Assembly: GCA_903840265.1 (NCBI GenBank)
Contig: CAIMFH010000177.1
Span: 1-64,000, forward strand
Length of the DNA stretch: 64,000 nt
Direction: 5' to 3'
Source of the DNA: an uncultured Schlesneria sp.
Lineage (GTDB): Bacteria; Planctomycetota; Planctomycetia; Planctomycetales; Planctomycetaceae
Shown here piece after piece: positions 1 through 64,000 of this stretch; position 1 is the stretch's first letter, and every line of letters begins with the position of its first letter. The notes beneath the pieces are model-generated. The model was not told the DNA's origin, did not search any database, and saw nothing but the letters and a program-made list of their open reading frames with translations. The translations under genes and the position numbers were made by a program.

Positions 1-1
1 A

Positions 2-358
2 GACGGATTCCTCGAAATCCTCTCTCCACCGCGCAAGCCAAAACTCGGCTTTGATTCAAGTGCTGGATGGCTGGGTTACCTCATGCCGAATGACACACTG
101 TTCGTCAAGGTTTTCAAGACGTATCCTGACCGAGTCTACAACGAAGCGGCGGGGCTGACGTTATCAGTCTGGTATCCAACGGGTCCGCGAATTGAATTGG
201 AACCGATCGGTCCTCGTGAACGACTGCAACCGGGCGAATCGGCATCATTCACAGAGTCATGGATGGTATTGCCGTTTTCGTTTCCGAAAGGTGGTGCGCA
301 AGTGGATCTCGCCAAACTAAACGATTTGGTAAAACCACAATTGGAACGAATGCGATAG
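2..358 (+). CDS. C-terminal fragment of an unknown protein (DUF4380-like)
   Basis: The frame is open from the window edge to a TAG at 356-358, so the gene begins before the window; an internal Met at 83 is probably not the start. The visible 118 residues contain LGYLMPNDTLFVKVFKTYP followed by a stretch with SVWYPTGPRIELEPIGPRE and PGESASFTE. This is the sugar-epimerase-like beta-sandwich pattern seen near the end of DUF4380 proteins, which are common and of unknown role in Planctomycetes. It converges on the MFS gene at 397. The family is assigned by pattern only and the function is unknown. Confidence 0.6.
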   Translation, partial: DGFLEILSPPRKPKLGFDSSAGWLGYLMPNDTLFVKVFKTYPDRVYNEAAGLTLSVWYPTGPRIELEPIGPRERLQPGESASFTESWMVLPFSFPKGGAQVDLAKLNDLVKPQLERMR

Positions 359-396
359 TGTTCCCTCAGCGCTGAAATGACATGGCATCAGGTTAC

Positions 397-1602
397 TCAC
401 CGAGGCTGCGATTCTTCATCGACGTGGAATGCGGCGACGAGCACATACCCCAGGGCCATCATCATGGCTGTCGCGCTGGAAGTGAGATACATCGCCTGAA
501 AGCCATAATCGTCAATGATTCGTCCCAAGATCGGGGCAAAAATCAGCGAACCAAAATCAGTGAATCCAAGAATGATGGCGGTTCCCGTCCCCCGACATTC
601 CTTCGGAAAAGCCCCGGAACCCAGCGAGACGACGGCTGGAAAGAGCAGGGCGTGACCGAAGCCGCACAGGATCGACGCGGGAACGAATTGCCACCATTCT
701 GTGACAAATGCGAGCGTCAGATGACCGGCAGAGTGTCCCAGCAGACCGCGAACCAGCATCCAATGCCGTCCAATCGTACGACTCCAGTTCTGCACAAGCA
801 GGCGAAACACAAATGCTGAAATGGCGTATCCGGTAAAGAACGCGCCAATCCCCTCGATGTTCTGATGAGTTGCGAAGCGGGTCAGAAAGGTCTGAGTGGC
901 TGTGACGCCCAACCCCATGGTCATCGCGGCGACGATGACCGCCCCCGGCCAAAACCGCAATAGCAGCCTAAACGCCGGTGGCGTGGGATGCGGCCGTTCA
1001 TGCAATTGGTCGCGCGTCAGAAGCACGACGATGACAAGGTAGAATATTCCGAGTGCAGCAGCACCGCCGAACAGCAGTTGAAATTTCGTTTGTTTGTCCG
1101 GCACAAGCAGAATTAAGTCGCTGATGTTGGAACCGAGAATCATCCCGACAAATCCACTGCTGCCGAGATTTCCGATGATCTCTGTGCGACGTTCGGGCGG
1201 GACGTGATTTTGAATGTGGGTCATCGAACACGCAAACATTCCCGTCAGCCCGACGAAGAACGAAGCTCGAGCCGCGTACAAGACCCAATTCAACTCTGCA
1301 GCGGTCAGGAACATCAGACAGCCGCCGATATACAACACCGCACAGATCGGCCACATTCGTCGAGTACCATAGTCATCCAGGACATGGGACACGCTTAGGC
1401 GAAGCACGACAGCGACGGCAGTTCCGAAGGCAACGACATCACCCGCGACGCTCTCTGTACCACCCAGAAAGTGGATCAGCTCGGCAAATCGAAACGTGAG
1501 TGCGTTACCCATCACAAGGATCGAATTTGCCAGATAGGCGAGCCAAAACACTCGTCCATAGACGCCAGACATTTTTTCGTCGTTCGAGATTACGGTGGTC
1601 AT
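397..1602 (-). CDS. Major facilitator superfamily transporter
   Basis: A 401-residue polytopic inner-membrane protein with about twelve hydrophobic segments in two bundles. The loop after TM2 reads VLDDYGTRRMW, a form of the MFS signature (D-x-G-R/TRR). A second related loop, RIIDDYGFQ, lies near the C-terminus. Length and layout are typical of MFS permeases; the substrate cannot be told. It starts 38 bases after the stop of the ABC permease on the same strand, so it may be the last gene of that operon. Its product could act on the same compound, but that is inference from position only. Confidence 0.85.
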   Translation of the reverse strand: MTTVISNDEKMSGVYGRVFWLAYLANSILVMGNALTFRFAELIHFLGGTESVAGDVVAFGTAVAVVLRLSVSHVLDDYGTRRMWPICAVLYIGGCLMFLTAAELNWVLYAARASFFVGLTGMFACSMTHIQNHVPPERRTEIIGNLGSSGFVGMILGSNISDLILLVPDKQTKFQLLFGGAAALGIFYLVIVVLLTRDQLHERPHPTPPAFRLLLRFWPGAVIVAAMTMGLGVTATQTFLTRFATHQNIEGIGAFFTGYAISAFVFRLLVQNWSRTIGRHWMLVRGLLGHSAGHLTLAFVTEWWQFVPASILCGFGHALLFPAVVSLGSGAFPKECRGTGTAIILGFTDFGSLIFAPILGRIIDDYGFQAMYLTSSATAMMMALGYVLVAAFHVDEESQPR

Positions 1603-1640
1603 GGCATCAACAATCGAAATGGCTCCACGGCGATATCGTC

Positions 1641-2465
1641 TTAACCTCCGTAAGCGCTGTACCGCATCAATCCTCGCGAAAGCGCCAACCGATTCAGCAA
1701 ATACAGCACAGCAACCCAGACGCAGCCCATGACAAGCTCAATAACCAACTGCTGGTGACTGTATTTTTCGAGCAAGACTGCTGCAGGGGTGAAAGCGAGG
1801 TACTTGAACGGCAGCAACTGTATCCAATAGCCAAGCGATGGCGGCAACCAATCCAGCGGCAACATGTGACCAGATAGAAAATAGCTGATCAGCATGTACA
1901 CGAAGACCAGCGAGCTCACTTCCAGAAACCAGAACGCAACGAGCCCCATCAGGCTTTCGATCAAGAACCCGACCAGGAAGGCGAGCACCAGGGAAATGCC
2001 GAAGGCAAACAATGTCCCGGCACTGGGGAAGCCGCGAAAATAGTCGCCGCACAGCCAGAACACCAAGGCAAAGGGAACAAATGCGATGACATAGTACACA
2101 AGCTTATGGGCGACGCGGTGCCAGAACAGGTAGTCCAGCATGTCGACCGGTTGAGTCAGGAATTTCTTGATGGTGCCGTCGCGAATATCGCGAGCAATAC
2201 CCGTTGTCAGCCCTGGCATGGACGAGAAAGCTCGCCCGACCATCACGAGCAGAGAGTAGGCCACCATGTCGCCGTAGGTGTACGAGTTGATCACGCGCTC
2301 ATCGCGTGGACCACTCGCTTGATAGATCGCTCCCCAGAGGAACACTTGGGTGACGATTGGCAGGAAGCGGATCAGCGTCGCGAAGGCAAAGTCGGCACGG
2401 TATGCCAGTCGCTCGGCAATTGACGTACGAAAGATGCACCATTTGACGCGCAGGGAAGGGGGCAT
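1641..2465 (-). CDS. ABC-2 type transporter permease (COG4587-like)
   Basis: Membrane subunit of an ABC exporter, 274 residues with about six hydrophobic helices and a basic cytoplasmic N-terminus ([20 protein letters not shown]). The pattern is that of the DUF990/COG4587 permeases that pair with COG4586-type ATPases. I place the start at the ATG at 2465, directly after the ATPase stop, because GGGAGAGG lies about nine bases upstream; an ATG at 2474 overlapping the ATPase stop is possible. These systems often carry a second permease (COG3694); none is present here and an MFS gene follows instead. The substrate is unknown. Confidence 0.8.
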
Positions 2466-2466
2466 G

Positions 2467-3468
2467 CTAAGCATCCTCTCCCTCTCTCGCATCTGGCTTC
2501 CGAGCAAACAATTCGGCGATCACCTCTTCCAGTGGCCGTTCTTGAACTCCGACATCTTCAATGGTGTAGCGATCCAGCAATGCGGCCAGCACGCGCGGAA
2601 TTTCGTGTCGCGGAACTTCCAGCTTTACTCGCGGCGGCACTCGCTCGACCACTCGGCCGTAGCGTTCGATGTCGTCGGGAACCTCGGATCCGGCAAATTG
2701 CAATTCGATTTGCTTGACGCTGCTGAATCGATCGATGATCTCTGCCAAGGGGCCATCATGCTTGATCTCACCTTCGTTGATGATGATCGCTCGTCGGCAG
2801 AGGGCTTCGACATCTTTCATGTAATGACTGGTCAGCAGCACGGTCATTTGCTGCTCGACCTGGTAGTGCCTCAAAAAGCCTTGGACTTTGCGCTGCGAAA
2901 CGACATCCAGACCAATCGTCGGTTCGTCCAGCAACAATACCTCTGGTGAATGCAGCAGGGCGGCAATCAATTCCATCCGCATCCGCTCGCCCAGCGAAAG
3001 TTCGCGAACCGGTTGACCGACAAGTTTGCGAACTTCCAGCAGATCTGTCAGTTCATCGAGTCGCCGTTGAAATTGAGTCGGCTCGATCGCATAGATCTCT
3101 CGATGCAGGATGAAGGACTCTTGGGCGGGCAAGTCCCACCACAACTGGTTCTTCTGCCCCATCACCAGCGAAAAACGCTTTCGATAGGCGTTTTCGCGAT
3201 GCCAGGGAACGTATCCGAGCACGGTCGCCGTACCGGAAGTCGGATGAATCAGCCCGGACAACAGTTTCAGTGTCGTCGTTTTTCCAGCGCCGTTCGGCCC
3301 TAGAAACGCGACCATCTCGCCGCGTTCGATTTGAAAGCTGACGTCACGGACAGCCCGAACCTGTTTGTATTCGCGATGAAACAGGCCCGTGAGCGACGAC
3401 ATCCATCCGGCGCGTTTTTGATAGACTCGGTAATGCTTGGCGAGGTTACTGACTTCGATAATTGGCAT
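2467..3468 (-). CDS. ABC transporter ATP-binding protein (COG4586-like)
   Basis: A 333-residue ATPase that would drive the adjacent ABC-2 permease. Visible motifs are Walker A GPNGAGKT (residues 57-64), signature LSLGE (157-161), Walker B VLLLDEP (177-183) and the D-loop/H-loop [11 protein letters not shown]. The long segment before the P-loop ([11 protein letters not shown]) and the C-terminal extra domain after about residue 240 match the COG4586 group. The start [13 protein letters not shown] is preferred because conserved family sequence begins there; the open frame runs 32 codons further upstream through the terminator of the protease gene, which argues against the longer form. Confidence 0.88.
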
Positions 3469-3510
3469 GGCAGAATCATAGCAGCGACAAGGAAACTCGC
3501 CGAGCGTGGC

Positions 3511-3551
3511 GGAAAACAAACAGGCCTGCGAAGTACACCTTCGCAGGCCTG
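3511..3551 (-). terminator. Rho-independent terminator of the S41 protease gene
   Basis: A perfect 13-bp stem CAGGCCTGCGAAG (3521-3533) pairs with CTTCGCAGGCCTG (3539-3551) around a 5-base loop. Read on the minus strand it is followed by TTTGTTTTCC. It lies 29 bases after the protease stop and before the ABC ATPase start, so it separates the two minus-strand units. Confidence 0.8.
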
Positions 3552-3579
3552 TGATGATTTTCAAGTAGCCGTTCCGCGA

Positions 3580-5634
3580 CTATCGGGCGGCCGTCTTCGC
3601 GGCCTTCAGCAGCGAAGCATAGTCGACGGCGATGTGCAGCACTTCGTCATCGTATTCGGTTTTCGCAAACACAGGCAACTTATCTGCCTTCGTCTCTCGC
3701 TCTTCTTCTTCCTTTTCGACGTCACGTGTCGCTTTGTCGTCATCGCGTTCTCGTCGCAGGGTCTCTTCATTCAACGATACGACTTTGCGATTCTTTCGAG
3801 TCAGATATCGCTCGATATCCTTGGCTCGTTGCTGGAACTTCACATCGGCGATAATTCGCTTTGCGCTCGCATCCTTCAAGGCAGCTACGATCGGCGGGGT
3901 TGCCATGTCATATTCTGCATGACGAGCCGCGGCGATGTGGTCGAACGCCAGTGCGTTGTCGAGGAACGATTCGCCCAAATCCATGTGATCGATCAGCGAA
4001 GGAATGACCACGTCAGACTGAACGCCACGATTTTGAGTGCTATCGCCATTCACCCGGTAGAACTGATTGATCGTCAGCTTCAACGCACCACGATCTTTTG
4101 CCCCTGGCAACACGCGAAACATCTGGGCGCTGACGGGCATGACGTTCTGGACAGTTCCCTTACCGTGAGTGGTCGTGTCGCCCACAACGATTCCACGGCC
4201 ATAATCCTTGACTGCCGCTGCAAAGATTTCGGACGCTGACGCGGACAGGCGATTGCACAGCACGACCAGCGGGCCGGAATATTCGATTCCCTGTTCTTCG
4301 TCGTCATGGCTCTTGATCCGGCCATTCTGTTCTTTTACCTGTACGACGGGGCCGCGATCGATGAATAAACCAGACACCTCGATCGCTTCACTGAGAGCAC
4401 CGCCGCCATTCATGCGCAGATCGACGATGATGCCATCGACGCCGCCCTTGTCACGGAACTCTTTCAGAACCTTGGAAACATCGCGAGCTGTACTCTTGAA
4501 ATCTTCCTTACCTTCCTGGGCTCCGCCGAAATCGCGATAGAACGACGGAATATTGATCACGCCGATGCGACCCTTCAGGTCAGGAACGCGATCACTCGCC
4601 TGGATGATCTCGCCTTTGACTTCCGAAGCCTTCAATTCGATCATTTGACGCGTCAACACATACTCGGCCGTTTCGCCTGCTTCCTTAATGACTCGCAGTC
4701 GCACTTTGGTGCCGCGTTCACCGCGAATTAACCGCACGACGCGGTTCAACTTCATTTCGATAACGTCTTGCCACTCGCCACTTTCCTGACCAACGGCGAC
4801 GATCTTATCACCGACTTTCAGTCGACCATCCCGTTCGGCAGCACCACCAGCAACGATTTGGGCCACGGTTGTCATGCCGTCTTCAGATCGCAACGCCGCT
4901 CCGATTCCGTCCAAACTCAGTTTCATCTGGATCTGGAAGTCTTCCACGGTCTGGGGAGACATATAGCTGGAGTGTGGATCGAAGCAGTGTGCCAGAGATG
5001 ACAAGAACATCTCCAGAACTTCGTTGTCTTCGGTGTCGTGGGCGTAGTGCTTCAAGGTGTCGTAACGTTTGTGAAGTCGTTTGCGACCGTCTTCGCCGTT
5101 GGTCTTGTCGAATTTCAGCGTCAGCAGGTCGTACTTGATTCGTTTGCGCCAGCGCTCGTTGATTTCTTTCACGTCGGTCGCCCAGGGAATTTGATCCCCA
5201 TCGATATCCATGCCTTCATCAATGGTGAAGTCATGTGGTGCGTCGATCAGTTGATGAGCAACGACCAGGCGCTCGTCGAGTCGCTTCAGATAAAGGGCGA
5301 ATACCTCGTAGGCGAAGTCAACCTTCCCAATTTTCAACAGCTCGTCCAAGTGGTCCTTATACCTGGCCAACCCGTCGATATCAGACTTCAAAAAGTACAG
5401 CTTTTGTGGATCCAGCTCTTTCACGAATCGATTCAGCAGCATGGCCGAAATCCGATCATCGAGCGGCTTCTGGCTGATGTGGTACTTGCTAATCATATTG
5501 GCCACGAGTTTCGCGGTCTCTTGATCAGCAGGAGCGTTTGACGAGAGTTGCTGAGCGAAGATCGTCGTGGCGATCAAAACCGTCAGACCAATTGCCAAGC
5601 CACCGATGGCGCGCGGCAGGGGAGATAATTTCAT
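3580..5634 (-). CDS. prc: Tail-specific (carboxy-terminal processing) protease, S41 family
   Basis: Periplasmic serine protease that degrades or trims proteins from their C-termini. The 684 residues comprise a signal peptide (1-28, ending IFAQQ), an N-terminal helical domain, a PDZ domain (GAALRSEDGMTTVAQIVAGG, near 240), the S41 domain with nucleophile Ser468 in NRLSASASEIF and general base Lys492 in THGKGTVQ, and a charged C-terminal DUF3340-like region rich in Glu/Lys. The Ser-Lys spacing of 24 is close to that of E. coli Tsp. I chose the Met at 5634 because the signal peptide starts there; an upstream Met at 5688 would add 18 residues. It is monocistronic with its own terminator. Confidence 0.92.
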   Translation of the reverse strand: MKLSPLPRAIGGLAIGLTVLIATTIFAQQLSSNAPADQETAKLVANMISKYHISQKPLDDRISAMLLNRFVKELDPQKLYFLKSDIDGLARYKDHLDELLKIGKVDFAYEVFALYLKRLDERLVVAHQLIDAPHDFTIDEGMDIDGDQIPWATDVKEINERWRKRIKYDLLTLKFDKTNGEDGRKRLHKRYDTLKHYAHDTEDNEVLEMFLSSLAHCFDPHSSYMSPQTVEDFQIQMKLSLDGIGAALRSEDGMTTVAQIVAGGAAERDGRLKVGDKIVAVGQESGEWQDVIEMKLNRVVRLIRGERGTKVRLRVIKEAGETAEYVLTRQMIELKASEVKGEIIQASDRVPDLKGRIGVINIPSFYRDFGGAQEGKEDFKSTARDVSKVLKEFRDKGGVDGIIVDLRMNGGGALSEAIEVSGLFIDRGPVVQVKEQNGRIKSHDDEEQGIEYSGPLVVLCNRLSASASEIFAAAVKDYGRGIVVGDTTTHGKGTVQNVMPVSAQMFRVLPGAKDRGALKLTINQFYRVNGDSTQNRGVQSDVVIPSLIDHMDLGESFLDNALAFDHIAAARHAEYDMATPPIVAALKDASAKRIIADVKFQQRAKDIERYLTRKNRKVVSLNEETLRRERDDDKATRDVEKEEEERETKADKLPVFAKTEYDDEVLHIAVDYASLLKAAKTAAR

Positions 5635-6251
5635 GACGGGAATCCGTGTCAGGGGGAGCTGTTCCGGCGAAATAATCCATTCCATCACACTTTGCGATAG
5701 TATCCGAACCCCTACAGCCTGACAAGAGGGCTCAACCAGCCGAACTTCTTACCGCAACATCCAGTGCGGCCTTAGTTAGCGATTTCGAGAGCTTCGCAGG
5801 CAGCGGGCCAGTTGGGCGAGTTATCCCGCCTCCCCTGAATCACCCGCTGCACAAGCGTTCCTGCCCAAATCTTAAAGTGCTGGCCAACCTAGTGTCACCG
5901 TAAGACGGTTTCGATTTAAGACCCCGCGCAAATTCGCCACGCCGAATGAATACGAAACATACAGTCACTAAACTGAGCAATTGATGATCTTTTTTGAATC
6001 AGACGACAGATACTGAAGACATAGAGAACTGCCGAGCGCGTCTCAAAAAACATCACTGACGCGATTGTGGTATCACAATCTCCAAATCAGCGACTCCTGA
6101 CGCGTGAGTCACACAACTGCATATTTACCGCGGGTTTCCGGAAAATGACATGAATGATACGCTGAACAATTGATTTGAGATTACTACGTAGATACGCTCA
6201 CCCACTTCCAACTGTGGGCCATAACTAAAATGATATGAGAGGGGTATTAGG
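5635..6251. other. Intergenic region, divergent promoters, no gene seen
   Basis: 617 bases between the divergent protease and winged-helix genes. I find no convincing short reading frame. It holds a perfect 7-bp inverted repeat, GATTGTG-gtat-CACAATC (6063-6080), and a smaller hairpin CCCAC/GTGGG at 6201-6217 just upstream of the winged-helix gene. GAGAGGGG about 8-15 bases before the ATG at 6252 is a plausible ribosome binding site. Confidence 0.5.
6063..6080. promoter_or_regulatory. 18-bp palindromic site, candidate operator
   Basis: Perfect dyad GATTGTGGTATCACAATC, the size and symmetry of a homodimeric repressor site, located 172 bases upstream of the small winged-helix gene. No regulator is assigned. 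Confidence 0.4.
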
Positions 6252-6656
6252 ATGTCGCGTGCACAGGTCGGCTTTAGTGTCGCCGAATTAGAGAAAATCC
6301 TGGATGAGCGAAAGAGTCAGCTTCAAGATCTGGCCAAACGGCGCGACCAAGCCCAGAAGGAACTTGATAAGATCGACACCGAGATCCAAGATCTGGTTGG
6401 CCCAGGTGGCAGCATTGGCAAATTCCGTCGACGTCGTCGTCGCGTGAAAAACGATATGTCTCTGCGAGCGGTCGTGAAGGAGATTCTGGGCAAGAACAAG
6501 AAGGGATTCACCCTGGCAGACTTGGCCGACAAGGTCACGGAAACAGGCTACAAGAGCAACAGCCGCAACTTCCGCAATGTGTTGTATCAATGCCTGTATA
6601 ACACGGAGGGCATTGTTCACGACGATTCCAGCGGATGCTATCGCCTCGAAAGATAA
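6252..6656 (+). CDS. Small coiled-coil plus winged-helix (HARE-HTH-like) protein
   Basis: 134 residues. Residues 8-50 form a heptad-rich coiled coil (ELEKILDERKSQLQDLAKRR), followed by a basic arginine cluster KFRRRRRRVKND. The C-terminal domain (about 74-134: VVKEILGKNKKGFTLADLAD, then YKSNSRNFRNVLYQCLY) has the helix-turn-helix/wing pattern of HARE-HTH or histone-H1-like winged helices. The basic patch suggests DNA or RNA binding; the specific role is unknown. It has a large upstream regulatory region and a hairpin terminator downstream, so it is probably monocistronic. Confidence 0.75.
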   Translation: MSRAQVGFSVAELEKILDERKSQLQDLAKRRDQAQKELDKIDTEIQDLVGPGGSIGKFRRRRRRVKNDMSLRAVVKEILGKNKKGFTLADLADKVTETGYKSNSRNFRNVLYQCLYNTEGIVHDDSSGCYRLER

Positions 6657-6690
6657 ATATCTGGGGAGCGATAGTTTTCTCGACTATCTT

Positions 6691-6718
6691 AACAGCCGCG
6701 GCGATTGCCGCGGCTGTT
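6691..6718 (+). terminator. Hairpin terminator after the winged-helix gene
   Basis: A perfect 12-bp stem AACAGCCGCGGC / GCCGCGGCTGTT with loop GATT, 34 bases after the stop codon. The T-run is weak (GGACTTTA), so efficiency is uncertain. Confidence 0.6.
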
Positions 6719-6813
6719 GGACTTTACGAGTATGACGGGCCATGGCGGCATCTGCGCAATCGCTGCTAGCACGCAATCGGACATTCTTGCTCACCTGAAG
6801 GAATGAATGGACT

Positions 6814-8013
6814 ATGGCACTCGAAACGACTGTGAAAATCGCCATCAATGATGACGACGCAATTCGTCGAGTCATGACACTCATGTCAATCCCCGGACGC
6901 AGCCGTGAAGAGTCGCAGGTCACCGCGTTCGTTCGCGAGCAACTGCAGGAAGCAGGCGTGCCGGCGGCTTGCATGGAACTGGACACTGCCAATCGTCGAA
7001 TCCCAAATGGGGGTGAAAACGGCAATCTGATCGTCAAGATCCCGGGGACCAAACGCGGTCCTCGCCGCCTGCTCATGGCCCACCTGGACACCGTCCCAAT
7101 TTGCGTCGGCTGCAAACCGGTACGTGACAAGGACGCAATTCGATCCTCAGATGCGTCCACAGGCCTGGGCGGGGACGATCGTGCTGGGGTTGCCGTCGTG
7201 ATGACAACGGCCATCGAACTCATCAAACAGAAGATCCCACACCCTCCGCTGACGCTGCTGTTTGCAGTGCAAGAGGAAATCGGACTTTACGGTGCCCGCT
7301 ACGTGTCGACGAAATCGCTGGGAGCCCCCAAGCTGTGCTTCAATTGGGATGGTGGCAACCCTTCTTTCGTTAATGTTGGAGCGACTGGGGATTACGGGAT
7401 CGATATCGAAATTGAGGGACTCGCAAGCCATGCAGGAGTCCATCCCGAAAAGGGGGTCAGCGCCATCGCCATCGCGGCGTTAGCGATTGCCGACCTGACC
7501 CAGAACGGCTGGCATGGATTGATCAAAAAAGGCCGTAACACGGGCACGAGCAATGTCGGAATAATTGCTGGGGGCGAGGCGACTAATGTGGTCACCCCCT
7601 CGCTGAAGCTTCGGGCTGAAGCCCGCAGTCACGACCCCGTCTTTCGGAAACGAATCGTTGCTGCGTATCAAAAGGCGTTCGAAAAGGCAGCGAAATCAGT
7701 CAAATCAACGAATGGTACTGCCGGTACGGCAAGGTTCAAAGCAGAGTTAAAGTACGAATCGTTTCGACTGAATGAAGACGAACCGGTCGTTTCGCTCGCA
7801 AAACAAGCGGTTGCAGCCGTCGGTCTCTCTCCTCAGCTCTATGTCGGAAACGGCGGCTTGGACGCCAACTGGATGTTTGCCCACGGGCTGCCCACAGTGA
7901 CACTTGGGTGCGGCCAGAACGATATTCACACGGTCCGAGAATGGTTGAATGTCCCTCATTTTCTGACAGCCTGTCGAATCGGGTTATTGCTGGGGTCTGG
8001 TCAACTGGGATAA
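6814..8013 (+). CDS. M20-family metallopeptidase (PepT-like)
   Basis: A 399-residue cytoplasmic zinc peptidase. Metal-ligand motifs appear in family order: MAHLDTVP (first His and Asp near residue 90), GGDDRAGVAVV (bridging Asp), the general-base pair in AVQEEIGLYGA, the Asp in FNWDGG, and the late His in CGQNDIHTVREW near the C-terminus. A dimerisation domain (DIEIEGLASHAGVHPEKGVS) sits in the middle. The layout fits tripeptide aminopeptidase-like M20 enzymes acting on short peptides; the exact substrate is uncertain. AAGGAATG lies just upstream of the start region. It is transcribed in the same direction as ispA-dxs but separated by about 165 bases. Confidence 0.88.
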   Translation: MALETTVKIAINDDDAIRRVMTLMSIPGRSREESQVTAFVREQLQEAGVPAACMELDTANRRIPNGGENGNLIVKIPGTKRGPRRLLMAHLDTVPICVGCKPVRDKDAIRSSDASTGLGGDDRAGVAVVMTTAIELIKQKIPHPPLTLLFAVQEEIGLYGARYVSTKSLGAPKLCFNWDGGNPSFVNVGATGDYGIDIEIEGLASHAGVHPEKGVSAIAIAALAIADLTQNGWHGLIKKGRNTGTSNVGIIAGGEATNVVTPSLKLRAEARSHDPVFRKRIVAAYQKAFEKAAKSVKSTNGTAGTARFKAELKYESFRLNEDEPVVSLAKQAVAAVGLSPQLYVGNGGLDANWMFAHGLPTVTLGCGQNDIHTVREWLNVPHFLTACRIGLLLGSGQLG

Positions 8014-8178
8014 ACTTTGCGGAAGAGTCAAGCCAAGAACTGCCAAACCAGGTGGCTTCCCCTTTGCGCCGGGGATCAGCAGCGGTAACATGTGACGCCA
8101 TTGGAAGCAACGTTCCAGCCGCGTGATGTTTCGCGGCGTGCAGGAACGACGAATTCACGCAAGGACGCGGAAGCTGGC

Positions 8179-9117
8179 ATGTCAATTCCGGGGAACATCC
8201 TCGAATCCGATCTTGGTGGACTGCGCGAGCGAGTCAACCAACGGCTGGCGGAATACATCGCTCCGACCGCATTCACTTCGTCAGCCGACTGCCCGTTGCG
8301 ACTCCGCGAATCGATGGCTCATAGCCTGCTGGCCGGGGGCAAGAGACTTCGACCTCTCATGGTCCTGCTGACCGCGGAAGCCTGTGGCGGAAGCGTGGAA
8401 GCGGCTCTTCCCGCCGCCTGTGCGATCGAAATGGTGCATACCTACTCGTTGATCCATGACGACCTGCCCGCCATGGACAATGACGATTTTCGCCGCGGTC
8501 GGCCCACGAATCACAAAGTGTTTGGCGATGCGATGGCGATTCTCGCTGGGGACGCACTGCTGACGTTGGCCTTCGAAGTCATCGCCGAACACACTCAGCC
8601 CGCCACTGTGGCTGCTGCCTGCTGTGCCGACTTGGCCAGCGCTTCGGGATGGTGCGGAATGGTGGCGGGACAAGTTGCCGACATCGAAGCCGAGGAATCG
8701 GCTGTTCAACGTGCCGAAAAATCGGACGCCGATACCGAACTTAAACACTTGGAAGCGATTCATCGGCGCAAGACAGGCCGATTACTGACCAGTGCCGTCA
8801 CCTTGGGAGCGCGGGTTGCTCAGGCAGACCCAAAGTTGATCGCAAGTCTGTCGCAGTTCGGAAAATGTGTTGGTTTAGCCTTCCAGATTGCGGATGACTT
8901 ATTAGACGTGACGGGCGATGCGGCAAAAATTGGAAAGGGCGTTTCCAAAGATGCCGCTCGCGGAAAGATGACTTATCCAGGACTGCTGGGAACAGATGCG
9001 AGCCGGCAAAAAGCCGACGCCTTGATCGACGAAGCCTGCCAATTGCTGCAACCCTTGGGACCAAAAGGCGACAAACTTGCGGCGTTGGCTCGATTTGTGA
9101 CCCAACGCGATCACTGA
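8179..9117 (+). CDS. ispA: Short-chain polyprenyl diphosphate synthase (farnesyl/geranylgeranyl type)
   Basis: Condenses isopentenyl diphosphate with allylic diphosphates to give C15 or C20 prenyl diphosphates. The 312-residue form starting MSIPGNILES carries the first Asp-rich motif DDLPAMDNDD and the second DDLLD (in QIADDLLDVTGD), both of which bind Mg-diphosphate, plus GGKRLRPLMVLL with the IPP-binding Lys/Arg. An in-frame ATG at 8092 would add 29 residues with no family similarity. dxs follows 68 bases later. The ispA-dxs order is common in bacteria and ties this gene to the non-mevalonate isoprenoid pathway. The chain length made cannot be decided here. Confidence 0.9.
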   Translation: MSIPGNILESDLGGLRERVNQRLAEYIAPTAFTSSADCPLRLRESMAHSLLAGGKRLRPLMVLLTAEACGGSVEAALPAACAIEMVHTYSLIHDDLPAMDNDDFRRGRPTNHKVFGDAMAILAGDALLTLAFEVIAEHTQPATVAAACCADLASASGWCGMVAGQVADIEAEESAVQRAEKSDADTELKHLEAIHRRKTGRLLTSAVTLGARVAQADPKLIASLSQFGKCVGLAFQIADDLLDVTGDAAKIGKGVSKDAARGKMTYPGLLGTDASRQKADALIDEACQLLQPLGPKGDKLAALARFVTQRDH

Positions 9118-9185
9118 CTAAGACGACAGAACATTGATTCGGAAATTGTGTAACAGATCGACCGAATTTTCCGGAAAGCATTGCC

Positions 9186-11126
<1,941 letters not shown>

Positions 11127-11195
11127 CAGCAAGAATAGAGATTCGCACTTTGTGACGCGGAGCGTCGCAGGAACGCCAGAAGAAGGATCTGATGA

Positions 11196-12545
11196 ATGCA
11201 CCACTCTCGAAGTGCCTGGCTTTGCGTTGCCTTGGTTTGCCTGACAACGACGGCGCAAGCGGGCGACAAATATCGTTTCGAAGAGCCCGTCGACGACACG
11301 CGAGTATTCGGCGTGGGAACTCGCATCGACATCAACGGAAAGACCCAGCCCTCGCCGAAAGATCAGCCACTGGCACTCGTCGCCTCGGCCGCGCTGTCGT
11401 ATCGGGAGCGTCGGCTGCTCGGACCGGGAACTGACGCCGAATCGTTCCGCTCTGTTCGCGACTACGAGCAAACACTCACCGAAATCGATGCCGGTGGTCA
11501 GAAGTCGAGCGTGCAGTTAGCCGACTCACTGAAATTAATGGTCGCTCAAGGACGCGCCGATGGAGTGGAACTCTACAGCCTCGGCGGCACGTTAACCTCG
11601 AACGAACTCGATCTGCTTCGCTCCCCAGCCGACAGCCTGGCGTTGATGGCTCTGCTGCCGACGAAGGAGGTCGAAATCGGTGACAAGTGGCTTGTCCCCA
11701 CCTGGGCCTTTCAAATGCTGACGGCGATGGATGCTGTCGTGAAAGGTGAACTCGCCTGCACACTCGTCTCCGTCGAAAAGCAGATCGCCAAGATCAAGCT
11801 CGACGGCAAACTTGAAGGAGCGGCTTTGTCCGCCGTCAGCGAGATCACCGTGAACGGATACTTCGAATATGATTTGACTCAAAAATGCATTTCGCACTGC
11901 GATTTCACGCAAGTCGAAAAGCGAGGACTCGGTCCCGTCGTGCCTGCATTCGAGTTCACCGCGCGGGTCCGATTGCTTCGCAAGCCAGCTCAACTTCCCG
12001 GCCGGCTGTCGGAGAAGAAGAATATCGATCTGGCTGCTAACGAACCAAAACCGTCGGTCCGTTTTCTGCGATTCGAATCACCTTGGAACATTGGATTCGA
12101 ATATCCGCGTTACTGGCATCTCTGGAAGATCCACGACAGAGCGGCCATCTTCCGATTGATCGATGAAGGGAATTTCGTCGCCCAATGCGATCTGGCACCG
12201 CTGAATCAGGCAAAGCCGGGCGAACATCTGGCAGAAGCCGTTTTCGTCCGAGACATCCAGACTGCAATGGGCGAGCGAATTAAGTCGATGGGAACGGGCG
12301 AAGTGATCTCCACGGCAGATCGTCGCTTCATCTATCGTATTTCGGCCACGGGGGCGGAAGGGGAGCGGCAGTTGACTTGGATCTTCTACCTGATCGCCGA
12401 TCACACAGGTCGTCAGGCGTCACTCTCAGTCACGGTCGATACGGCGCTCGTCGAAACATTGGCGAATCGGGAACGGGAATTCGTCAACAATCTTCGCTTT
12501 GGGCCAGCGCCGGTGAGCCCGACGGCGAGGACGACCAGCCGATAG
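11196..12545 (+). CDS. Secreted protein of unknown function
   Basis: 449 residues with a clear signal peptide (MHHSRSAWLCVALVCLTTTAQA). The mature part begins GDKYRFEEPVDDTRVF and has no motif that I recognise. It is rich in beta-type segments and contains two Cys (CISHC). The start is set by AAGGA nine bases upstream; a nearby ATG at 11192 is in another frame. It lies 69 bases after dxs on the same strand and may be read through, but shows no sign of an isoprenoid role. The second half (LRFESPWNIGFEYPRYWHLW onward) may be a separate domain, since it resembles the lipid- or ligand-binding folds of many exported planctomycete proteins. Function is not assigned. Confidence 0.7.
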   Translation: MHHSRSAWLCVALVCLTTTAQAGDKYRFEEPVDDTRVFGVGTRIDINGKTQPSPKDQPLALVASAALSYRERRLLGPGTDAESFRSVRDYEQTLTEIDAGGQKSSVQLADSLKLMVAQGRADGVELYSLGGTLTSNELDLLRSPADSLALMALLPTKEVEIGDKWLVPTWAFQMLTAMDAVVKGELACTLVSVEKQIAKIKLDGKLEGAALSAVSEITVNGYFEYDLTQKCISHCDFTQVEKRGLGPVVPAFEFTARVRLLRKPAQLPGRLSEKKNIDLAANEPKPSVRFLRFESPWNIGFEYPRYWHLWKIHDRAAIFRLIDEGNFVAQCDLAPLNQAKPGEHLAEAVFVRDIQTAMGERIKSMGTGEVISTADRRFIYRISATGAEGERQLTWIFYLIADHTGRQASLSVTVDTALVETLANREREFVNNLRFGPAPVSPTARTTSR

Positions 12546-12782
12546 GCCGCGCGATGACGATGAGCCCTTGCGACGAGAGGAAAGTCCGTTCGCAATTGCC
12601 GCCATTGATGCGTCTGTAGGGGAGCTCTCCCCGAAATAAGCTCAGAAACGGTACTTCGACTGTAACTTCCATTCCTTACAGTTCGCAAAACCTCTCTTGT
12701 CCGGCATTCCGTGTCGAACTAACATCCCGCCGCGCTTTCGTTTGGCGTAAGTCCAAGTTCTGGTAGCCCTTCAAGGCACGGT

Positions 12783-14060
12783 ATGATCCGCGCCAACCTC
12801 AGACGCATTCGTCACATCACATCCGCCGTGGTCCTCTTGGGGCTATCGTTGTGCGGAGCCGAAGTCGGTGTGCGCATTTATGAGGTCACTCACGGCAAAT
12901 CGATCAGTGAGACGACGCAGTCTGAATGCTTCGTCGATCCCACGCACTTGACGGTCCCCTCGTGGCAAACCAATTTCGAATTGAAGCCGCATGCGGTCGC
13001 CGAGGTGAAGTGCCGCGACTCGAAAAGCAAGATCGAAGTTCGGACGAACAGCCTCGGCCTGCGAGGTAACGAAGTCGCCATTCCAAAGCCACCTCAGACT
13101 TACCGCATCGTTGTGCTGGGTGATGAAACGATCTTTGCACCCGAGACTTCGGAAGACGATCACTTCGTCCGCCAAGTAGGTGAACTGTTGCACCAGAGGA
13201 CTCGACTAAACGTCGAAGTGATCAATGCCGGTATTCCTGGAGCATGTCCGCTCACAGAATTTTTACTACTGAAGCAGAAGCTGCTCGCCATTCAGCCGGA
13301 TCTCGTCATCCTGCATTATGACTGGTCCGACGTGATGGATGACAGACAACTGCGTCGACGGACTCGGAGCGATGCACAGGGGACGCCGGTTTCGTGCGCG
13401 CATCTCACCCTGCAACCAGTGAATCGGAAGCCGCATCCATTGGATCACCTGAGGCAGCAGTTTCGCCTGGTCGATTGGGGGCTGGTCGCGGCGGGCGAGC
13501 AATGGAAGCAACAGATCAGCAAGCAGGCCGCAACCAGCCGGGACATGGGAACGAATGCCTATGCCTGGTTGCGCAAGGAACAACTTCAGAACGATGTCAC
13601 TCTAGGTCAGTCGTTTCGACCGATTATGGATGTGGCTCGATTGGCGCAAGGGGCCAACTTCCAGTTGATGGTGGTCACGTCTCCGAAGCCATGGCAAGTT
13701 TCCACAAAATGCACTAACGCAGCGGGCGTCCGTCTAAAATGCGGAGTTTCGCCGGACGCGGTCTATCCCAACCGAGCCCCCTTTGATGCTCTGAGTGCAT
13801 TCGCGGCCAACGTCAATTTGCCCTATTTAGACTTATCGCCAGCACTCACGGAAACCGACCGACCGGAAGCGAATTACTTGAGATACGCCCCTCGCTGGTC
13901 TCCCACCGGACATCACCGCGTTGCTGAATTCTTAGCGACGTTTTTGATTGAGCGAATTCCCGGACCATGGAATAGTCGATATTTTGAACGTGAGAATCAA
14001 CAACTTGGACAAGAGCCGGGATCGCAAGACTCGGTTCGATGGGCGAGCGGTATTCGCTAG
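12783..14060 (+). CDS. SGNH/GDSL-hydrolase-like membrane-anchored protein lacking the nucleophile
   Basis: 425 residues with an N-terminal membrane anchor (residues 13-27, [15 protein letters not shown]). The SGNH fold is recognisable from VVLGDETIF (block I), [17 protein letters not shown] (block II), [14 protein letters not shown] (block III) and [12 protein letters not shown] (block V, with the catalytic His). In block I the usual GDS is GDE: the nucleophilic Ser is replaced by Glu (GAA at 13124-13126). The protein may therefore be a carbohydrate- or acyl-binding pseudoenzyme, or use different chemistry. Related planctomycete proteins are often linked to exopolysaccharide acylation. Its 3' end overlaps the upstream region of gdh. 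Confidence 0.7.
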
Positions 14061-14122
14061 CTTTTTGTCGGCCATTCATCGCTGAACTGATCTACCACCT
14101 GCGACGTACTGCGGAGAACATC

Positions 14123-15358
14123 ATGAGTGACGCGGCTTCAAAATCGGAACTATTCTTTCACAAAGCGGCAGATCACCTTGGCCTTTCCGCGCGGATGCGG
14201 ACGCTGCTGCTGACTCCCGAACGCGACGTGAAAGTTCAGGTGGCGATTCGCCTGGATAACGGCGAGATCGAAACGTTCGTCGGCTATCGTGTCCAGCATG
14301 ATAGTGCTCGCGGACCGATGAAAGGTGGGCTGCGCTATCACCCGCAAGTTGACGACGCCGAAGTCCGCACGCTGGCTCAACTGATGACTTGGAAAACCGC
14401 GGTCGTCGATCTTCCTTATGGGGGAGCCAAAGGGGGGATCGCCATCGACCCTCGCACACTGAGCCGAGCGGAGTTGGAGCGATTGACTCGTAAGTTCGTG
14501 GACCAGATCCACGATATGGTCGGCCCCGATACAGATATTCCTGCTCCCGACATGGGAACCAATGCACAGGTGATGGCCTGGTTCATGAACCAGTACCAGA
14601 AGCATCATGGCTTTCAGCCGGCGTGCGTGACTGGCAAGCCCTTGGAACTGCATGGGTGCGAAGGCCGCGAAGAAGCGACCGGACGTGGAGTTGTGATCGT
14701 CACCGAACGGATGTTTCATCGCCTCGGTCAGAAACTGGCAGGCAAGACAGTCGCCCTGCAAGGCTTCGGCAACGTGGGCAGTCACTGTGCGAATCTGCTG
14801 TTTGAACGCGGCGCTCGAGTCGTCGCGATCACCGATCAGCAGGGCGGCGTCCAGAATCCGGCGGGCCTCGATATTCCGGCACTTATGCCCTATGTCAAAG
14901 AGCATGATGGTGTCGCTGGATTTCCCGGAGGCAAACCACTCTCGAACGAGGAACTGTTTTCTGCTCCGGTCGATGTGCTGATTCCTGCGGCCCTGGGAGG
15001 TCAACTGACTGCCGAAACTGCACCCACAGTTCAGGCCAAATACGTTGTCGAAGCGGCGAACGATCCCACCACACCAGAAGCCGATGAGATCTTCCTCAAG
15101 AAGGGAATCACCGTCGTGCCGGACATCCTCGCGAACGCAGGCGGTGTGTCGGTGAGCTATTTCGAATGGGTCCAGAACCGGTCCGTCGTCCATTGGCCAC
15201 TGGAAGAAATCCGCAGTCGGCTGGAGACCCGGATGTCCTCCGCCTTCGATGCGGTCTGGCAAATCGCCAACGAAAAACAAGTTCCTCTCCGAACAGCCGC
15301 TTACATTCTGGGAATTGGACGCGTTGCCAGAGCGACGGAGTTGGCCGGGGTATCGTGA
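14123..15358 (+). CDS. gdhA: Glutamate dehydrogenase (Glu/Leu/Phe/Val dehydrogenase family)
   Basis: Interconverts glutamate and 2-oxoglutarate with NAD(P)H, linking nitrogen and carbon metabolism. The 411 residues include the substrate site [11 protein letters not shown], the catalytic-Lys region [22 protein letters not shown], and the Rossmann motif [17 protein letters not shown] chose the ATG at 14123 ([12 protein letters not shown]) because GGAGAA precedes it and family similarity starts there; an in-frame ATG at 14039 overlaps the upstream gene. About 410 residues is the usual size for the hexameric short form. Coenzyme preference is not readable by eye. An aminoacid-responsive leader and cimA follow downstream. 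Confidence 0.92.
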
Positions 15359-15413
15359 AGTTTCACATAAGGTTTGAATATTCAAATTCTTCCCTGCAGT
15401 CCGCACATCCGGT

Positions 15414-15442
15414 TTGACTCTCGTTCTGAGGTGGCCTACCAT
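15414..15442 (+). promoter_or_regulatory. Candidate sigma-70-type promoter of the cimA leader
   Basis: TTGACT (15414-15419) and TACCAT (15437-15442) separated by 17 bases, about 58 bases before the leader-peptide ATG. A 14-bp palindrome TTTGAATATTCAAA lies upstream at 15373-15386 and may be an operator or part of an UP element. Predicted by eye only. Confidence 0.4.
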
Positions 15443-15499
15443 CTGACGAAGATTGAAGTTCCGGGGCATCGCCCCCGATGTAAGATTGACCGAAAACAG

Positions 15500-15586
15500 A
15501 TGCCTTCATTCACCACCTTCGCCTTCCAATCAGCCGATGCCACGAGCATTCGGATTGAGATCGTGATTATTACCGGAGTTTGCTAG
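15500..15586 (+). CDS. Leader peptide of the cimA attenuator (Ile/Val-rich)
   Basis: A 28-codon frame, MPSFTTFAFQSADATS then IRIEIVIITGVC, ending in TAG. Five of the last twelve codons are Ile (ATT/ATC) and two are Val, the hallmark of ilv-type leader peptides that sense charged branched-chain tRNAs. The stop codon abuts the 5' arm of a possible antiterminator (15586-15596), so a ribosome that reaches the stop would mask it, whereas one stalled at the Ile codons at 15560-15571 would leave it free. No strong Shine-Dalgarno sequence is visible before the ATG, which is the main weakness. The gene it controls, cimA, opens the citramalate route to isoleucine. Confidence 0.6.
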   Translation: MPSFTTFAFQSADATSIRIEIVIITGVC

Positions 15587-15632
15587 CGGCCGGGGTGGCG
15601 AAATTACGAATCGACACAAGCCCTCAGGCCGC
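15586..15632 (+). promoter_or_regulatory. Antiterminator pairing of the cimA leader
   Basis: GCGGCC-GGGGT (15586-15596) can pair with GCCCT-ca-GGCCGC (15620-15632): six G-C pairs, a 2-base bulge, then three G-C and two G-U pairs. The 3' partner takes up most of the terminator's 5' arm (15618-15628), so the two structures exclude each other. Confidence 0.55.
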
Positions 15633-15652
15633 AACCTGAGGGCTTCTTTTTT
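15618..15652 (+). terminator. Attenuator terminator directly upstream of cimA
   Basis: A perfect 11-bp stem AAGCCCTCAGG / CCTGAGGGCTT with a 6-base loop, followed by CTTTTTT. It ends 9 bases before the cimA ATG and 294 bases after the gdhA stop, so its position fits attenuation of cimA better than termination of gdhA. Confidence 0.8.
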
Positions 15653-15661
15653 GACCTGCGA

Positions 15662-17257
15662 ATGAGTGAAAGTTCGAACATGTCCCGCATCCAGATCTAC
15701 GACACGACCCTTCGCGATGGCAGCCAGGGTGAGGGGGTTAACTTCTCACTGCAGGACAAACTGCTGATTACGAAGAAGCTGGATGATCTTGGCGTGGATT
15801 TTGTCGAGGGGGGCTATCCGCTCTCGAATCCCAAAGATGCGGAATATTTTGCGAAAGTGCTCGACCTGCCACTCAAGCATGCGAAAATCTGTGCTTTCGG
15901 AATGACTCGCCGAAAGGGCTGTGCTCCCGAAGACGACATCGGTATGTGTGCGCTGCGTGACGCGAAGACGCCGATCGTCACGATCGTGGGGAAGACTTGG
16001 GATCTGCATGTTTTCGAAGTGCTGCATATCAGCGAAGAAGAAAACCTAGCGATGATCCGTGATTCGGTCGGCTTCTTGCGAGCCGAAGGTCGCGAAGTTT
16101 TTTATGACGCCGAACACTTCTTCGATGGCTTCCGTGCCAACCCCGAGTTTGCACTGAAGACGGTTCTTGCTGCTCAGAATGCAGGAGCCAGCACGATTGT
16201 GCTCTGTGACACCAATGGTGGTCGACTACCCGAAGACATCGCTGCTGCCGTCGACGCCGTGCGCCGCGAATTGAAAGTCCCAGTCGGTATCCACGTCCAC
16301 AACGATGGTGAGTTAGCTGTTGCGAACTCATTGATCGCTGTGGACCATGGCGCGATCCAAGTCCAGGGAACGATCAACGGTATCGGCGAGCGATGTGGAA
16401 ACGCGGACTTGATCAGCGTCATCGGGAACCTGGCGCTTAAGAAAGGTTACGAGGTGCTGAAGCCAGGTGGCATCGGTCACCTAACGGAGCTCTCACGCTA
16501 CGTCTACGAAATTGCGAACATGAACTTTCGCAACGGGCAGGCTTTCGTCGGAGCCAGCGCGTTCGCTCACAAGGGCGGAATGCACGTGCATGCGGTCAAT
16601 CGATTGTCAGCAAGCTACGAACATATCCCACCTGAATCCGTCGGCAACCAACGCAGAATCTTGGTCAGTGAACTTTCGGGCCGCTCGAACATTATCGCCA
16701 AAACGACTAAGTACCAGATCAATGACGACAACGCACTCATGACCAAGATCCTGGAACGAGTGCAGGATCTGGAGAATGAAGGCTACCAGTTCGAAGCGGC
16801 AGAAGCGTCGTTCGACTTGCTGGTCCGTAAAGAGGCCGGCGCATACACGCCCAAGTTCGAACGGCTCCAGTATCGCGTGAACGTCGAAACGTCAGCAGGG
16901 CAGGGGACCATCACCGAAGCCACCATCAAATTGAAGGTGAATGACCAATCCGAGCACGTCGTGGCCGAAGGTGACGGCCCCGTGAATGCCTTGGACAATG
17001 CTCTTCGTAAAGCATTGTCGTCGGCGTATCCGAACCTGAGCGAGATGCAGCTAGTCGATTATAAGGTTCGCGTGATCAACTCGGCCGAAGGGACAGCCGC
17101 ACGTGTCCGCGTCGTCATCGAAAGTCGCGATCATACGGATGTCTGGAGCACAGTTGGCGTCAGCGAAAACGTCATCGAAGCCAGTTGGCTCGCCTTGGTC
17201 GATAGCGTGGAATACAAATTGTATAAAGACGCGGAATCCGAGGGGCTTTCTGCCTGA
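15662..17257 (+). CDS. cimA: (R)-citramalate synthase
   Basis: Condenses pyruvate and acetyl-CoA to citramalate, the threonine-independent entry to isoleucine biosynthesis. The 531 residues comprise a TIM-barrel domain with DTTLRDGSQGEGVNFS, the metal-binding HVHNDGELAVANS, and NGIGERCGNADL, followed by the HMGL-like linker (GMHVHAVNRLSASYEH) and the C-terminal LeuA regulatory (allosteric) domain. The CimA subfamily is supported by the GSQGEGV form and the FEVADSSL-unlike, roughly 530-residue length. An alternative start at 15680 (MSRIQIYDTTLRDG) is equally good and closer to family N-termini. Expression appears to be controlled by the leader peptide and attenuator immediately upstream, plus expected feedback by isoleucine on the C-terminal domain. 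Confidence 0.93.
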   Translation: MSESSNMSRIQIYDTTLRDGSQGEGVNFSLQDKLLITKKLDDLGVDFVEGGYPLSNPKDAEYFAKVLDLPLKHAKICAFGMTRRKGCAPEDDIGMCALRDAKTPIVTIVGKTWDLHVFEVLHISEEENLAMIRDSVGFLRAEGREVFYDAEHFFDGFRANPEFALKTVLAAQNAGASTIVLCDTNGGRLPEDIAAAVDAVRRELKVPVGIHVHNDGELAVANSLIAVDHGAIQVQGTINGIGERCGNADLISVIGNLALKKGYEVLKPGGIGHLTELSRYVYEIANMNFRNGQAFVGASAFAHKGGMHVHAVNRLSASYEHIPPESVGNQRRILVSELSGRSNIIAKTTKYQINDDNALMTKILERVQDLENEGYQFEAAEASFDLLVRKEAGAYTPKFERLQYRVNVETSAGQGTITEATIKLKVNDQSEHVVAEGDGPVNALDNALRKALSSAYPNLSEMQLVDYKVRVINSAEGTAARVRVVIESRDHTDVWSTVGVSENVIEASWLALVDSVEYKLYKDAESEGLSA

Positions 17258-17272
17258 GTCTGGAGTGATTGG

Positions 17273-17902
17273 ATGAACACGCATTTGCTCGACGATTTGC
17301 GAAGTGGTGTCAACCTGACGCTCGCGCCGCTGAACGTAGAGCAATACCACCACATGGTTCGGCATGGAATTCTTCGCGATGGAGATCCAATCGAACTTAT
17401 CGAAGGAGCAATTGTTCACACGGATCGGCGCGACAGCTCAGGGCAAATTACATCCCATGGCTGTCGCCATTTAAATACGCGCAACAAACTGACCGCGGTT
17501 CTGTCTCGCTGGGTTGCCGATCGAGGCGCTTTTTTGCAGGTCCAGGGACCAATTACGCTCGACGATCACAATGAGCCGGAACCGGACTGCAGCCTGATCG
17601 CGGGAAAACCGGATGACTTTGGCGATGCAGTTCCAAACGCCGCCGCCTTGTTAGCCGTTTTTGAAGTGGCAGACAGTTCGCTGCGAACTGATCGCCGAAC
17701 CAAGCAGCGACTTTATGCGGAGGCGTCGATCCCACTCTACGTCATTATCAATCTTAAGGACAACTTGATTGAGGTTCATTCCGAACCTCTGCCCGTAGAA
17801 TCGCGATACGGTAATTTGATCACTTACCAACCTAACGACAATTTTGAACTATCCATCGGTAACCTTGGTCCTCTCCCGATCAATGGGTCCGAATTGTTTT
17901 AA
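17273..17902 (+). CDS. Uma2-family (DUF820) PD-(D/E)XK nuclease-like protein
   Basis: 209 residues. The fold is recognised from the Glu-containing EGAIVHTDRRDSS, the EPEPDCSLIAG motif, and VFEVADSSLRTDRRTKQRLYAEASIPLYVI, which has the conserved E-V-S-D-K-Y series of Uma2 proteins. These are restriction-endonuclease-fold proteins found in large paralogous sets in Planctomycetes and Cyanobacteria; many are linked to mobile elements and their biology is unclear. It starts 16 bases after cimA and ends 28 bases before valS, so it may be co-transcribed with either. Confidence 0.85.
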   Translation: MNTHLLDDLRSGVNLTLAPLNVEQYHHMVRHGILRDGDPIELIEGAIVHTDRRDSSGQITSHGCRHLNTRNKLTAVLSRWVADRGAFLQVQGPITLDDHNEPEPDCSLIAGKPDDFGDAVPNAAALLAVFEVADSSLRTDRRTKQRLYAEASIPLYVIINLKDNLIEVHSEPLPVESRYGNLITYQPNDNFELSIGNLGPLPINGSELF

Positions 17903-17929
17903 TACCCCCTTCAAAGCCAATCGGTGTCT

Positions 17930-20900
17930 ATGTCTACCGAAATCCCGAAGCAATACGAACCCGCCGCTGCTGAAGCCAAATGGTTTCCCTACTGGGAATC
18001 TCACGGCTATTTCAATGCCGATCCCAATCCCGCCAAGCCGCCGCATGTCATCATGATCCCGCTGCCAAACGTGACCGGTGCGCTGCACATGGGTCATGCG
18101 CTGAACGGCACACTGCAGGATCTGCTCACTCGTTGGCGACGGATGCAGGGCTATGAAGCACTGTGGATGCCGGGCACCGATCATGCGGGGATTGCCACGC
18201 AATCGATGGTCGAAAAACGGATGCTCGAGCAAGAAGGGCTGACTCGCCACGATATCGGACGCGAAGCCTTGATCAAGCGTATCTGGGACTGGAAGGACGC
18301 CTATGAAAAGCGAATCCTGAGCCAGTTGAAGAGCCTTGGTGCTAGTTGCGACTGGCGACGCGTACGTTTTACACTAGATGAAGTCTGCTCGCGCGCGGTG
18401 CGGCAGACGTTCTTCAAGATGTTCAAAGACGGCTTGATCTTCCGTGGCAAGCGTCTGGTGAACTGGGATACGTTCCTGCAGACCGCCGTCGCCGACGACG
18501 AAGTCTACGAAGAAGAAATCGACGGCCATTTCTGGACGTTCAACTACCCCGTGGTGAATGAGGCTGGGCGGCCGACTGGGGAACGAATCTCGTTCAGCAC
18601 AACTCGCCCCGAGACAATGCTCGGCGATACGGCGGTGTGTGTTCATCCGACGGACGAGCGTTACACGCATCTGATCGGCAAGTTCGTTCGCATTCCCGTG
18701 AACGGTCGGACAATCCCGATCGTGGCCGACGCACTGCTGGCGGACAAAACGTTAGGTACCGGCTGCGTGAAGGTGACGCCCGCCCACGATCCCAATGACT
18801 ACGCTTGCTGGACTCGCAACAAAGAAAAGATGGGCGAGCCGATCAACATCTTGAACCCGAACGGCACGCTGAACGAAAACGGTGGTCCGTGGCAGGGACA
18901 AGATCGCCTCGTCGCGCGCGATGCTGTCGTGGCCGAGATGGAAAAGCTCGGTCACTTTGAGAAGGTGGAAGATCGCAAGATCCCGCTCAAGCACAGCGAC
19001 CGCTCAAAGACGCCGGTGGAACCGTATTTGTCGGAGCAGTGGTTCGTGAAAATGGACACACTCGCCCAAGCCGCCATCGACGCAGCGAACGATGGTCGAG
19101 TGACCTTTTATCCGGAACGCTACAAGCAGTCATATGTGAGCTGGTTGAGTGAAAAACGAGACTGGTGTATCAGCCGTCAACTCTGGTGGGGACACCGAAT
19201 TCCGATCTGGTCTCGACAGTATTCGAAAGACGAATACGAAAAGACGTTTCTACTAGGCTACCGGTTTGATCCGGACCATGAGGAATCCGATTGGTTTCAC
19301 GGCTCGGTCTCGTTCGACGGCGAAAACTACGCCGTGCGAATCTGCTTCAACGAAGGACATCAAGACGTCGAGAAGCAGTACGAAGCGGCTGGATTCACGC
19401 AGGAAGAAGACGTCCTCGATACCTGGTTCAGTTCGGCTCTGTGGCCTCATGCCACGTTGGGGTGGCCCGACACCAAACATAACCCGCCGCTGGCATCGAA
19501 TGGCGGGGACTCACCAGTACTCAGTACTCAGTACTCAGTACCCAACGGTGGGACTTCAGGCACTGGAACCAACGAAGTCCTCAACTACTTCTACCCCGGC
19601 AGCGTCCTCGTCACGTCGCGCGACATCATCACCCTGTGGGTGGCGCGAATGGTGTTGACCGGCCTGTACAACATGGGCGATATCCCATTCAAGCACGTGT
19701 GCATCCATCCGAAAATCCAGGACGGCTTCGGCCAGGGGATGTCTAAGAGTAAAGGGAATGGAGTCGATCCGAATGAGTTGATTGCAAAATACGGCTGCGA
19801 CGGGATGCGGTTCACGATCGCGTCGTTTGCAGGTGAAACTCAGGATGTGCGACTCCCAGTCGGTTATGAGTGCCCGCATTGCCAGGCGATTATCCCGCAG
19901 GAACAGCACCATCTGAAGTTCAAGCCGGGCAAGCCCAAGATCAAGTGCCCCAAGTGTAAGAAGGAGTCACAATATGCGACCCCCAACTACACGCCCGATG
20001 AAGGCGAGCCCGTTGCCAGGATCGTGATCGAGCGATTTGAATACGGTCGCAATTTCAGCAACAAGCTGTGGAATGCGGCTCGTTTCGCGATGATCAATCT
20101 GGAAGGTTACACGCCTGCGCCGGTTACTGACGCTGAGTTGGCGATCGAAGACCGCTGGATTTTGTCACGTCTGGCAACTGTGACTGACGAAGTCACATCG
20201 TGCTTGAACATCTACAAATTCGACGCGGCCACAAGATCCCTTCGCGACTTCGTCTGGAATGAGTTCTGCGACTGGTACCTGGAAATGATCAAGCCGCGAC
20301 TGCGCGACGAAACGCAGAAGCCGACCGCCCAGCGAGTTCTCGTGACGGTCCTCGACACCATTTTGCGATTACTGCATCCGTTCACCCCATTCATCACGGA
20401 AGAACTCTGGCAGCGCCTGAAAGAAATTGCTCCTTCACGCGGCTTGCCAAATCCCACAGCAGCAGCCGACGCCATCATCATCGCCCCGTGGCCAACCGAA
20501 CTAGATGGGTGGCGCGATCCTGCTCTAGAAGCTCGCTTCCAGCGTCTGCAGGAGCTGATCGTCGCCGTGCGCAACGTGCGCGGGGCCTATAACATCAGCC
20601 CGTCTGTGACGGTTCCCGTTTCCGTGAAATGCTCGGCAGAGATTGCCGCCGATTTGGATCTGGTGCGAGTTCAATTCGAACTGCTCGCCAAATCGACGCT
20701 GTCGGCAGCAGGACCGGAAGTCACTCGCCCCGAAACTATCAGCGCCAGCTTTTCGCTGGGCGACGCCGACGGATATCTGCCGTTGGAAGGTCTCGTCGAC
20801 CTGCAGGCCGAACTCTCTCGGCAGCAGAAAGAAGCGGAGAAGGTGCGGGGCTTCATCGTGGGGCACGAGAAGAAGCTGACTAATCAAAGCTTCGTCGATC

Positions 20901-21001
20901 GAGCGCCCCTCGAAGTCGTCGCGGAAGTTCGAGAGACATTGGCGGGCCTGCAAAAGCAGTTGGCCAGCATCGAAGAGATTATCAAGCAACTTGGTAGATG
21001 A
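17930..21001 (+). CDS. valS: Valyl-tRNA synthetase with two lineage-specific insertions
   Basis: Charges tRNA-Val. The 1023 residues include the HIGH motif as HMGH (near residue 53), the editing CP1 domain (FSTTRPETMLGDTAV), the KMSKS motif as GMSKS (near 605), the anticodon-binding domain, and a C-terminal coiled coil (SRQQKEAEKVRGF). Two features are unusual. Residues about 514-550, between LWPHATLGWP and YFYPGSVLVTSRDI, are an extra segment encoded partly by a 7-bp tandem repeat. Residues about 647-676 form a CxxC...CxxC zinc ribbon inserted after RLPVGYE. I prefer the ATG at 17930; a GTG at 17924 is also possible. Confidence 0.95.
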   Translation: MSTEIPKQYEPAAAEAKWFPYWESHGYFNADPNPAKPPHVIMIPLPNVTGALHMGHALNGTLQDLLTRWRRMQGYEALWMPGTDHAGIATQSMVEKRMLEQEGLTRHDIGREALIKRIWDWKDAYEKRILSQLKSLGASCDWRRVRFTLDEVCSRAVRQTFFKMFKDGLIFRGKRLVNWDTFLQTAVADDEVYEEEIDGHFWTFNYPVVNEAGRPTGERISFSTTRPETMLGDTAVCVHPTDERYTHLIGKFVRIPVNGRTIPIVADALLADKTLGTGCVKVTPAHDPNDYACWTRNKEKMGEPINILNPNGTLNENGGPWQGQDRLVARDAVVAEMEKLGHFEKVEDRKIPLKHSDRSKTPVEPYLSEQWFVKMDTLAQAAIDAANDGRVTFYPERYKQSYVSWLSEKRDWCISRQLWWGHRIPIWSRQYSKDEYEKTFLLGYRFDPDHEESDWFHGSVSFDGENYAVRICFNEGHQDVEKQYEAAGFTQEEDVLDTWFSSALWPHATLGWPDTKHNPPLASNGGDSPVLSTQYSVPNGGTSGTGTNEVLNYFYPGSVLVTSRDIITLWVARMVLTGLYNMGDIPFKHVCIHPKIQDGFGQGMSKSKGNGVDPNELIAKYGCDGMRFTIASFAGETQDVRLPVGYECPHCQAIIPQEQHHLKFKPGKPKIKCPKCKKESQYATPNYTPDEGEPVARIVIERFEYGRNFSNKLWNAARFAMINLEGYTPAPVTDAELAIEDRWILSRLATVTDEVTSCLNIYKFDAATRSLRDFVWNEFCDWYLEMIKPRLRDETQKPTAQRVLVTVLDTILRLLHPFTPFITEELWQRLKEIAPSRGLPNPTAAADAIIIAPWPTELDGWRDPALEARFQRLQELIVAVRNVRGAYNISPSVTVPVSVKCSAEIAADLDLVRVQFELLAKSTLSAAGPEVTRPETISASFSLGDADGYLPLEGLVDLQAELSRQQKEAEKVRGFIVGHEKKLTNQSFVDRAPLEVVAEVRETLAGLQKQLASIEEIIKQLGR
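19514..19541. repeat. Heptanucleotide tandem repeat inside valS
   Basis: Four near-identical copies of TCAGTAC (first copy CCAGTAC), encoding VLSTQYSV within the valS insertion. The unit is not a multiple of three, so gain or loss of one copy would shift the frame. STQYSV-type peptides recur in planctomycete proteins because this repeat is dispersed in their genomes (from memory, not checked here). Confidence 0.85.
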
Positions 21002-21052
21002 CATTGACTAGTTCCATTCCTATCATGAATGACTGTCACTGGAGACCAAACC

Positions 21053-21313
21053 ATGAATGTGCCACAAGATTTGCAACAGTTCGTCGGCCAGCAGTTGTTG
21101 CTGGGTAATTACGAATCAGTTGACGACTTGATCGTCGATGCCCTGACGCTATTGAGAGACAAACGTCAGGCGGAATTGTTTGCTGAGATCGACATTGGTC
21201 GGCAGCAGATCGAAAGAGGCGAATGTGTCAGCTTGGAGACAGAAGATGAGGTTCGCGAATTCTTCGCGGAAATTAAGCGGGGCAGAACAGCACGCTCGGA
21301 ACCAGCGGCATGA
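21053..21313 (+). CDS. ParD-like antitoxin
   Basis: 86 residues, MNVPQDLQQFVGQQLLLGNY, then ESVDDLIVDALTLLRDKR. The N-terminal half has the ribbon-helix-helix pattern of ParD/CopG antitoxins (short beta strand, then the G-x-Y-x-S-x-x-D-x-x helix start) and the acidic C-terminal half would bind the toxin. Its stop overlaps the toxin start (ATGA), the usual arrangement for a toxin-antitoxin pair. An upstream Met at 21029 is possible but adds non-conserved residues. It is probably autoregulated by its DNA-binding domain, as in the family. Confidence 0.8.
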   Translation: MNVPQDLQQFVGQQLLLGNYESVDDLIVDALTLLRDKRQAELFAEIDIGRQQIERGECVSLETEDEVREFFAEIKRGRTARSEPAA

Positions 21314-21600
21314 ACCGGCGCTTAGTCGTGTCGTCAATCGCGAAGCTTGACCTCGCTAGTATTTTCGATGCTATCGCAGACCACAATCTTACGGCCGCAG
21401 AGCGACTGCTGGCGAAGATCGAAACGTCCTGTCTGATGCTCGTCGCTCAACCGTTTGTAGGTCCAGCATTCAGCGAGCGTTTTCCGGGATTGCGTTTCCG
21501 AGTCGTCGGGAAATACGTCGTATTTTATCGGGTCTTCGATGATTCCGTTTGGATTCAACGAGTCCTGCACAGCGCTAGGGATGCCACGCGTCTTCTTTAG
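21310..21600 (+). CDS. ParE/RelE-superfamily toxin
   Basis: 96 residues beginning MNRRLVVSSIAKLDLASIFD. The pattern of an alpha hairpin followed by a beta sheet with PGLRFRVVGKYVVFYRVFDD and a C-terminal VLHSARD is that of ParE-type toxins, where the last Arg/His region is functionally important (HxxRD). Related proteins poison DNA gyrase or cleave mRNA; which applies here is unknown. It is translationally coupled to the antitoxin by the ATGA overlap. Confidence 0.82.
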   Translation: MNRRLVVSSIAKLDLASIFDAIADHNLTAAERLLAKIETSCLMLVAQPFVGPAFSERFPGLRFRVVGKYVVFYRVFDDSVWIQRVLHSARDATRLL

Positions 21601-21612
21601 TTAAAGTCTTTC

Positions 21613-22317
21613 ATGAAATCCACCGTTGAAGAAATCCGACAGCGGTTCGACGCCGATGTTGAGCGTTTTTCCAATCTCGAAACGGGCCAGTCGGCGACGA
21701 TCGACGCGCCGCTCGCCATGGCGATGGTCGCTGAGACGGCCGCCGTCGTGACGCCGCATGCAATCGATCTGATCGATGTCGGCTGCGGAGCGGGGAACTA
21801 CTCACTGAAGGTGCTGCAGTCTGTCCCGAACTTGAACGTCACGCTGATCGACTTGAGCCAGAACATGCTCGACCGCGCGGCTGCTCGCGTGGGCGCTGCC
21901 ACCAGTGGGTCAGTGAAGACGGTGCAGTCGGATATCCGCGAGATAGCGCTCGCCCCTCAATCAGCCGACATCATCGTCGCCGCTGCGGTGCTGCACCATC
22001 TGCGTACGGATGACGAATGGCGAACAGTGTTCCGCCGTTTCTATGAAGCGCTCCGCCCGGGGGGATCGATCTGGATCTTTGATCTCGTCGAACACAGCGT
22101 GCCTGAAGTTCAGCGTCTGCAGTGGCGGATGTATGGAGATTACCTGTCGAACTTCAAAGACGATGCTTACCGCGACCACGTCTTTGCCTACGTGGAAAAG
22201 GAAGACACGCCGAAACCGCTGGTCTTTCAACTCGACCTGCTTCGTGAGGTCGGATTCCAGCAGGTTGATGTGTTACACAAACATAGTTGTTTCGCGGCCT
22301 TTGGGGGCCGGAAGTAG
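21613..22317 (+). CDS. Class I SAM-dependent methyltransferase
   Basis: 234 residues. Motif I is LIDVGCGAGNYSLKVL (near residue 52), followed by the acidic end of strand 2 (VTLIDLS), motif II-type DIIVAAAVLHHL and the post-motif RPGGSIWIFDLVEH. The N-terminal segment IRQRFDADVERFSNLETGQ and the overall plan resemble the CmoA/YecO-like group, but the conserved CmoA residues cannot be confirmed by eye, so the substrate is left open. It is 12 bases downstream of the toxin gene. Confidence 0.82.
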   Translation: MKSTVEEIRQRFDADVERFSNLETGQSATIDAPLAMAMVAETAAVVTPHAIDLIDVGCGAGNYSLKVLQSVPNLNVTLIDLSQNMLDRAAARVGAATSGSVKTVQSDIREIALAPQSADIIVAAAVLHHLRTDDEWRTVFRRFYEALRPGGSIWIFDLVEHSVPEVQRLQWRMYGDYLSNFKDDAYRDHVFAYVEKEDTPKPLVFQLDLLREVGFQQVDVLHKHSCFAAFGGRK

Positions 22318-22430
22318 CAGGTGACGCGGGTCAAGGCTGCGGCAACCACTATCCCTCACGGGATTTCCAAACTTCTGTCGACTGTTATACTTCCGGACAA
22401 CTGATCTCAAACAACGCGGGAGTTTTCAAC

Positions 22431-22832
22431 GTGCTCGTTCAGATGGAATTGGCCCGGATCATCATCAGTGAAATCAACGAGCAATACGTGATCTTCCTGC
22501 GTGAAGTAGAAGGCGAGCGACTATTTCCCATTGTGATTGGTTTATTTGAAGCCACGACAATTGATCGCCGCGTGAAAGGTGAAATCCCGCCGCGACCTCT
22601 CACTCATGACCTGATCCGGTCGAGCATCGAAGCTCTGGGGGGCGAGTTGCAGGATGTCGTGATCCATACGCTGGAAGACCACACCTATTTTGCGTCCCTC
22701 CGCGTCAGCAAGGACGGCGAGTTGATCGAGATCGACGCTCGTTCCAGCGATGCTGTGGCGATGGCCGTTCATTATTCTCCGCACCTGCCGATCTACGTTT
22801 CGTCGGACGTGCTCGATGAAGCAGCAGGATGA
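22431..22832 (+). CDS. Bifunctional nuclease family protein (DUF151)
   Basis: 133 residues from a GTG start chosen because GGGAG precedes it by 8 bases (an ATG at 22443 is the alternative). Family motifs are LREVEGERLFPIVIGLFEA near the N-terminus, RPLTHDLIRSSIEALGG in the middle, and IDARSSDAVAMAVHYSPHLPI near the end. DUF151 proteins form wedge-shaped dimers; some plant and bacterial members have DNase/RNase activity. The last gene of a plus-strand run; a hairpin follows. Confidence 0.88.
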   Translation: MLVQMELARIIISEINEQYVIFLREVEGERLFPIVIGLFEATTIDRRVKGEIPPRPLTHDLIRSSIEALGGELQDVVIHTLEDHTYFASLRVSKDGELIEIDARSSDAVAMAVHYSPHLPIYVSSDVLDEAAG

Positions 22833-22839
22833 CCTCGCA

Positions 22840-22864
22840 ACCTCCAGCCCCGATGGCTGGAGGT
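22840..22864. terminator. Hairpin between convergent genes
   Basis: A perfect 10-bp stem ACCTCCAGCC / GGCTGGAGGT with a 5-base loop, lying between the DUF151 gene and the convergent membrane-protein gene. There is no long T-run on either side, so it is a plausible but weak bidirectional terminator. Confidence 0.5.
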
Positions 22865-22884
22865 CCGCTTGAGATCAATCGACA

Positions 22885-24654
22885 TCAAGCCTCTTCGTCA
22901 GAGATTCGATCTTCTGTCGAAGGTGCAGTTGAGTCCACGTCACTTTCCGGCGGTGCCTCAACGTGATCCGCGCCGACCCATTGCAGCATTGGTACCGTTC
23001 GCAGCCAGCCCGCTTTGTAAGCGCTGATCAAAGCTCCCAGCAGCAGAGTCCCAACACTCCACGAAAATGCCGCGACCGCGTTTCGTCCAAAAACTGAGGC
23101 TGCCGATCGGAAACCAACTGCCGCCAGGCTGTAACCCAGCACACTCGTCGTTGCGATAAATCCACCCCAGTAAGAACGACTGCGTGTCAGTTGGGCACAG
23201 ACAAGACATGTCGCGGCCAAGCCAACAACGTACAGCAATCTCCAATGAAGCTGCACCTCAGCCGCGGCGGGCAACATCATGACGCACATCGCAGTTACAG
23301 GGATCCACCAGCCGCCCACATGACGCAAAATCGACGCTAACCGATCCTTAAAAAGCACACCCAGCGAGAGGCACGCGGCAAGCATGACGTGGTAGCAGAT
23401 TGTTGCCCGATAGCCCGTCAGCATGGGCTGCGGCAGGATCAACCATAGCCCGAAAGTCATCACTACGCTGGCAGCCAGAGTGACCGCCGAGGAGCGTTGG
23501 CGCCATCCCGTCACCGCCAGCATCAGGCCAACGAGCAGTAGTGGAGTGGGCTCCACAACCAAACTTGACGCGTCCACAGTTCGTGGACCGACGACCGCAA
23601 ACAGGAGGGTTGAGCCTAACAGCGCGAGCCCCGCCTGCGGGACCTTCCGGACCGCAGCCCATCCAAAAAAGGTAATCATCAACCAGATGGCCAACCAGAT
23701 TGGCGAACCGACCGCGTCAGTCACCTGCAACACAAATTCGGCCGAAACCTGGCTGTTTCCCCACGGCCATGCCAATAGCAGTACAGCAGGACTTGCCAGC
23801 ATCACACGGCGAGCCAGTTTGTGGTTGCGGCGGACGATCGCGGCCTCCAGAACGAGCAGCAACACCGCCAGAACAAACGGGACGATAAAGTAGGGACGCC
23901 AGATCGTGTCCAGGACGATCCCGGATCGGCTGTTTGGTGAATCCCAGATCGGCCCGGTCTGGCTGAACGTTAAGGAGAGGGCGTACGACCTGAGCATGAC
24001 CGCCGCGCCAATGACACCAAATGCGGTCCATGGAAACCAAGGCCAAGCCCATGGAGTGCCGTTGTTCGCCACATATTCGTCTCCTCGTCGAACCGCCGGC
24101 AGCAAAGTGAGGCACAGAACGGCTGCCACTTGGGGAAATAGCAGCACAGTCCAGTTGAGCGTCTGAGCCTGGCGAGGATGCAATTCAGGCGAGCACCACC
24201 ACGGAGTCAGATAAAAGAGGGCGAGGAACACAATGAACGGAATTTGAAAGGCGGCTCCCAGTCGAATGCGCGCACCTCGCAGGACGAACTGAAACACGAG
24301 CACCGAGAAAGCCAGCCCGCTCCCGAGCAAAGCGATCGCGGCGGTCGATGATTCCATCTGGACGAACAGGTCATCGGCACTCACCGAGACGGCCAGAAAC
24401 ATCAGCAGCAACAGGAGAAAGATCGACCGGGCGTCATCCCAGACTCCGCCCCAGCGGACGATGGCGACTCCAATCAATGACAGAACCGAAGTATAGGCGG
24501 CCAAAACTCCCATCATCACCCAGCAGTTAATCGCCCCGATTTCGAGTTCGCCGTAACTGGACCGAACCGCATACAGCATTAAGAGAGCACTGATGAAGTA
24601 GAAGGGGTTGTGAGTCCACAACCAATGCGCAGCCGACGACCGTGAGTTCCACAT
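22885..24654 (-). CDS. Large polytopic membrane protein of unknown function
   Basis: 589 residues with about fifteen hydrophobic helices spread over the whole length and a short hydrophilic acidic tail (ESDVDSTAPSTEDRISDEEA). The start is supported by GGAGGCGG five bases upstream. I see no transporter or enzyme signature. The N-terminal AAHWLWTHNPFYFISALLMLY and the repeated Trp-rich helices recall uncharacterised planctomycete membrane proteins. It stands alone, convergent with the DUF151 gene and 148 bases downstream of the YfcE-like gene. Confidence 0.75.
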   Translation of the reverse strand: MWNSRSSAAHWLWTHNPFYFISALLMLYAVRSSYGELEIGAINCWVMMGVLAAYTSVLSLIGVAIVRWGGVWDDARSIFLLLLLMFLAVSVSADDLFVQMESSTAAIALLGSGLAFSVLVFQFVLRGARIRLGAAFQIPFIVFLALFYLTPWWCSPELHPRQAQTLNWTVLLFPQVAAVLCLTLLPAVRRGDEYVANNGTPWAWPWFPWTAFGVIGAAVMLRSYALSLTFSQTGPIWDSPNSRSGIVLDTIWRPYFIVPFVLAVLLLVLEAAIVRRNHKLARRVMLASPAVLLLAWPWGNSQVSAEFVLQVTDAVGSPIWLAIWLMITFFGWAAVRKVPQAGLALLGSTLLFAVVGPRTVDASSLVVEPTPLLLVGLMLAVTGWRQRSSAVTLAASVVMTFGLWLILPQPMLTGYRATICYHVMLAACLSLGVLFKDRLASILRHVGGWWIPVTAMCVMMLPAAAEVQLHWRLLYVVGLAATCLVCAQLTRSRSYWGGFIATTSVLGYSLAAVGFRSAASVFGRNAVAAFSWSVGTLLLGALISAYKAGWLRTVPMLQWVGADHVEAPPESDVDSTAPSTEDRISDEEA

Positions 24655-24802
24655 GGTCCGCCTCCAGAAAATAAGAAATGAAGAACGACGAGCGGCGAAG
24701 ATGTGATGTGTTACCGCCCAGTGCCAACGTTATAGGTGTCCAGTTCGCGCGGAAACCCCCGTGATCCGAAACCGTGGAGACTTCGTTCAGAGAAACAGCG
24801 AA

Positions 24803-25291
24803 CTACCGCGGCACGCTCAAGAACTGTACAGAGCCAGCCTTAAGATCGAGGATGGCAACAGAGAATTCGTCGGCGCGATGCAGCGCACCGGGATTGATCC
24901 GCCGGATCGCTCCGACCTGCGCGTCGTTGCGAGAGTGCGAATGTCCGCTGAAGAGATAGTCGGGCTGCAGGGCCACGACACGCCGCAGGTCTGTCGTCAG
25001 ATGGCCATGAACGAGCCCGAGACGCTTGCCGCTTAATTCAACAACGTCACCCCAGCCTAGGCAGTTAACGCCACATTCAACTGCGGCCTTCTGCAATGCA
25101 CGAACGTCGTCAGCATCATGATTGCCAAAAGTGAAATAGCAGGGGCGACAGGAGCAAGCTTCCACGATCGGCGGACTGGCGAGATCCCCGCAATGGAAGA
25201 GAACCTCAGCACCGGCGTCGCATAGCATCTGAACGGCAACTCGTGTTCGCAAAAGCTTGTCGTGAGTGTCGGAGAGGATGCCGATCCGCAT
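24803..25291 (-). CDS. YfcE/MJ0936-type metallophosphoesterase
   Basis: 162 residues with the complete calcineurin-like metal motif set: D-x-H in LSDTHD, GD in HCGDLA, GNHD in TFGNHDADD, and the two late His motifs HGH (LVHGHL) and GHSH (FSGHSHSR). Small single-domain members of this group are phosphodiesterases with broad in vitro activity on compounds such as bis-pNPP and cyclic nucleotides; the cellular substrate is not known. It lies 86 bases downstream of the dienelactone hydrolase gene's 3' end region, on the same strand but upstream in transcription terms. Confidence 0.88.
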   Translation of the reverse strand: MRIGILSDTHDKLLRTRVAVQMLCDAGAEVLFHCGDLASPPIVEACSCRPCYFTFGNHDADDVRALQKAAVECGVNCLGWGDVVELSGKRLGLVHGHLTTDLRRVVALQPDYLFSGHSHSRNDAQVGAIRRINPGALHRADEFSVAILDLKAGSVQFLSVPR

Positions 25292-25323
25292 TTGAACCTC
25301 ACACTGCTCACCACGAAATCACA

Positions 25324-25360
25324 TCGGCGAAGTCACGAGAACCACTCCTGACTTCGCCGA
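25324..25360. terminator. Hairpin between the phosphoesterase and hydrolase genes
   Basis: An 11-bp perfect stem TCGGCGAAGTC (25324-25334) / GACTTCGCCGA (25350-25360) with a 15-base loop, just after the stop of the dienelactone hydrolase gene read on the minus strand. The flanking T-runs are short (CTTTATTT on the plus strand), so termination strength is uncertain. Confidence 0.5.
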
Positions 25361-25376
25361 CTTTATTTGGCAGCAG

Positions 25377-26159
25377 TTACTTGCCCAACTTTTCCTTGAA
25401 CAGTTTCTTCATCGAATCCCAACTCTTTTCGTCAGCCTCTTTGTTGTACTTCATTCCGTCGATGCCGTGGCTGTCGGCCTCGGGGACTGTGAAACTATGC
25501 ACAGCACCGGGGTAATTGACGAACTCGTACTTTGTACCGCTCTTATCGAGCGATTCCTTAAACGATTTGATCGATGCCTCGGAGATGAACTTGTCGTCAG
25601 CACCGTTGCAGATCAGAAGTTCAGCCTTCGACGCCTTAGCTTGCTCTGGTGTCGGCTGCACTAAGCCGCCGTGGAAACTGGCAATCGCCTTCAGGTCGGC
25701 TCCAGAAAACGCCAGCAGTTGGCAAGTTGAGCCGCCGAAGCAATAGCCGATCGCGGCCAGCTTCGATTTATCGCATTGAGGTTGCGACTTGAGCACGTCT
25801 AAAGCGGCCATCCCGCGCTTGCGCCATTCATCGACATTCTTGCGAACGTTGCCGGCCATTTCTTTCGCATCCATTGGATGCGTCGTCGACTTCCCTTCGC
25901 CGTACATGTCGGCGGCAAACGCGACATATCCCAATTTGGAGAGCATCTCGGCGCGATGCTTCGCGTACGTGTCCAAGCCCCACCACTCGTGTACGACCAG
26001 CACTCCGGGCCTTGCCCCTTCAATAGCGTCATCCCAGAACAGCACGCCATGACATTCCAGATCTCCCACTTTGTAGTTGATCGGCTTCGATTGCACGGCG
26101 GCCTGCGCAGATGCTGCCGCAACCAGTAGCACACTTCCAAATACCAACGATCGCCACAT
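25377..26159 (-). CDS. Exported dienelactone hydrolase family protein
   Basis: 260 residues with a signal peptide (MWRSLVFGSVLLVAAASAQA). The alpha/beta-hydrolase core has the Cys nucleophile in AAIGYCFGGST (G-x-C-x-G), the acid in CNGADDKF and the His in AVHSFTVPEAD, as expected for dienelactone-hydrolase-like enzymes. VVHEWWGLDTYAKHRA carries the E of the family's HEW motif. A perfect Shine-Dalgarno AGGAGGTGA is present. Export and the isolated position suggest hydrolysis of an environmental ester or lactone; no degradation pathway genes are nearby. Confidence 0.88.
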   Translation of the reverse strand: MWRSLVFGSVLLVAAASAQAAVQSKPINYKVGDLECHGVLFWDDAIEGARPGVLVVHEWWGLDTYAKHRAEMLSKLGYVAFAADMYGEGKSTTHPMDAKEMAGNVRKNVDEWRKRGMAALDVLKSQPQCDKSKLAAIGYCFGGSTCQLLAFSGADLKAIASFHGGLVQPTPEQAKASKAELLICNGADDKFISEASIKSFKESLDKSGTKYEFVNYPGAVHSFTVPEADSHGIDGMKYNKEADEKSWDSMKKLFKEKLGK

Positions 26160-26356
26160 GAAGTCACCTCCTGAAAGTTCAAGCCCGCAATGAATGCTCG
26201 TTCAAGATCGTAGCCACCAACCAGAGAGTTGCAATCGTACTGCGTTCCCTGAGCCTGCATCCTGTCGACAAGACGAGAATCCGCAGACCGTGTACACTTG
26301 GCTGAGCAATACAATGCCAATCAGACACTGCTGATTTGAACTCTTGGGATCGATTG

Positions 26357-28015
26357 ATGACATCACCTTATCTTGAGCTTGTCGCTTCGCTGCGCCAGGC
26401 ATTTCCGCAGCCTGTGTCGGATCGTGTGCATGATGCGTATTTCGTGTTTTCGTTCCTGAGAGCGCTCGATCAGCTCGACTCGATGAAATCGGCCTCGCCA
26501 CTGCTCGGGCAACCGGTGACGCTTGACTACGACGCTGCAAAGTTAGCGACGGTTGAAAAAGATCCGCAGTCGCTCGAACAAGTCACGCAGATGCTGGTGC
26601 AGCAGTTGTCGGGACTGTTTATCTGGGGGCATCCACGTGCTCAGATTAACGTCGTGCCGCCGCCGACGATTGCCAGCGTGATCGGTGGATTGCTCCCGTC
26701 GATCTATAATCCGAATCTCGTCAGCGAAGAATCATCGAAGCAGGTGGCTGTTGCCGAAGTCGAAGTTTCATCGATGACCGCGGCGCTGATTGGCTACGAT
26801 CCCGCAAAGTCCGCGGGGCTGTTCACGTTTGGTGGAACTGCCACCGTGCTGTATGGGGTCAAATTGGGATTAGAAAAGGCTTGTCCCGGAAGTGGTCGAA
26901 GCGGTCTGCGAGAACGAGCCGTCATCCTCTGCTCTGAGCGAGCGCACTATGCGTGCCTCACCGTGGCGAACTGGCTCGGGTTCGGACAGGACAACGTGAT
27001 CCAGGTTCCGTGCTCGGCCGACAACGAAATGCAGACATGTTTGCTGGAAACGATGGCGCGCGATGTGTTGAAAAGCGGAGCCAAGATCGCCGCGATTGTG
27101 GCGACGATGGGAACGACCGATCACTTCGGGCTTGACGATTTGGCATCGATTCACGAAATCCGTGACCGACTGGTCGATGAATTTAAGCTGGACTACACGC
27201 CACACATCCATGCCGACGCGGTCATCGGTTGGGCGTGGTCTGTCTTCAATGACTACGACTTCCAGAAGAATCCGCTCGATTTCCGGCATCGTACTGTGAG
27301 GGCTTTGGCGGGCGCCAAGCGGCGAATCCAGAAACTTCCGCTCGCAGATTCCCTCGGGATCGATTTTCATAAGACGGGCTTCTGCCCCTACGTCTCGACG
27401 CTGTTTCTTGTGAAGGACGCGACAGATCTGGAAATGATCTCGCGGCAGCAGTCGGATACGCCTTACCTGTTCCACGATGGCCACTATCATCCAGGCCGAT
27501 ACACACTGGAAACATCGCGCAGCGGCAGTGGCCCTCTCGCCGCACTGGCGAATTTGCGATTGTTCGGCAAAGACGGATTAAGGTCTCTGTTGGGACATAT
27601 CGTGGCGATGGCCGAAGAACTGCGCGAGCATCTTGAAGGTCATGCCGCGACGACTGTCTGCAATCGCGGAAATTTTGGCCCTGTCACTCTGTTCCGCGTC
27701 TATCCCGACGGCATCGACACGTTCGGCATCCTGGATCACGAGTTGAAAGATGCTAGATATCGCGAAAAGTTGCTGGCCCACAACGAGTACAATCGCCGGA
27801 TCTTCCATCTGGTTCAAGCGGAAGCGGTCAAGGGAAATGGCGTCGTGATCTCGTTGACCGACTGCTACCGCGAAACGGACTACGGCGAACCGATGGTGGC
27901 GCTCAAAAGCTATATCCTCAGCCCATTTGCTGAAGAAAAGTATGTGGACGCCGTTCTGGAATCGCTTTGGAAAGCCCGGGCAATCATTGCACAAGAGGAT
28001 GCAGCAACTCGATAG
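26357..28015 (+). CDS. Group II PLP-dependent amino acid decarboxylase
   Basis: 552 residues. The PLP lysine is in DSLGIDFHKTGFCPY (HK motif). VVPPPTIASVIG with NLVSEESS in the N-terminal half, FTFGGTATVLYGVKLG (phosphate-binding region), and HIHADAVIGWAW (the Asp that contacts the pyridine N and the base-stacking region) all fit the glutamate/tyrosine/diaminobutyrate decarboxylase family. The substrate amino acid cannot be assigned. The ATG at 26357 is preferred over a TTG at 26336. It is divergent from the hydrolase gene, with about 200 bases of shared promoter region. Confidence 0.85.
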   Translation: MTSPYLELVASLRQAFPQPVSDRVHDAYFVFSFLRALDQLDSMKSASPLLGQPVTLDYDAAKLATVEKDPQSLEQVTQMLVQQLSGLFIWGHPRAQINVVPPPTIASVIGGLLPSIYNPNLVSEESSKQVAVAEVEVSSMTAALIGYDPAKSAGLFTFGGTATVLYGVKLGLEKACPGSGRSGLRERAVILCSERAHYACLTVANWLGFGQDNVIQVPCSADNEMQTCLLETMARDVLKSGAKIAAIVATMGTTDHFGLDDLASIHEIRDRLVDEFKLDYTPHIHADAVIGWAWSVFNDYDFQKNPLDFRHRTVRALAGAKRRIQKLPLADSLGIDFHKTGFCPYVSTLFLVKDATDLEMISRQQSDTPYLFHDGHYHPGRYTLETSRSGSGPLAALANLRLFGKDGLRSLLGHIVAMAEELREHLEGHAATTVCNRGNFGPVTLFRVYPDGIDTFGILDHELKDARYREKLLAHNEYNRRIFHLVQAEAVKGNGVVISLTDCYRETDYGEPMVALKSYILSPFAEEKYVDAVLESLWKARAIIAQEDAATR

Positions 28016-28037
28016 TCGCACACACTGTGGCCGCGGT

Positions 28038-28373
28038 TCACGCGATCGAATCACAGATGTCGAACAGCGACCCTCGTTGAATCGTTTCGAGCGTCCGTCG
28101 AGCCGCGTCTGATGGGTTGTGGAGTTCGATTCGATCAACAAGTTTACGAATCGGGACCAGAACGCCGAGCAACCCCGCCGGCGCCAGCATGACGCCGCTG
28201 AGGTCGACAGCCAGCACTTTGCATTGATGCTTATTCACCAAATTTGTGAGCACGTCGCGATAGGGAGCGAAATCGATTCGGGTCTCGACGCACCTGCCGC
28301 CGAATCCGACCACGGTCACCGGGCCCGCATGATAGATCTCAAGTTTTCCTTCGCCGCGTTGCTGATCGCTCAT
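28038..28373 (-). CDS. STAS-domain-like protein without the phospho-acceptor serine
   Basis: 111 residues. The central segment KVLAVDLSGVMLAPAGLLG aligns with the phosphorylation-site strand and helix of anti-sigma-factor antagonists (usual form D-S-S-G-L-G). Here the Asp-Ser pair is Pro-Ala, so it could not be controlled by phosphorylation at that site. The last helix LVDRIELHNPSDAARRTLE and length also fit a single STAS domain. No partner kinase or sigma factor is adjacent. Similar proteins in Planctomycetes probably act as protein-protein adaptors; the role is unknown. Confidence 0.6.
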   Translation of the reverse strand: MSDQQRGEGKLEIYHAGPVTVVGFGGRCVETRIDFAPYRDVLTNLVNKHQCKVLAVDLSGVMLAPAGLLGVLVPIRKLVDRIELHNPSDAARRTLETIQRGSLFDICDSIA

Positions 28374-28515
28374 TGAATCCTATTCCAAAAACAACTGTGA
28401 CACTGAATGGGCGATAGCATCCAGAATCTTGTCATTTTCAGACGAAGGGCTTGCGAGTTTTTCGAGAACCAACTCAATCGAAATTACTGTTGTGACGGTC
28501 ATCCGACAACAAGAA

Positions 28516-29961
28516 TCAAGATTGCTTGATCTGCTGAAACGCGTCGAGTGCCGCCGCGCGGGCCTCGCCATGATCGACGATCGGATTGGGATAAGTTTTC
28601 CCCAGTGTAACGCCAGCCTTCGCCAAGACGTCCTTAGGAGCTGTCCAGGGAGCATGGAGCCATTTCGTGGGCAACTCCCTTAGTTCTGGGACCCACTGAC
28701 GAAGGTAGGCACCTGCCGCATCAAATTTTTCCGACTGCAACATGGGATTGAAGACCCGAAAATACGGCGCGGCGTCAGCCCCGCAGCCGGCACTCCATTG
28801 CCAGCCCAGGGTATTGTTCGCGAGATCAGCGTCGACCAGCGTGTCCCAGAACCAGGCGGCTCCGTGTCGCCAATGCAGTCTTAGATCCTTGACCAGAAAC
28901 GATGCGACAATCATCCGCACTCGGTTGTGCATCCAACCGGTGGCCCACAACTCGCGCATCCCGGCATCGACGATGGGATAGCCTGTTTGGCCCCGCTGCC
29001 ATGCTCGCAGCGCCTTCGGGTTCTCTTCCCAAGGAAACTTCGCGAACTCGGGCCGTAGCGGGTGATCGGTCGTGGTGGGAAAGTGGTAGAGCAGGTGATG
29101 CGCGAATTCCCGCCACCCGAGTTCCTTGAGATAAGTTTCCGCATTCGCACGGTCGTGTGTTCCCGCTTTTGGATGGGTCAGATGACGACGCACCGCATGC
29201 CAGATCATTCGTGTGCTGATCTCGCCAAAATGCAGATGCGGCGACAGTCGCGATGTCCCCACTTCCGCCGGGTGATTGCGACCCGTTTCGTAGTTGCCAA
29301 TTGCATCGTGGATAAACGACTTCAACAGAGTTGCCGCTCCGGCCGAGCCCGGTTTCCAAGCGGCCTGTAGCCCCTCGGTCCACGACCGCGTCGGTTCAAG
29401 ATGCAGAGAATCGAGGCTCGCGGATTCAGGCCATTCTTTGGGAATTGGGATTCGCGCCGGCGCAGGCTGTGGCTCGACGGGTTCTCCTTTGGCCTGACAC
29501 GCGCGCCAGAAAGCACTAAAGACCTGGTACGGACGATCTTCTTTCGTGCTCACTTCCCACGGTTCGAACAACAGACTGCCGTTAAAGCTCTCGGCGGTGA
29601 ACCCGTCCTGGCGTAACTTCGCTTTCACGATTTTATCGCGAGCGATCGACGCCGGTTCATAGCGGCGATTCCAATAGACCGCCGCCGCTTTCGTCTCTTT
29701 TGCCAGATCCAGCAAGACACTCAGACTGTTGCCAGTCCGCAGGATCAGTTTTGAATGATGCTTATGCAACAACTTATCCAACATGCCCAGTGATTGATGC
29801 AACCACCAATCACTCGCCTCTCCCGATCTCCATGCACCTTCTTCATCCGTGGCCAGGATAAAAACGGGAATGATCGGTCCCGCGGCAGCCGCAGCGAGCA
29901 ACGCTGGGTTGTCCTCCAGGCGCAGGTCTTGCCGAAACCAGACAATACTCGGTGAAGTCAT
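28516..29961 (-). CDS. phrB: Class I CPD photolyase (deoxyribodipyrimidine photo-lyase)
   Basis: Repairs UV-induced cyclobutane pyrimidine dimers using light. The 481 residues comprise the antenna-binding Rossmann domain starting SIVWFRQDLRLEDNPALL, the FAD-binding helical domain with TSRLSPHLHFGEIS, GWREFAHHLLY, WMHNRVRMIVASFLVKDL and LANNTLGWQWSAGCGADAAPYFRVFNP. All key FAD-contact and Trp electron-transfer region motifs are present. I use MTSPSIVWFRQ (29961) as the start; upstream in-frame Mets add 43 residues without similarity. Two more UV- or light-related genes (tspO, uvsE) lie within 2 kb. Confidence 0.93.
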   Translation of the reverse strand: MTSPSIVWFRQDLRLEDNPALLAAAAAGPIIPVFILATDEEGAWRSGEASDWWLHQSLGMLDKLLHKHHSKLILRTGNSLSVLLDLAKETKAAAVYWNRRYEPASIARDKIVKAKLRQDGFTAESFNGSLLFEPWEVSTKEDRPYQVFSAFWRACQAKGEPVEPQPAPARIPIPKEWPESASLDSLHLEPTRSWTEGLQAAWKPGSAGAATLLKSFIHDAIGNYETGRNHPAEVGTSRLSPHLHFGEISTRMIWHAVRRHLTHPKAGTHDRANAETYLKELGWREFAHHLLYHFPTTTDHPLRPEFAKFPWEENPKALRAWQRGQTGYPIVDAGMRELWATGWMHNRVRMIVASFLVKDLRLHWRHGAAWFWDTLVDADLANNTLGWQWSAGCGADAAPYFRVFNPMLQSEKFDAAGAYLRQWVPELRELPTKWLHAPWTAPKDVLAKAGVTLGKTYPNPIVDHGEARAAALDAFQQIKQS

Positions 29962-30145
29962 GCTGAAGCTCATAGGCGACCAAAATGCCCGCATCGCGAC
30001 GGGTAAGACGCAAATGATCATATCAGACAGGTTTATGCGCAGCACACTCGGCGAGTTGATCTTGACCTTGACGCGGGAATCCAGATACATCCTGCGGAGC
30101 TTAGACTTTCAACTGTGTGAAGGTCTGGCATGTGCAGGAGAGATC

Positions 30146-30949
30146 ATGGCGATTGTGAACGAACCGCAGAGTCGAAATCGAACCTCCAGTTCCTCGATTT
30201 CTGAATCGACATCTCGCCAAACGAGGCCCGTCGAAATGGCGATGCCCGGCGTGCATTCCGGGGCACATCGCTTGTTGTCGCAGCTTCCGCGGGGAACGCT
30301 CGCCGATTTGGGAGCAGGGCAGGGGGCCCTCAGCGTTTGGGCTCGAGATGCCGGCTTTCAGACAACCGCAGTCGATTTTAACGAAGGAAACTTCGTTGCC
30401 GATTCAATCAACTTCGTGCAGGCCGATCTCAACAATCCGCTGCCGATCAAAGACGACTCGTTCGACGTTGTGGCCGCACTCGAAGTCATCGAGCACCTGG
30501 AAAACAGCTACGCACTCTTGCGCGAGATTACCAGAATTCTCAAGCCGGGCGGATACGCCGTCGTCTCGACTCCGAACGAGTCGTGCCTCGCTGCAAGGAT
30601 GTCCTATCTGACGAGTGGCTTCTATTCGGACGCGGCCTACGTCATGCGAGTCCCCGGCCCCGGCGACTTCTACAACCCACACGTCAATTGCCTGCCATTG
30701 CCGACACTCGAATATGCATGGCGGCGCGCGGGCCTGAAGATGGAAAAGTTCGAAGTCAGCCGCTACCGACCATTGGCGTGGATGTTGTGGCCGCTATTGG
30801 CTCCGATACAATGGCTGAAACTCGCCTCGCGTCATCACAAGCAGAAGCACGCCGATCGAGACACCGAACAAGCGGTCTACCGACTGATGAACGATCCTCG
30901 AGTACTGACCGGCCGCATTCTGGTCTTCTTGCTGCGCAAGCCCGCTTAA
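30146..30949 (+). CDS. SAM-dependent methyltransferase (Methyltransf_11/UbiE-like)
   Basis: 267 residues starting MAIVNEPQSRN after AGGAGAG. Motif I is LADLGAGQGALSVWA, followed by TTAVDFNE, DSFDVVAALEVIEHLE and LKPGGYAVVSTPNE, the standard class I SAM fold. The C-terminal part (PLLAPIQWLKLASRHHKQKH) is hydrophobic then basic and may lie at the membrane. The substrate is unknown. The frame is open far upstream, antisense to phrB, but nothing there resembles the family. It is divergent from phrB and precedes tspO on the same strand. Confidence 0.85.
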   Translation: MAIVNEPQSRNRTSSSSISESTSRQTRPVEMAMPGVHSGAHRLLSQLPRGTLADLGAGQGALSVWARDAGFQTTAVDFNEGNFVADSINFVQADLNNPLPIKDDSFDVVAALEVIEHLENSYALLREITRILKPGGYAVVSTPNESCLAARMSYLTSGFYSDAAYVMRVPGPGDFYNPHVNCLPLPTLEYAWRRAGLKMEKFEVSRYRPLAWMLWPLLAPIQWLKLASRHHKQKHADRDTEQAVYRLMNDPRVLTGRILVFLLRKPA

Positions 30950-31069
30950 GTCACGCTCTTAATTGGTCTGGCCTTCGAGATCGCGATAAAACAGCTCTAC
31001 GGCACGGCAATCGCTGCTTCCTTTTCGCGAGTCGAAATTGAGCACATCAGCAATTGAGTGAGTAGAATT

Positions 31070-31474
31070 ATGCCTTGGATTGAATGGTATAACCATTTAG
31101 CAAAGCCTGCCTGGACCCCGTCCCCATCGACGATCAGTGTGATCTGGACGATCCTGTACCCGTTCATTTTGTTGACATTCGGGTTCGTGTTTGTACAGGC
31201 CTACCGTCGTAAAGTCGCTTCTGCTGTGGTGTGGCCATTTGCGATTAACCTGATCGCGAATCTGTTGTTCATGCCGATCTTCGTTGGCCTGCGAAACGTT
31301 CCGCTGGCCGCGCTGGATATAATCATTGTGTGGATCACCATCGTCTGGTGCATGGTTGCAATCTGGGCGTTTTATCGTTGGGTGGCGCTAGCTCAAATCC
31401 CGTATTTGCTCTGGGTTTCAACCGCCACGATCTTGCAGCTATCCATTCTCCTGATGAATTGGAAGAGTACGTGA
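31070..31474 (+). CDS. tspO: TspO/MBR-family membrane protein
   Basis: 134 residues, five hydrophobic helices. Family landmarks are LAKPAWTPSPSTISVIWTIL near the N-terminus (the K-P-x-W-x-P and W-x-x-L-Y pattern), AINLIANLLF, and ALAQIPYLLWVSTATILQL with the A-x-x-x-P-Y-x-x-W motif. TspO proteins bind tetrapyrroles and take part in light- or stress-dependent regulation or porphyrin handling. Its TGA overlaps the GTG start of uvsE (GTGA), so the two are translationally coupled. A GTG at 31058 is an alternative start. Confidence 0.85.
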   Translation: MPWIEWYNHLAKPAWTPSPSTISVIWTILYPFILLTFGFVFVQAYRRKVASAVVWPFAINLIANLLFMPIFVGLRNVPLAALDIIIVWITIVWCMVAIWAFYRWVALAQIPYLLWVSTATILQLSILLMNWKST

Positions 31475-32385
31475 TTCGGCTGGGGCTTTGCTGCATCTTC
31501 CGCGATGAGCCAATTAAGTTCAGCACGACGACGGCCGCCGCGATTGGACGCATGGCTCGTCCTCTCGCCTTGGTAAAGTTATCAGCCCTCTGCTCGGCAA
31601 ACGCTGATGCACTCCTTGCGGCACTAAAGTTTTGCGCGAAACATGGGATCGGCTGTTTCCGTGTGAACAGCCAGATCCTGCCGATTAAGACTCATCCCAC
31701 GGCTGGCTACGATATCGGCGACCTTCCTGATTCAGACGCGATTGTCGAACGATTTCGAGAATGCAAAACCTTTGCCGAGCAGCACCATTTGCGGACATGC
31801 TTCCATCCCGATCAGTTTGTCGTGTTGAACTCTCAACGACCGGAAGTCGTCGAAGCATCAATTCGCGAATTGGAGTATCAAGCGGAAGTCGCCGAATGGA
31901 TTGGTGCCGATGTCATCAACATTCATGGTGGCGGCGCATTCGGGGATAAAGCGAAAGCAATTGCCGACTTCGCGAAGTCGCTCGATCGTTTGTCATCTCG
32001 TGTGAGAGATCGGCTCACCGTCGAGAACGATGACAAGATATTTGCCCCTGCAGACCTGTTGCCCGTGTGTCGCGCGGCGGGCATCCCGCTGGTCTACGAT
32101 GTTCATCACCATCGATGTCATCGCGATGAACTCTCCGAATCTGCGGCGACGGAACAAGCGATCGAAACTTGGAATCGCGAGCCATTGTTTCACATCTCCA
32201 GTCCGCTGGAAGGATGGAGCGGCCCCAAACCCGCACGTCATCATGACTTTATCGACATCAAAGACTTTCCCGATTGTTGGCGTCACCAGAAGTTGACTAT
32301 TGAAGTGGAAGCAAAGGCGAAAGAATTAGCCGTCATGAGATTGAAAAATGACCTGAAAAAGTCGAATACCAAAAAAACGCGTTAG
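31471..32385 (+). CDS. uvsE: UV DNA damage endonuclease
   Basis: Nicks DNA 5' of UV photoproducts and other helix-distorting lesions. The 304 residues start at a GTG (VIRLGLCCIF) coupled to tspO, with GGAAG about ten bases upstream. The UvdE TIM-barrel metal-site motifs are visible: CFHPDQFVVLNSQ, NIHGGGAFGDK, RLTVENDDK, LVYDVHHHRCHRD and PARHHDFID. Length matches bacterial UvsE. With phrB nearby it gives the cell two independent routes for UV-lesion repair. Confidence 0.93.
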   Translation: MIRLGLCCIFRDEPIKFSTTTAAAIGRMARPLALVKLSALCSANADALLAALKFCAKHGIGCFRVNSQILPIKTHPTAGYDIGDLPDSDAIVERFRECKTFAEQHHLRTCFHPDQFVVLNSQRPEVVEASIRELEYQAEVAEWIGADVINIHGGGAFGDKAKAIADFAKSLDRLSSRVRDRLTVENDDKIFAPADLLPVCRAAGIPLVYDVHHHRCHRDELSESAATEQAIETWNREPLFHISSPLEGWSGPKPARHHDFIDIKDFPDCWRHQKLTIEVEAKAKELAVMRLKNDLKKSNTKKTR

Positions 32386-32543
32386 ACATTGAGCCAACGA
32401 CTGTACTACCTGGATACCCATGAATGATGGCGAACCTTCTCGCAGGGATTGTGTCGCTATCAATATCGTCGCCACTCCCAGCCTTGACGGTGGTACTCGG
32501 TCGGACGAAATGGAGCTGCTCGATTGAATTAGGGACAAAATAA

Positions 32544-33782
32544 ATGGCGACGGGAAATGCGGCAGAGGTGAATTCGATATCTGATCAGAGTGCCACGCCG
32601 CATCAACAGAACTCTGTCCTGGCCGTCTTGTTTGCGCTCAGCCTGTCGCACATGTTGAACGACGTGATGCAATCGCTGATCCCCGCAGTCTATCCCATTC
32701 TCAAAGACCAGTATTCGCTATCGTACTGGGAAGTCGGGCTGATCACATTTACATTTCAATTGACGGCATCGCTGCTGCAGCCGTTGGTTGGGATGGCGAC
32801 TGATCGTCGACCGCAACCTTACTCACTTGCCATCGGCATGATCTTCACGTTCTGCGGACTGATCCTGTTGGCAATGGCGAACAGCTTTCCGATGATCCTT
32901 GTCGCCGCGGCCATGGTTGGAATCGGATCATCGGTCTTTCATCCTGAGGCGTCACGGATCGCCCGACTGGCATCAGGTGGAAAACACGGCTTTGCTCAGT
33001 CACTGTTCCAAGTCGGTGGTAACGCAGGGACTGCCATCGGACCATTGCTCGGGGCATTCGTCGTCGTTCCGTGGGGGCAGCCCAGCATTGCGTTGTTCTC
33101 CGTCATCGCTTTGATCGCGATGGTCGTGCTGTCTGCCGTCGGTCGCTGGTATCAGAATCATCTCGTCGGTCTGCGAGCAAAAGCGAATCGTGGACATGCA
33201 ATCACTCACAACCAGTTGCCAGCACTTCGGGTCGCTATTTCCATTGGTATCCTGCTGGTACTGCTGTTCTCGAAATATTTCTACACGGTCAGCTTAAGCA
33301 ATTACTACATCTTCTACTTGATCGACAAATTCGACGTCTCACTGCCGGTCGCCCAGGTTTATCTCTCTGTCTTTCTGGGAGCAGTGGCTGTCGGTACGCT
33401 CGCAGGCGGCCCAGTGGGGGACAAGATTGGCTTCAAGAGAGTCATCTGGGGATCGATCCTCGGCGTTCTTCCATTCACTCTCATCCTGCCCTACGCCAAT
33501 CTGTTTTGGACGGTGCTCCTCACGGTCCCGATCGGCCTGATCCTGGCGTCGGCATTTTCCGCAATCATGGTGTACGCACAGGAACTCGTGCCAAGTCGTG
33601 TCGGATTGATTGCCGGACTATTTTTCGGGTTCGCATTTGGAATGGCCGGTGTCGCCGCTGCGGTCTTAGGCAAACTGGCGGATTGGACAAGTATCAGCTT
33701 CGTCTACCAGGTCTGTTCATTCCTGCCAGCGATTGGCCTTCTGGCAGGATTTCTGCCGGACTTGGATAAGGCGAAGCGATGA
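32544..33782 (+). CDS. fsr: MFS transporter of the fosmidomycin-resistance (Fsr) group
   Basis: 412 residues, twelve hydrophobic helices. The N-terminal helix SLSHMLNDVMQSLIPAVYPILKD and the MFS loop GMATDRRPQP are characteristic of Fsr. VGIGSSVFHPEASRIARLASGG is the best family landmark. Fsr exports fosmidomycin in E. coli; the natural substrate is unknown. Fosmidomycin acts on the MEP pathway whose first enzyme (dxs) lies 21 kb upstream, but there is no operon link. It converges on the FGGY kinase with a gap of 3 bases. Confidence 0.85.
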   Translation: MATGNAAEVNSISDQSATPHQQNSVLAVLFALSLSHMLNDVMQSLIPAVYPILKDQYSLSYWEVGLITFTFQLTASLLQPLVGMATDRRPQPYSLAIGMIFTFCGLILLAMANSFPMILVAAAMVGIGSSVFHPEASRIARLASGGKHGFAQSLFQVGGNAGTAIGPLLGAFVVVPWGQPSIALFSVIALIAMVVLSAVGRWYQNHLVGLRAKANRGHAITHNQLPALRVAISIGILLVLLFSKYFYTVSLSNYYIFYLIDKFDVSLPVAQVYLSVFLGAVAVGTLAGGPVGDKIGFKRVIWGSILGVLPFTLILPYANLFWTVLLTVPIGLILASAFSAIMVYAQELVPSRVGLIAGLFFGFAFGMAGVAAAVLGKLADWTSISFVYQVCSFLPAIGLLAGFLPDLDKAKR

Positions 33783-33785
33783 GCG

Positions 33786-35174
33786 TTACAAGCCAGCTGC
33801 AATCAACGCGGCCCCGACAGCCGCTTCCTCACGATGTTCGGTAAATGAGATCGGCAATCCGAAGGCCTCGGCAACGATTTCCGAGAGGAGCGGATTCTCG
33901 CGTAATCCATTACCTGCTGCGACCAGTTTAGAATGCGACTGTCCTGTCACGCGTTCAATCGCGGCGTAACCCTCACGCAGCGAACGACCCATCCCCTCCA
34001 GCACGGCTCGAGCCAGATGCCGGGCCGTGAAATTCTGCGGTGATAATCCAGTGATCGCGCCGCGCACTCCAGGATCGAGGCGTGTGCCGGCGAACGACGG
34101 ATCGCATCTCAGTCCTTCGGCCCCCGCAGGCACGGACTCTGCCAGGCGATTCAACTGTTCGTACAGGGCAGTGTTCCCCGACTGTTGGAACATCGCTCGA
34201 CCGACATCTCGAAAAAATTGCTCCAGAACCTGGTACGACCAGCCGCCGGCCAGGCCCACGTTCGAGAGCAGATTGCCGCTGCGAGGAAACGGACGCAATT
34301 CGATCGGAGGGACGAAGTCGAATCCCTCCGTAAAAACGGCGACTTGTGCTCCTGTTCCAACATTCACCAGCACGCTGTTCGTTCGATCAGTGATACTCCC
34401 CAGGAAACTGGCCTGATGATCACCAATTGGCGCATAGATCGGAATACCAGCCGACAGCCCGGTCGCCGAAGCGACCTCGGGCGTCAGCGTTCCAATCTGT
34501 TCATTGGCTTCGCGAATCTCAGGGAACAACGAGGCGGACAGCCCCAGTGCCGCGATCGACTCCGGATCCCATTGACGGGTTCGCACATTAAACACGCCGC
34601 TGCTTCCCGCGCACGATGGTTCAGTTACGGCGGGCTGACCGGTCAGCACACTTCCGAACAAGTCCATGATGAACAGCGCTTTGCTATCTTTCGTCAGTCG
34701 ATCATGAGCCTTCAGCCAATACAACGTGCCCGCCATAAACCCGGGTTGCAAGCGGCAACCTGTCCGCTTCCAGACATCCTCACCAAGAAGCATTCGGGTT
34801 TCTTCGAGCCACGTTCGGTCGCCACCTTTGACTTGATCGAGAGCTCGCCGATCCTGCCAGTTGATCAGTGGCGAAATCGGCTCCCCCGTGCGGTCGACCA
34901 GCAACATCCCGTGCTGCTGCCCTGTCACGCCGATTCCCTGGACTTGTGACGCTCGGTCACCCAGTCGTTCCGCAACAAGTTGCAGACACGCAATTCCTTG
35001 CGTCACGATTTGATCAGCGTCCCACTCGGACCTGCCACGATTGCGGTCGGCATCGCTGGTGATATTCGCATCGTTGGCAACCGTTCCAACGGCCACGACC
35101 TCGCGTGCCGAAGTGTCCAGAGCGATGCTCGTGATTTTGGTTGTTCCCAGATCGACACCTAACACAATCGACAT
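33786..35174 (-). CDS. FGGY-family carbohydrate kinase (sedoheptulokinase/xylulokinase-like)
   Basis: 462 residues with the actin-like ATPase fold. The phosphate-1 motif is VLGVDLGTTKITSIALD and the sugar-binding region is GVTGQQHGMLLVD and LINWQDRRA. The FGGY phosphate-2 region is LVNVGTGAQVAVF and the adenosine motif is KLVAAGNGLRENPLLSEIVA. PIGDHQASFLG is typical of the sedoheptulose kinase branch. The sugar is not certain. The start MSIVLGVDLG (35174) is where similarity begins; an upstream in-frame Met at 35225 is unlikely. Confidence 0.87.
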   Translation of the reverse strand: MSIVLGVDLGTTKITSIALDTSAREVVAVGTVANDANITSDADRNRGRSEWDADQIVTQGIACLQLVAERLGDRASQVQGIGVTGQQHGMLLVDRTGEPISPLINWQDRRALDQVKGGDRTWLEETRMLLGEDVWKRTGCRLQPGFMAGTLYWLKAHDRLTKDSKALFIMDLFGSVLTGQPAVTEPSCAGSSGVFNVRTRQWDPESIAALGLSASLFPEIREANEQIGTLTPEVASATGLSAGIPIYAPIGDHQASFLGSITDRTNSVLVNVGTGAQVAVFTEGFDFVPPIELRPFPRSGNLLSNVGLAGGWSYQVLEQFFRDVGRAMFQQSGNTALYEQLNRLAESVPAGAEGLRCDPSFAGTRLDPGVRGAITGLSPQNFTARHLARAVLEGMGRSLREGYAAIERVTGQSHSKLVAAGNGLRENPLLSEIVAEAFGLPISFTEHREEAAVGAALIAAGL

Positions 35175-35431
35175 CAGCAATTTCCAGTAGAGGACCAGGC
35201 AGAGAAAGACACGATCACGACCCAAAACCTACCAATCTGTTGGCTCGTGCGAAATCTCGATCAATTTCTGGCGGAGAAACCTTCGCACAAGGCAGATTTT
35301 CGACTCCCAGACGGCGGTCACACATTTTCCATAACTTATGAACGTCAGCGGTGTTGATTCCTGTCGCCAGATTACGAAAGCTATACTATACCCACTTCGG
35401 ATTTTGCTCCGCTCATTCCGTGAGAATCGAC

Positions 35432-35704
35432 ATGTCTCAAGCGATCGTTGATCCCGCCGAGTTGCGCCGTTTCGCCGGAATGCTGCGAGAATTCAATAAT
35501 GACCTCCAGTCACGGCTCAGCACCGTGTCCGGGCAACTCAATTCACTCAGCCAAAGCTGGCGAGATCAGGAACATCTGAAATTCGCCGAGGAGTTTGGCC
35601 AGCACTTGAAATTGCTCAGTCGATTTGTCGAAGCCAACGAAAACCACGTGCCGTATCTGCTGCGGAAGGCCGAGCGGATCGAAGAATACATGCAACAGCG
35701 CTGA
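35432..35704 (+). CDS. WXG100-family (Esx-like) small secreted-substrate candidate
   Basis: 90 residues, predicted as two helices joined by a turn with SQSWRDQEHLKFAEEFGQ. This matches the WXG100 layout (helix, W-x-G/D turn near residue 45, then a helix with F and E at fixed spacing as in W-x-x-x-x-x-x-x-F). There is no signal peptide and no Cys, as for ESAT-6/YukE-like proteins exported by type VII machinery. It is the first gene of a four-gene operon ending in an FtsK/EssC-type ATPase. The Gly of WXG is Asp here. Start MSQAIVDPAE chosen by family length; GAGAA is the only SD-like sequence. Confidence 0.78.
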   Translation: MSQAIVDPAELRRFAGMLREFNNDLQSRLSTVSGQLNSLSQSWRDQEHLKFAEEFGQHLKLLSRFVEANENHVPYLLRKAERIEEYMQQR

Positions 35705-35730
35705 TCTCGATAACAGAGTAAGGAGGGATC

Positions 35731-36363
35731 ATGCCTGGCCCCGGTAATGCCAATGTTCACTCGCTGGACGCACTGCGTGATGTCCGTTTGGCGCTGATGT
35801 CCTTCGGCGAGCGAACCGGAACCGCGTTAAGCGAACTCCGGTCCAAGATTGATCGCACGTTGGCCTGGCTCGAACAGGATCGGCCCCTTTACTGGCGTGA
35901 GCAAGAGCGAGAAGCTTACGACGGAGTCTCCAGCACGCGCATCGCTTACGAAACGTGCCGCATGCGGACGGTTGGTGGCAGACATTCAGAATGCATTGAA
36001 GAAAAGATCGCCCACCAACGAGCCAAGGTTCGTCTGCAGTTCTGCCAGCACAAGTGCGAAGTGGTCCGCCGATGGACGGCCGAAGCGGGACAGCAATCTG
36101 ATGAATATCGCGGCCGCTCGGGACCACTGCAGCGTTGCCTGGAAGAGGAAGTTCCGAATCTGATCGCGGCACTCGGACGGATGATTGAATCGCTGGAAGC
36201 CTATGCGGATATCCGTTCGGAAAACGAAGAGGCCGCAGTTTCGCTCGGCAATGACGAAGACAAAGATGCGGAAGAAGAAGGCAAATCCCCAGCGAAGTTG
36301 GCAACAGAAGAATCACCATCTGTAGCAGGGGGTCAAACAGACTCCTCACATCTTAAAGTTTGA
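35731..36363 (+). CDS. Unknown helical protein of the type VII-like operon
   Basis: 210 residues preceded by a perfect AAGGAGGG. The first 160 residues are predicted mostly helical and highly charged, with two Trp in LAWLEQDRPLYWREQEREAY and Cys residues at CRMRTVGGRHSEC and QFCQHKCEVV. The last 45 residues are acidic and low in complexity (NDEDKDAEEEGKSPAKLATEE), probably disordered. No family is recognised. The position between two Esx-like genes suggests a chaperone, adaptor or substrate of the secretion ATPase; this is inference from context only. Confidence 0.75.
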   Translation: MPGPGNANVHSLDALRDVRLALMSFGERTGTALSELRSKIDRTLAWLEQDRPLYWREQEREAYDGVSSTRIAYETCRMRTVGGRHSECIEEKIAHQRAKVRLQFCQHKCEVVRRWTAEAGQQSDEYRGRSGPLQRCLEEEVPNLIAALGRMIESLEAYADIRSENEEAAVSLGNDEDKDAEEEGKSPAKLATEESPSVAGGQTDSSHLKV

Positions 36364-36374
36364 TACGAGATATC

Positions 36375-36605
36375 ATGGCACTCGGCAGCTTGATCGACGG
36401 TGCGGGACAAATCAAAACGGCGGCAGACCGATTGGAAGAGGTCTGGGCCATCGCGCGGTCGTCGTGGAATGATTCGGTCAGCCAGACACTTGAAGAAGAA
36501 CACATCGAACCGCTGTTGCTGCAAGTGCGAACAACGCTGGATGCTATAGCCCGATTGAACGGCGTGCTGATTAAAGCCTGCCGCGAATGCGAGGATCGCG
36601 AGTGA
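36375..36605 (+). CDS. Second small Esx-like helical protein
   Basis: 76 residues, MALGSLIDGAGQIKTAADRL then AIARSSWNDSVSQTLEEEHI, a helix, a Trp-containing turn (W-N-D) and a second helix. The plan resembles a shortened WXG100 protein and may partner the 90-residue protein as EsxA/EsxB-type pairs do, although similarity is weak. It starts 11 bases after the 210-residue gene and its stop overlaps the ATPase start (GTGA at 36602-36605), so expression is coupled to the ATPase. Confidence 0.72.
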   Translation: MALGSLIDGAGQIKTAADRLEEVWAIARSSWNDSVSQTLEEEHIEPLLLQVRTTLDAIARLNGVLIKACRECEDRE

Positions 36606-39600
36606 ATACAAGTACGGAATTGACGGTCGAACGCGAACGACAACTGGTCAAGCAACTGCTGGATCTGGTTGCGGACCGTTCACGTCGCGAGGACGAGATC
36701 GAATCTCGACACGCCTCAGAGATCTCCGCGGAAGAAAAGCAATATCAGCAAGTCTTCCAGATGCTGACGGAGAACTACGAGTCTGAATTCGCATCTCGCC
36801 AGCAGTCTTACAGCGCCGAACAGATGGCCATTGAGGAATACTGGAACGCCGAATCGGCAACGGTTCAGAAGCAATTCGAACTCACAACTCAACAGATTGG
36901 TGAGCACTGGCAGACAGAGAAGGATGCCGCACAGAAGGAATACGACGATGCGGGCTGGTTGCTGGCATCGTTACTCGACGGAGACACAACCGATAGCCCG
37001 CTGTCGCGACTGCAAGCGATCACGTCTGGCATGGCAGCCAGTCGAACCGAGTTAGAAACTTCGCTGACAACACTCGACGGCTGGTATCGCACGGCCACAG
37101 TCTTCTTGCAGCGATGTCGTCTGCTGGGCGAGGCGACGATGCCGCCGCCATCGGTACTGCCACTCGATCTGGCGGGCTTGCATCAGTCTTGCGTGGAGGC
37201 AACGCGAGCGGCCGAACCGATCCAGCGACGACTGATGAGCCGACTCCTGCCGCAGGTCTTTCGCGGATTCTGGCCGCTGGTCGCGTTCGTGATCTGCTGC
37301 GGAGTCTTGTCCTCGCTGGTCTGGATGATCCCCCCCAAGTTAATCGGTCTGAAGATTGATCCCGCGGCGCGAGATTGGGTCTGGATCGCCAGTGGTGCTG
37401 GATCAGCGATCGCTTTGGTCGTCATGTTTCTGCTGCATCTGTATGCGGGCCATCAAACGCTGCCCGACTATGACAAATTGCTGCAACTGGCCACAGACGC
37501 CGACACGGCATTTCATCGCTGGACCGTTGCCGCGGAACGAGATTGTGAAACTCAAAAATCCGAACTACTGCAACTGGATGAGTCTCGAGAACGGAAACGA
37601 GTGGCGGCGGTCGCACATTCGGATGCCAAACTCCGTTCGCGCCTTAACGCAGCCGCGGGACTGCGGGATGCGGAACTGGATGCGGCGCAGGCCACTTTCC
37701 CCACACGACTGGCCGAGATCGAAACGATCTCGGCTCGACAGCTTCAGGAGTCCGAGGCCAGGTACACCACGGGACGCCAGGATTTGCTTCTGCAGCGGGA
37801 GCGAGACTTCCGTAACCTCCAGGCAGAATTCGATCAACGGGTTGGGGAAAGTCGCCTCCAGTACCAGCAGAGCTGGAATCAACTGGTTCGAGACTGGCAC
37901 GGTGGACTGCGTGAAACAGGTACTGCCGCCGATGCCATGTGTGATGCGTTGCGACGGAATTGCCCAAAGTGGTCGACGGTCCTCGGCGGGTGGTTGGAAT
38001 CACGGATCCCCCAAGATCATGGTCCCGCCGCCAGCGACAACATCTTGACCATGGGTCGCATCGTCGCCGATTTAGCCACCATTCCCAACGGACTATCGAC
38101 TGACCCTCGTTTGACCGCCGAAAGAAGCCAGTTCGAGTTTCCACTGCTGCTGTCGTTGGCGGACAAGCCGTCGCTGGTCGTTCGTTCCAAAGGAGAGAAT
38201 CGAGCGGAAGCGATGCAGGTTCTGCAGACGGCAATGCTGCGATACCTGACGACACTTCCTCCAGGCAAGATCCGCTTCACGATCCTCGATCCTGTCGGCC
38301 TGGGTGCCAACTTCGCTTCGTTCATGCACCTGACCGACATCGACGAGTTGATGATCACAAGCCGCATCTGGACCGAGCCTGCACAGATCGAGAAGCGTCT
38401 GGCGGATTTGACCGAGCACATGGAAAACGTGCTGCAGACCTATTTGCGAAATGAATACGCAACACTCGACGACTACAACCGCGAAGCGGGCGAAGTCGCC
38501 GAGCCCTACCGCATTCTGGTCGTCGCCAACTTTCCCACCAATATTACCGAGATCGCATTGCGGCGACTGGTCAGCATTGCCGAAGGTGGCGTCAAATGCG
38601 GTGTCTTCCTGCTGATGAGCGTCGATGAATCGCAACAGCTTCCACGCGGCTTTTCCCTCGCCGATATCGAACGCCATGCCACTGTTCTGCGTCTGGCGTC
38701 AACGACAAAGGTCAACCAGCAGGGGTCATCACTGAATGACCTCTCGCTCGTTCCGTCAGCGCATGCAGAACTTGCCCAATCAATTCCCACTCGAAATGGA
38801 ACGACGGTTCCAACACGGTCCTTAACTTCGACTTTCCGTCTGGCGGATCCAGTCCTCGGCGATTGGCCTCTTGTGCTGGATGAGCCGCCTGGGGCAGAAG
38901 AATTCGGCCAGATTGTTCGTCGCGCCGGACAATTGGCTAAGTCAGTACGCCGAGTGGAAGTCCCGTTCGAACGAGTGATGCCCCCCGCCAACGAATTCTG
39001 GACTTCCAGTACCCGAACAGGATTGGATGTTCCCATCGGACGTGCCGGGGCCACCAAACTGCAGTACCTCCGATTGGGAAAAGGAACCTCCCAGCATGTG
39101 CTGATCGCTGGTAAAACCGGTTCGGGAAAGTCATCCCTGCTGCACGCGTTGATCACCAATGCGGCACTGCATTACAGCCCGGACGAAGTCGAGTTCTACC
39201 TGATCGACTTCAAGAAGGGGGTCGAATTCAAGACTTACGCCACGCACCGCCTGCCACACGCCCGTGTGATCGCCATCGAAAGCGATCGCGAGTTTGGCGT
39301 CAGCGTTCTGCAGCGGTTGGACAATCTGCTCAAAGATCGCGGCGAAATGTTCCGGCGAGTCGGCGTGCAGGACTTGCAGGGCTGTCGGGATGCGCGGCCG
39401 AACGAACCTTTGCCGCGAGTCCTTCTGGTGATCGACGAATTCCAGGAATTCTTCATCGAAGACGATTCTCTGTCACAGTCTGCCGCCTTGTTGTTTGATC
39501 GACTGATCCGGCAAGGGCGTGCGTTTGGAATACACGTGCTGCTGGGCAGTCAGACCCTGGCCGGGGCCTATTCCCTGGCTCGCAGCACGCTAGGACAGAT

Positions 39601-40903
39601 CGCCGTTCGGATCGCACTGCAATGCAGCGACACCGATGCTCACTTGATTCTAAGCGAAGAGAACACCGCCGCGCGTCTGCTGACGCGGCCCGGTGAAGCG
39701 ATCTACAACGATGCGAACGGCCTTGTCGAAGGGAACCATCCATTTCAAGTTGTCTGGCTGGACGATACCCAGCGAGAAACGTATCTCGATTGGATGCGAC
39801 CCTGGGCAGAAGAGTTTCATAAGCGTTTGAATGGAACTCATTCATCGACCGACGAATCCCGCTGGCCCGAGCCTGTCGTGTTCGAGGGCAATACTGCTGC
39901 CGATCCGCTCTTAAATCCGAATGTGCTGGATGCCGTGCAGCAATTGACGGCGCCATCGAATAGAAAGGTGACATCTTCGAGTGCCCGTTCTTGCTGGCTT
40001 GGTGAGGCAGTCGCACTCACGGGCCCCACAGAATTGCAGTTCGGTCCTCGCGATGGAGGACCATTCCTGATCATTGGTCGAGACGAAGACGCCGCGTTGG
40101 GTATCTTGTCGAACAGCATCCTGGCGCTGGCCGGGCAGGGAACTGAACCACCTCGCTTTGTCATCCTGGATGGCAGTCTGCCCGACAGTCTGGCGGCCAA
40201 AACATGGCGCTCGCTGGCTTCGCTGATTCCATCGTTGAACGTCGTCAATCCTCGCGATTCCGCGGCGGCGTTGCGGCAGGTCGTCGACGACATGCATGCT
40301 CGACAAGACGATACAGCGCCGCCGACGTTTGTAATCGCTTTCGATCTCTCGCGGTTTCGCGACCTTCGCAAATCCGATGACGAATTCGGCGGGTTCGGTG
40401 GCTTCGAGAAGGAGAAGACTGTCAGCCCTTCGGCCCTGTTCAGTGAAATCGTCAAAGATGGTCCGGCAGCGAGCGTCTTCGCGTTCACGTGGTGCGACGG
40501 CTTGCAGACAGCTCAGCGCTGGCTCGGCCGAGAGCTGCTGGGGAGATTTGAAATCCGCGTTTTGTTCGCCATGAACGCGAATGATTCCAGCAACCTGATC
40601 GACAGCCCGGTCGCGGGACGATTGGGCCCGAACCGTGCGCTGCTGTACCGCGGTGATCTCGGAACGATCGATAAATTTCGGCCGTACAAGTCGCTCTCTC
40701 CGGGCTGGTTCGAAGAACTTCGGCATCAGCCTTTAACGACGGAATCAAGTGAATTCGTCGAAGGGATCGCGGAAGATGTCGAGGCAGCTCCCCTCGACAT
40801 CGAACAACCTGCGATGATTGAGTCCGATTCAACAGAACCAGCGCATCAAGAATCCGATGCCAGTGATACCTGGACGGACCTTGATCAACTAAACGTAAGC
40901 TAA
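36602..40903 (+). CDS. FtsK/SpoIIIE-type ATPase of a type VII-like secretion system (EssC/EccC-like)
   Basis: 1433 residues from a GTG start coupled to the previous gene. Order of parts: N-terminal coiled coil (1-140, Glu/Gln-rich), two membrane helices (about 220-240 and 258-280), a second coiled coil (about 290-440), a first degenerate ATPase-like module (about 508-706), a canonical FtsK/SpoIIIE module with Walker A GKTGSGKS (about 837-844) and Walker B VLLVIDEFQEF (about 940), a third module without a P-loop (about 1146-1376, IIGRDEDAALGILSN in its place), and an acidic tail. Firmicute EssC carries FHA domains and actinobacterial EccC lacks the long coils. The product would be the motor of the secretion system in the inner membrane. 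Confidence 0.82.
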   Translation: MNTSTELTVERERQLVKQLLDLVADRSRREDEIESRHASEISAEEKQYQQVFQMLTENYESEFASRQQSYSAEQMAIEEYWNAESATVQKQFELTTQQIGEHWQTEKDAAQKEYDDAGWLLASLLDGDTTDSPLSRLQAITSGMAASRTELETSLTTLDGWYRTATVFLQRCRLLGEATMPPPSVLPLDLAGLHQSCVEATRAAEPIQRRLMSRLLPQVFRGFWPLVAFVICCGVLSSLVWMIPPKLIGLKIDPAARDWVWIASGAGSAIALVVMFLLHLYAGHQTLPDYDKLLQLATDADTAFHRWTVAAERDCETQKSELLQLDESRERKRVAAVAHSDAKLRSRLNAAAGLRDAELDAAQATFPTRLAEIETISARQLQESEARYTTGRQDLLLQRERDFRNLQAEFDQRVGESRLQYQQSWNQLVRDWHGGLRETGTAADAMCDALRRNCPKWSTVLGGWLESRIPQDHGPAASDNILTMGRIVADLATIPNGLSTDPRLTAERSQFEFPLLLSLADKPSLVVRSKGENRAEAMQVLQTAMLRYLTTLPPGKIRFTILDPVGLGANFASFMHLTDIDELMITSRIWTEPAQIEKRLADLTEHMENVLQTYLRNEYATLDDYNREAGEVAEPYRILVVANFPTNITEIALRRLVSIAEGGVKCGVFLLMSVDESQQLPRGFSLADIERHATVLRLASTTKVNQQGSSLNDLSLVPSAHAELAQSIPTRNGTTVPTRSLTSTFRLADPVLGDWPLVLDEPPGAEEFGQIVRRAGQLAKSVRRVEVPFERVMPPANEFWTSSTRTGLDVPIGRAGATKLQYLRLGKGTSQHVLIAGKTGSGKSSLLHALITNAALHYSPDEVEFYLIDFKKGVEFKTYATHRLPHARVIAIESDREFGVSVLQRLDNLLKDRGEMFRRVGVQDLQGCRDARPNEPLPRVLLVIDEFQEFFIEDDSLSQSAALLFDRLIRQGRAFGIHVLLGSQTLAGAYSLARSTLGQIAVRIALQCSDTDAHLILSEENTAARLLTRPGEAIYNDANGLVEGNHPFQVVWLDDTQRETYLDWMRPWAEEFHKRLNGTHSSTDESRWPEPVVFEGNTAADPLLNPNVLDAVQQLTAPSNRKVTSSSARSCWLGEAVALTGPTELQFGPRDGGPFLIIGRDEDAALGILSNSILALAGQGTEPPRFVILDGSLPDSLAAKTWRSLASLIPSLNVVNPRDSAAALRQVVDDMHARQDDTAPPTFVIAFDLSRFRDLRKSDDEFGGFGGFEKEKTVSPSALFSEIVKDGPAASVFAFTWCDGLQTAQRWLGRELLGRFEIRVLFAMNANDSSNLIDSPVAGRLGPNRALLYRGDLGTIDKFRPYKSLSPGWFEELRHQPLTTESSEFVEGIAEDVEAAPLDIEQPAMIESDSTEPAHQESDASDTWTDLDQLNVS

Positions 40904-40923
40904 CCAAGCCTTCGCCGCAGAGG

Positions 40924-42897
40924 CTACCGCGCCCCGGCAGTCGTTAACTTCGTCGATCCGACTGTCGGAACGTGGGACGGAGGAGCACCAGGAGCTGTTG
41001 CCTGTAGTTGCGTCGGCTTCTGTAACAGCTTCGGCAGGTCGACTTTGCCAAACCAGTCAAAATTGAACTTCTCCGACTTGCGTAGATACTGCTCCATCGT
41101 TTCGTTCTGCCCGAGTCGCACGAATCCACCGGGGCCGCTTCCGATCATTGTCTGCCAGACTTCTTGACCCTTATAGAGGAATTTGACCCGGCAGTAATAG
41201 TCGCGTACGGTGTATGTTTCCGAACCGCGTCCTGGTCCAATAGTTCGATACGTAATCTGCCGCGGTTGACCGATCTCCGTCTGAGCAATCAGATCGATCG
41301 TTCCCGAAGGTCCCGAATCGAAGCCCGCTTCTTTCAGTCGAGCAGCGAGCGCCTTCTCGACAAAATCTTTCCCAGCAGCATCGACGCCTGAGACGTCAAT
41401 CTTGACCGTCGTCCCTGGCTTTAACACGAAGAAATCTGGTTGCGACATCGCCTTCGCCAGTGCATCTTTCACTGCTGGCGGTGGAAGTTGCGCCCCCATT
41501 AGTGCTCCTGGCTTCTGTCCATCCGAAACGACAAACCACGTCATCCCGCCAATCTGCTGAGCGAAATCGCCCCCCTCGTAATCCCACAGCTTCACCTGGT
41601 TTTCGAGATCGATCAGATATCGATTTCCCAGCAGCACGTGCTCTTCGCTGGGCCAGGTAATGTTTCCCATCACGTGTAACCCGTTGTAGGGCATCTCGCG
41701 GTAGAGTTCTCCGGTCGCGAAATCCCAGACAAGCAGTCTATCGTGCGCGGCCATCCCCAGCTTGGACTGGCCTGGGCTGAATGAAAGGTTCGGCCAGGCG
41801 GCGTGCGACATCGTTTGCAGCGCGACCAACTCACCCTCAGCCAGATTCAAAATCCCCAGACTCTTGTCGCCCGCGAAGGCCAACCATTTTTGATCAGGAC
41901 TGATGGCTGGCTTGCTACCTCCCTGAATTTCCATCTGATAGAGGGGCTTCATTTCATCCACTTCCCAGACGACCAGCTTCCCTTTTCCACTGACCGTGCA
42001 CAATCGTTCGTTGCCGATGAACGCCCCCCAGACGACATCGCGGTCACCACCTGAAAAATCGTCATGGGGAACCCACTGGATTCCTTTGGACGCCGACTTT
42101 GCAGCCATGTCCCAGATTTCCAGCCGATCCTGGCTGCCATGTCCGAACTCGTCCCGCCTGAGCAAAACCTGCTTTCCATCTTCGCTGACGGCCAGCAAAA
42201 CCTGCTTGCCTGGCAAGCTCCCTTCTGCCGACACTTTTGCGGACTCCAGGTTGCACACGACAACTCGCGTTGTGGCTGGTTGATTGACACCAGGCTTTTG
42301 TAACTGATATCCGATGGCGGCGAATTTGCCCCCCGGGCTGCCAGCCAGACTCTTCGCTCCTTCGAAGAAATCGGTCTTTTTAGGAGTCGCGATCATCTTC
42401 GCTTTCGGCTTCGCAGTGGTGGCGGCCGGTGCCTCTGGGATCTCGAATTTCCACGGTTCGTTTGGTTGAATCACCGTGACAACTCGGACATCAGAATAGT
42501 CGGGTACGATCAACCTGGTCGACGATGATGACTTGCGAGGCTCTGGATCCTTGTCAGCAGCCGGCTTGCCTTTGGTCGTCGGCTTCGATTTGAAAGGATC
42601 GTCCGACTTCGCTTTGAAAGGACTGTCGGCATTCTTTTCCTGATCCGCCACGTATTTCTGGTCTGCAGTGCTGAGCTTCTTCAGCTCAATTTCCATCTCG
42701 GTGCCGTCAGGCTTTTCGAGTGTGATCTTGCCCTTGTCGTTCGAGACGAATTTGCCCTGGATCTTGAACTTGCCACTGGCGTCAGACCACGTGCGCATAT
42801 CCGCGGCGATTGCTGTGCCGAGACTTATCACACTCAGGACAGTCAAAAAAGGAATCGCACAAACCAAGGACCGAAGAGTTGGCAGACGAGGCATCAT
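40924..42897 (-). CDS. SHD1-domain protein with a beta-propeller region
   Basis: 657 residues with a signal peptide (MMPRLPTLRSLVCAIPFLTV, cut near IAADM). Residues about 35-85 are an SHD1 (SLA1 homology) domain: RTWSDASGKFKIQGKF, then LEKPDGTEMEIELKKLS, very common in exported planctomycete proteins. A Lys/Asp/Pro linker follows, then WD40-like blades (DRLEIWDMAA, GKLVVWEVDEM, DRLLVWDFAT). The C-terminus (KIDVSGVDAAGKDFVEKALA) is an extra domain. GGAGAA precedes the ATG. It converges on the ATPase operon with a 20-base gap; a functional link is not shown. Confidence 0.85.
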   Translation of the reverse strand: MMPRLPTLRSLVCAIPFLTVLSVISLGTAIAADMRTWSDASGKFKIQGKFVSNDKGKITLEKPDGTEMEIELKKLSTADQKYVADQEKNADSPFKAKSDDPFKSKPTTKGKPAADKDPEPRKSSSSTRLIVPDYSDVRVVTVIQPNEPWKFEIPEAPAATTAKPKAKMIATPKKTDFFEGAKSLAGSPGGKFAAIGYQLQKPGVNQPATTRVVVCNLESAKVSAEGSLPGKQVLLAVSEDGKQVLLRRDEFGHGSQDRLEIWDMAAKSASKGIQWVPHDDFSGGDRDVVWGAFIGNERLCTVSGKGKLVVWEVDEMKPLYQMEIQGGSKPAISPDQKWLAFAGDKSLGILNLAEGELVALQTMSHAAWPNLSFSPGQSKLGMAAHDRLLVWDFATGELYREMPYNGLHVMGNITWPSEEHVLLGNRYLIDLENQVKLWDYEGGDFAQQIGGMTWFVVSDGQKPGALMGAQLPPPAVKDALAKAMSQPDFFVLKPGTTVKIDVSGVDAAGKDFVEKALAARLKEAGFDSGPSGTIDLIAQTEIGQPRQITYRTIGPGRGSETYTVRDYYCRVKFLYKGQEVWQTMIGSGPGGFVRLGQNETMEQYLRKSEKFNFDWFGKVDLPKLLQKPTQLQATAPGAPPSHVPTVGSTKLTTAGAR

Positions 42898-43102
42898 GAA
42901 GTTCTCCACGGCGACTGGAAGCAGTGAGTAAACTGGAGAATGAAAAGAAATGACGAATGGGATTAAATCACCCCTACGAGCGGGTTGCAAGAATGCATGG
43001 GGGAAGAGCGATGCGAATGGCAAACAGGGAACCTGAGAGAATTTTTACCGCCTCTTGGCCCAAGCCATTCGAACTCAACAGATTTCGGGAGCTGACAAGC
43101 TC

Positions 43103-43525
43103 TCATACTCCTTCGGCGACCTCGAACGCCGCAGAAATTTGCTGCGGGACACGCTTGGGAACTCCCGTCGCGTAGTCAATAAATGCCCAATTCGTTTCGG
43201 CCTTGGCCAGCACGACCTCGTTCAGATCGCGCGTCGTCAGAATCAGGAATCGCCGGAGTGACGTGACCTTCTTCATATCGGCAACCCAAGTCCGGACGAC
43301 AATCTTGTCGCCAAGCAAGGCCGACGACAGGTACTCAATAAAATGAGACCGAACGACCCAACCGCATCCCAGCACCGCGTACGCCTCAACCGGCCAACCC
43401 TGCGCCGCCGAATGCGCGAGCGCCGCTGACTGCATCCATTTCAAATAGGAAATATTATTCGCATGCCCCAGATCGTCTAGGTCGGCAGCCGCAACAGCGT
43501 GAGTCCATTCCAGAATCGCAGGCAT
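43103..43525 (-). CDS. Hotdog-fold acyl-CoA thioesterase (YbgC/4HBT-like)
   Basis: 140 residues. The N-terminal TVAAADLDDLGHANNISYLKWMQ-type segment gives the D-x-x-G-H-x-N-N motif with the catalytic Asp, and the later strand RSHFIEYLSSALLGD and the Asn/Trp-containing NWAFIDYATG match the 4-hydroxybenzoyl-CoA thioesterase group. These enzymes hydrolyse acyl-CoA thioesters in the cytoplasm; the acyl group is unknown. It is a separate gene between the SHD1 protein and the DUF1501 operon. Confidence 0.85.
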   Translation of the reverse strand: MPAILEWTHAVAAADLDDLGHANNISYLKWMQSAALAHSAAQGWPVEAYAVLGCGWVVRSHFIEYLSSALLGDKIVVRTWVADMKKVTSLRRFLILTTRDLNEVVLAKAETNWAFIDYATGVPKRVPQQISAAFEVAEGV

Positions 43526-43569
43526 CAGAATCCCATTCCGTCATATCAGAGCTCGTGAGATCAATACAG

Positions 43570-45024
43570 CTACGCGACGACGCCTTGAACAACATTTCCA
43601 AACACATCGGTCAGCCGTTCGTCTCGACCTTGATGGAAGTAGCTCAGGCGTTCGTGATCGATCCCCAACAGATGCAAAATTGTCGCGTGCAGATCGTGCA
43701 GATGGACCTTATCTTTGACCGCTTCAAATCCGAACTCGTCGGTTTCGCCGTAAGAGGTGCCTCCCTTCGCACCACCACCCGCCAGCCACATGCTGAAGCC
43801 ATACGGATTATGATTGCGGCCCGGCTCGCCCTTTCCTTCACTGAATGGCATGCGGCCGAATTCGCCTCCCCAGACAACCAACGTTTCATCAAGCAACCCA
43901 CGACGTTCCAGGTCCGTTAACAGACCAGCAATCGGCCGATCGACCTCACCCGCATGTTGACCATGATTCGTTTCGATGCTCTTGTGAGCATCCCAAGTCT
44001 CTTCGAGATGCCCACCACCCGAGTAGAGTTGCACGAACCGGACGCCCCGTTCGACCAGTCGCCGTGCGACTAGACAATTGCGACCAAACTCATCGGTCGG
44101 TTGCTTGCCAATCCCATACATGTCCTGAGTCGCTTTCGACTCCTTCGACAGATCGACTGCTTCTGGTGCTTCGGCCTGCATACGGAACGCGAGTTCATAA
44201 GAGTTGATGCGCGATGCCAGATCGCTGCCCCCTGGCCGAGCAGCCATGTGGGCGTCATTGAGCCTCGCCAGCAAGTCAAGTTGCGAACGTTGGGCAGCGC
44301 GATCGAGAAAGTCGGGACCACGCAGATCAAGAATCGGATCACCCACAGGCCGAAATAGCGTCCCCTGGTAGGTCGAGGGCATGAAGCCGCTGGACCAGTT
44401 GGGCTGGCCGCTGATCGGCCCGCCGCGTTTGTCGAGAATCACGACATAACCGGGCAGACTTTCGTTTTCCGTCCCCAATCCATAAACGGCCCAACTTCCC
44501 AACGACGGCCGACCAATAAAAGTCTTGCCGGTGTTCATTGCCACCAAAGCGGAACCGTGAGCATGACTGTCTGTGTGACAGGACTTGATCACCGCCAGCT
44601 TGTCGGCATGTTGCCGCACATTCTCGAAGAAGTCGGAAATCATCAGCCCCGATTGTCCCCCCGGTCGGAAGGGGCGAAACGATGGCGTCAGAAACCCGAC
44701 CTTTCGCCCACCCGAGTTCGTGAACTTTTTCCCTTCCGGCAATGGTTGACCAGCCAGCTTTTCCAACAGCGGTTTGTGATCGAATGTGTCCACCTGACTC
44801 GGCGCACCATTCATCATCAGGAAAATGACGCTCTTCGCGCGACCAAACGTTGGCGACGGCTTCGCCATCAGAGGATTGACTGCCGCTTTCTCACTTCCAT
44901 AACCGATGCGTTCGAAGAATCCGTCTCGTGAAAGCAATCCCGTCAGCGCCAGTCCCGTAAAACCGGCTCCCATGTCCCAGACGAATTTACGGCGACTTTG
45001 ACGGCAAGGAAACTGTGATGTCAT
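43570..45024 (-). CDS. DUF1501 protein, exported by Tat
   Basis: 484 residues with a twin-arginine signal (CRQSRRKFVWDMGAGFTGLAL). The alkaline-phosphatase-like/sulfatase-type fold of DUF1501 is indicated by KSVIFLMMNGAPSQVDTFDHK, GSALVAMNTGK, QLYSGGGHLEETWDAHKS, VVWGGEFGRMPF, and the C-terminal DLHATILHLLGID. It forms the usual planctomycete pair with the DUF1549/DUF1553 gene 20 bases upstream. Such pairs are abundant in this phylum; a role in degrading sulfated or complex polysaccharides has been proposed but not proven. Chosen start MTSQFPC. Confidence 0.92.
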   Translation of the reverse strand: MTSQFPCRQSRRKFVWDMGAGFTGLALTGLLSRDGFFERIGYGSEKAAVNPLMAKPSPTFGRAKSVIFLMMNGAPSQVDTFDHKPLLEKLAGQPLPEGKKFTNSGGRKVGFLTPSFRPFRPGGQSGLMISDFFENVRQHADKLAVIKSCHTDSHAHGSALVAMNTGKTFIGRPSLGSWAVYGLGTENESLPGYVVILDKRGGPISGQPNWSSGFMPSTYQGTLFRPVGDPILDLRGPDFLDRAAQRSQLDLLARLNDAHMAARPGGSDLASRINSYELAFRMQAEAPEAVDLSKESKATQDMYGIGKQPTDEFGRNCLVARRLVERGVRFVQLYSGGGHLEETWDAHKSIETNHGQHAGEVDRPIAGLLTDLERRGLLDETLVVWGGEFGRMPFSEGKGEPGRNHNPYGFSMWLAGGGAKGGTSYGETDEFGFEAVKDKVHLHDLHATILHLLGIDHERLSYFHQGRDERLTDVFGNVVQGVVA

Positions 45025-45044
45025 GATCTGATCCTTACTCGATG

Positions 45045-48000
45045 CTAGTCCACGTAGATGAATTCGTTGGTGTTCAACAGCACGTGACACAACGAAGCCA
45101 GTGCCAGAAACCGCGGGTCGCGTAACTGCTCGATCGATGATTGCAGACCGTACCTTTTCATCAGGTAACGATTGACGGCATCGCGTTCGTCCGATTTCAG
45201 TTCCCGGTCGTAGATAAGCAACTCGACAAGGTCACCGTTCCAGTACTCTCCGTCAATGTTTCCCTGCTGTCCGATGACATAGGGTCCCTTCAAATTGCGA
45301 GGACCCAGCGGCGAACTTCGCGAGGCGAGATCGGTGCCGTTCTGTTGCACCACGGTCCCCGTCGCACCGCTGAGACCGGACAACAAGAACAGCTCGGAAC
45401 GATGAGAAACCTGACCGACTCCGGAAAAGTCATCACTCAGTCTCGCCGCATTTGTACCAGTCATGCCAAAGAACAGACTGCTCCCCACATTTCCAGCTCC
45501 ATCCCAGTTCGAAAAGATCTCACGATGAGCGATGGTTTCCGACTGATCATTCACGACGGCAAAGATCGCGAAAGCTTGCGATGTGACAACTTGACCAGCC
45601 AGATGTAGAAACCTCTTCCGGCCGTCAAACTGCACGGACGAGCGTGGACGCTGCCCATTTCTCACTAGCCGCGGTCGTCGCGATGCAACTGGCTGGCTGG
45701 CGTGATGATTCTTCCCCGACTGATCTTTCCAACTGGCAACGCAATCCTCTTCATCTCGGGTCACCCCCTCATTTGCGGAAAGGTGTAGTGCGATCCCTGC
45801 ACGAGGCAATATCGAGTCCTGAGTGGGTGATTGGGTTCGACTGAAATGCGCGACCTGCCATTCGAAGTGCTGCCTCGCGTCGGCCATCTCCTGACTCGAC
45901 GGATCGCGACCCAGAGCATACTGCCATGCCAGCCGAATACGACGATTGTCTTCCCGGTCTACAACACTCTTTTCAGAAGGTGCCGGATTCATGACAGTCT
46001 GGGCAAGCAAGCCTTCCTCCGGTTCCATCGCCCGAAGCGCCAAAGCCTGACTTCGTTCGTGAGAGAACGCGTTATTCAGCAATGCCAAAGCCTGAGGTGC
46101 CACGGTCGATACCGGCCGCTGCACGCAAGGCAGGGTGGTGTCAGACGAATCAAATGTCGTCATCAAAGGCGGCAGCAAACTCCGTTGCGAGAACATATAC
46201 ACCGCGCGGCGACGTTGCTCTTCGGCGCGCGATGGTTTCCAGGCAGCATCCTTCTGAGACAACCCCTCCAATGCTTCGGCCTGGATCGTCGGCTTGAATC
46301 CCGGACCTGTCATTCGCGTATCCAAATCATCACCCACGAACAGCATTCGATCGCGGAGTGGTTCCGCTTCCAGCCTTCGCCGTTCGGCTCGCCACCACAA
46401 CTGATTGCCGGAATCGCGTTGCGCGTACTCGTCCTGTTTCGGATGCAGCGACGATTGTCGGTACGTGGCACTCGTCACCAGCATTCGATGAAGTCGCTTC
46501 AGCGATGAGTAATGACTCGATGAAGCCGAATCACCCGATATCGCTTCAGAAGCGAGCCAGTCCAGCAGTTCCGGATGAGTTGGTTTGTCACCCGTAAACC
46601 CAAGGTTATCCGCCGATCGGACCAACCCCATCCCGAAGTGATTCATCCACAGCCGATTGACAAGCACTCGCGGCGTTAACGGGTTTTTGCTGGCAGCAAT
46701 CCATTCGGCCAGTTGTCGGCGGCGATGAGTCGTGCTGGCCCCCAATGGAGCTGGTTCTAGCGGTTGGCTCAGAGTCGGAACGATCGATAAGTGCGCCGGC
46801 TCGACCACTTCCTGTGGTTGCTTCGGCTCACCTTTGCGAAGCAATCGCAGGGGAGGGGGCTGCCGGATGTCCGTCCAACCCATGACCTCGAATCCAAGCT
46901 CATCCTTCGTGGGGCCGCCGAGTAACTCGCGGCCACGCGGCTCGATGGCACCGGGCCAGAATGCGGCCGCCATTCGGTAGTAGTCCGTTTGGGGAATCGG
47001 ATCGAACTTGTGATCGTGACACCGCGCACACTTCACCGTCAGACTGAGGAACGCGGTCGACGTGACGTGAACCATGTCTTCCAGTCGTTCGTACTTGTAC
47101 TCATCAGCGTCGTTCGGTTCATCGTTCCAGGTTCCCAATCGAAGGAAGCCCGTCGCGATCACAGACGCTTCACTACGATCGGATAATTCATCGCCGGCCA
47201 GTTGTTGCTCGATAAATCGACCGTAAGGCAAGTCCTCATTGATCGCCTGCACAACCCAATCGCGATACTTCCATGCGAACGGCTTCTCCTGATCACGTTC
47301 ATATCCGCACGTATCGGCATACCGCACAACATCGAGCCAATAGCGTCCCCAGCGTTCCCCGAAATGCGGCGACGACAGCAGGCGATCCACGAGTCGTCCA
47401 TACGCATCCGGACTTTCGTCACGTTCGAATTCCTGGATCTCTTCGTAGGTCGGTGGTAGCCCCAACAAATCGAATGCAATCCGTTTGATCAGCGTCGCGC
47501 GGCTGGCTGCAGGTGCGGGCTGCATTTGAACGGTGTCTAACTTCGCACGAATGAAGGCATCTATCGGCGAGTTCGTACCCAACATCGCATTCGTCGGTAT
47601 CGAAGGACGCCGCACTGGTTGCAATGACCACCAATCACGCCCGCCGCGGACTTCGGTCGTGGCTTCGTACAGATCCAGCTTTCGCCCCTGTGGCCAGACC
47701 GCTCCCTCGGTGATCCATTTTTTCAAAGCATCAATTTCTGCAGCAGTCAGCTTCTGCGACACACCTCGTTTGGGAGGGGGCATTTCCCCGGAAATGACTC
47801 GCTCCAGCAAATTGCTGTGTTCGGGATCTTTCGAGATCACGGCGGGACCGCTGTCACCACCAGCGGCGAGCGACGCTTTGTCGACAAGTACCAATTTGCC
47901 AGACGCATCGCGTTCGTTATGACATTCCAGACAGCGTTTGACAAAGATCATCGCCACTTCACGCGAGAACCGATCACCTGCATCGGCAAAGGCGGTGCCG

Positions 48001-48053
48001 GCCACGAGTTCGATCGCGATTAGAGATGCGAGAAAATAGAATCGCCCCAGCAT
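45045..48053 (-). CDS. PSCyt1/DUF1549/DUF1553 protein with an inserted LamG-like domain
   Basis: 1002 residues with a signal peptide (MLGRFYFLASLIAIELVAGTAFA). Residues about 30-110 form the planctomycete cytochrome c domain (CLECHN, with MPPPKRGVS as the distal ligand region). DUF1549 follows (SPDAYGRLVDRLLSSPHFGE) and then DUF1553 (RVLVNRLWMNHFGMGLV, ALALLNNAFSHERSQALA). Near the C-terminus, between RLAWQYALGRDPSSQEMADA and the terminal LASLCHVLLNTNEFIYVD, about 200 residues resemble a LamG/concanavalin-type jelly roll (ASWKDQSGKNHHA, SVQFDGRKRFLHL, GDLVELLIYDREL). The gene is upstream of, and likely co-transcribed with, the DUF1501 gene. Confidence 0.9.
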   Translation of the reverse strand: MLGRFYFLASLIAIELVAGTAFADAGDRFSREVAMIFVKRCLECHNERDASGKLVLVDKASLAAGGDSGPAVISKDPEHSNLLERVISGEMPPPKRGVSQKLTAAEIDALKKWITEGAVWPQGRKLDLYEATTEVRGGRDWWSLQPVRRPSIPTNAMLGTNSPIDAFIRAKLDTVQMQPAPAASRATLIKRIAFDLLGLPPTYEEIQEFERDESPDAYGRLVDRLLSSPHFGERWGRYWLDVVRYADTCGYERDQEKPFAWKYRDWVVQAINEDLPYGRFIEQQLAGDELSDRSEASVIATGFLRLGTWNDEPNDADEYKYERLEDMVHVTSTAFLSLTVKCARCHDHKFDPIPQTDYYRMAAAFWPGAIEPRGRELLGGPTKDELGFEVMGWTDIRQPPPLRLLRKGEPKQPQEVVEPAHLSIVPTLSQPLEPAPLGASTTHRRRQLAEWIAASKNPLTPRVLVNRLWMNHFGMGLVRSADNLGFTGDKPTHPELLDWLASEAISGDSASSSHYSSLKRLHRMLVTSATYRQSSLHPKQDEYAQRDSGNQLWWRAERRRLEAEPLRDRMLFVGDDLDTRMTGPGFKPTIQAEALEGLSQKDAAWKPSRAEEQRRRAVYMFSQRSLLPPLMTTFDSSDTTLPCVQRPVSTVAPQALALLNNAFSHERSQALALRAMEPEEGLLAQTVMNPAPSEKSVVDREDNRRIRLAWQYALGRDPSSQEMADARQHFEWQVAHFSRTQSPTQDSILPRAGIALHLSANEGVTRDEEDCVASWKDQSGKNHHASQPVASRRPRLVRNGQRPRSSVQFDGRKRFLHLAGQVVTSQAFAIFAVVNDQSETIAHREIFSNWDGAGNVGSSLFFGMTGTNAARLSDDFSGVGQVSHRSELFLLSGLSGATGTVVQQNGTDLASRSSPLGPRNLKGPYVIGQQGNIDGEYWNGDLVELLIYDRELKSDERDAVNRYLMKRYGLQSSIEQLRDPRFLALASLCHVLLNTNEFIYVD

Positions 48054-48214
48054 CTTGGCCCCAATTGATTTAGCGCTTTGCGGATCCAGTTGCAGTTCTC
48101 AATATGATAGCGAAGGCTGATCGCAGACCACCATCGACATCGGTCCCAAGGTTTGGGGGCAGCAGAGGAGGTGTGTTGAGTTCATTGGATTCTGTTTCCT
48201 TACGATTTGGCAGA

Positions 48215-48299
48215 ATTTGTCAGTCCATGTCAGTGTTTTGGGGGTGTTGGAAGATTTGCCCCTTGAAAACAAGGGAAATCGCGAAAGGGACTGACAAAT
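48215..48299. repeat. Nested inverted repeat
   Basis: A 12-bp perfect inverted repeat (48215-48226 with 48288-48299) flanks an internal hairpin CCCTT-gaaaac-AAGGG (48260-48275) that extends through GATTT/AAATC with a 2-base bulge. It could be a MITE-like remnant or a structured RNA. Confidence 0.6.
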
Positions 48300-48325
48300 G
48301 CGAGTCCCCTGACGTCGGACTGCCA

Positions 48326-48368
48326 GTTCGGCGCGGGTCTCTGACCGGTCGGGAGACCCGCGCCGAAC
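48326..48368. repeat. REP-like hairpin, 16-bp stem
   Basis: GTTCGGCGCGGGTCTC (48326-48341) pairs perfectly with GAGACCCGCGCCGAAC (48353-48368) around an 11-base loop. There is no T-run on either side, so it is not a terminator. Confidence 0.75.
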
Positions 48369-48916
48369 AAGAACGGGGGCGGCGAACGAGGGCGATTGAG
48401 TTGTCATGTGAATCCAGATGGTAAGTGGGATTGTGTGTTGTTGGGCCAGGGGGCTTACGCCCCCCGCTCAGGAAGAGGTGGGGGGCAACGTGATCGTTGT
48501 TGTCATCAACTTTGGAACCGGAACCTCTGATCTTCCGCTAAGAGAGCGGCCCAGAGGCGTGTCCGTTGGTTACGGTACACCTGCGACTATCGTCGTCAGC
48601 CTGATTGTCCGGCTTGTGGTGCGCTGATCAAGACGGTGTTTGGCAAACTTGGGAACTTTTTCCGAAGTTGTCACTGACAAATTTTGACACCCCAGGACAG
48701 TTTTTGACATTGGGGGACAAAACAGCCCTGTTTTTCGCCGTTTTCCTCAAAAAAGTGCGTGTTTACTGACAGATGAATTCAGCGACTTAAGGTCGGTCTG
48801 AAAAGTGCTGGTAGGAGGTGCTGGCTCGGTGCGAAAGTGGGGATGCACTTCCGACGTTGCTCGCTTGCTGATAAAACTCACAGCCAATGACCACGGTGAT
48901 TTGAGGGAGGGCAGGG

Positions 48917-49690
48917 ATGCCTGATTCACAGAAATCTCGACGATTGGCAGTGTCGCGCAGTCGGCGACTGACAATCGATGTCCTGCACTACAACCGCCGC
49001 GTCCCCACGTGTGCCCATGATCGGCGTTCTGATCTGAGTCGGCTCGCGGAACTTCGGACTCGTTTGCCGCAGCGCATTTCGTGGTCGTTACTGTTCATCA
49101 AAGCATTCGCGCTGGTCGCACAGAAGCACCCGGTCCTCAGGCAGTCCTACATTAACTGGCCGTGGCCCCATGTGCTAGAACATCCCTACAGCGTGGCCAT
49201 GCTGGCCACGCAGCGAGACCATCGCGGCGAACCGTGGCTGTTCTGGTCGAGGTTTGTTCGACCTGATCAGCGATCGTTGGAGGAAATGCAGCACGCGATG
49301 AATCAGTACCAGAGCGAGCCTGTCGAGAAAATCTTCCTGCAGCAATGGCGACTGAGCGGCTTACCGACTTTCCTTCGTCGCTGCTTCTGGGGTTGGACTC
49401 TGAATTTCGCCGGTTCGAAACGTGCCAAGCGAGTCGGAACATTCTTTCTGTCGACGTTGGCGAGTAAGGGGGTCGAAATCCAGGATCCTCCCGCGTTTCT
49501 GACCAGCAATCTGACTTATGGACCGTTGGACGCCAACGGTTGCTGCCGTGTCACACTTTCTTACGATCATCGCTTGATGGACGGGTCGACCGTTGCGGAT
49601 TGCCTGATCGAACTGGAAGCGACCTTGAATGGCGCTATCGCCGACGAATTGGCCCAGATCATCGCGAAGTCAGAACGGGCCGCGGCCTGA
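48917..49690 (+). CDS. Free-standing 2-oxoacid dehydrogenase-like (E2/CAT-type) acyltransferase
   Basis: 257 residues preceded by GGGAGGGCAGGG. The C-terminal motif LSYDHRLMDGSTVADCLIEL corresponds to the catalytic DHRxxDG of dihydrolipoyl acyltransferases and chloramphenicol acetyltransferase, with the His-Asp pair conserved. SLLFIKAFALVAQKHPVLRQ matches the early substrate-channel helix of the same fold. There is no lipoyl or E3-binding domain, so it is not a complete E2 subunit. Two SDR genes lie downstream, one of them on the same strand 59 bases later. The acyl donor and acceptor are unknown. Confidence 0.65.
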   Translation: MPDSQKSRRLAVSRSRRLTIDVLHYNRRVPTCAHDRRSDLSRLAELRTRLPQRISWSLLFIKAFALVAQKHPVLRQSYINWPWPHVLEHPYSVAMLATQRDHRGEPWLFWSRFVRPDQRSLEEMQHAMNQYQSEPVEKIFLQQWRLSGLPTFLRRCFWGWTLNFAGSKRAKRVGTFFLSTLASKGVEIQDPPAFLTSNLTYGPLDANGCCRVTLSYDHRLMDGSTVADCLIELEATLNGAIADELAQIIAKSERAAA

Positions 49691-49749
49691 TCACATCAGG
49701 CAAGCAAGCGACCTCCATCACTCCCTCACATTGAAGAAATGCTGACGCC

Positions 49750-50574
49750 ATGAAGGATCTCAAGGGACGAACCGCAGTGATCACGGGGGCATCGGCTGGC
49801 CTGGGTGTGCGAGTTGCACGAGCACTCGCGCGTGAAGGGATGAATCTGGTGCTGGCCGCTCGTTCCGCTGACGCCCTTGAAACGGTGGCCACTGAGATGC
49901 GCGGGATAGGTGTCAAAGCCCTCGTTGTCCCGACCGATGTCTCGGACGAGAGCCAATTGGTTCGATTGGTCGAGCAGTCGATCGCCGAGTACGGCGCGAT
50001 CGATGTCTTAGTCAACAACGCAGGGATCGAAGCATTTCGGTCGTATCACGAACTGGACCCCAACGACATTCGCCGCACGATCGAGGTCAACCTGACCGCC
50101 ACGCTATTGCTGACTCGTTTCGTCCTGCCGCACATGGTTCAAGCCCGCCGCGGCCACATCGTCAACATGGCCTCGATCGCCGGCAAGCAGGGGCCAGCCT
50201 ATGGAGCGGCCTACGGAGCTTCCAAGGCTGGGATGATCGCCTTCACACAAGCCCTGCGAGGCGAGTACCGCAGCAGAGGAATCAGTTCGTCAGCAATTTG
50301 CCCCGGCTTCGCCAAAGACGGAGGCATCTACGAAGTGATGAAGCAGCGGATCGGTCGAGGTGTCCCCTGGTACCTCGGATCCACAACGGCCGAAGCCGTG
50401 GCCCGCGCGGTCGTCAAGTCAATCAAAGGGGACCGCCCCGACTTGATCGTGAACGTCCCGGCCTTGCGTCCGATCTTCACGTTCTGCCAGGCGTTCCCCC
50501 GACTCGGCGAATGGATCGTCCACAAGGTGACTCATCGATTCTTGAAGCAAGCGGGCACCAGCCACCGAGAGTAG
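49750..50574 (+). CDS. Short-chain dehydrogenase/reductase (first copy)
   Basis: 274 residues, classical SDR. The cofactor motif is TGASAGLG (near residue 13), the NNAG motif is in VLVNNAGIEAF, the catalytic Ser and Tyr-Lys are MASIAGKQGP and YGASKAGMIAF, and ICPGFAKDGG follows. An Arg at the end of strand 2 (AARSADAL) suggests NADP. The C-terminal VHKVTHRFLKQAG is extra compared with the shortest family members and may contact membrane. Substrate unknown; possible partner of the E2-like acyltransferase just upstream. Confidence 0.88.
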   Translation: MKDLKGRTAVITGASAGLGVRVARALAREGMNLVLAARSADALETVATEMRGIGVKALVVPTDVSDESQLVRLVEQSIAEYGAIDVLVNNAGIEAFRSYHELDPNDIRRTIEVNLTATLLLTRFVLPHMVQARRGHIVNMASIAGKQGPAYGAAYGASKAGMIAFTQALRGEYRSRGISSSAICPGFAKDGGIYEVMKQRIGRGVPWYLGSTTAEAVARAVVKSIKGDRPDLIVNVPALRPIFTFCQAFPRLGEWIVHKVTHRFLKQAGTSHRE

Positions 50575-50714
50575 AACGCTTCGCGTCCCCTCATCCCGAC
50601 TGGCTATGAGCACCCTATAGCGTCAGGTCGTGCTCCTCGTCCGTTGGCACTTTCTGTTGGATTTCTGGTTCGCGATCAGTCGGGATAGGCACGAAGCAGA
50701 GCTTCGAAGACTTG

Positions 50715-50740
50715 CGTTCCCAAGCTGGAGCTTGGGAACG
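50715..50740. repeat. Hairpin repeat element (CGTTCCCAAGCT palindrome)
   Basis: CGTTCCCAAGCT-gg-AGCTTGGGAACG, a perfect 12-bp inverted repeat with a 2-base spacer and no T-run. Likely a REP/MITE-type element rather than a terminator, although it lies between convergent genes. Confidence 0.7.
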
Positions 50741-50757
50741 AGAGTGAAGACGAAGAA

Positions 50758-50775
50758 GTTATGCTAAAGCATAAC
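50758..50775. repeat. Hairpin GTTATGC-taaa-GCATAAC
   Basis: A perfect 7-bp stem with a 4-base loop, 17 bases after the previous hairpin. The two hairpins probably belong to one element. Confidence 0.6.
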
Positions 50776-50812
50776 CTACACAGAGCGGTGTCAATCTGTG
50801 GCTAACTCTTCG

Positions 50813-51652
50813 TCAAGCCGCGCGTCGCGCTTCGGCCTCACTAGCAACTGCCACCTTCTTGCGTTTCCGACTGGCATGATTCAGCAGGTCCAGAACCCCC
50901 GGAGCCAGCCACTTCGACCAAGCCAGCATGTGGGCCAATGGCCCGACAAGCTTCATCCGCTTGTTGCGATAGATGCACCGGATGGCCGCCTTTGAAACGG
51001 CTTCGATCGAGCAACACAGCCACTGCGGCGGGTGCGGGACCGACTTGTCGCTCTTCGCTGACGCACACGATTTGTAGAGATTAGTGAGCACCGGGCCGGG
51101 ACATAGGGCACTCACGCCTAGTCCACGACGACCGTATTCAGCTCGAATCGCCTCGGTAAAACCAATCAAGCCAAACTTGCTCGTGTGATACGCCGCGAAG
51201 CGTCCTCCGGCCACCAGTCCGCTGATGCTGCACACGTTCAAGATATGGGCATCTGGCCGTTCGAGCAGAACTGGCAACAGCTCGCGGGTGATCTGAATCG
51301 GCGCGAGCAGATTGATGTTCATCAACCAGTCCCACTGAGCCGCAGTCATCGAATGCGTCGGACCGTAGTAAGCGACACCGGCATTGTTGACCAGGATGTC
51401 GATGTGTCCCCACTGCTGCAGCATCTGGTTCAAGACTCGACTGATCTCTGCGGGCTGGCTCAAGTCACATCGCTCGCTGATGGCGCTCACGCCAATCTGC
51501 TTTGCTTCGGCGACAACGCTCGCCAATCCGGCTTCGTCGACATCCAGCAGGTAAAGATCGGCTCCCTCGCGAGCGAGTGCCAGCGCGATGCTGCGTCCAA
51601 TCCCGGAAGCGGCACCTGTCACTAAAGCCTGTTTGTGCCGAATCGACTTCAT
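50813..51652 (-). CDS. Short-chain dehydrogenase/reductase (second copy)
   Basis: 279 residues. Cofactor motif TGAASGIG, acid at the end of strand 2 (LLDVDEAGL, suggesting NAD), ILVNNAGVAYY, catalytic SISGL and YHTSKFGLIGF, and ALCPGPVLTN. The C-terminal part (RCIYRNKRMKLVGPLAHML, then a basic RKRKK tail) resembles lipid- or membrane-associated SDRs. It converges on the first SDR gene, and the two are not recent duplicates. I start at MKSIRHKQALVTGA; longer in-frame starts run through the hairpin element at 51731-51811 and are artefacts. Confidence 0.87.
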   Translation of the reverse strand: MKSIRHKQALVTGAASGIGRSIALALAREGADLYLLDVDEAGLASVVAEAKQIGVSAISERCDLSQPAEISRVLNQMLQQWGHIDILVNNAGVAYYGPTHSMTAAQWDWLMNINLLAPIQITRELLPVLLERPDAHILNVCSISGLVAGGRFAAYHTSKFGLIGFTEAIRAEYGRRGLGVSALCPGPVLTNLYKSCASAKSDKSVPHPPQWLCCSIEAVSKAAIRCIYRNKRMKLVGPLAHMLAWSKWLAPGVLDLLNHASRKRKKVAVASEAEARRAA

Positions 51653-51730
51653 TGTACGCAGAACTCTCTTTCCACCAGGCGACATGGCAATGCGCGATTC
51701 TGATCGCGAAAAATTTGAATGTTCGTAAAT

Positions 51731-51811
51731 GGGAGGGCGAGGCTCCTGCCGAGCCGTGGAGTTATTGTGAGTCCATCGACATGCCCGGCTCGGCAGGAGC
51801 CTCGCCCTCCC
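51731..51811. repeat. Long inverted-repeat element, 25-bp perfect stem
   Basis: The 25 bases at 51731-51755 (GGGAGGGCGAGGCTCCTGCC...) are the exact reverse complement of 51787-51811, with a 31-base centre. Both strands encode the GEAPAEP/GSAGASPS peptides that appear in many annotated planctomycete proteins because this element is dispersed (from memory). It sits between divergent-starting sdr and lipoprotein ends. Confidence 0.8.
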
Positions 51812-51847
51812 AAATACAGAATCACGCACTGTCGTTTTGGGTGATAA

Positions 51848-53299
51848 CTACCGCGAATTCGCCAGTCGGACGATGGCCTTCTTGACGAAGTCTTCCAGCT
51901 GATTCCAGTTCGAAACCAGTTTCGCCAGATCGGGATCCGATGTGGCCGGAGGATTCGTAGTCGGCGGGTTGTTCACAGGTGGATTGGTCACCGGCGGTTT
52001 CGTCCCTGGTGGCGGTTCCATCCCGTGAGGGTAGGGGATCGGTCCCTCAGGTCCATGCACCGCATTCGAATACTGCAATTGGATCGGCACATACCCGCTG
52101 CCGTCCGCGAGCGGGATTTCCATGAACACGGAACTCAACTGTTTAGCTTCCGCGATCGGATAGTCACCAATTTCATTTCCGCTGTCGGAGGTCCAACCGA
52201 GATATCGAGAAGGATCCGGCCCCATCCCGGCAGCCGCATCGCCGACATCGGGGTCGGTTCGAGCTTCTTGCAGTTCGTGATAGAACGTGCCGACGACGTT
52301 CTTCCAGTTTTGATCGAAGACGGGAATCCCGTTCGTCGTGCCGTTCGATGTGTTGCGTTCCGAGTAGACGCCCACTGCGTAGTAAACGGTGACGTTGCCC
52401 ACATGGACCGACCCATGGTAGCCACCCAGCCCTCCCGTCGAATCCTCGGCCTCTTCATGAGGGACCGCCTTGTTCGACACCGGTGCTTGCGCCATGCCTG
52501 CGTTGGGGTCGCCCAGGACCGCTCCCTTGGGAAGCATGAAACAGAAGACCGTGTTCGGCAGATCAAAACCAGCGAAGGCGCCACTGCTATACAAGCCGCT
52601 AACCTGACGCTCCAAGTCGTTTTTCGGAACGAACGTCGGCTTCCAACCTGAAAGGAAGAACGATCCTTTGAACGTGTTCTTGAGCGGCTGATTGTTGAAG
52701 TACTGGCAGATGACATTGTTCAAGTTCGCGTCGGTCATCGCCCCGGCCAGCGCCTTATCGATATTGCGCCAATCATCATTAAGCCAAGCCGCCTGGCCGC
52801 CGACATACACATTGGCCCAGGTCAAATTTTGAATTGTCCGTCCACCCCGATACCGTAAATCTTCGTTCGGTGACGGAGGCAAGCCATTCGCTAAGGCTCC
52901 GTTTTGCGAGGAATCCACAGATGACGCTGAGGTATTCATTGTGAGTTTGCGAGGTTTCGCGCCGCCGGTCGCCGGCAACTGAGCTTGTCGAGTCAGAAAC
53001 GGCACGGGACGACCATCAACGTACTGATCGTTAGACGCCAGCATCGCCAACGGACGCACGCCACCATTCTGCGCCTGCATTGATGCATGCGGTGGCAACG
53101 TGGCAAACGGCAGGACTCGCACGGATGTCGTCATCGGCGACATCGTGGGTTGAGTTGCAATCGGAGCTTGGTATTGCGGTGCCCCAGTGCGAGTCGGGGG
53201 AACATTGTACGAGGTCGGTCCACCCATCGGACCGCTGCTGCAACCCATGGTGAGCAACACCAGCATGAAGCTCAACCGCATAGTAAACGTCCCTGTCAT
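51848..53299 (-). CDS. Lipoprotein with an HExxE motif and Pro-rich tail
   Basis: 483 residues from MTGTFTMRLSFMLVLLTMGC, a lipoprotein signal with lipobox LTMGC. After a low-complexity stretch (60-150), the core contains YHELQEARTDPDVGDA and GWTSDSGNEIGDYPIAEA. The HELxExxTDP ... GNEIGD pattern is seen in secreted proteins with a zinc-peptidase-like or EXORDIUM/phosphate-induced-protein-like fold; catalysis is not established. A tail of NPP repeats (PPVTNPPVNNPPTTNPPAT) precedes a final helix. AGGAT is 8 bases before the chosen ATG (53281 is an alternative). Outer- or inner-membrane placement is unknown. Confidence 0.7.
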   Translation of the reverse strand: MTGTFTMRLSFMLVLLTMGCSSGPMGGPTSYNVPPTRTGAPQYQAPIATQPTMSPMTTSVRVLPFATLPPHASMQAQNGGVRPLAMLASNDQYVDGRPVPFLTRQAQLPATGGAKPRKLTMNTSASSVDSSQNGALANGLPPSPNEDLRYRGGRTIQNLTWANVYVGGQAAWLNDDWRNIDKALAGAMTDANLNNVICQYFNNQPLKNTFKGSFFLSGWKPTFVPKNDLERQVSGLYSSGAFAGFDLPNTVFCFMLPKGAVLGDPNAGMAQAPVSNKAVPHEEAEDSTGGLGGYHGSVHVGNVTVYYAVGVYSERNTSNGTTNGIPVFDQNWKNVVGTFYHELQEARTDPDVGDAAAGMGPDPSRYLGWTSDSGNEIGDYPIAEAKQLSSVFMEIPLADGSGYVPIQLQYSNAVHGPEGPIPYPHGMEPPPGTKPPVTNPPVNNPPTTNPPATSDPDLAKLVSNWNQLEDFVKKAIVRLANSR

Positions 53300-53607
53300 G
53301 GCGAATATCCTGCGCAATCCATTGCGCGTGAAGACACGATCGCACTCACGCCGCCGCGTAAACGGCAGATTCTGCCGGTTGATAACAGATGCTCCAAACC
53401 CTGACTAGCCCGTGTTGGAGCAGCCTGTTCAAACTTTTAAGGTCGAGAGACGCGACCTGACATAACTTGTCTTCCAGCAAGGAACTTCGTCGTTACGCCG
53501 ACCGCATACACATGGAGTCAAAACGAGCTCAACAGAGCGGCCTTGGTGGAGAGGTTATCCGATTCCGTCTTAAGCTTTCTGGTGATCAGGCATCAAAGTC
53601 TCGACGG

Positions 53608-54657
53608 TCACGGGAAGAAATCCGCGAGGACATCGCTAGTCGATTTACCGGGCGAGACAGGGATACCACGCTGCTCGATCGATTTGACCGTCTCTTTGTA
53701 CTTGAGGTTGTCTCCCTCTTTCATTTTCAGCGGTTCACTCAGCGTCCCCTTGGCAGTCCTATTCCAGGCTTTGGCGAGTTCCGAGAACTGGATGGTCATT
53801 TCCAGGCCAGTTCCTTCCACGGCTTTCATCGAGATTGCTTCTGCCCCCGCCAGCAACTCTCCCATCGGTCTTCCGTCTTTCACCAATTGTGCAAGCTTTG
53901 CTCGATACTTATCAAAAGTCGTCACCGCCTCTTGGCTGTCCTCGGACGAGAGCGGCACGACGATCACAAATTGATCGCGAACGCGAGTCACCTTAATCGA
54001 TCGCTCGGTACTTGCTGTCTGCAACATCTTCAGCGAAGTCAAATCAAAAGGCAGAGCGCCGTCACTGTTCTTTGAGTCAGCAGGGTCAGGCACCCCAGCC
54101 ATCATGTCGAGCGTACGAGCAGTTGACTCTCGAAACTCGTCCCACGTCGCCTTACGCTTCTTGGCGGTCCACGACTTGGTCGGTTGATCTTCAACAATCG
54201 CGCCGGCTAGAGCCGAGAGAGATGCGACCGCTATTGCATCCATCGTCTCACCGGGAATCACCTCGGTGTGGTAATACCCCAATCGACCATGTAGATCTCG
54301 ATAGAACTCGCCGGGGACGATTCGAATCGAGTCGAAATCAACCGCCACATCAATCTTTGCCGGATCCAGACTAGACGATTCAAGATCAATCCATCGATAC
54401 GAGCGGCCTCCGTTTCGTTCGATGGCTGGCACGCTAAGAAATCTGACCGGCAAAATCAGGATCGCGTCTTTCCGCTTCCAGATCGACTGCACATGGTCCA
54501 GATCGCTCGCCTTCGCACAATAGATGTTCGTCCACGAATGCAAATGAACAAACGAATCCTCTTTCGCCTCGTAACGAATGAAGTCCGTATGCGTCCCGCG
54601 AACCCCACACCCCGCGCAAACCAGAATGGACAACCAGAACCAGGACGGAAGTCTCAT
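53608..54657 (-). CDS. Lipoprotein of unknown function
   Basis: 349 residues, start MRLPSWFWLSILVCAGC supported by GGAGAA; lipobox LVCAGC gives acylation at Cys17. The remaining sequence has no recognised motif. It is mixed alpha/beta with repeated charged helices in the C-terminal half (TFDKYRAKLAQLVKDGRPMG, AKAWNRTAKGTLSEPLKMKE). It is followed on the minus strand, about 150 bases on, by a small hairpin AGGTCG/CGACCT at 53440-53458. It is divergent from the four-repeat protein gene at 54869. Confidence 0.68.
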   Translation of the reverse strand: MRLPSWFWLSILVCAGCGVRGTHTDFIRYEAKEDSFVHLHSWTNIYCAKASDLDHVQSIWKRKDAILILPVRFLSVPAIERNGGRSYRWIDLESSSLDPAKIDVAVDFDSIRIVPGEFYRDLHGRLGYYHTEVIPGETMDAIAVASLSALAGAIVEDQPTKSWTAKKRKATWDEFRESTARTLDMMAGVPDPADSKNSDGALPFDLTSLKMLQTASTERSIKVTRVRDQFVIVVPLSSEDSQEAVTTFDKYRAKLAQLVKDGRPMGELLAGAEAISMKAVEGTGLEMTIQFSELAKAWNRTAKGTLSEPLKMKEGDNLKYKETVKSIEQRGIPVSPGKSTSDVLADFFP

Positions 54658-54868
54658 CGAACTTCTCCAACAGATTGAAGTCTGATTTGGTGGGATTCGC
54701 CGATCTAAAATGCAAGCATATTTCACACTCAAGACAAGATAGCTGAAATACCGTTCTACTGATCACGACGTTCGGCTTCCACCAACCGACTAATTGCAGT
54801 CGCGCAGAGAGCAGAGTAAAAGACATTCTCTGCAGAATAGTCTCACCCTTAAATCCTCAGGCCTCCGC

Positions 54869-57844
54869 ATGTTTGATCCGTACCGTAAGTGGTTGGGAAT
54901 TCCGCCGAAGGATCAACCCCCGAACCATTATCGCTTGCTGGGGGTTGAGCTTTTCGAGAGCGACCTGGATGTGATCGAAGGGGCTGCCGAGCGGCAGATG
55001 AATTTCGTCAGGCAGTACCAATCGGGAGAGTATGCGACCGCCGCAGCCAAGATCTTGAACGAGCTGGCAATCGCTCGTCTGTGCCTGCTGAAACCAGCGA
55101 CAAAAACGGCCTATGACAAAAAACTGCGAGCAGACCAAGCTCGACTCTCCGCTGCTGAGCAGCAGTTTTCTGATGTCGCGTTTGACGATCTACAGCCTGC
55201 CCCCAGAAAGAGGACTCGCAAGCCAAAGCCCGTATCCGCAAACCAATCGTTGCTCATCGGCGGCGGGATTGCAGTGCTAATCATCGTGCTGGTGGTCGTC
55301 ATGCTTCCTCGGGGGCGCCGAAATCCACCCCGAGACGATTCGGGTTCGATCAGCCCTGTGGCAACGGCTCCCATCGTCGAGAAACCCGCAGTCTCTGCAG
55401 TCGTCAATCCTCCCTCGCCAAACTCGTTCTTATGGACAGAGCCAAAGCTTGTCGTCGAGCGCGCTGGCGATTCCATCGATCTCATCAAGGCGATTGATCT
55501 CAGTCGCGATGTCACCCTGGGGGAATGGCAGCAAACACCATCAGCGCTGATTTCCGCAAGGCACAGTCGTCTGTATGTGCCTGTAAAGTGTCCAGACGAT
55601 TACCAGCTTAACTTCACGGTACGCCGACTCGACCATCTTGACGGATTGGTGATTGGATTCATGATGGCTGGCCGCCAGGGGATGGCCGCGATCGAATGCT
55701 GGGACGCGAAGACCAGTGGCCTTTACGTGGACGGTCGCTTGGCAAATGACAACGCGACAACCTGGCGAGGCCCAACACAACTGGATCAACGGTGCCGGAT
55801 CACGATGACAATTCACCCCGGTCATGCCCACGTCGCTATCGAAGGCAAAACGATCATTGACTGGCATGGAAATCCAGAACAATTGTCACTCTTTTATGGT
55901 TTAGGCAGCCGCGAGTCTGTTTTTCTGGCAGCTTTCGATTCCCTAGTTGTGGTCGAATCTGCGACGCTAGTCCCGATCAAGCCAGAACCGCCCTACAAAC
56001 GGGCCGAGTCCTTGGGAAATACTGTTGATGTTCAAACTTTGATCGATCTGGATCGCGACGCGCAGCGTGGGATCTGGGGCGTCAACAAGGGCAAGATCTC
56101 CAGTCCCGAAGGACTGGGACAGGTTTGCCTGCCAGTGATAGTCCCCGAGGAATACACACTGTCCGCGAAGGTCTTACGTCCGGAATCCGCGGGAGGTGAA
56201 CCTACGGTCATGTTCGGATTGGTTGCCGGTCAATCACTCTGCCGCATCACCTTGAAGAACGACGAAGCCGTGGCCCTCGACATGATCGACGGGCGTCGCT
56301 GGAACGAAAATGGGACCCGATTGGAGGTTCCTTTCTGCCGTCCGGGTGTGCCTGCTCAGGTCGATTTCACTGTGACAAAGCAGGGCGTGCGAATGGAAGT
56401 GGACGGAAAAACGTTCATTGATTGGCAAGGGGACTTCTGGCGGCTGTCGATGCCTGATGAATGGGCCACAGCAGATCGTCGCAAACTCTTCATCGCCACC
56501 AAGAGTCATTTCCAGTTCAGCGACATCAAACTGGGTCCACCAAAGCCACCGAGACCGTTTCCTCGACACGACAAGATCACAACTGAAAAGCCTCTTGATC
56601 TGCTCTCGATCATCGACCCTGTCCGGGATGCGAACCAGGGAACCTGGACGTACGAAAACCACGTGCTGCGGACAATGGCCGATCCCCGATCGGAATTCTC
56701 AAAGCTTGCTGTTCCCGTCGATGTCCCGGAGGAATACATCCTCACCATGCGCGTGGCTAGAGAACCTGGCGGGCCTGATAACGACGAGGCACTCTGTTTG
56801 TTAATCCCTTTTGGGAAGAACCGAGCAGCACTTGTGATTGATGGTCATCACTCGCAATTCACCGGATTCGACATGAGCAAGTCTTACTTCGCTGGCAATC
56901 CGACATCTTTTAAAGGACCAGTCATTCCTCCGGATGCAGCCACCGAGATTGAAATCCAGGTTCGAAGAAACGGAGTCAAAATCAACAGCGCGGGACGTTC
57001 GATTGTCGATTGGAGCGGAAACCCAGCAAATCTCACGGTTCCACCCCGGCATGGAGGTCCCGATCGGGGAATCAATCTGGGAGCTTTTAAACAACGATTT
57101 CGATTCGAGAAGCTGGAAATCCGGGCGCTGCCTCCCACAAGTCTCGCGACGATTCCTGCCTTGCCTGCCGATGGGAACCTTTTGCCACTCATTGATCTCG
57201 CTCGCGATGTTCGAGAAGGGACTTGGACAATCAGCGATGACGGCCTCGAATCCCCTTACGGATACTTGGTCGCAAGGTTGAGGATCCCGTTCTCTCCACC
57301 GAGCAAGTACGCGCTGGAACTGACCGCCGAGCGTCGCGCGGGTGTCGATGATCTGCTGATTGGCCTCCCCATCGCTGGGCGTCCATGCCTCGTGGCATTC
57401 GATGGAAATTCCGGCAAACGGGCCGGTCTGGAACTGGTCGACAATCACTGGATCCATGACGATACGAATTTCACGGCTCGAAGCACGCAATCTCACTTAT
57501 TCCCACAAGATCAGCCGGTCAGGGTCACCTGCTTCGTGCTTCCCGATACCTTGGTCGTGAACTGTGGCGATCGAGAGATCGTTCGCTGGCACGGAGATCC
57601 TCGGCGCTTATCTCTGGCCGATCGCTATTCTCCACCAAACTACTCAGACGCAGATCGACAACATTTGTGGCTGGGGAGTTGGACGAGCCACTTTCACATT
57701 ACGAATCTGTCTCTGCGACCCTTAACCGCCGATGAGGCCGCAGAGCTCTCTACAAGCTTCACTGGCGTCTTCCCCACCACATCACAATCGGCAGTCCCGC
57801 TGACGACACGGCCCAAAACGTCTGCGGGATCCAATCGCAATTAA
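54869..57844 (+). CDS. Planctomycete membrane protein with four tandem jelly-roll-like repeats
   Basis: 991 residues. The N-terminus MFDPYRKWLGIPPKDQPPNHYRLLG is a domain found at the start of many planctomycete proteins, with a helical body (residues 30-95). A membrane helix follows (about 128-147, IGGGIAVLIIVLVVVMLP). The rest consists of four diverged repeats of about 170-200 residues, each opening with a D-L/I-x-x-I/L-I-D-x-x-R-D-x-x-x-G-x-W signature (LIKAIDLSRDVTLGEW, LIDLDRDAQRGIW, IIDPVRDANQGTW, LIDLARDVREGTW) and closing with a V-x-W-x-G-(N/D) motif (DWHGNPEQL, DWQGDFWRL, DWSGNPANL, RWHGDPRRL). The repeats resemble 3-keto-disaccharide-hydrolase/LamG-type carbohydrate-binding folds. 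Start chosen at the conserved MFDPY. Confidence 0.8.
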   Translation: MFDPYRKWLGIPPKDQPPNHYRLLGVELFESDLDVIEGAAERQMNFVRQYQSGEYATAAAKILNELAIARLCLLKPATKTAYDKKLRADQARLSAAEQQFSDVAFDDLQPAPRKRTRKPKPVSANQSLLIGGGIAVLIIVLVVVMLPRGRRNPPRDDSGSISPVATAPIVEKPAVSAVVNPPSPNSFLWTEPKLVVERAGDSIDLIKAIDLSRDVTLGEWQQTPSALISARHSRLYVPVKCPDDYQLNFTVRRLDHLDGLVIGFMMAGRQGMAAIECWDAKTSGLYVDGRLANDNATTWRGPTQLDQRCRITMTIHPGHAHVAIEGKTIIDWHGNPEQLSLFYGLGSRESVFLAAFDSLVVVESATLVPIKPEPPYKRAESLGNTVDVQTLIDLDRDAQRGIWGVNKGKISSPEGLGQVCLPVIVPEEYTLSAKVLRPESAGGEPTVMFGLVAGQSLCRITLKNDEAVALDMIDGRRWNENGTRLEVPFCRPGVPAQVDFTVTKQGVRMEVDGKTFIDWQGDFWRLSMPDEWATADRRKLFIATKSHFQFSDIKLGPPKPPRPFPRHDKITTEKPLDLLSIIDPVRDANQGTWTYENHVLRTMADPRSEFSKLAVPVDVPEEYILTMRVAREPGGPDNDEALCLLIPFGKNRAALVIDGHHSQFTGFDMSKSYFAGNPTSFKGPVIPPDAATEIEIQVRRNGVKINSAGRSIVDWSGNPANLTVPPRHGGPDRGINLGAFKQRFRFEKLEIRALPPTSLATIPALPADGNLLPLIDLARDVREGTWTISDDGLESPYGYLVARLRIPFSPPSKYALELTAERRAGVDDLLIGLPIAGRPCLVAFDGNSGKRAGLELVDNHWIHDDTNFTARSTQSHLFPQDQPVRVTCFVLPDTLVVNCGDREIVRWHGDPRRLSLADRYSPPNYSDADRQHLWLGSWTSHFHITNLSLRPLTADEAAELSTSFTGVFPTTSQSAVPLTTRPKTSAGSNRN

Positions 57845-57862
57845 GACTCAAACCCAGATTGG

Positions 57863-58045
57863 TCAGCCCCGAGGAAACTCGTCGTTGAGAATTTCCACGA
57901 CCATCGCGCTACCTGAAATACCCGACCTTGGTTCGGTCGATTTAAGACGATCTCGAATTGCAGTCCAAATCCGATGCACTTCGGCGAATCCCACAGGACT
58001 GTGATTCATCGCTTCCAGTTGCTTTTCTCGGTCGCTACGAGTCAT
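57863..58045 (-). CDS. Small unknown protein
   Basis: 60 residues, MTRSDREKQLEAMNHSPVGF then HRIWTAIRDRLKSTEPRSGI. GAGGAG sits seven bases before the ATG, which is one of the best Shine-Dalgarno sequences in the window and supports a real gene. It is predicted mainly helical, with no signal peptide and no family recognised. It converges on the four-repeat protein gene. Confidence 0.6.
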   Translation of the reverse strand: MTRSDREKQLEAMNHSPVGFAEVHRIWTAIRDRLKSTEPRSGISGSAMVVEILNDEFPRG

Positions 58046-58204
58046 TAAATCTCCTCAATCGCGTGAAGTTTTCACGCCCTGCCGCTGTCGTATGTCACGT
58101 GCCGAACGATAGTGTACCCGATTCTCTACCTGCGTGTTGGCATCAGTAGCAGCAGGGCCGACGAAGCTCGCGTTGTGACCGACTGCTCGGATCTGACTCA
58201 CGGC

Positions 58205-58645
58205 CTATGTCCCTTCCGGCCCCATAAACCGGCGTGGCCGCGAATCATCGCTCGAAACATGCCAGATCGGATCGACTCCCATGGGCAGAGGGTCCGCTCG
58301 CACGAACAGGCGGGTTGGCGCAGACGGAAAAAAGCAGAACAGCGCCGGACACAACCAGCCTTCCATCTGCTGTCCGGCAATCAGACCCGAATACCAGTTC
58401 CCACCAAACGGGGATTCAGCGTCCGCTGCTCGGAGCCAATTCAATTCGACATCATGGCCGCTAAACGGCACATCGTTGAACTGCATCGCGAATCCACGCG
58501 ACGCATTCGGAATACTTTTCACTTCAACCATCCGAGAGATCATCTCGGACATCCCGCAGACAAACGCCTCTTCTTTCAATTGGGTCTTTTCGTCGTCAAA
58601 GACCCAATTGAGCCCAATCAAATAGGGATAAATCGTCATTGTCAT
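58205..58645 (-). CDS. Unknown protein, possibly DUF6717
   Basis: 146 residues, start MTMTIYPYLIGL preceded by GAGGA. Visible features are FDDEKTQLKEEAFVCGMSEM and GWLCPALFCFFPSAPTRLFV. The order of an early acidic turn, VCGMSEMI, and a late WLCPALF block is what I recall of the DUF6717 family, but I cannot verify it. No signal peptide or membrane helix. Lies between the small 60-residue gene and the divergent Cys-rich gene; a long plus-strand frame opposite it is a shadow. Confidence 0.65.
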   Translation of the reverse strand: MTMTIYPYLIGLNWVFDDEKTQLKEEAFVCGMSEMISRMVEVKSIPNASRGFAMQFNDVPFSGHDVELNWLRAADAESPFGGNWYSGLIAGQQMEGWLCPALFCFFPSAPTRLFVRADPLPMGVDPIWHVSSDDSRPRRFMGPEGT

Positions 58646-58797
58646 CGCGAGTCCTCAAGACGAGATTTCAAACACATGATGCGCGAAATGGTCAAAATGA
58701 GTGTTGACACGGCCCTCTCACCATCACCAGATTGAATCCGCGACCATTGATGGTAAGATCGTTACGATCCTCAGACTCCTCACCAAGCTTCGCAATC

Positions 58798-59367
58798 ATG
58801 ATGGCCCGAAGTCTTTCCACGATGCTGCGATACCAGATTGATCTGGCTCGTGGAATGTTCGTTGACGGGCAGCGCCGGATGACTCGACGAAGCCTTTGCC
58901 GTGCCTTTGTGCTGGTAATGTATGTTGTGATGAACCTGGGGCTACCGACGGGTTTCGGACCGCAGGCGAAAGCGAGTTCGGCGAAAGAGGCTTGTCGTTG
59001 CTCGGCTGAGTCTCGTGCGGCGGGTCGCTGTTGTTGCGCAAAAGGTTCGACAACCGCTCCTAAAACAGGTTGCTGCGCGACTCGCGTTGCAGCCCCGACT
59101 AAAGGTTGTTGTGCGAAGAAGGTGATGGATGCCCCTGTGAAGAAATTGCCGCCGGTCCATGACGATTCGATCGCATGGAGCGGAGCTTGCCCCTGTGGAC
59201 CCGTTGACGCGCCGGTCATGTTATTCTGTCCACACCCTCGGATTCTGGCCGACGCAAACTCGCTTGAATTTCGATTTCCGACCGGCGAGCGTGCTCCCAC
59301 ACTGACCGATGCCCCTTGCGGCCTGCGGACTCGTCCGTCTGTTCCTCCTCCCCAGTCGGCCGTCTGA
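58798..59367 (+). CDS. Exported Cys-rich protein, probable metal binder
   Basis: 189 residues as drawn; the true start may be the Met at 58879, since the hydrophobic segment CRAFVLVMYVVMNLGLPTGFG follows it directly. After the membrane/signal segment there are many Cys in short motifs: CRCS, CCCAKG, GCCATR, GCCAKK, CPCGP and CPHP, about thirteen Cys in ninety residues. Such clusters usually bind Cu, Zn or other soft metals. Expression signals are weak (no clear SD). It lies upstream of DUF1559, peroxiredoxin-like and DUF4198 genes; a shared metal or redox role is inferred from context. Confidence 0.6.
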   Translation: MMARSLSTMLRYQIDLARGMFVDGQRRMTRRSLCRAFVLVMYVVMNLGLPTGFGPQAKASSAKEACRCSAESRAAGRCCCAKGSTTAPKTGCCATRVAAPTKGCCAKKVMDAPVKKLPPVHDDSIAWSGACPCGPVDAPVMLFCPHPRILADANSLEFRFPTGERAPTLTDAPCGLRTRPSVPPPQSAV

Positions 59368-59506
59368 CGATTGCCTGCTGCGCGGATCTTGCGCAGTGAT
59401 TGACGACTTCGTCGATCTGTGACGGCTTGTCGCCCCGGTTCAACACTGTGGCTGCCGTCTGCGATTCGTCCTGCCCGGTTTCTACGTTTGTTTCTGAGGG
59501 GGAACA

Positions 59507-60496
59507 ATGTCCACACCCAGCCGCCGCACGCGCGGATTTACATTGATTGAGTTACTGGTCGTGATCGCCATCATCGCGATTCTGATCGCGCTCTTGCTAC
59601 CAGCCGTCCAGCAAGCTCGCGAGGCCGCTCGTCGAGCCCAATGCAAGAACAACCTGAAGCAGCTCGGGTTGGCGTTACACAATTACGAATCGAGCCACTC
59701 GGCTTTCCCGCTGGGTCGAGTCGGCTATCCCAAAGTCTTTTCGGCACATGCCCAACTGTTGCCCTATCTGGACGGCAGCAACCTGTACAACTTGATCGAC
59801 TTCAACACGGCTCCGAACTTTGGAGCGCCATCGGCACCGATGACGCAGAACGAGATCGCCGCCCGAGCGGTCATTCCAGGCTACCTGTGCCCGAGTGATT
59901 TTGGACGCACGGCTGGTTCCGAGTTCGGGCCGCTCAACTATCCCGCTAGCGTCGGCAGTGGCGTGAACCGCCTGGCGACCGGCGGCGTCGACAGCAGTTC
60001 GATCAAGACGGGTGACGGCGTCATGTATTCCGGTTCGGCCACCAAATTCCGCGATGTCACCGACGGGCTGTCGAATACAGCGGCCTTCAGCGAAAGCACG
60101 CTGGGACCGGGAGGCAACCCATCGTCACCAAGTGGCTCCGCGCCACAGAAGCCGGATAGCGAAGTCCTCGAACTCACCGGGGCAACCGTGACCACGACCG
60201 CATCGTGTGGATCAAGCAGCGGTGGCAACTGGTCCGGCCTGCGCGGAGCCAAGTGGCTGAACGGCCATTATGGCGACACGCTGTACAACCACTTCTACAA
60301 TCCGAATTCGCGGCAATACGACTGCGGGAACGCCAGCCACAACTACGGGCTGACTGCCGCTCGCAGCCGACACGTCGGAGGTGTCCACGTCTGCCTGTGC
60401 GACGGTAGCGTCCGGTTCGTCAGCGAGAACGTGGATATCCTGATCTGGCAGGCTGTGGCCAGCCGGCAGGGGAGTGAAATCCTCGGCGAGTTTTAG
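59507..60496 (+). CDS. DUF1559 protein with type II prepilin signal
   Basis: 329 residues. The class III (prepilin) signal is RGFTLIELLVVIAIIAILIA with cleavage expected between Gly and Phe. It is followed by LLPAVQQAREAARRAQCKNN, the typical DUF1559 start. The C-terminus has the family H-x9-DG ending: HVGGVHVCLCDGSVRFVSEN. These proteins are the most numerous pilin-like proteins in Planctomycetes and are presumed to be surface or pseudopilus components. It lies between the Cys-rich and peroxiredoxin-like genes. A hairpin follows at 60517-60545. Confidence 0.95.
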   Translation: MSTPSRRTRGFTLIELLVVIAIIAILIALLLPAVQQAREAARRAQCKNNLKQLGLALHNYESSHSAFPLGRVGYPKVFSAHAQLLPYLDGSNLYNLIDFNTAPNFGAPSAPMTQNEIAARAVIPGYLCPSDFGRTAGSEFGPLNYPASVGSGVNRLATGGVDSSSIKTGDGVMYSGSATKFRDVTDGLSNTAAFSESTLGPGGNPSSPSGSAPQKPDSEVLELTGATVTTTASCGSSSGGNWSGLRGAKWLNGHYGDTLYNHFYNPNSRQYDCGNASHNYGLTAARSRHVGGVHVCLCDGSVRFVSENVDILIWQAVASRQGSEILGEF

Positions 60497-60516
60497 TGGA
60501 GATGAGGCGGTTGTGC

Positions 60517-60545
60517 CACGGGTTGGCCGCTTCGGACAACCCGTG
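60517..60545 (+). terminator. Hairpin after the DUF1559 gene
   Basis: A 9-bp stem CACGGGTTG / CAACCCGTG with an 11-base loop, 20 bases after the stop. There is no T-run, so it may be a transcript-stabilising hairpin rather than a strong terminator. Confidence 0.45.
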
Positions 60546-60805
60546 CGCTTGCGATCAATCCGCCGAAGGTGGACACGGGTTGTTTCTCATTTCTGACGGA
60601 GAATAAGGAATGACCCTCTAGACCGACTCAAGAACCATCGGGATAATCGGTCGCTGGTGAAAAGCCAGTCTGAGTGGACCACAACAATCGGTCATACCAA
60701 TCGACCGCTTCTCAAAGGTCGATCCGTGTGACCGTTTTTAGTTGCGGATAACAGATGTCATGGAGTCGTAGTGACTCACTATGCTTACAGAACTTGAAGA
60801 CAATC
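60546..60805. other. Intergenic region before the peroxiredoxin-like gene
   Basis: 260 bases between the hairpin after DUF1559 and the peroxiredoxin-like ATG. I see no gene. It probably holds the promoter of the downstream genes. No strong -35/-10 pair or operator stands out. Confidence 0.4.
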
Positions 60806-61639
60806 ATGGATTCGAACACCATAGCGGCGGAGCCATCACCGCCGAAAGTGCCTGAGCGCCGGTTGGGACGCCGCATCTTCCTGGGGTTTCTTGGCAGCGT
60901 GGCTCTCGTGTATGGCAGCATCGTGTCATACAGCCTGCTCGTCCCACGGCGAAACATCGACGCTGCCGATATGAGCCTTTTGGAACGTTGCCGCGAGATG
61001 TGCCTAGCCTACGGCTTGGTGCCGACGGGGCATCTCGCCAACGATGCCAAGGCGTACCTGCGAGCCGAAAAGCCGAAGCCGCTGGTGAACCCGTTGCATG
61101 AGATTCTGTCGGACGAAAAGTTTGTCGCTCAGGAATCGCAGCCGCATCCGCTACTGGGGAAGCAAGCACCTGATTTCGAACTGCCCGACGATCAGGGCAA
61201 AAATGTCTCGTTACGCGGAACCTTGAAGGACGCACCGGTCGTTGTCGTCTTCTATTACGGCTATCACTGCAATCATTGCGTGGGCCAACTGTTCGGATTA
61301 AACGAAGATCTGCGCCGCTTCACCGAGTTGGGAACCGAAGTCGTCGCGATCAGTGCCGACTCGCCGGAAATGACCCGCAAACGATTCGACGAGTACGGTC
61401 GGTTCGACTTCCCGGTGCTGTCAGATGTCGACAGCAGCGTCGCTCAGAAGTATGGGGTCTATCAGCCGGAAGCGAACGGCAAACCCGAGATCAAGTTGCA
61501 CGGCACGTTCGTCATCGATTCCGATGGGACCGTGCTCTGGTCTAATTCGGGCAACAAGCCATTTCTGGACAACCAGACACTGCTGACGGTGATCGCCAAG
61601 CAACATGGCCTGCTGACGACAGAAAAATCCGCTGAGTAA
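60806..61639 (+). CDS. Membrane-anchored peroxiredoxin/thiol-disulfide oxidoreductase
   Basis: 277 residues beginning MDSNTIAAEP. A membrane helix at about residues 28-48 (FLGFLGSVALVYGSIVSYSLL) anchors it, probably with the enzyme in the periplasm. After a linker the AhpC/TSA-thioredoxin fold begins GKQAPDFELPDDQGKNVSL. The active site is VVFYYGYHCNHCVGQL, with two Cys as C-x-x-C at the peroxidatic position. Later motifs are AISADSPEMTRKRF, FPVLSDVDSSVAQKYGVY and GTFVIDSDGTVLW. The DUF4198 gene begins 25 bases after, likely in the same transcript. Confidence 0.85.
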   Translation: MDSNTIAAEPSPPKVPERRLGRRIFLGFLGSVALVYGSIVSYSLLVPRRNIDAADMSLLERCREMCLAYGLVPTGHLANDAKAYLRAEKPKPLVNPLHEILSDEKFVAQESQPHPLLGKQAPDFELPDDQGKNVSLRGTLKDAPVVVVFYYGYHCNHCVGQLFGLNEDLRRFTELGTEVVAISADSPEMTRKRFDEYGRFDFPVLSDVDSSVAQKYGVYQPEANGKPEIKLHGTFVIDSDGTVLWSNSGNKPFLDNQTLLTVIAKQHGLLTTEKSAE

Positions 61640-61663
61640 TCATTTCGCACAAAGGTCCCATTT

Positions 61664-62461
61664 ATGAATAAGCTTGTGATCGGGGTGATGGCTGTTGTCG
61701 GTTTCGTCGGACGCCTGCAGGCTCACGATACCTGGGTCCAGACGAACACGAACGTGATCCGATCGGGCGATGCGGTCTACGTCGATCTGATGCTCGGCAA
61801 TCACGGGAACGAACATCGTGACTTCAAGCTCGCCAGCAAGACGACGCTCGACGGAGTGATCCTGAAGGTGAACGCGCCGAATGGAAAGAGCTTCGATCTG
61901 AAGGATCGGCTCAGCGATGTTGGTTACACGCCGAAAGAAGGATTCTGGAGCGGTCGGTTCGCTGCGACTGATCCCGGACTGTATATGGTGGAACACTCGC
62001 GAGATTCGATCGTGAATCATGGTAGCCCAGCGAGATCGATCCGCAGCGGCAAGACGTTCTTCGTCGTCAGCAAGTCGCTCGACAAAGTCCCCGACGACAA
62101 TCCGGGTTTCGACAAAGCGCTCGGGCATCCGCTGGAGATCGTGCCCGAAGCCAGTACGGTGACTCCAATGGGGCCCGACGTACCGATCCGAGTCAAAGTG
62201 CTGTTTCGAGGGGAACCACTGAAGGACGCTCGCGTCTCATTCATTCCACGAGGCGCGACGTTGTCCGAGGGTCTCGACGCGAACTTCGAACGAAAGACCA
62301 ACGAAAACGGACGCTGCTTCTTCATCCCCAAGGAGGGGAACTACTATTTGGTGGTCGTGCATCACAAGACGGACGAAAAAGGAACGGACTACGAATCGAC
62401 GGCGTATTCAGCGACATTGACGGTGTTTGTCCCCGAGGTCTGCCCGTGTTGCGGCGAGTAA
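61664..62461 (+). CDS. DUF4198 exported protein with a C-terminal CPCC motif
   Basis: 265 residues with a signal peptide (MNKLVIGVMAVVGFVGRLQA) directly followed by HDTWVQTNTNVIRSGD, the typical DUF4198 start with a potential N-terminal His metal ligand. The rest is beta-sandwich with VPIRVKVLFRGEPLKDARVS and GRCFFIPKEGNYYLVVVHHK. DUF4198 proteins are associated with nickel/cobalt or copper uptake systems. The C-terminal VCPCCGE is unusual and may be a metal or disulfide site. Together with its neighbours this supports a metal/redox function for the cluster. Confidence 0.85.
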   Translation: MNKLVIGVMAVVGFVGRLQAHDTWVQTNTNVIRSGDAVYVDLMLGNHGNEHRDFKLASKTTLDGVILKVNAPNGKSFDLKDRLSDVGYTPKEGFWSGRFAATDPGLYMVEHSRDSIVNHGSPARSIRSGKTFFVVSKSLDKVPDDNPGFDKALGHPLEIVPEASTVTPMGPDVPIRVKVLFRGEPLKDARVSFIPRGATLSEGLDANFERKTNENGRCFFIPKEGNYYLVVVHHKTDEKGTDYESTAYSATLTVFVPEVCPCCGE

Positions 62462-62622
62462 TCTGTGTCGGGAATGGCCATTTTCTCATTTCGGAGAATC
62501 CCATTTTCAGGCGACCGCGCAGAAGACTCGACAGCGAAGCATATTCCGTTCAGAATAGGTTCGCCTGGCGGCAGGTGTGACTGACGATTTGGTTTGCTTA
62601 TTCGATGGGAGAGTTTTGTTTC

Positions 62623-62898
62623 ATGGATACTCACGGTAGCGCGGCAGTGGTGGAAGGTGATCACGGACACGCAGTTCCCGAGAGTGGCGAACGGTTCGAG
62701 AAGGCGGAACTCGAGTACTTCGTCGATTCCGATCGAGAAACGGGCAAGAATATCGGGAAGCTGCTGGCTTTCGTCTTCTTGATTTCGTTCGTCCTGATGA
62801 CCGGCGTCTGCACGTGGATGTACACGCACAACAACCACAGCCATGATCCTCAAGCCGGTGTTGGCGAAGACCCCAGCGCCACAGCCGAACATCACTAA
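62623..62898 (+). CDS. Small His-rich single-span membrane protein
   Basis: 91 residues from MDTHGSAAVVEGDHGHAVPE. One membrane helix (about 46-66, LLAFVFLISFVLMTGVCTWM) separates an acidic N-terminus from a His-rich tail (YTHNNHSHDPQAG, ending EHH). An upstream Met at 62605 would add six residues; GGGAGAG before 62623 fits as an SD though slightly distant. The His clusters at both ends suggest metal binding in line with the preceding DUF4198 gene. No family recognised. Confidence 0.6.
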   Translation: MDTHGSAAVVEGDHGHAVPESGERFEKAELEYFVDSDRETGKNIGKLLAFVFLISFVLMTGVCTWMYTHNNHSHDPQAGVGEDPSATAEHH

Positions 62899-63436
62899 CA
62901 CACGCGAAGAGCAATTCAACCAGAAGCACGATCGAGCGGGTGACGTTGTCCCCGCTCTCGTCATTTTCAGGAACACCTGTCATTCCCGCGCAGGCGGGAA
63001 TCCATCTGTTCCGCAGTGAATCTTCGTCAGCCGTCACTGCAGGACGAGATCTGTACCTCCGGCATCGCCACCTCTCTCGACTCACTTGATTCCCGCCTAC
63101 GCGGGAATGACGGCTAGCTGACTGAAAGCTGCTCACTTCACCTCGATTGCAACTCTCGTCCCGTTTGCAGTCTGGAGTTGTAACTTCTTCCTTCTCTGCA
63201 AGGTCAATTTCTGCCGGAAAGCTGTCGCAGTCGGCAGAATTCGCCGAAGCAGGCCGCTTTGGAGACTCTTCAAGGGCTATTTCGCAATTCGGAAGGCCGG
63301 CATCGAGGTTTGGCATCACGCTTGCTTTTACATCTCACATCACCCGGCCAACCTCAAACGACAACAAGGATGAACGACCCGGTGATCACAAACGGATTCA
63401 CGAACTTAGCTGGCAACTCGGAAAGGACAGATTCAA
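62899..63436. other. Intergenic region with an inverted-repeat element and the csrA leader
   Basis: 538 bases. Positions 62979-63111 are an inverted-repeat element (listed separately). From 63112 to 63436 I see no gene. The last 75 bases before csrA contain three ANGGA motifs, AAGGA 63366-63370, ACGGA 63392-63396 and AAGGA 63423-63427, the last serving as the SD. These resemble CsrA binding sites and suggest autoregulation. Confidence 0.55.
62979..63111. repeat. Inverted-repeat element of the 'CATTCCCGC' type
   Basis: The 24 bases at 62979-63002 and the 24 bases at 63088-63111 are inverted copies with one mismatch, each containing its own hairpin (ATTCCCGC / GCGGGAAT). This is the dispersed bacterial repeat whose translations read SRHSRVGGN and RWIPACAGMTG. 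The 85-base centre has no gene. Probably a non-autonomous element. Confidence 0.8.
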
Positions 63437-63700
63437 ATGTTGGTGCTCACTCGCAAGCGAACTGAATTGATCAAGATCGGCGACGATATTGTCATCACCG
63501 TGATTCATACTTCGCGTGGATCAGTGAAGCTGGGGATTCAAGCACCATCGGATGTCCGCGTGTTGCGAGGCGAATTGAATGATCGGGCCGAGGACGCTCA
63601 CCATGGCCCGGTCTATTCGGCCGATCATGTGGCGAAGCAATTTAGTGCTGAATACGTAGCTGAGCTGGAAGACCAGGTTCTGGTCAGTCTGGCAAAGTGA
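63437..63700 (+). CDS. csrA: Carbon storage regulator CsrA
   Basis: RNA-binding post-transcriptional regulator. 87 residues, MLVLTRKRTELIKIGDDIVI, then IGI-equivalent LGIQAPSDVRVLRGEL, the conserved CsrA core with the basic N-terminal strand and the A-P-x-x-x-x-V-x-R-x-E-L motif. The C-terminal 30 residues (HHGPVYSADHVAKQFSAEY) are longer than the E. coli protein and may be lineage-specific. GGA motifs in its leader suggest autorepression. A terminator follows at 63705-63735. Confidence 0.95.
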   Translation: MLVLTRKRTELIKIGDDIVITVIHTSRGSVKLGIQAPSDVRVLRGELNDRAEDAHHGPVYSADHVAKQFSAEYVAELEDQVLVSLAK

Positions 63701-63704
63701 ACAG

Positions 63705-63735
63705 ACGGTGCCCCAAGGGGGCGGGGCACCGTTTT
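63705..63735 (+). terminator. Rho-independent terminator of csrA
   Basis: A perfect 10-bp stem ACGGTGCCCC / GGGGCACCGT with an 8-base loop and TTTTC, five bases after the stop codon. Confidence 0.8.
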
Positions 63736-63832
63736 CTAGTGCGGGTCGCACTTCCATGTCGCGTTGAGACATGGGTTAGTCACAGTGGTCTTCCGCTCGC
63801 GGGAGGCCAAAGTGACGTGGGACACGTACTAA

Positions 63833-63864
63833 ACAACCGGGATTTTCGCGGCCAATCCCGGTTG
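63833..63864. repeat. Hairpin upstream of the last gene
   Basis: CAACCGGGATT / AATCCCGGTTG with a 9-base loop, about 50 bases before the ATG at 63911. It could be a second terminator or part of the next gene's leader. Confidence 0.5.
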
Positions 63865-63910
63865 TCTGGTTCTGGATCGGATTTCCACACCATTCCAAGG
63901 AAGGGTCGTC

Positions 63911-64000
63911 ATGAAGACCAGTCAACACGCAATCGGGAACGTTTGGGACGATGCATCATTCCGCGAAGAATTCGCCGAACCCGCCATGGTCATTGACACC
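63911..64000 (+). CDS. Start of an unidentified protein (truncated by the window edge)
   Basis: An ATG with GAAGG about six bases upstream opens a frame that stays open for all 30 codons to the window end: MKTSQHAIGNVWDDASFREE, then FAEPAMVIDT. No family is recognised from this length. It lies downstream of csrA and its terminator. The good SD-like sequence and sensible composition support a real gene. Confidence 0.55.
   Translation, partial: MKTSQHAIGNVWDDASFREEFAEPAMVIDT

What the first reader, a model, noticed from the sequence alone, without database searches (positions are those of the whole stretch)
35432..40903. Compact type VII (Esx/Yuk)-like secretion operon in a planctomycete
Seen: four tightly packed same-strand genes. 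A 90-residue WXG100-type helical hairpin (S-W-R-D turn), a 210-residue charged helical protein, a 76-residue protein with a W-N-D turn, and a 1433-residue protein with two membrane helices and an FtsK/SpoIIIE Walker A/B module. The last two are coupled by a GTGA overlap. Known: WXG100 proteins are exported by EssC/EccC FtsK-type ATPases in Firmicutes and Actinobacteria. Inferred: this operon is a minimal type VII-like exporter in a bacterium with an outer membrane. No EsaA/EssA/EssB/EccB/EccD-like partners are present, so the outer part of the channel, if any, must differ.
Basis: partly seen in the sequence, partly recalled or inferred. Interest (0 to 1): 0.82.

Follow-up and report, generated by a model that had tools for sequence, protein, structure and literature searches.

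The report
Membrane-anchored type VII-like machine in planctomycetes
Four planctomycete genes encode a motor protein related to the type VII secretion motors of tuberculosis and staphylococcal bacteria plus three small helical partners, and because all four are inherited together even when scattered across the chromosome they probably form one machine that moves a small helical protein across the inner membrane of outer-membrane-bearing bacteria, which nobody has tested.

Summary
Four packed genes (35432-40903) encode a WXG100 protein with WRD at the turn (Pfam above cut-off; nearest solved structure H. pylori HP0062), a 67+78-residue helical hairpin, a diverged second WXG100-like protein with WND, and a two-TM ATPase. 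The ATPase model matches EccC's DUF domain and FtsK modules; only the middle of three ATPase-fold domains keeps Walker motifs. Gene order recurs in 50 of 80 relatives. Among 244 planctomycete genomes the four genes occur in the same ones (34 have all four, singly), although in 12 of 36 they are split over the genome, so they form one obligate system. It is also in Verrucomicrobiota/Lentisphaerota, and its tree roughly follows taxonomy. The general kind is known: Zhang 2012 notes WXG plus a three-domain, middle-active ATPase in planctomycetes, and the CoCoNuT paper describes a no-TM, nuclease-bearing relative. In those relatives (Caballeronia, Helicobacter, Verrucomicrobiota, Lentisphaerota) the gene between the two WXG genes carries a nuclease; here it is the bare hairpin. 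So this is a membrane-anchored, toxin-less, single-copy variant. Export is the best guess; secretion is not shown, and YxxxD/E signals, YukC and YukD are absent.

The parts
35432..35704 (+). wxgA: 90-aa WXG100 protein, WRD at the turn (W43-R44-D45, 35558-35566)
   Evidence: PF06013 1.3e-7 above cut-off; 38 of 38 aligned family members match PF06013; best PDB profile match H. pylori HP0062, 5.7e-12
35731..36363 (+). hel: 210-aa helical protein, probable cargo or carrier subunit
   Evidence: Conserved family in 56 loci; no Pfam family; AF2 model pLDDT about 98 over most of the hairpin
35764..36228 (+). Long helical hairpin of hel (helices 12-78 and 89-166); residues 167-210 low confidence (tail)
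   Evidence: AF2 model m70b809568ab8; W55 and Y158 invariant
36375..36605 (+). wxgB: 76-aa diverged WXG100 paralogue, WND at the turn (W31-N32-D33, 36465-36473)
   Evidence: W31 and D33 invariant in 49; hhalign to wxgA probability 78.6, E 1.7e-5; 7 of 49 members match PF06013, best 7e-4; EsxA in the PDB 1.2e-3
36602..40903 (+). 1433-aa membrane-anchored EccC/EssC-type ATPase (GTG start, GTGA overlap with wxgB)
36602..37246 (+). N-terminal charged, coiled-coil-like region (about residues 1-215)
   Evidence: Sequence; low conservation but similar length before the TM pair in relatives
37265..37330 (+). Transmembrane helix 1 (about residues 222-243)
   Evidence: Hydropathy; comparable place in relatives
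37391..37459 (+). Transmembrane helix 2 (about residues 264-286)
   Evidence: Hydropathy; comparable place in relatives
37370..37960 (+). About 197-residue continuous helix (TM2 plus cytoplasmic stalk, residues 257-453)
   Evidence: AF2 model helix 62-258, offset 195; pLDDT falls to about 50 in the distal part
38030..38695 (+). Degenerate ATPase-fold domain equivalent to the EccC DUF domain (about residues 477-698)
   Evidence: VIA-align Z 15.3 to the EccC5 DUF domain 8rin, Z 14.9 to the ESX-5 pore 7b9f, Z 14.4 to B. subtilis T7bCU+DUF 9qks
38984..39721 (+). Active FtsK/SpoIIIE domain equivalent to EccC D1 (residues 795-1040)
   Evidence: PF01580; EccCa D1; 4nh0
39110..39133 (+). Walker A GKTGSGKS (residues 837-844)
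   Evidence: sequence; conserved core
39419..39439 (+). Walker B VLLVIDE (residues 940-946)
   Evidence: sequence; DEF invariant in the alignment
39881..40699 (+). C-terminal degenerate ATPase domain equivalent to EccC D2 (residues 1094-1366), no Walker A
   Evidence: VIA-align Z 21.4 to EccCb1-D2 9jv8; conservation

Best explanation
The four genes encode one obligate machine, a membrane-anchored type VII-secretion-like exporter of diderm PVC bacteria. Shown: the motor has the EccC/EssC plan (two TM helices, DUF-like domain, one active FtsK domain, one degenerate FtsK domain); two diverged WXG100 proteins and a long helical hairpin are co-inherited with it. Inferred: the ATPase forms a hexamer in the inner membrane; [quoted passage not shown] the degenerate C-terminal ATPase domain reads the signal, as D2/D3 do in EccC; and the active domain threads the hairpin protein, with or without wxgA, across the inner membrane. 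In the conflict-type relatives the same slot carries a nuclease, so the hairpin is most simply the carrier part of a cargo that here has no toxin. The fate beyond the inner membrane is unknown: periplasmic, or carried over the outer membrane by unrelated proteins.
For: EccC/EssC affinity in sequence and fold, including the DUF domain. Hydrophobic segments before Walker A in all 78 rows examined, two or more in 69. WXG100 membership of wxgA and kinship of wxgB with it. The same 34 of 244 genomes hold all four genes, singly; pairwise Fisher p about 1e-39 to 1e-43, uncorrected for phylogeny; 12 of 36 have them unlinked, two with all four at separate loci; 14 of 15 further genomes whose ATPase locus lacks wxgA have wxgA elsewhere. 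Cargo-slot nucleases in relatives: Caballeronia, Verrucomicrobiota, Helicobacter (WHH nuclease PF14414 1.1e-11 plus SUKH immunity), a ParB-like tail in Lentisphaerota.
Against: No secretion data. The YxxxD/E type VII export motif is absent: 2 of 44 hel proteins have D/E at +4 from the invariant Tyr, and wxgA ends YMQQR. No known type VII envelope partner was found. The ATPase lacks one of EccC's four NBD-like domains. A cytoplasmic helix of about 170 residues after TM2 would hold the ATPase ring far from the membrane, unlike EccC. Sequence homology between hel and the nuclease carriers is not established (hhalign probability 6-7%).
Confidence: 0.5

Rival explanations
1. It is a membrane-tethered but non-secreting remodelling or scaffolding machine: the ATPase on its long coiled-coil stalk pulls on or assembles hel with the WXG pair as adaptors, inside the cell (for example envelope organisation or chromosome positioning).
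For: Very long helical stalk and N-terminal coiled coil; no YxxxD/E signal; no envelope partners found; single fixed subunit set without effector repertoire.
Against: DUF plus FtsK plan and WXG100 partners are otherwise features of exporters; relatives carry toxin plus immunity in the same slot.
Confidence: 0.28
2. It is an intracellular defence or conflict module like the CoCoNuT-linked systems: WXG and ATPase deliver or control an effector when a phage or plasmid enters.
For: Nearest relatives outside the core clade sit with vWA, PP2C, kinase and CARF/Card1 nuclease genes and are described as conflict systems (PMC11090510); Phycisphaerae hel proteins carry a C-terminal Imm33-like domain.
Against: No effector domain in most hel proteins; no defence neighbours and no conserved fifth gene; tree roughly follows taxonomy and copies are single, unlike mobile defence islands; no PADLOC match to the three small proteins, and only shared ATPase-domain hits for the motor.
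Confidence: 0.14
3. The motor is a DNA translocase of the FtsK/HerA family and the WXG similarity is an incidental helical-hairpin match.
For: Highest single-domain VIA-align Z is to FtsK motor domains (24).
Against: Sequence and Foldseek place EccC/EssC far ahead; DUF-domain match; wxgA matches PF06013 in all 38 members; no FtsK gamma domain listed.
Confidence: 0.04

Closest known systems
CoCoNuT-associated / 'mobile' WXG-FtsK systems (Zhang 2012, PMC3482391 footnote 6; PMC11090510)
   Same: [quoted passage not shown] two WXG100-type proteins, one with a diverged motif; helical protein in the same cluster; planctomycetes named among holders
   Different: Those have no TM helices, a nuclease fused to the helical protein, an immunity-like gene, and vWA, kinase or CARF neighbours, and are thought mobile; the planctomycete core form has two TM helices, no nuclease, no such neighbours, single copy, and a tree roughly following taxonomy; separate clade, SH-aLRT 97 but with long branches
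T7SSa/T7SSb EccC/EssC secretion systems
   Same: Two-TM FtsK-type ATPase with DUF domain; WXG100 partner; helical-hairpin co-factors
   Different: One active plus one degenerate FtsK domain after the DUF instead of three; WRD/WND instead of WXG; no YxxxD/E; no YukC or YukD in the genome; diderm host
H. pylori HP0062 locus (PDB 3fx7)
   Same: Closest solved WXG100 relative; also WRD at the turn and clustered with an FtsK/SpoIIIE gene (PMC3397514)
   Different: Its partner genes were not examined here; a related Helicobacter plasmid locus (L088) is the no-TM, nuclease-bearing type
T7SSc-j variants (Garrett 2024, PMC11217815)
   Same: Alternative component sets around a conserved ATPase and WXG100 core
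   Different: Described only in Gram-positives and with four NTPase domains

Membership tests
Type VII secretion system (EccC/EssC + WXG100) | Two-TM ATPase with DUF and FtsK domains of EccC/EssC type | tested here: met
Type VII secretion system (EccC/EssC + WXG100) | Four ATPase-fold domains (DUF, D1-D3) | tested here: not met
   Three only: DUF-like, active, degenerate
Type VII secretion system (EccC/EssC + WXG100) | WXG100-family partner | tested here: met
   wxgA PF06013 above cut-off; 38 of 38 members match
Type VII secretion system (EccC/EssC + WXG100) | WXG tripeptide at the turn | tested here: not met
   W-R-D in wxgA, W-N-D in wxgB; W and D invariant
Type VII secretion system (EccC/EssC + WXG100) | YxxxD/E C-terminal export motif | tested here: not met
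   2 of 44 hel proteins; wxgA ends YMQQR
Type VII secretion system (EccC/EssC + WXG100) | EssB/YukC and EsaB/YukD partners | tested here: not met
   No hit in the whole genome, B. subtilis control rings
Type VII secretion system (EccC/EssC + WXG100) | EccB partner | tested here: inconclusive
   No hit, but no control genome rang either
Type VII secretion system (EccC/EssC + WXG100) | EsaA, EssA, EccD, EccE, MycP partners | not tested
   Only the operon and its flanks were looked at
Type VII secretion system (EccC/EssC + WXG100) | ATPase-dependent export of the WXG protein | not testable with these tools
   Needs experiment
CoCoNuT-type / mobile WXG-FtsK conflict system | Three ATPase-fold domains, only the middle active | tested here: met
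   description in PMC3482391 and PMC11090510
CoCoNuT-type / mobile WXG-FtsK conflict system | Two WXG100-type proteins beside the ATPase | tested here: met
   here both lack the exact WXG and keep W-x-D
CoCoNuT-type / mobile WXG-FtsK conflict system | Nuclease fused to the helical protein, with immunity or conflict neighbours | tested here: not met
   hel is hairpin plus tail; no such conserved neighbours
CoCoNuT-type / mobile WXG-FtsK conflict system | ATPase without TM helices | tested here: not met
   No relative in the core set lacks hydrophobic segments before Walker A
FtsK DNA translocase | FtsK gamma DNA-recognition domain | tested here: not met
   Not listed at E up to 10; P0004 ends in a degenerate ATPase domain plus tail

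The most novel reading that the evidence does not exclude
An old, largely vertically inherited, four-protein type VII-like translocon in diderm Planctomycetota, Verrucomicrobiota and Lentisphaerota that exports one fixed helical protein without any known envelope partner; the mobile nuclease-bearing WXG-FtsK conflict systems and this toxin-less membrane-anchored form are two branches of one family.
Probability: 0.35. Interest if true: 0.8.

Novelty: new variant of a known kind. Interest (0 to 1): 0.6.

Why it matters
Type VII secretion is studied in Gram-positive and mycolic-acid bacteria. A four-part, single-copy version in outer-membrane bacteria would be among the smallest component sets and would give a way to ask what WXG100 proteins do apart from toxin export. 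Unlinked but co-inherited genes make the part list unusually secure, and a named cultured strain with the ATPase and an unlinked wxgA (Thalassoglobus neptunius KOR42, L045) makes it testable.

Tried and rejected
PADLOC gave only shared ATPase-domain hits. Foldseek with the hel hairpin gave only generic coiled coils, none at E <= 0.001. Profile comparison of hel with the nuclease carriers was inconclusive, so their kinship is stated as positional only. A viral-contig scan with wxgA found no relative. Flank clustering found only generic planctomycete families (DUF1501-like, kinases, prepilins, ABC) at no fixed place; one subclade has a kinase-like gene directly downstream. G046's wxgB hit is the wxgA gene itself (same place), so that genome was not counted as complete. 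The first paper search (WXG100 with Planctomycetes and FtsK) found nothing; the prior notes were found through other terms. The EccB search is uninformative because no control rang.

Full report
What is there. Genes at 35432-35704, 35731-36363, 36375-36605 and 36602-40903 are confirmed with the sizes and the GTGA overlap stated. I call them wxgA, hel, wxgB and ATPase. wxgA is WXG100 by Pfam (1.3e-7, above cut-off), and all 38 aligned family members match the same model. Its turn is W-R-D; W43 and D45 are invariant. Its closest solved structure is H. pylori HP0062 (3fx7, 5.7e-12), which a review also notes as W-R-D and clustered with an FtsK/SpoIIIE gene (PMC3397514). wxgB alone hits nothing in Pfam, but its family keeps W-x-D, aligns to wxgA by profile (probability 78.6, E 1.7e-5), cross-hits wxgA in several loci and weakly matches EsxA (1.2e-3).

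The second gene. hel has no Pfam family. AF2 gives two helices of 67 and 78 residues with pLDDT about 98 over most of their length, then a low-confidence tail. Foldseek finds only generic coiled coils. In four loci (Phycisphaerae and neighbours in the tree) it carries a C-terminal Imm33-like domain (1.4e-14, 3.1e-11 and 6.9e-8 over the cut-off, one sub-threshold at 3.1e-4). An invariant Tyr158 closes the second helix, but the type VII YxxxD/E motif is not there (2 of 44).

The motor. Sequence places it with EccC/EssC: EccCa 1.2e-30 against FtsK 2.3e-5, EccC 5.5e-34 against FtsK 5e-8 among solved chains. Foldseek's first eight hits are EccC/EssC. In VIA-align, residues 445-781 match the EccC5 DUF domain (Z 15.3) and DUF regions of the ESX-5 pore and the B. 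subtilis core unit, and the C-terminal domain matches EccCb1-D2 (Z 21.4). Only the middle domain has Walker motifs. The best single-domain Z values are to FtsK itself (24), so the fold alone would not decide; sequence and the DUF domain do. I read the plan as coiled coil - two TM - long stalk - DUF - D1 (active) - D2 (degenerate), lacking D3. Hydrophobic segments precede Walker A in every one of 78 rows examined (69 with two or more by a simple hydropathy rule).

One system. In 50 of 80 loci from other genomes all four genes follow in order on one strand (my count of the listing). In one sample of 244 planctomycete genomes the ATPase is in 35, wxgA in 36, hel in 35 and wxgB in 36 (35 after removing G046, whose wxgB hit is its wxgA gene), in the same genomes; 34 hold all four. 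In 22 of 36 all are linked; in 12 they are split over two to four places (a few may be contig breaks), and in a single-contig genome (G092) all four lie hundreds of kilobases apart. 14 of 15 further genomes whose ATPase locus lacks wxgA have it elsewhere (the sixteenth handle, L038, was a linked control). Fisher p values near 1e-40 ignore shared ancestry, so the unlinked cases carry the weight. No fifth neighbour is conserved.

Spread. wxgA is in 14 of 241 genomes of the Verrucomicrobiota/Lentisphaerota sample (phylum of L081's genome, the names of the other members are not given), and three fetched loci there have the complete core order (L130-L132). The ATPase tree puts these outside nearly all planctomycetes and broadly recovers Phycisphaerae, Gemmataceae, Isosphaeraceae, Pirellulales and Planctomycetaceae groups; some labels are mixed (Pirellul needs 3 changes), so vertical inheritance with losses is likely but not proven. 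Nine of 21 genomes of the window's own family lack it.

Relatives with a toxin in the slot. On plasmids and in the Verrucomicrobiota/Lentisphaerota sample a second type has no two-TM N-terminus and a nuclease-type protein between wxgA and wxgB: Caballeronia pSBC2-5 and L128 (EVKCG restriction-endonuclease-like tail, no Pfam hit; beside vWA and CARF/Card1 genes), Helicobacter NHP19-012 (WHH nuclease 1.1e-11 plus SUKH immunity) and Lentisphaerota L123 (ParB-like tail, Pfam only 0.034). G472 holds both types. Whether hel and the helical parts of those proteins are homologous is not settled; the equivalence is positional.

Prior knowledge. Zhang et al. 2012 (PMC3482391) state in a table footnote that planctomycetes, verrucomicrobia and others have solo WXG domains with a distinct ATPase of three HerA/FtsK domains, only the middle active, and call them mobile versions of T7SS. 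PMC11090510 describes the CoCoNuT-linked version with two WXG100 proteins, a coiled-coil-nuclease and no TM. So the kind is known; what I did not find described in the held library is the membrane-anchored, nuclease-free, single-copy, co-inherited four-part form. The library lacks most subscription papers (for example Sutcliffe 2011 on WXG100 distribution), so an earlier description cannot be excluded.

How it works. My best reading is a type VII-like inner-membrane exporter for the hairpin protein with the WXG pair as targeting partners. Steps shown are homology, membrane segments, ATPase motifs and co-inheritance; hexamer, targeting and export are inferred. A non-secreting membrane machine is the main rival.

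Noticed in passing
window 28516-32385: Photolyase (PF03441/PF00875), TspO/MBR (PF03073) and UV-damage endonuclease UvdE (PF03851) genes lie close together: a light-damage repair neighbourhood.
   Followed up: partly
L059, L073, L080, L085 (hel genes): hel proteins of Phycisphaerae-like genomes carry a C-terminal Imm33-like domain, an immunity-type domain fused to a putative cargo.
   Followed up: partly
L123 (Lentisphaerota G260:C428), 7788-12617 minus strand: A second WXG-FtsK locus with two tandem wxgA genes, a ParB-like-tailed helical protein and wxgB, in a genome that also has the core type.
   Followed up: partly
L089 (Rhodococcus plasmid) and L090 (Deinococcus plasmid): Related FtsK-domain ATPase genes followed by several small uncharacterised genes, in Rhodococcus next to TerD genes.
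   Followed up: no
L021, L056, L062, L070, L074: A serine/threonine-kinase-like gene lies directly downstream of the ATPase in this subclade only.
   Followed up: no
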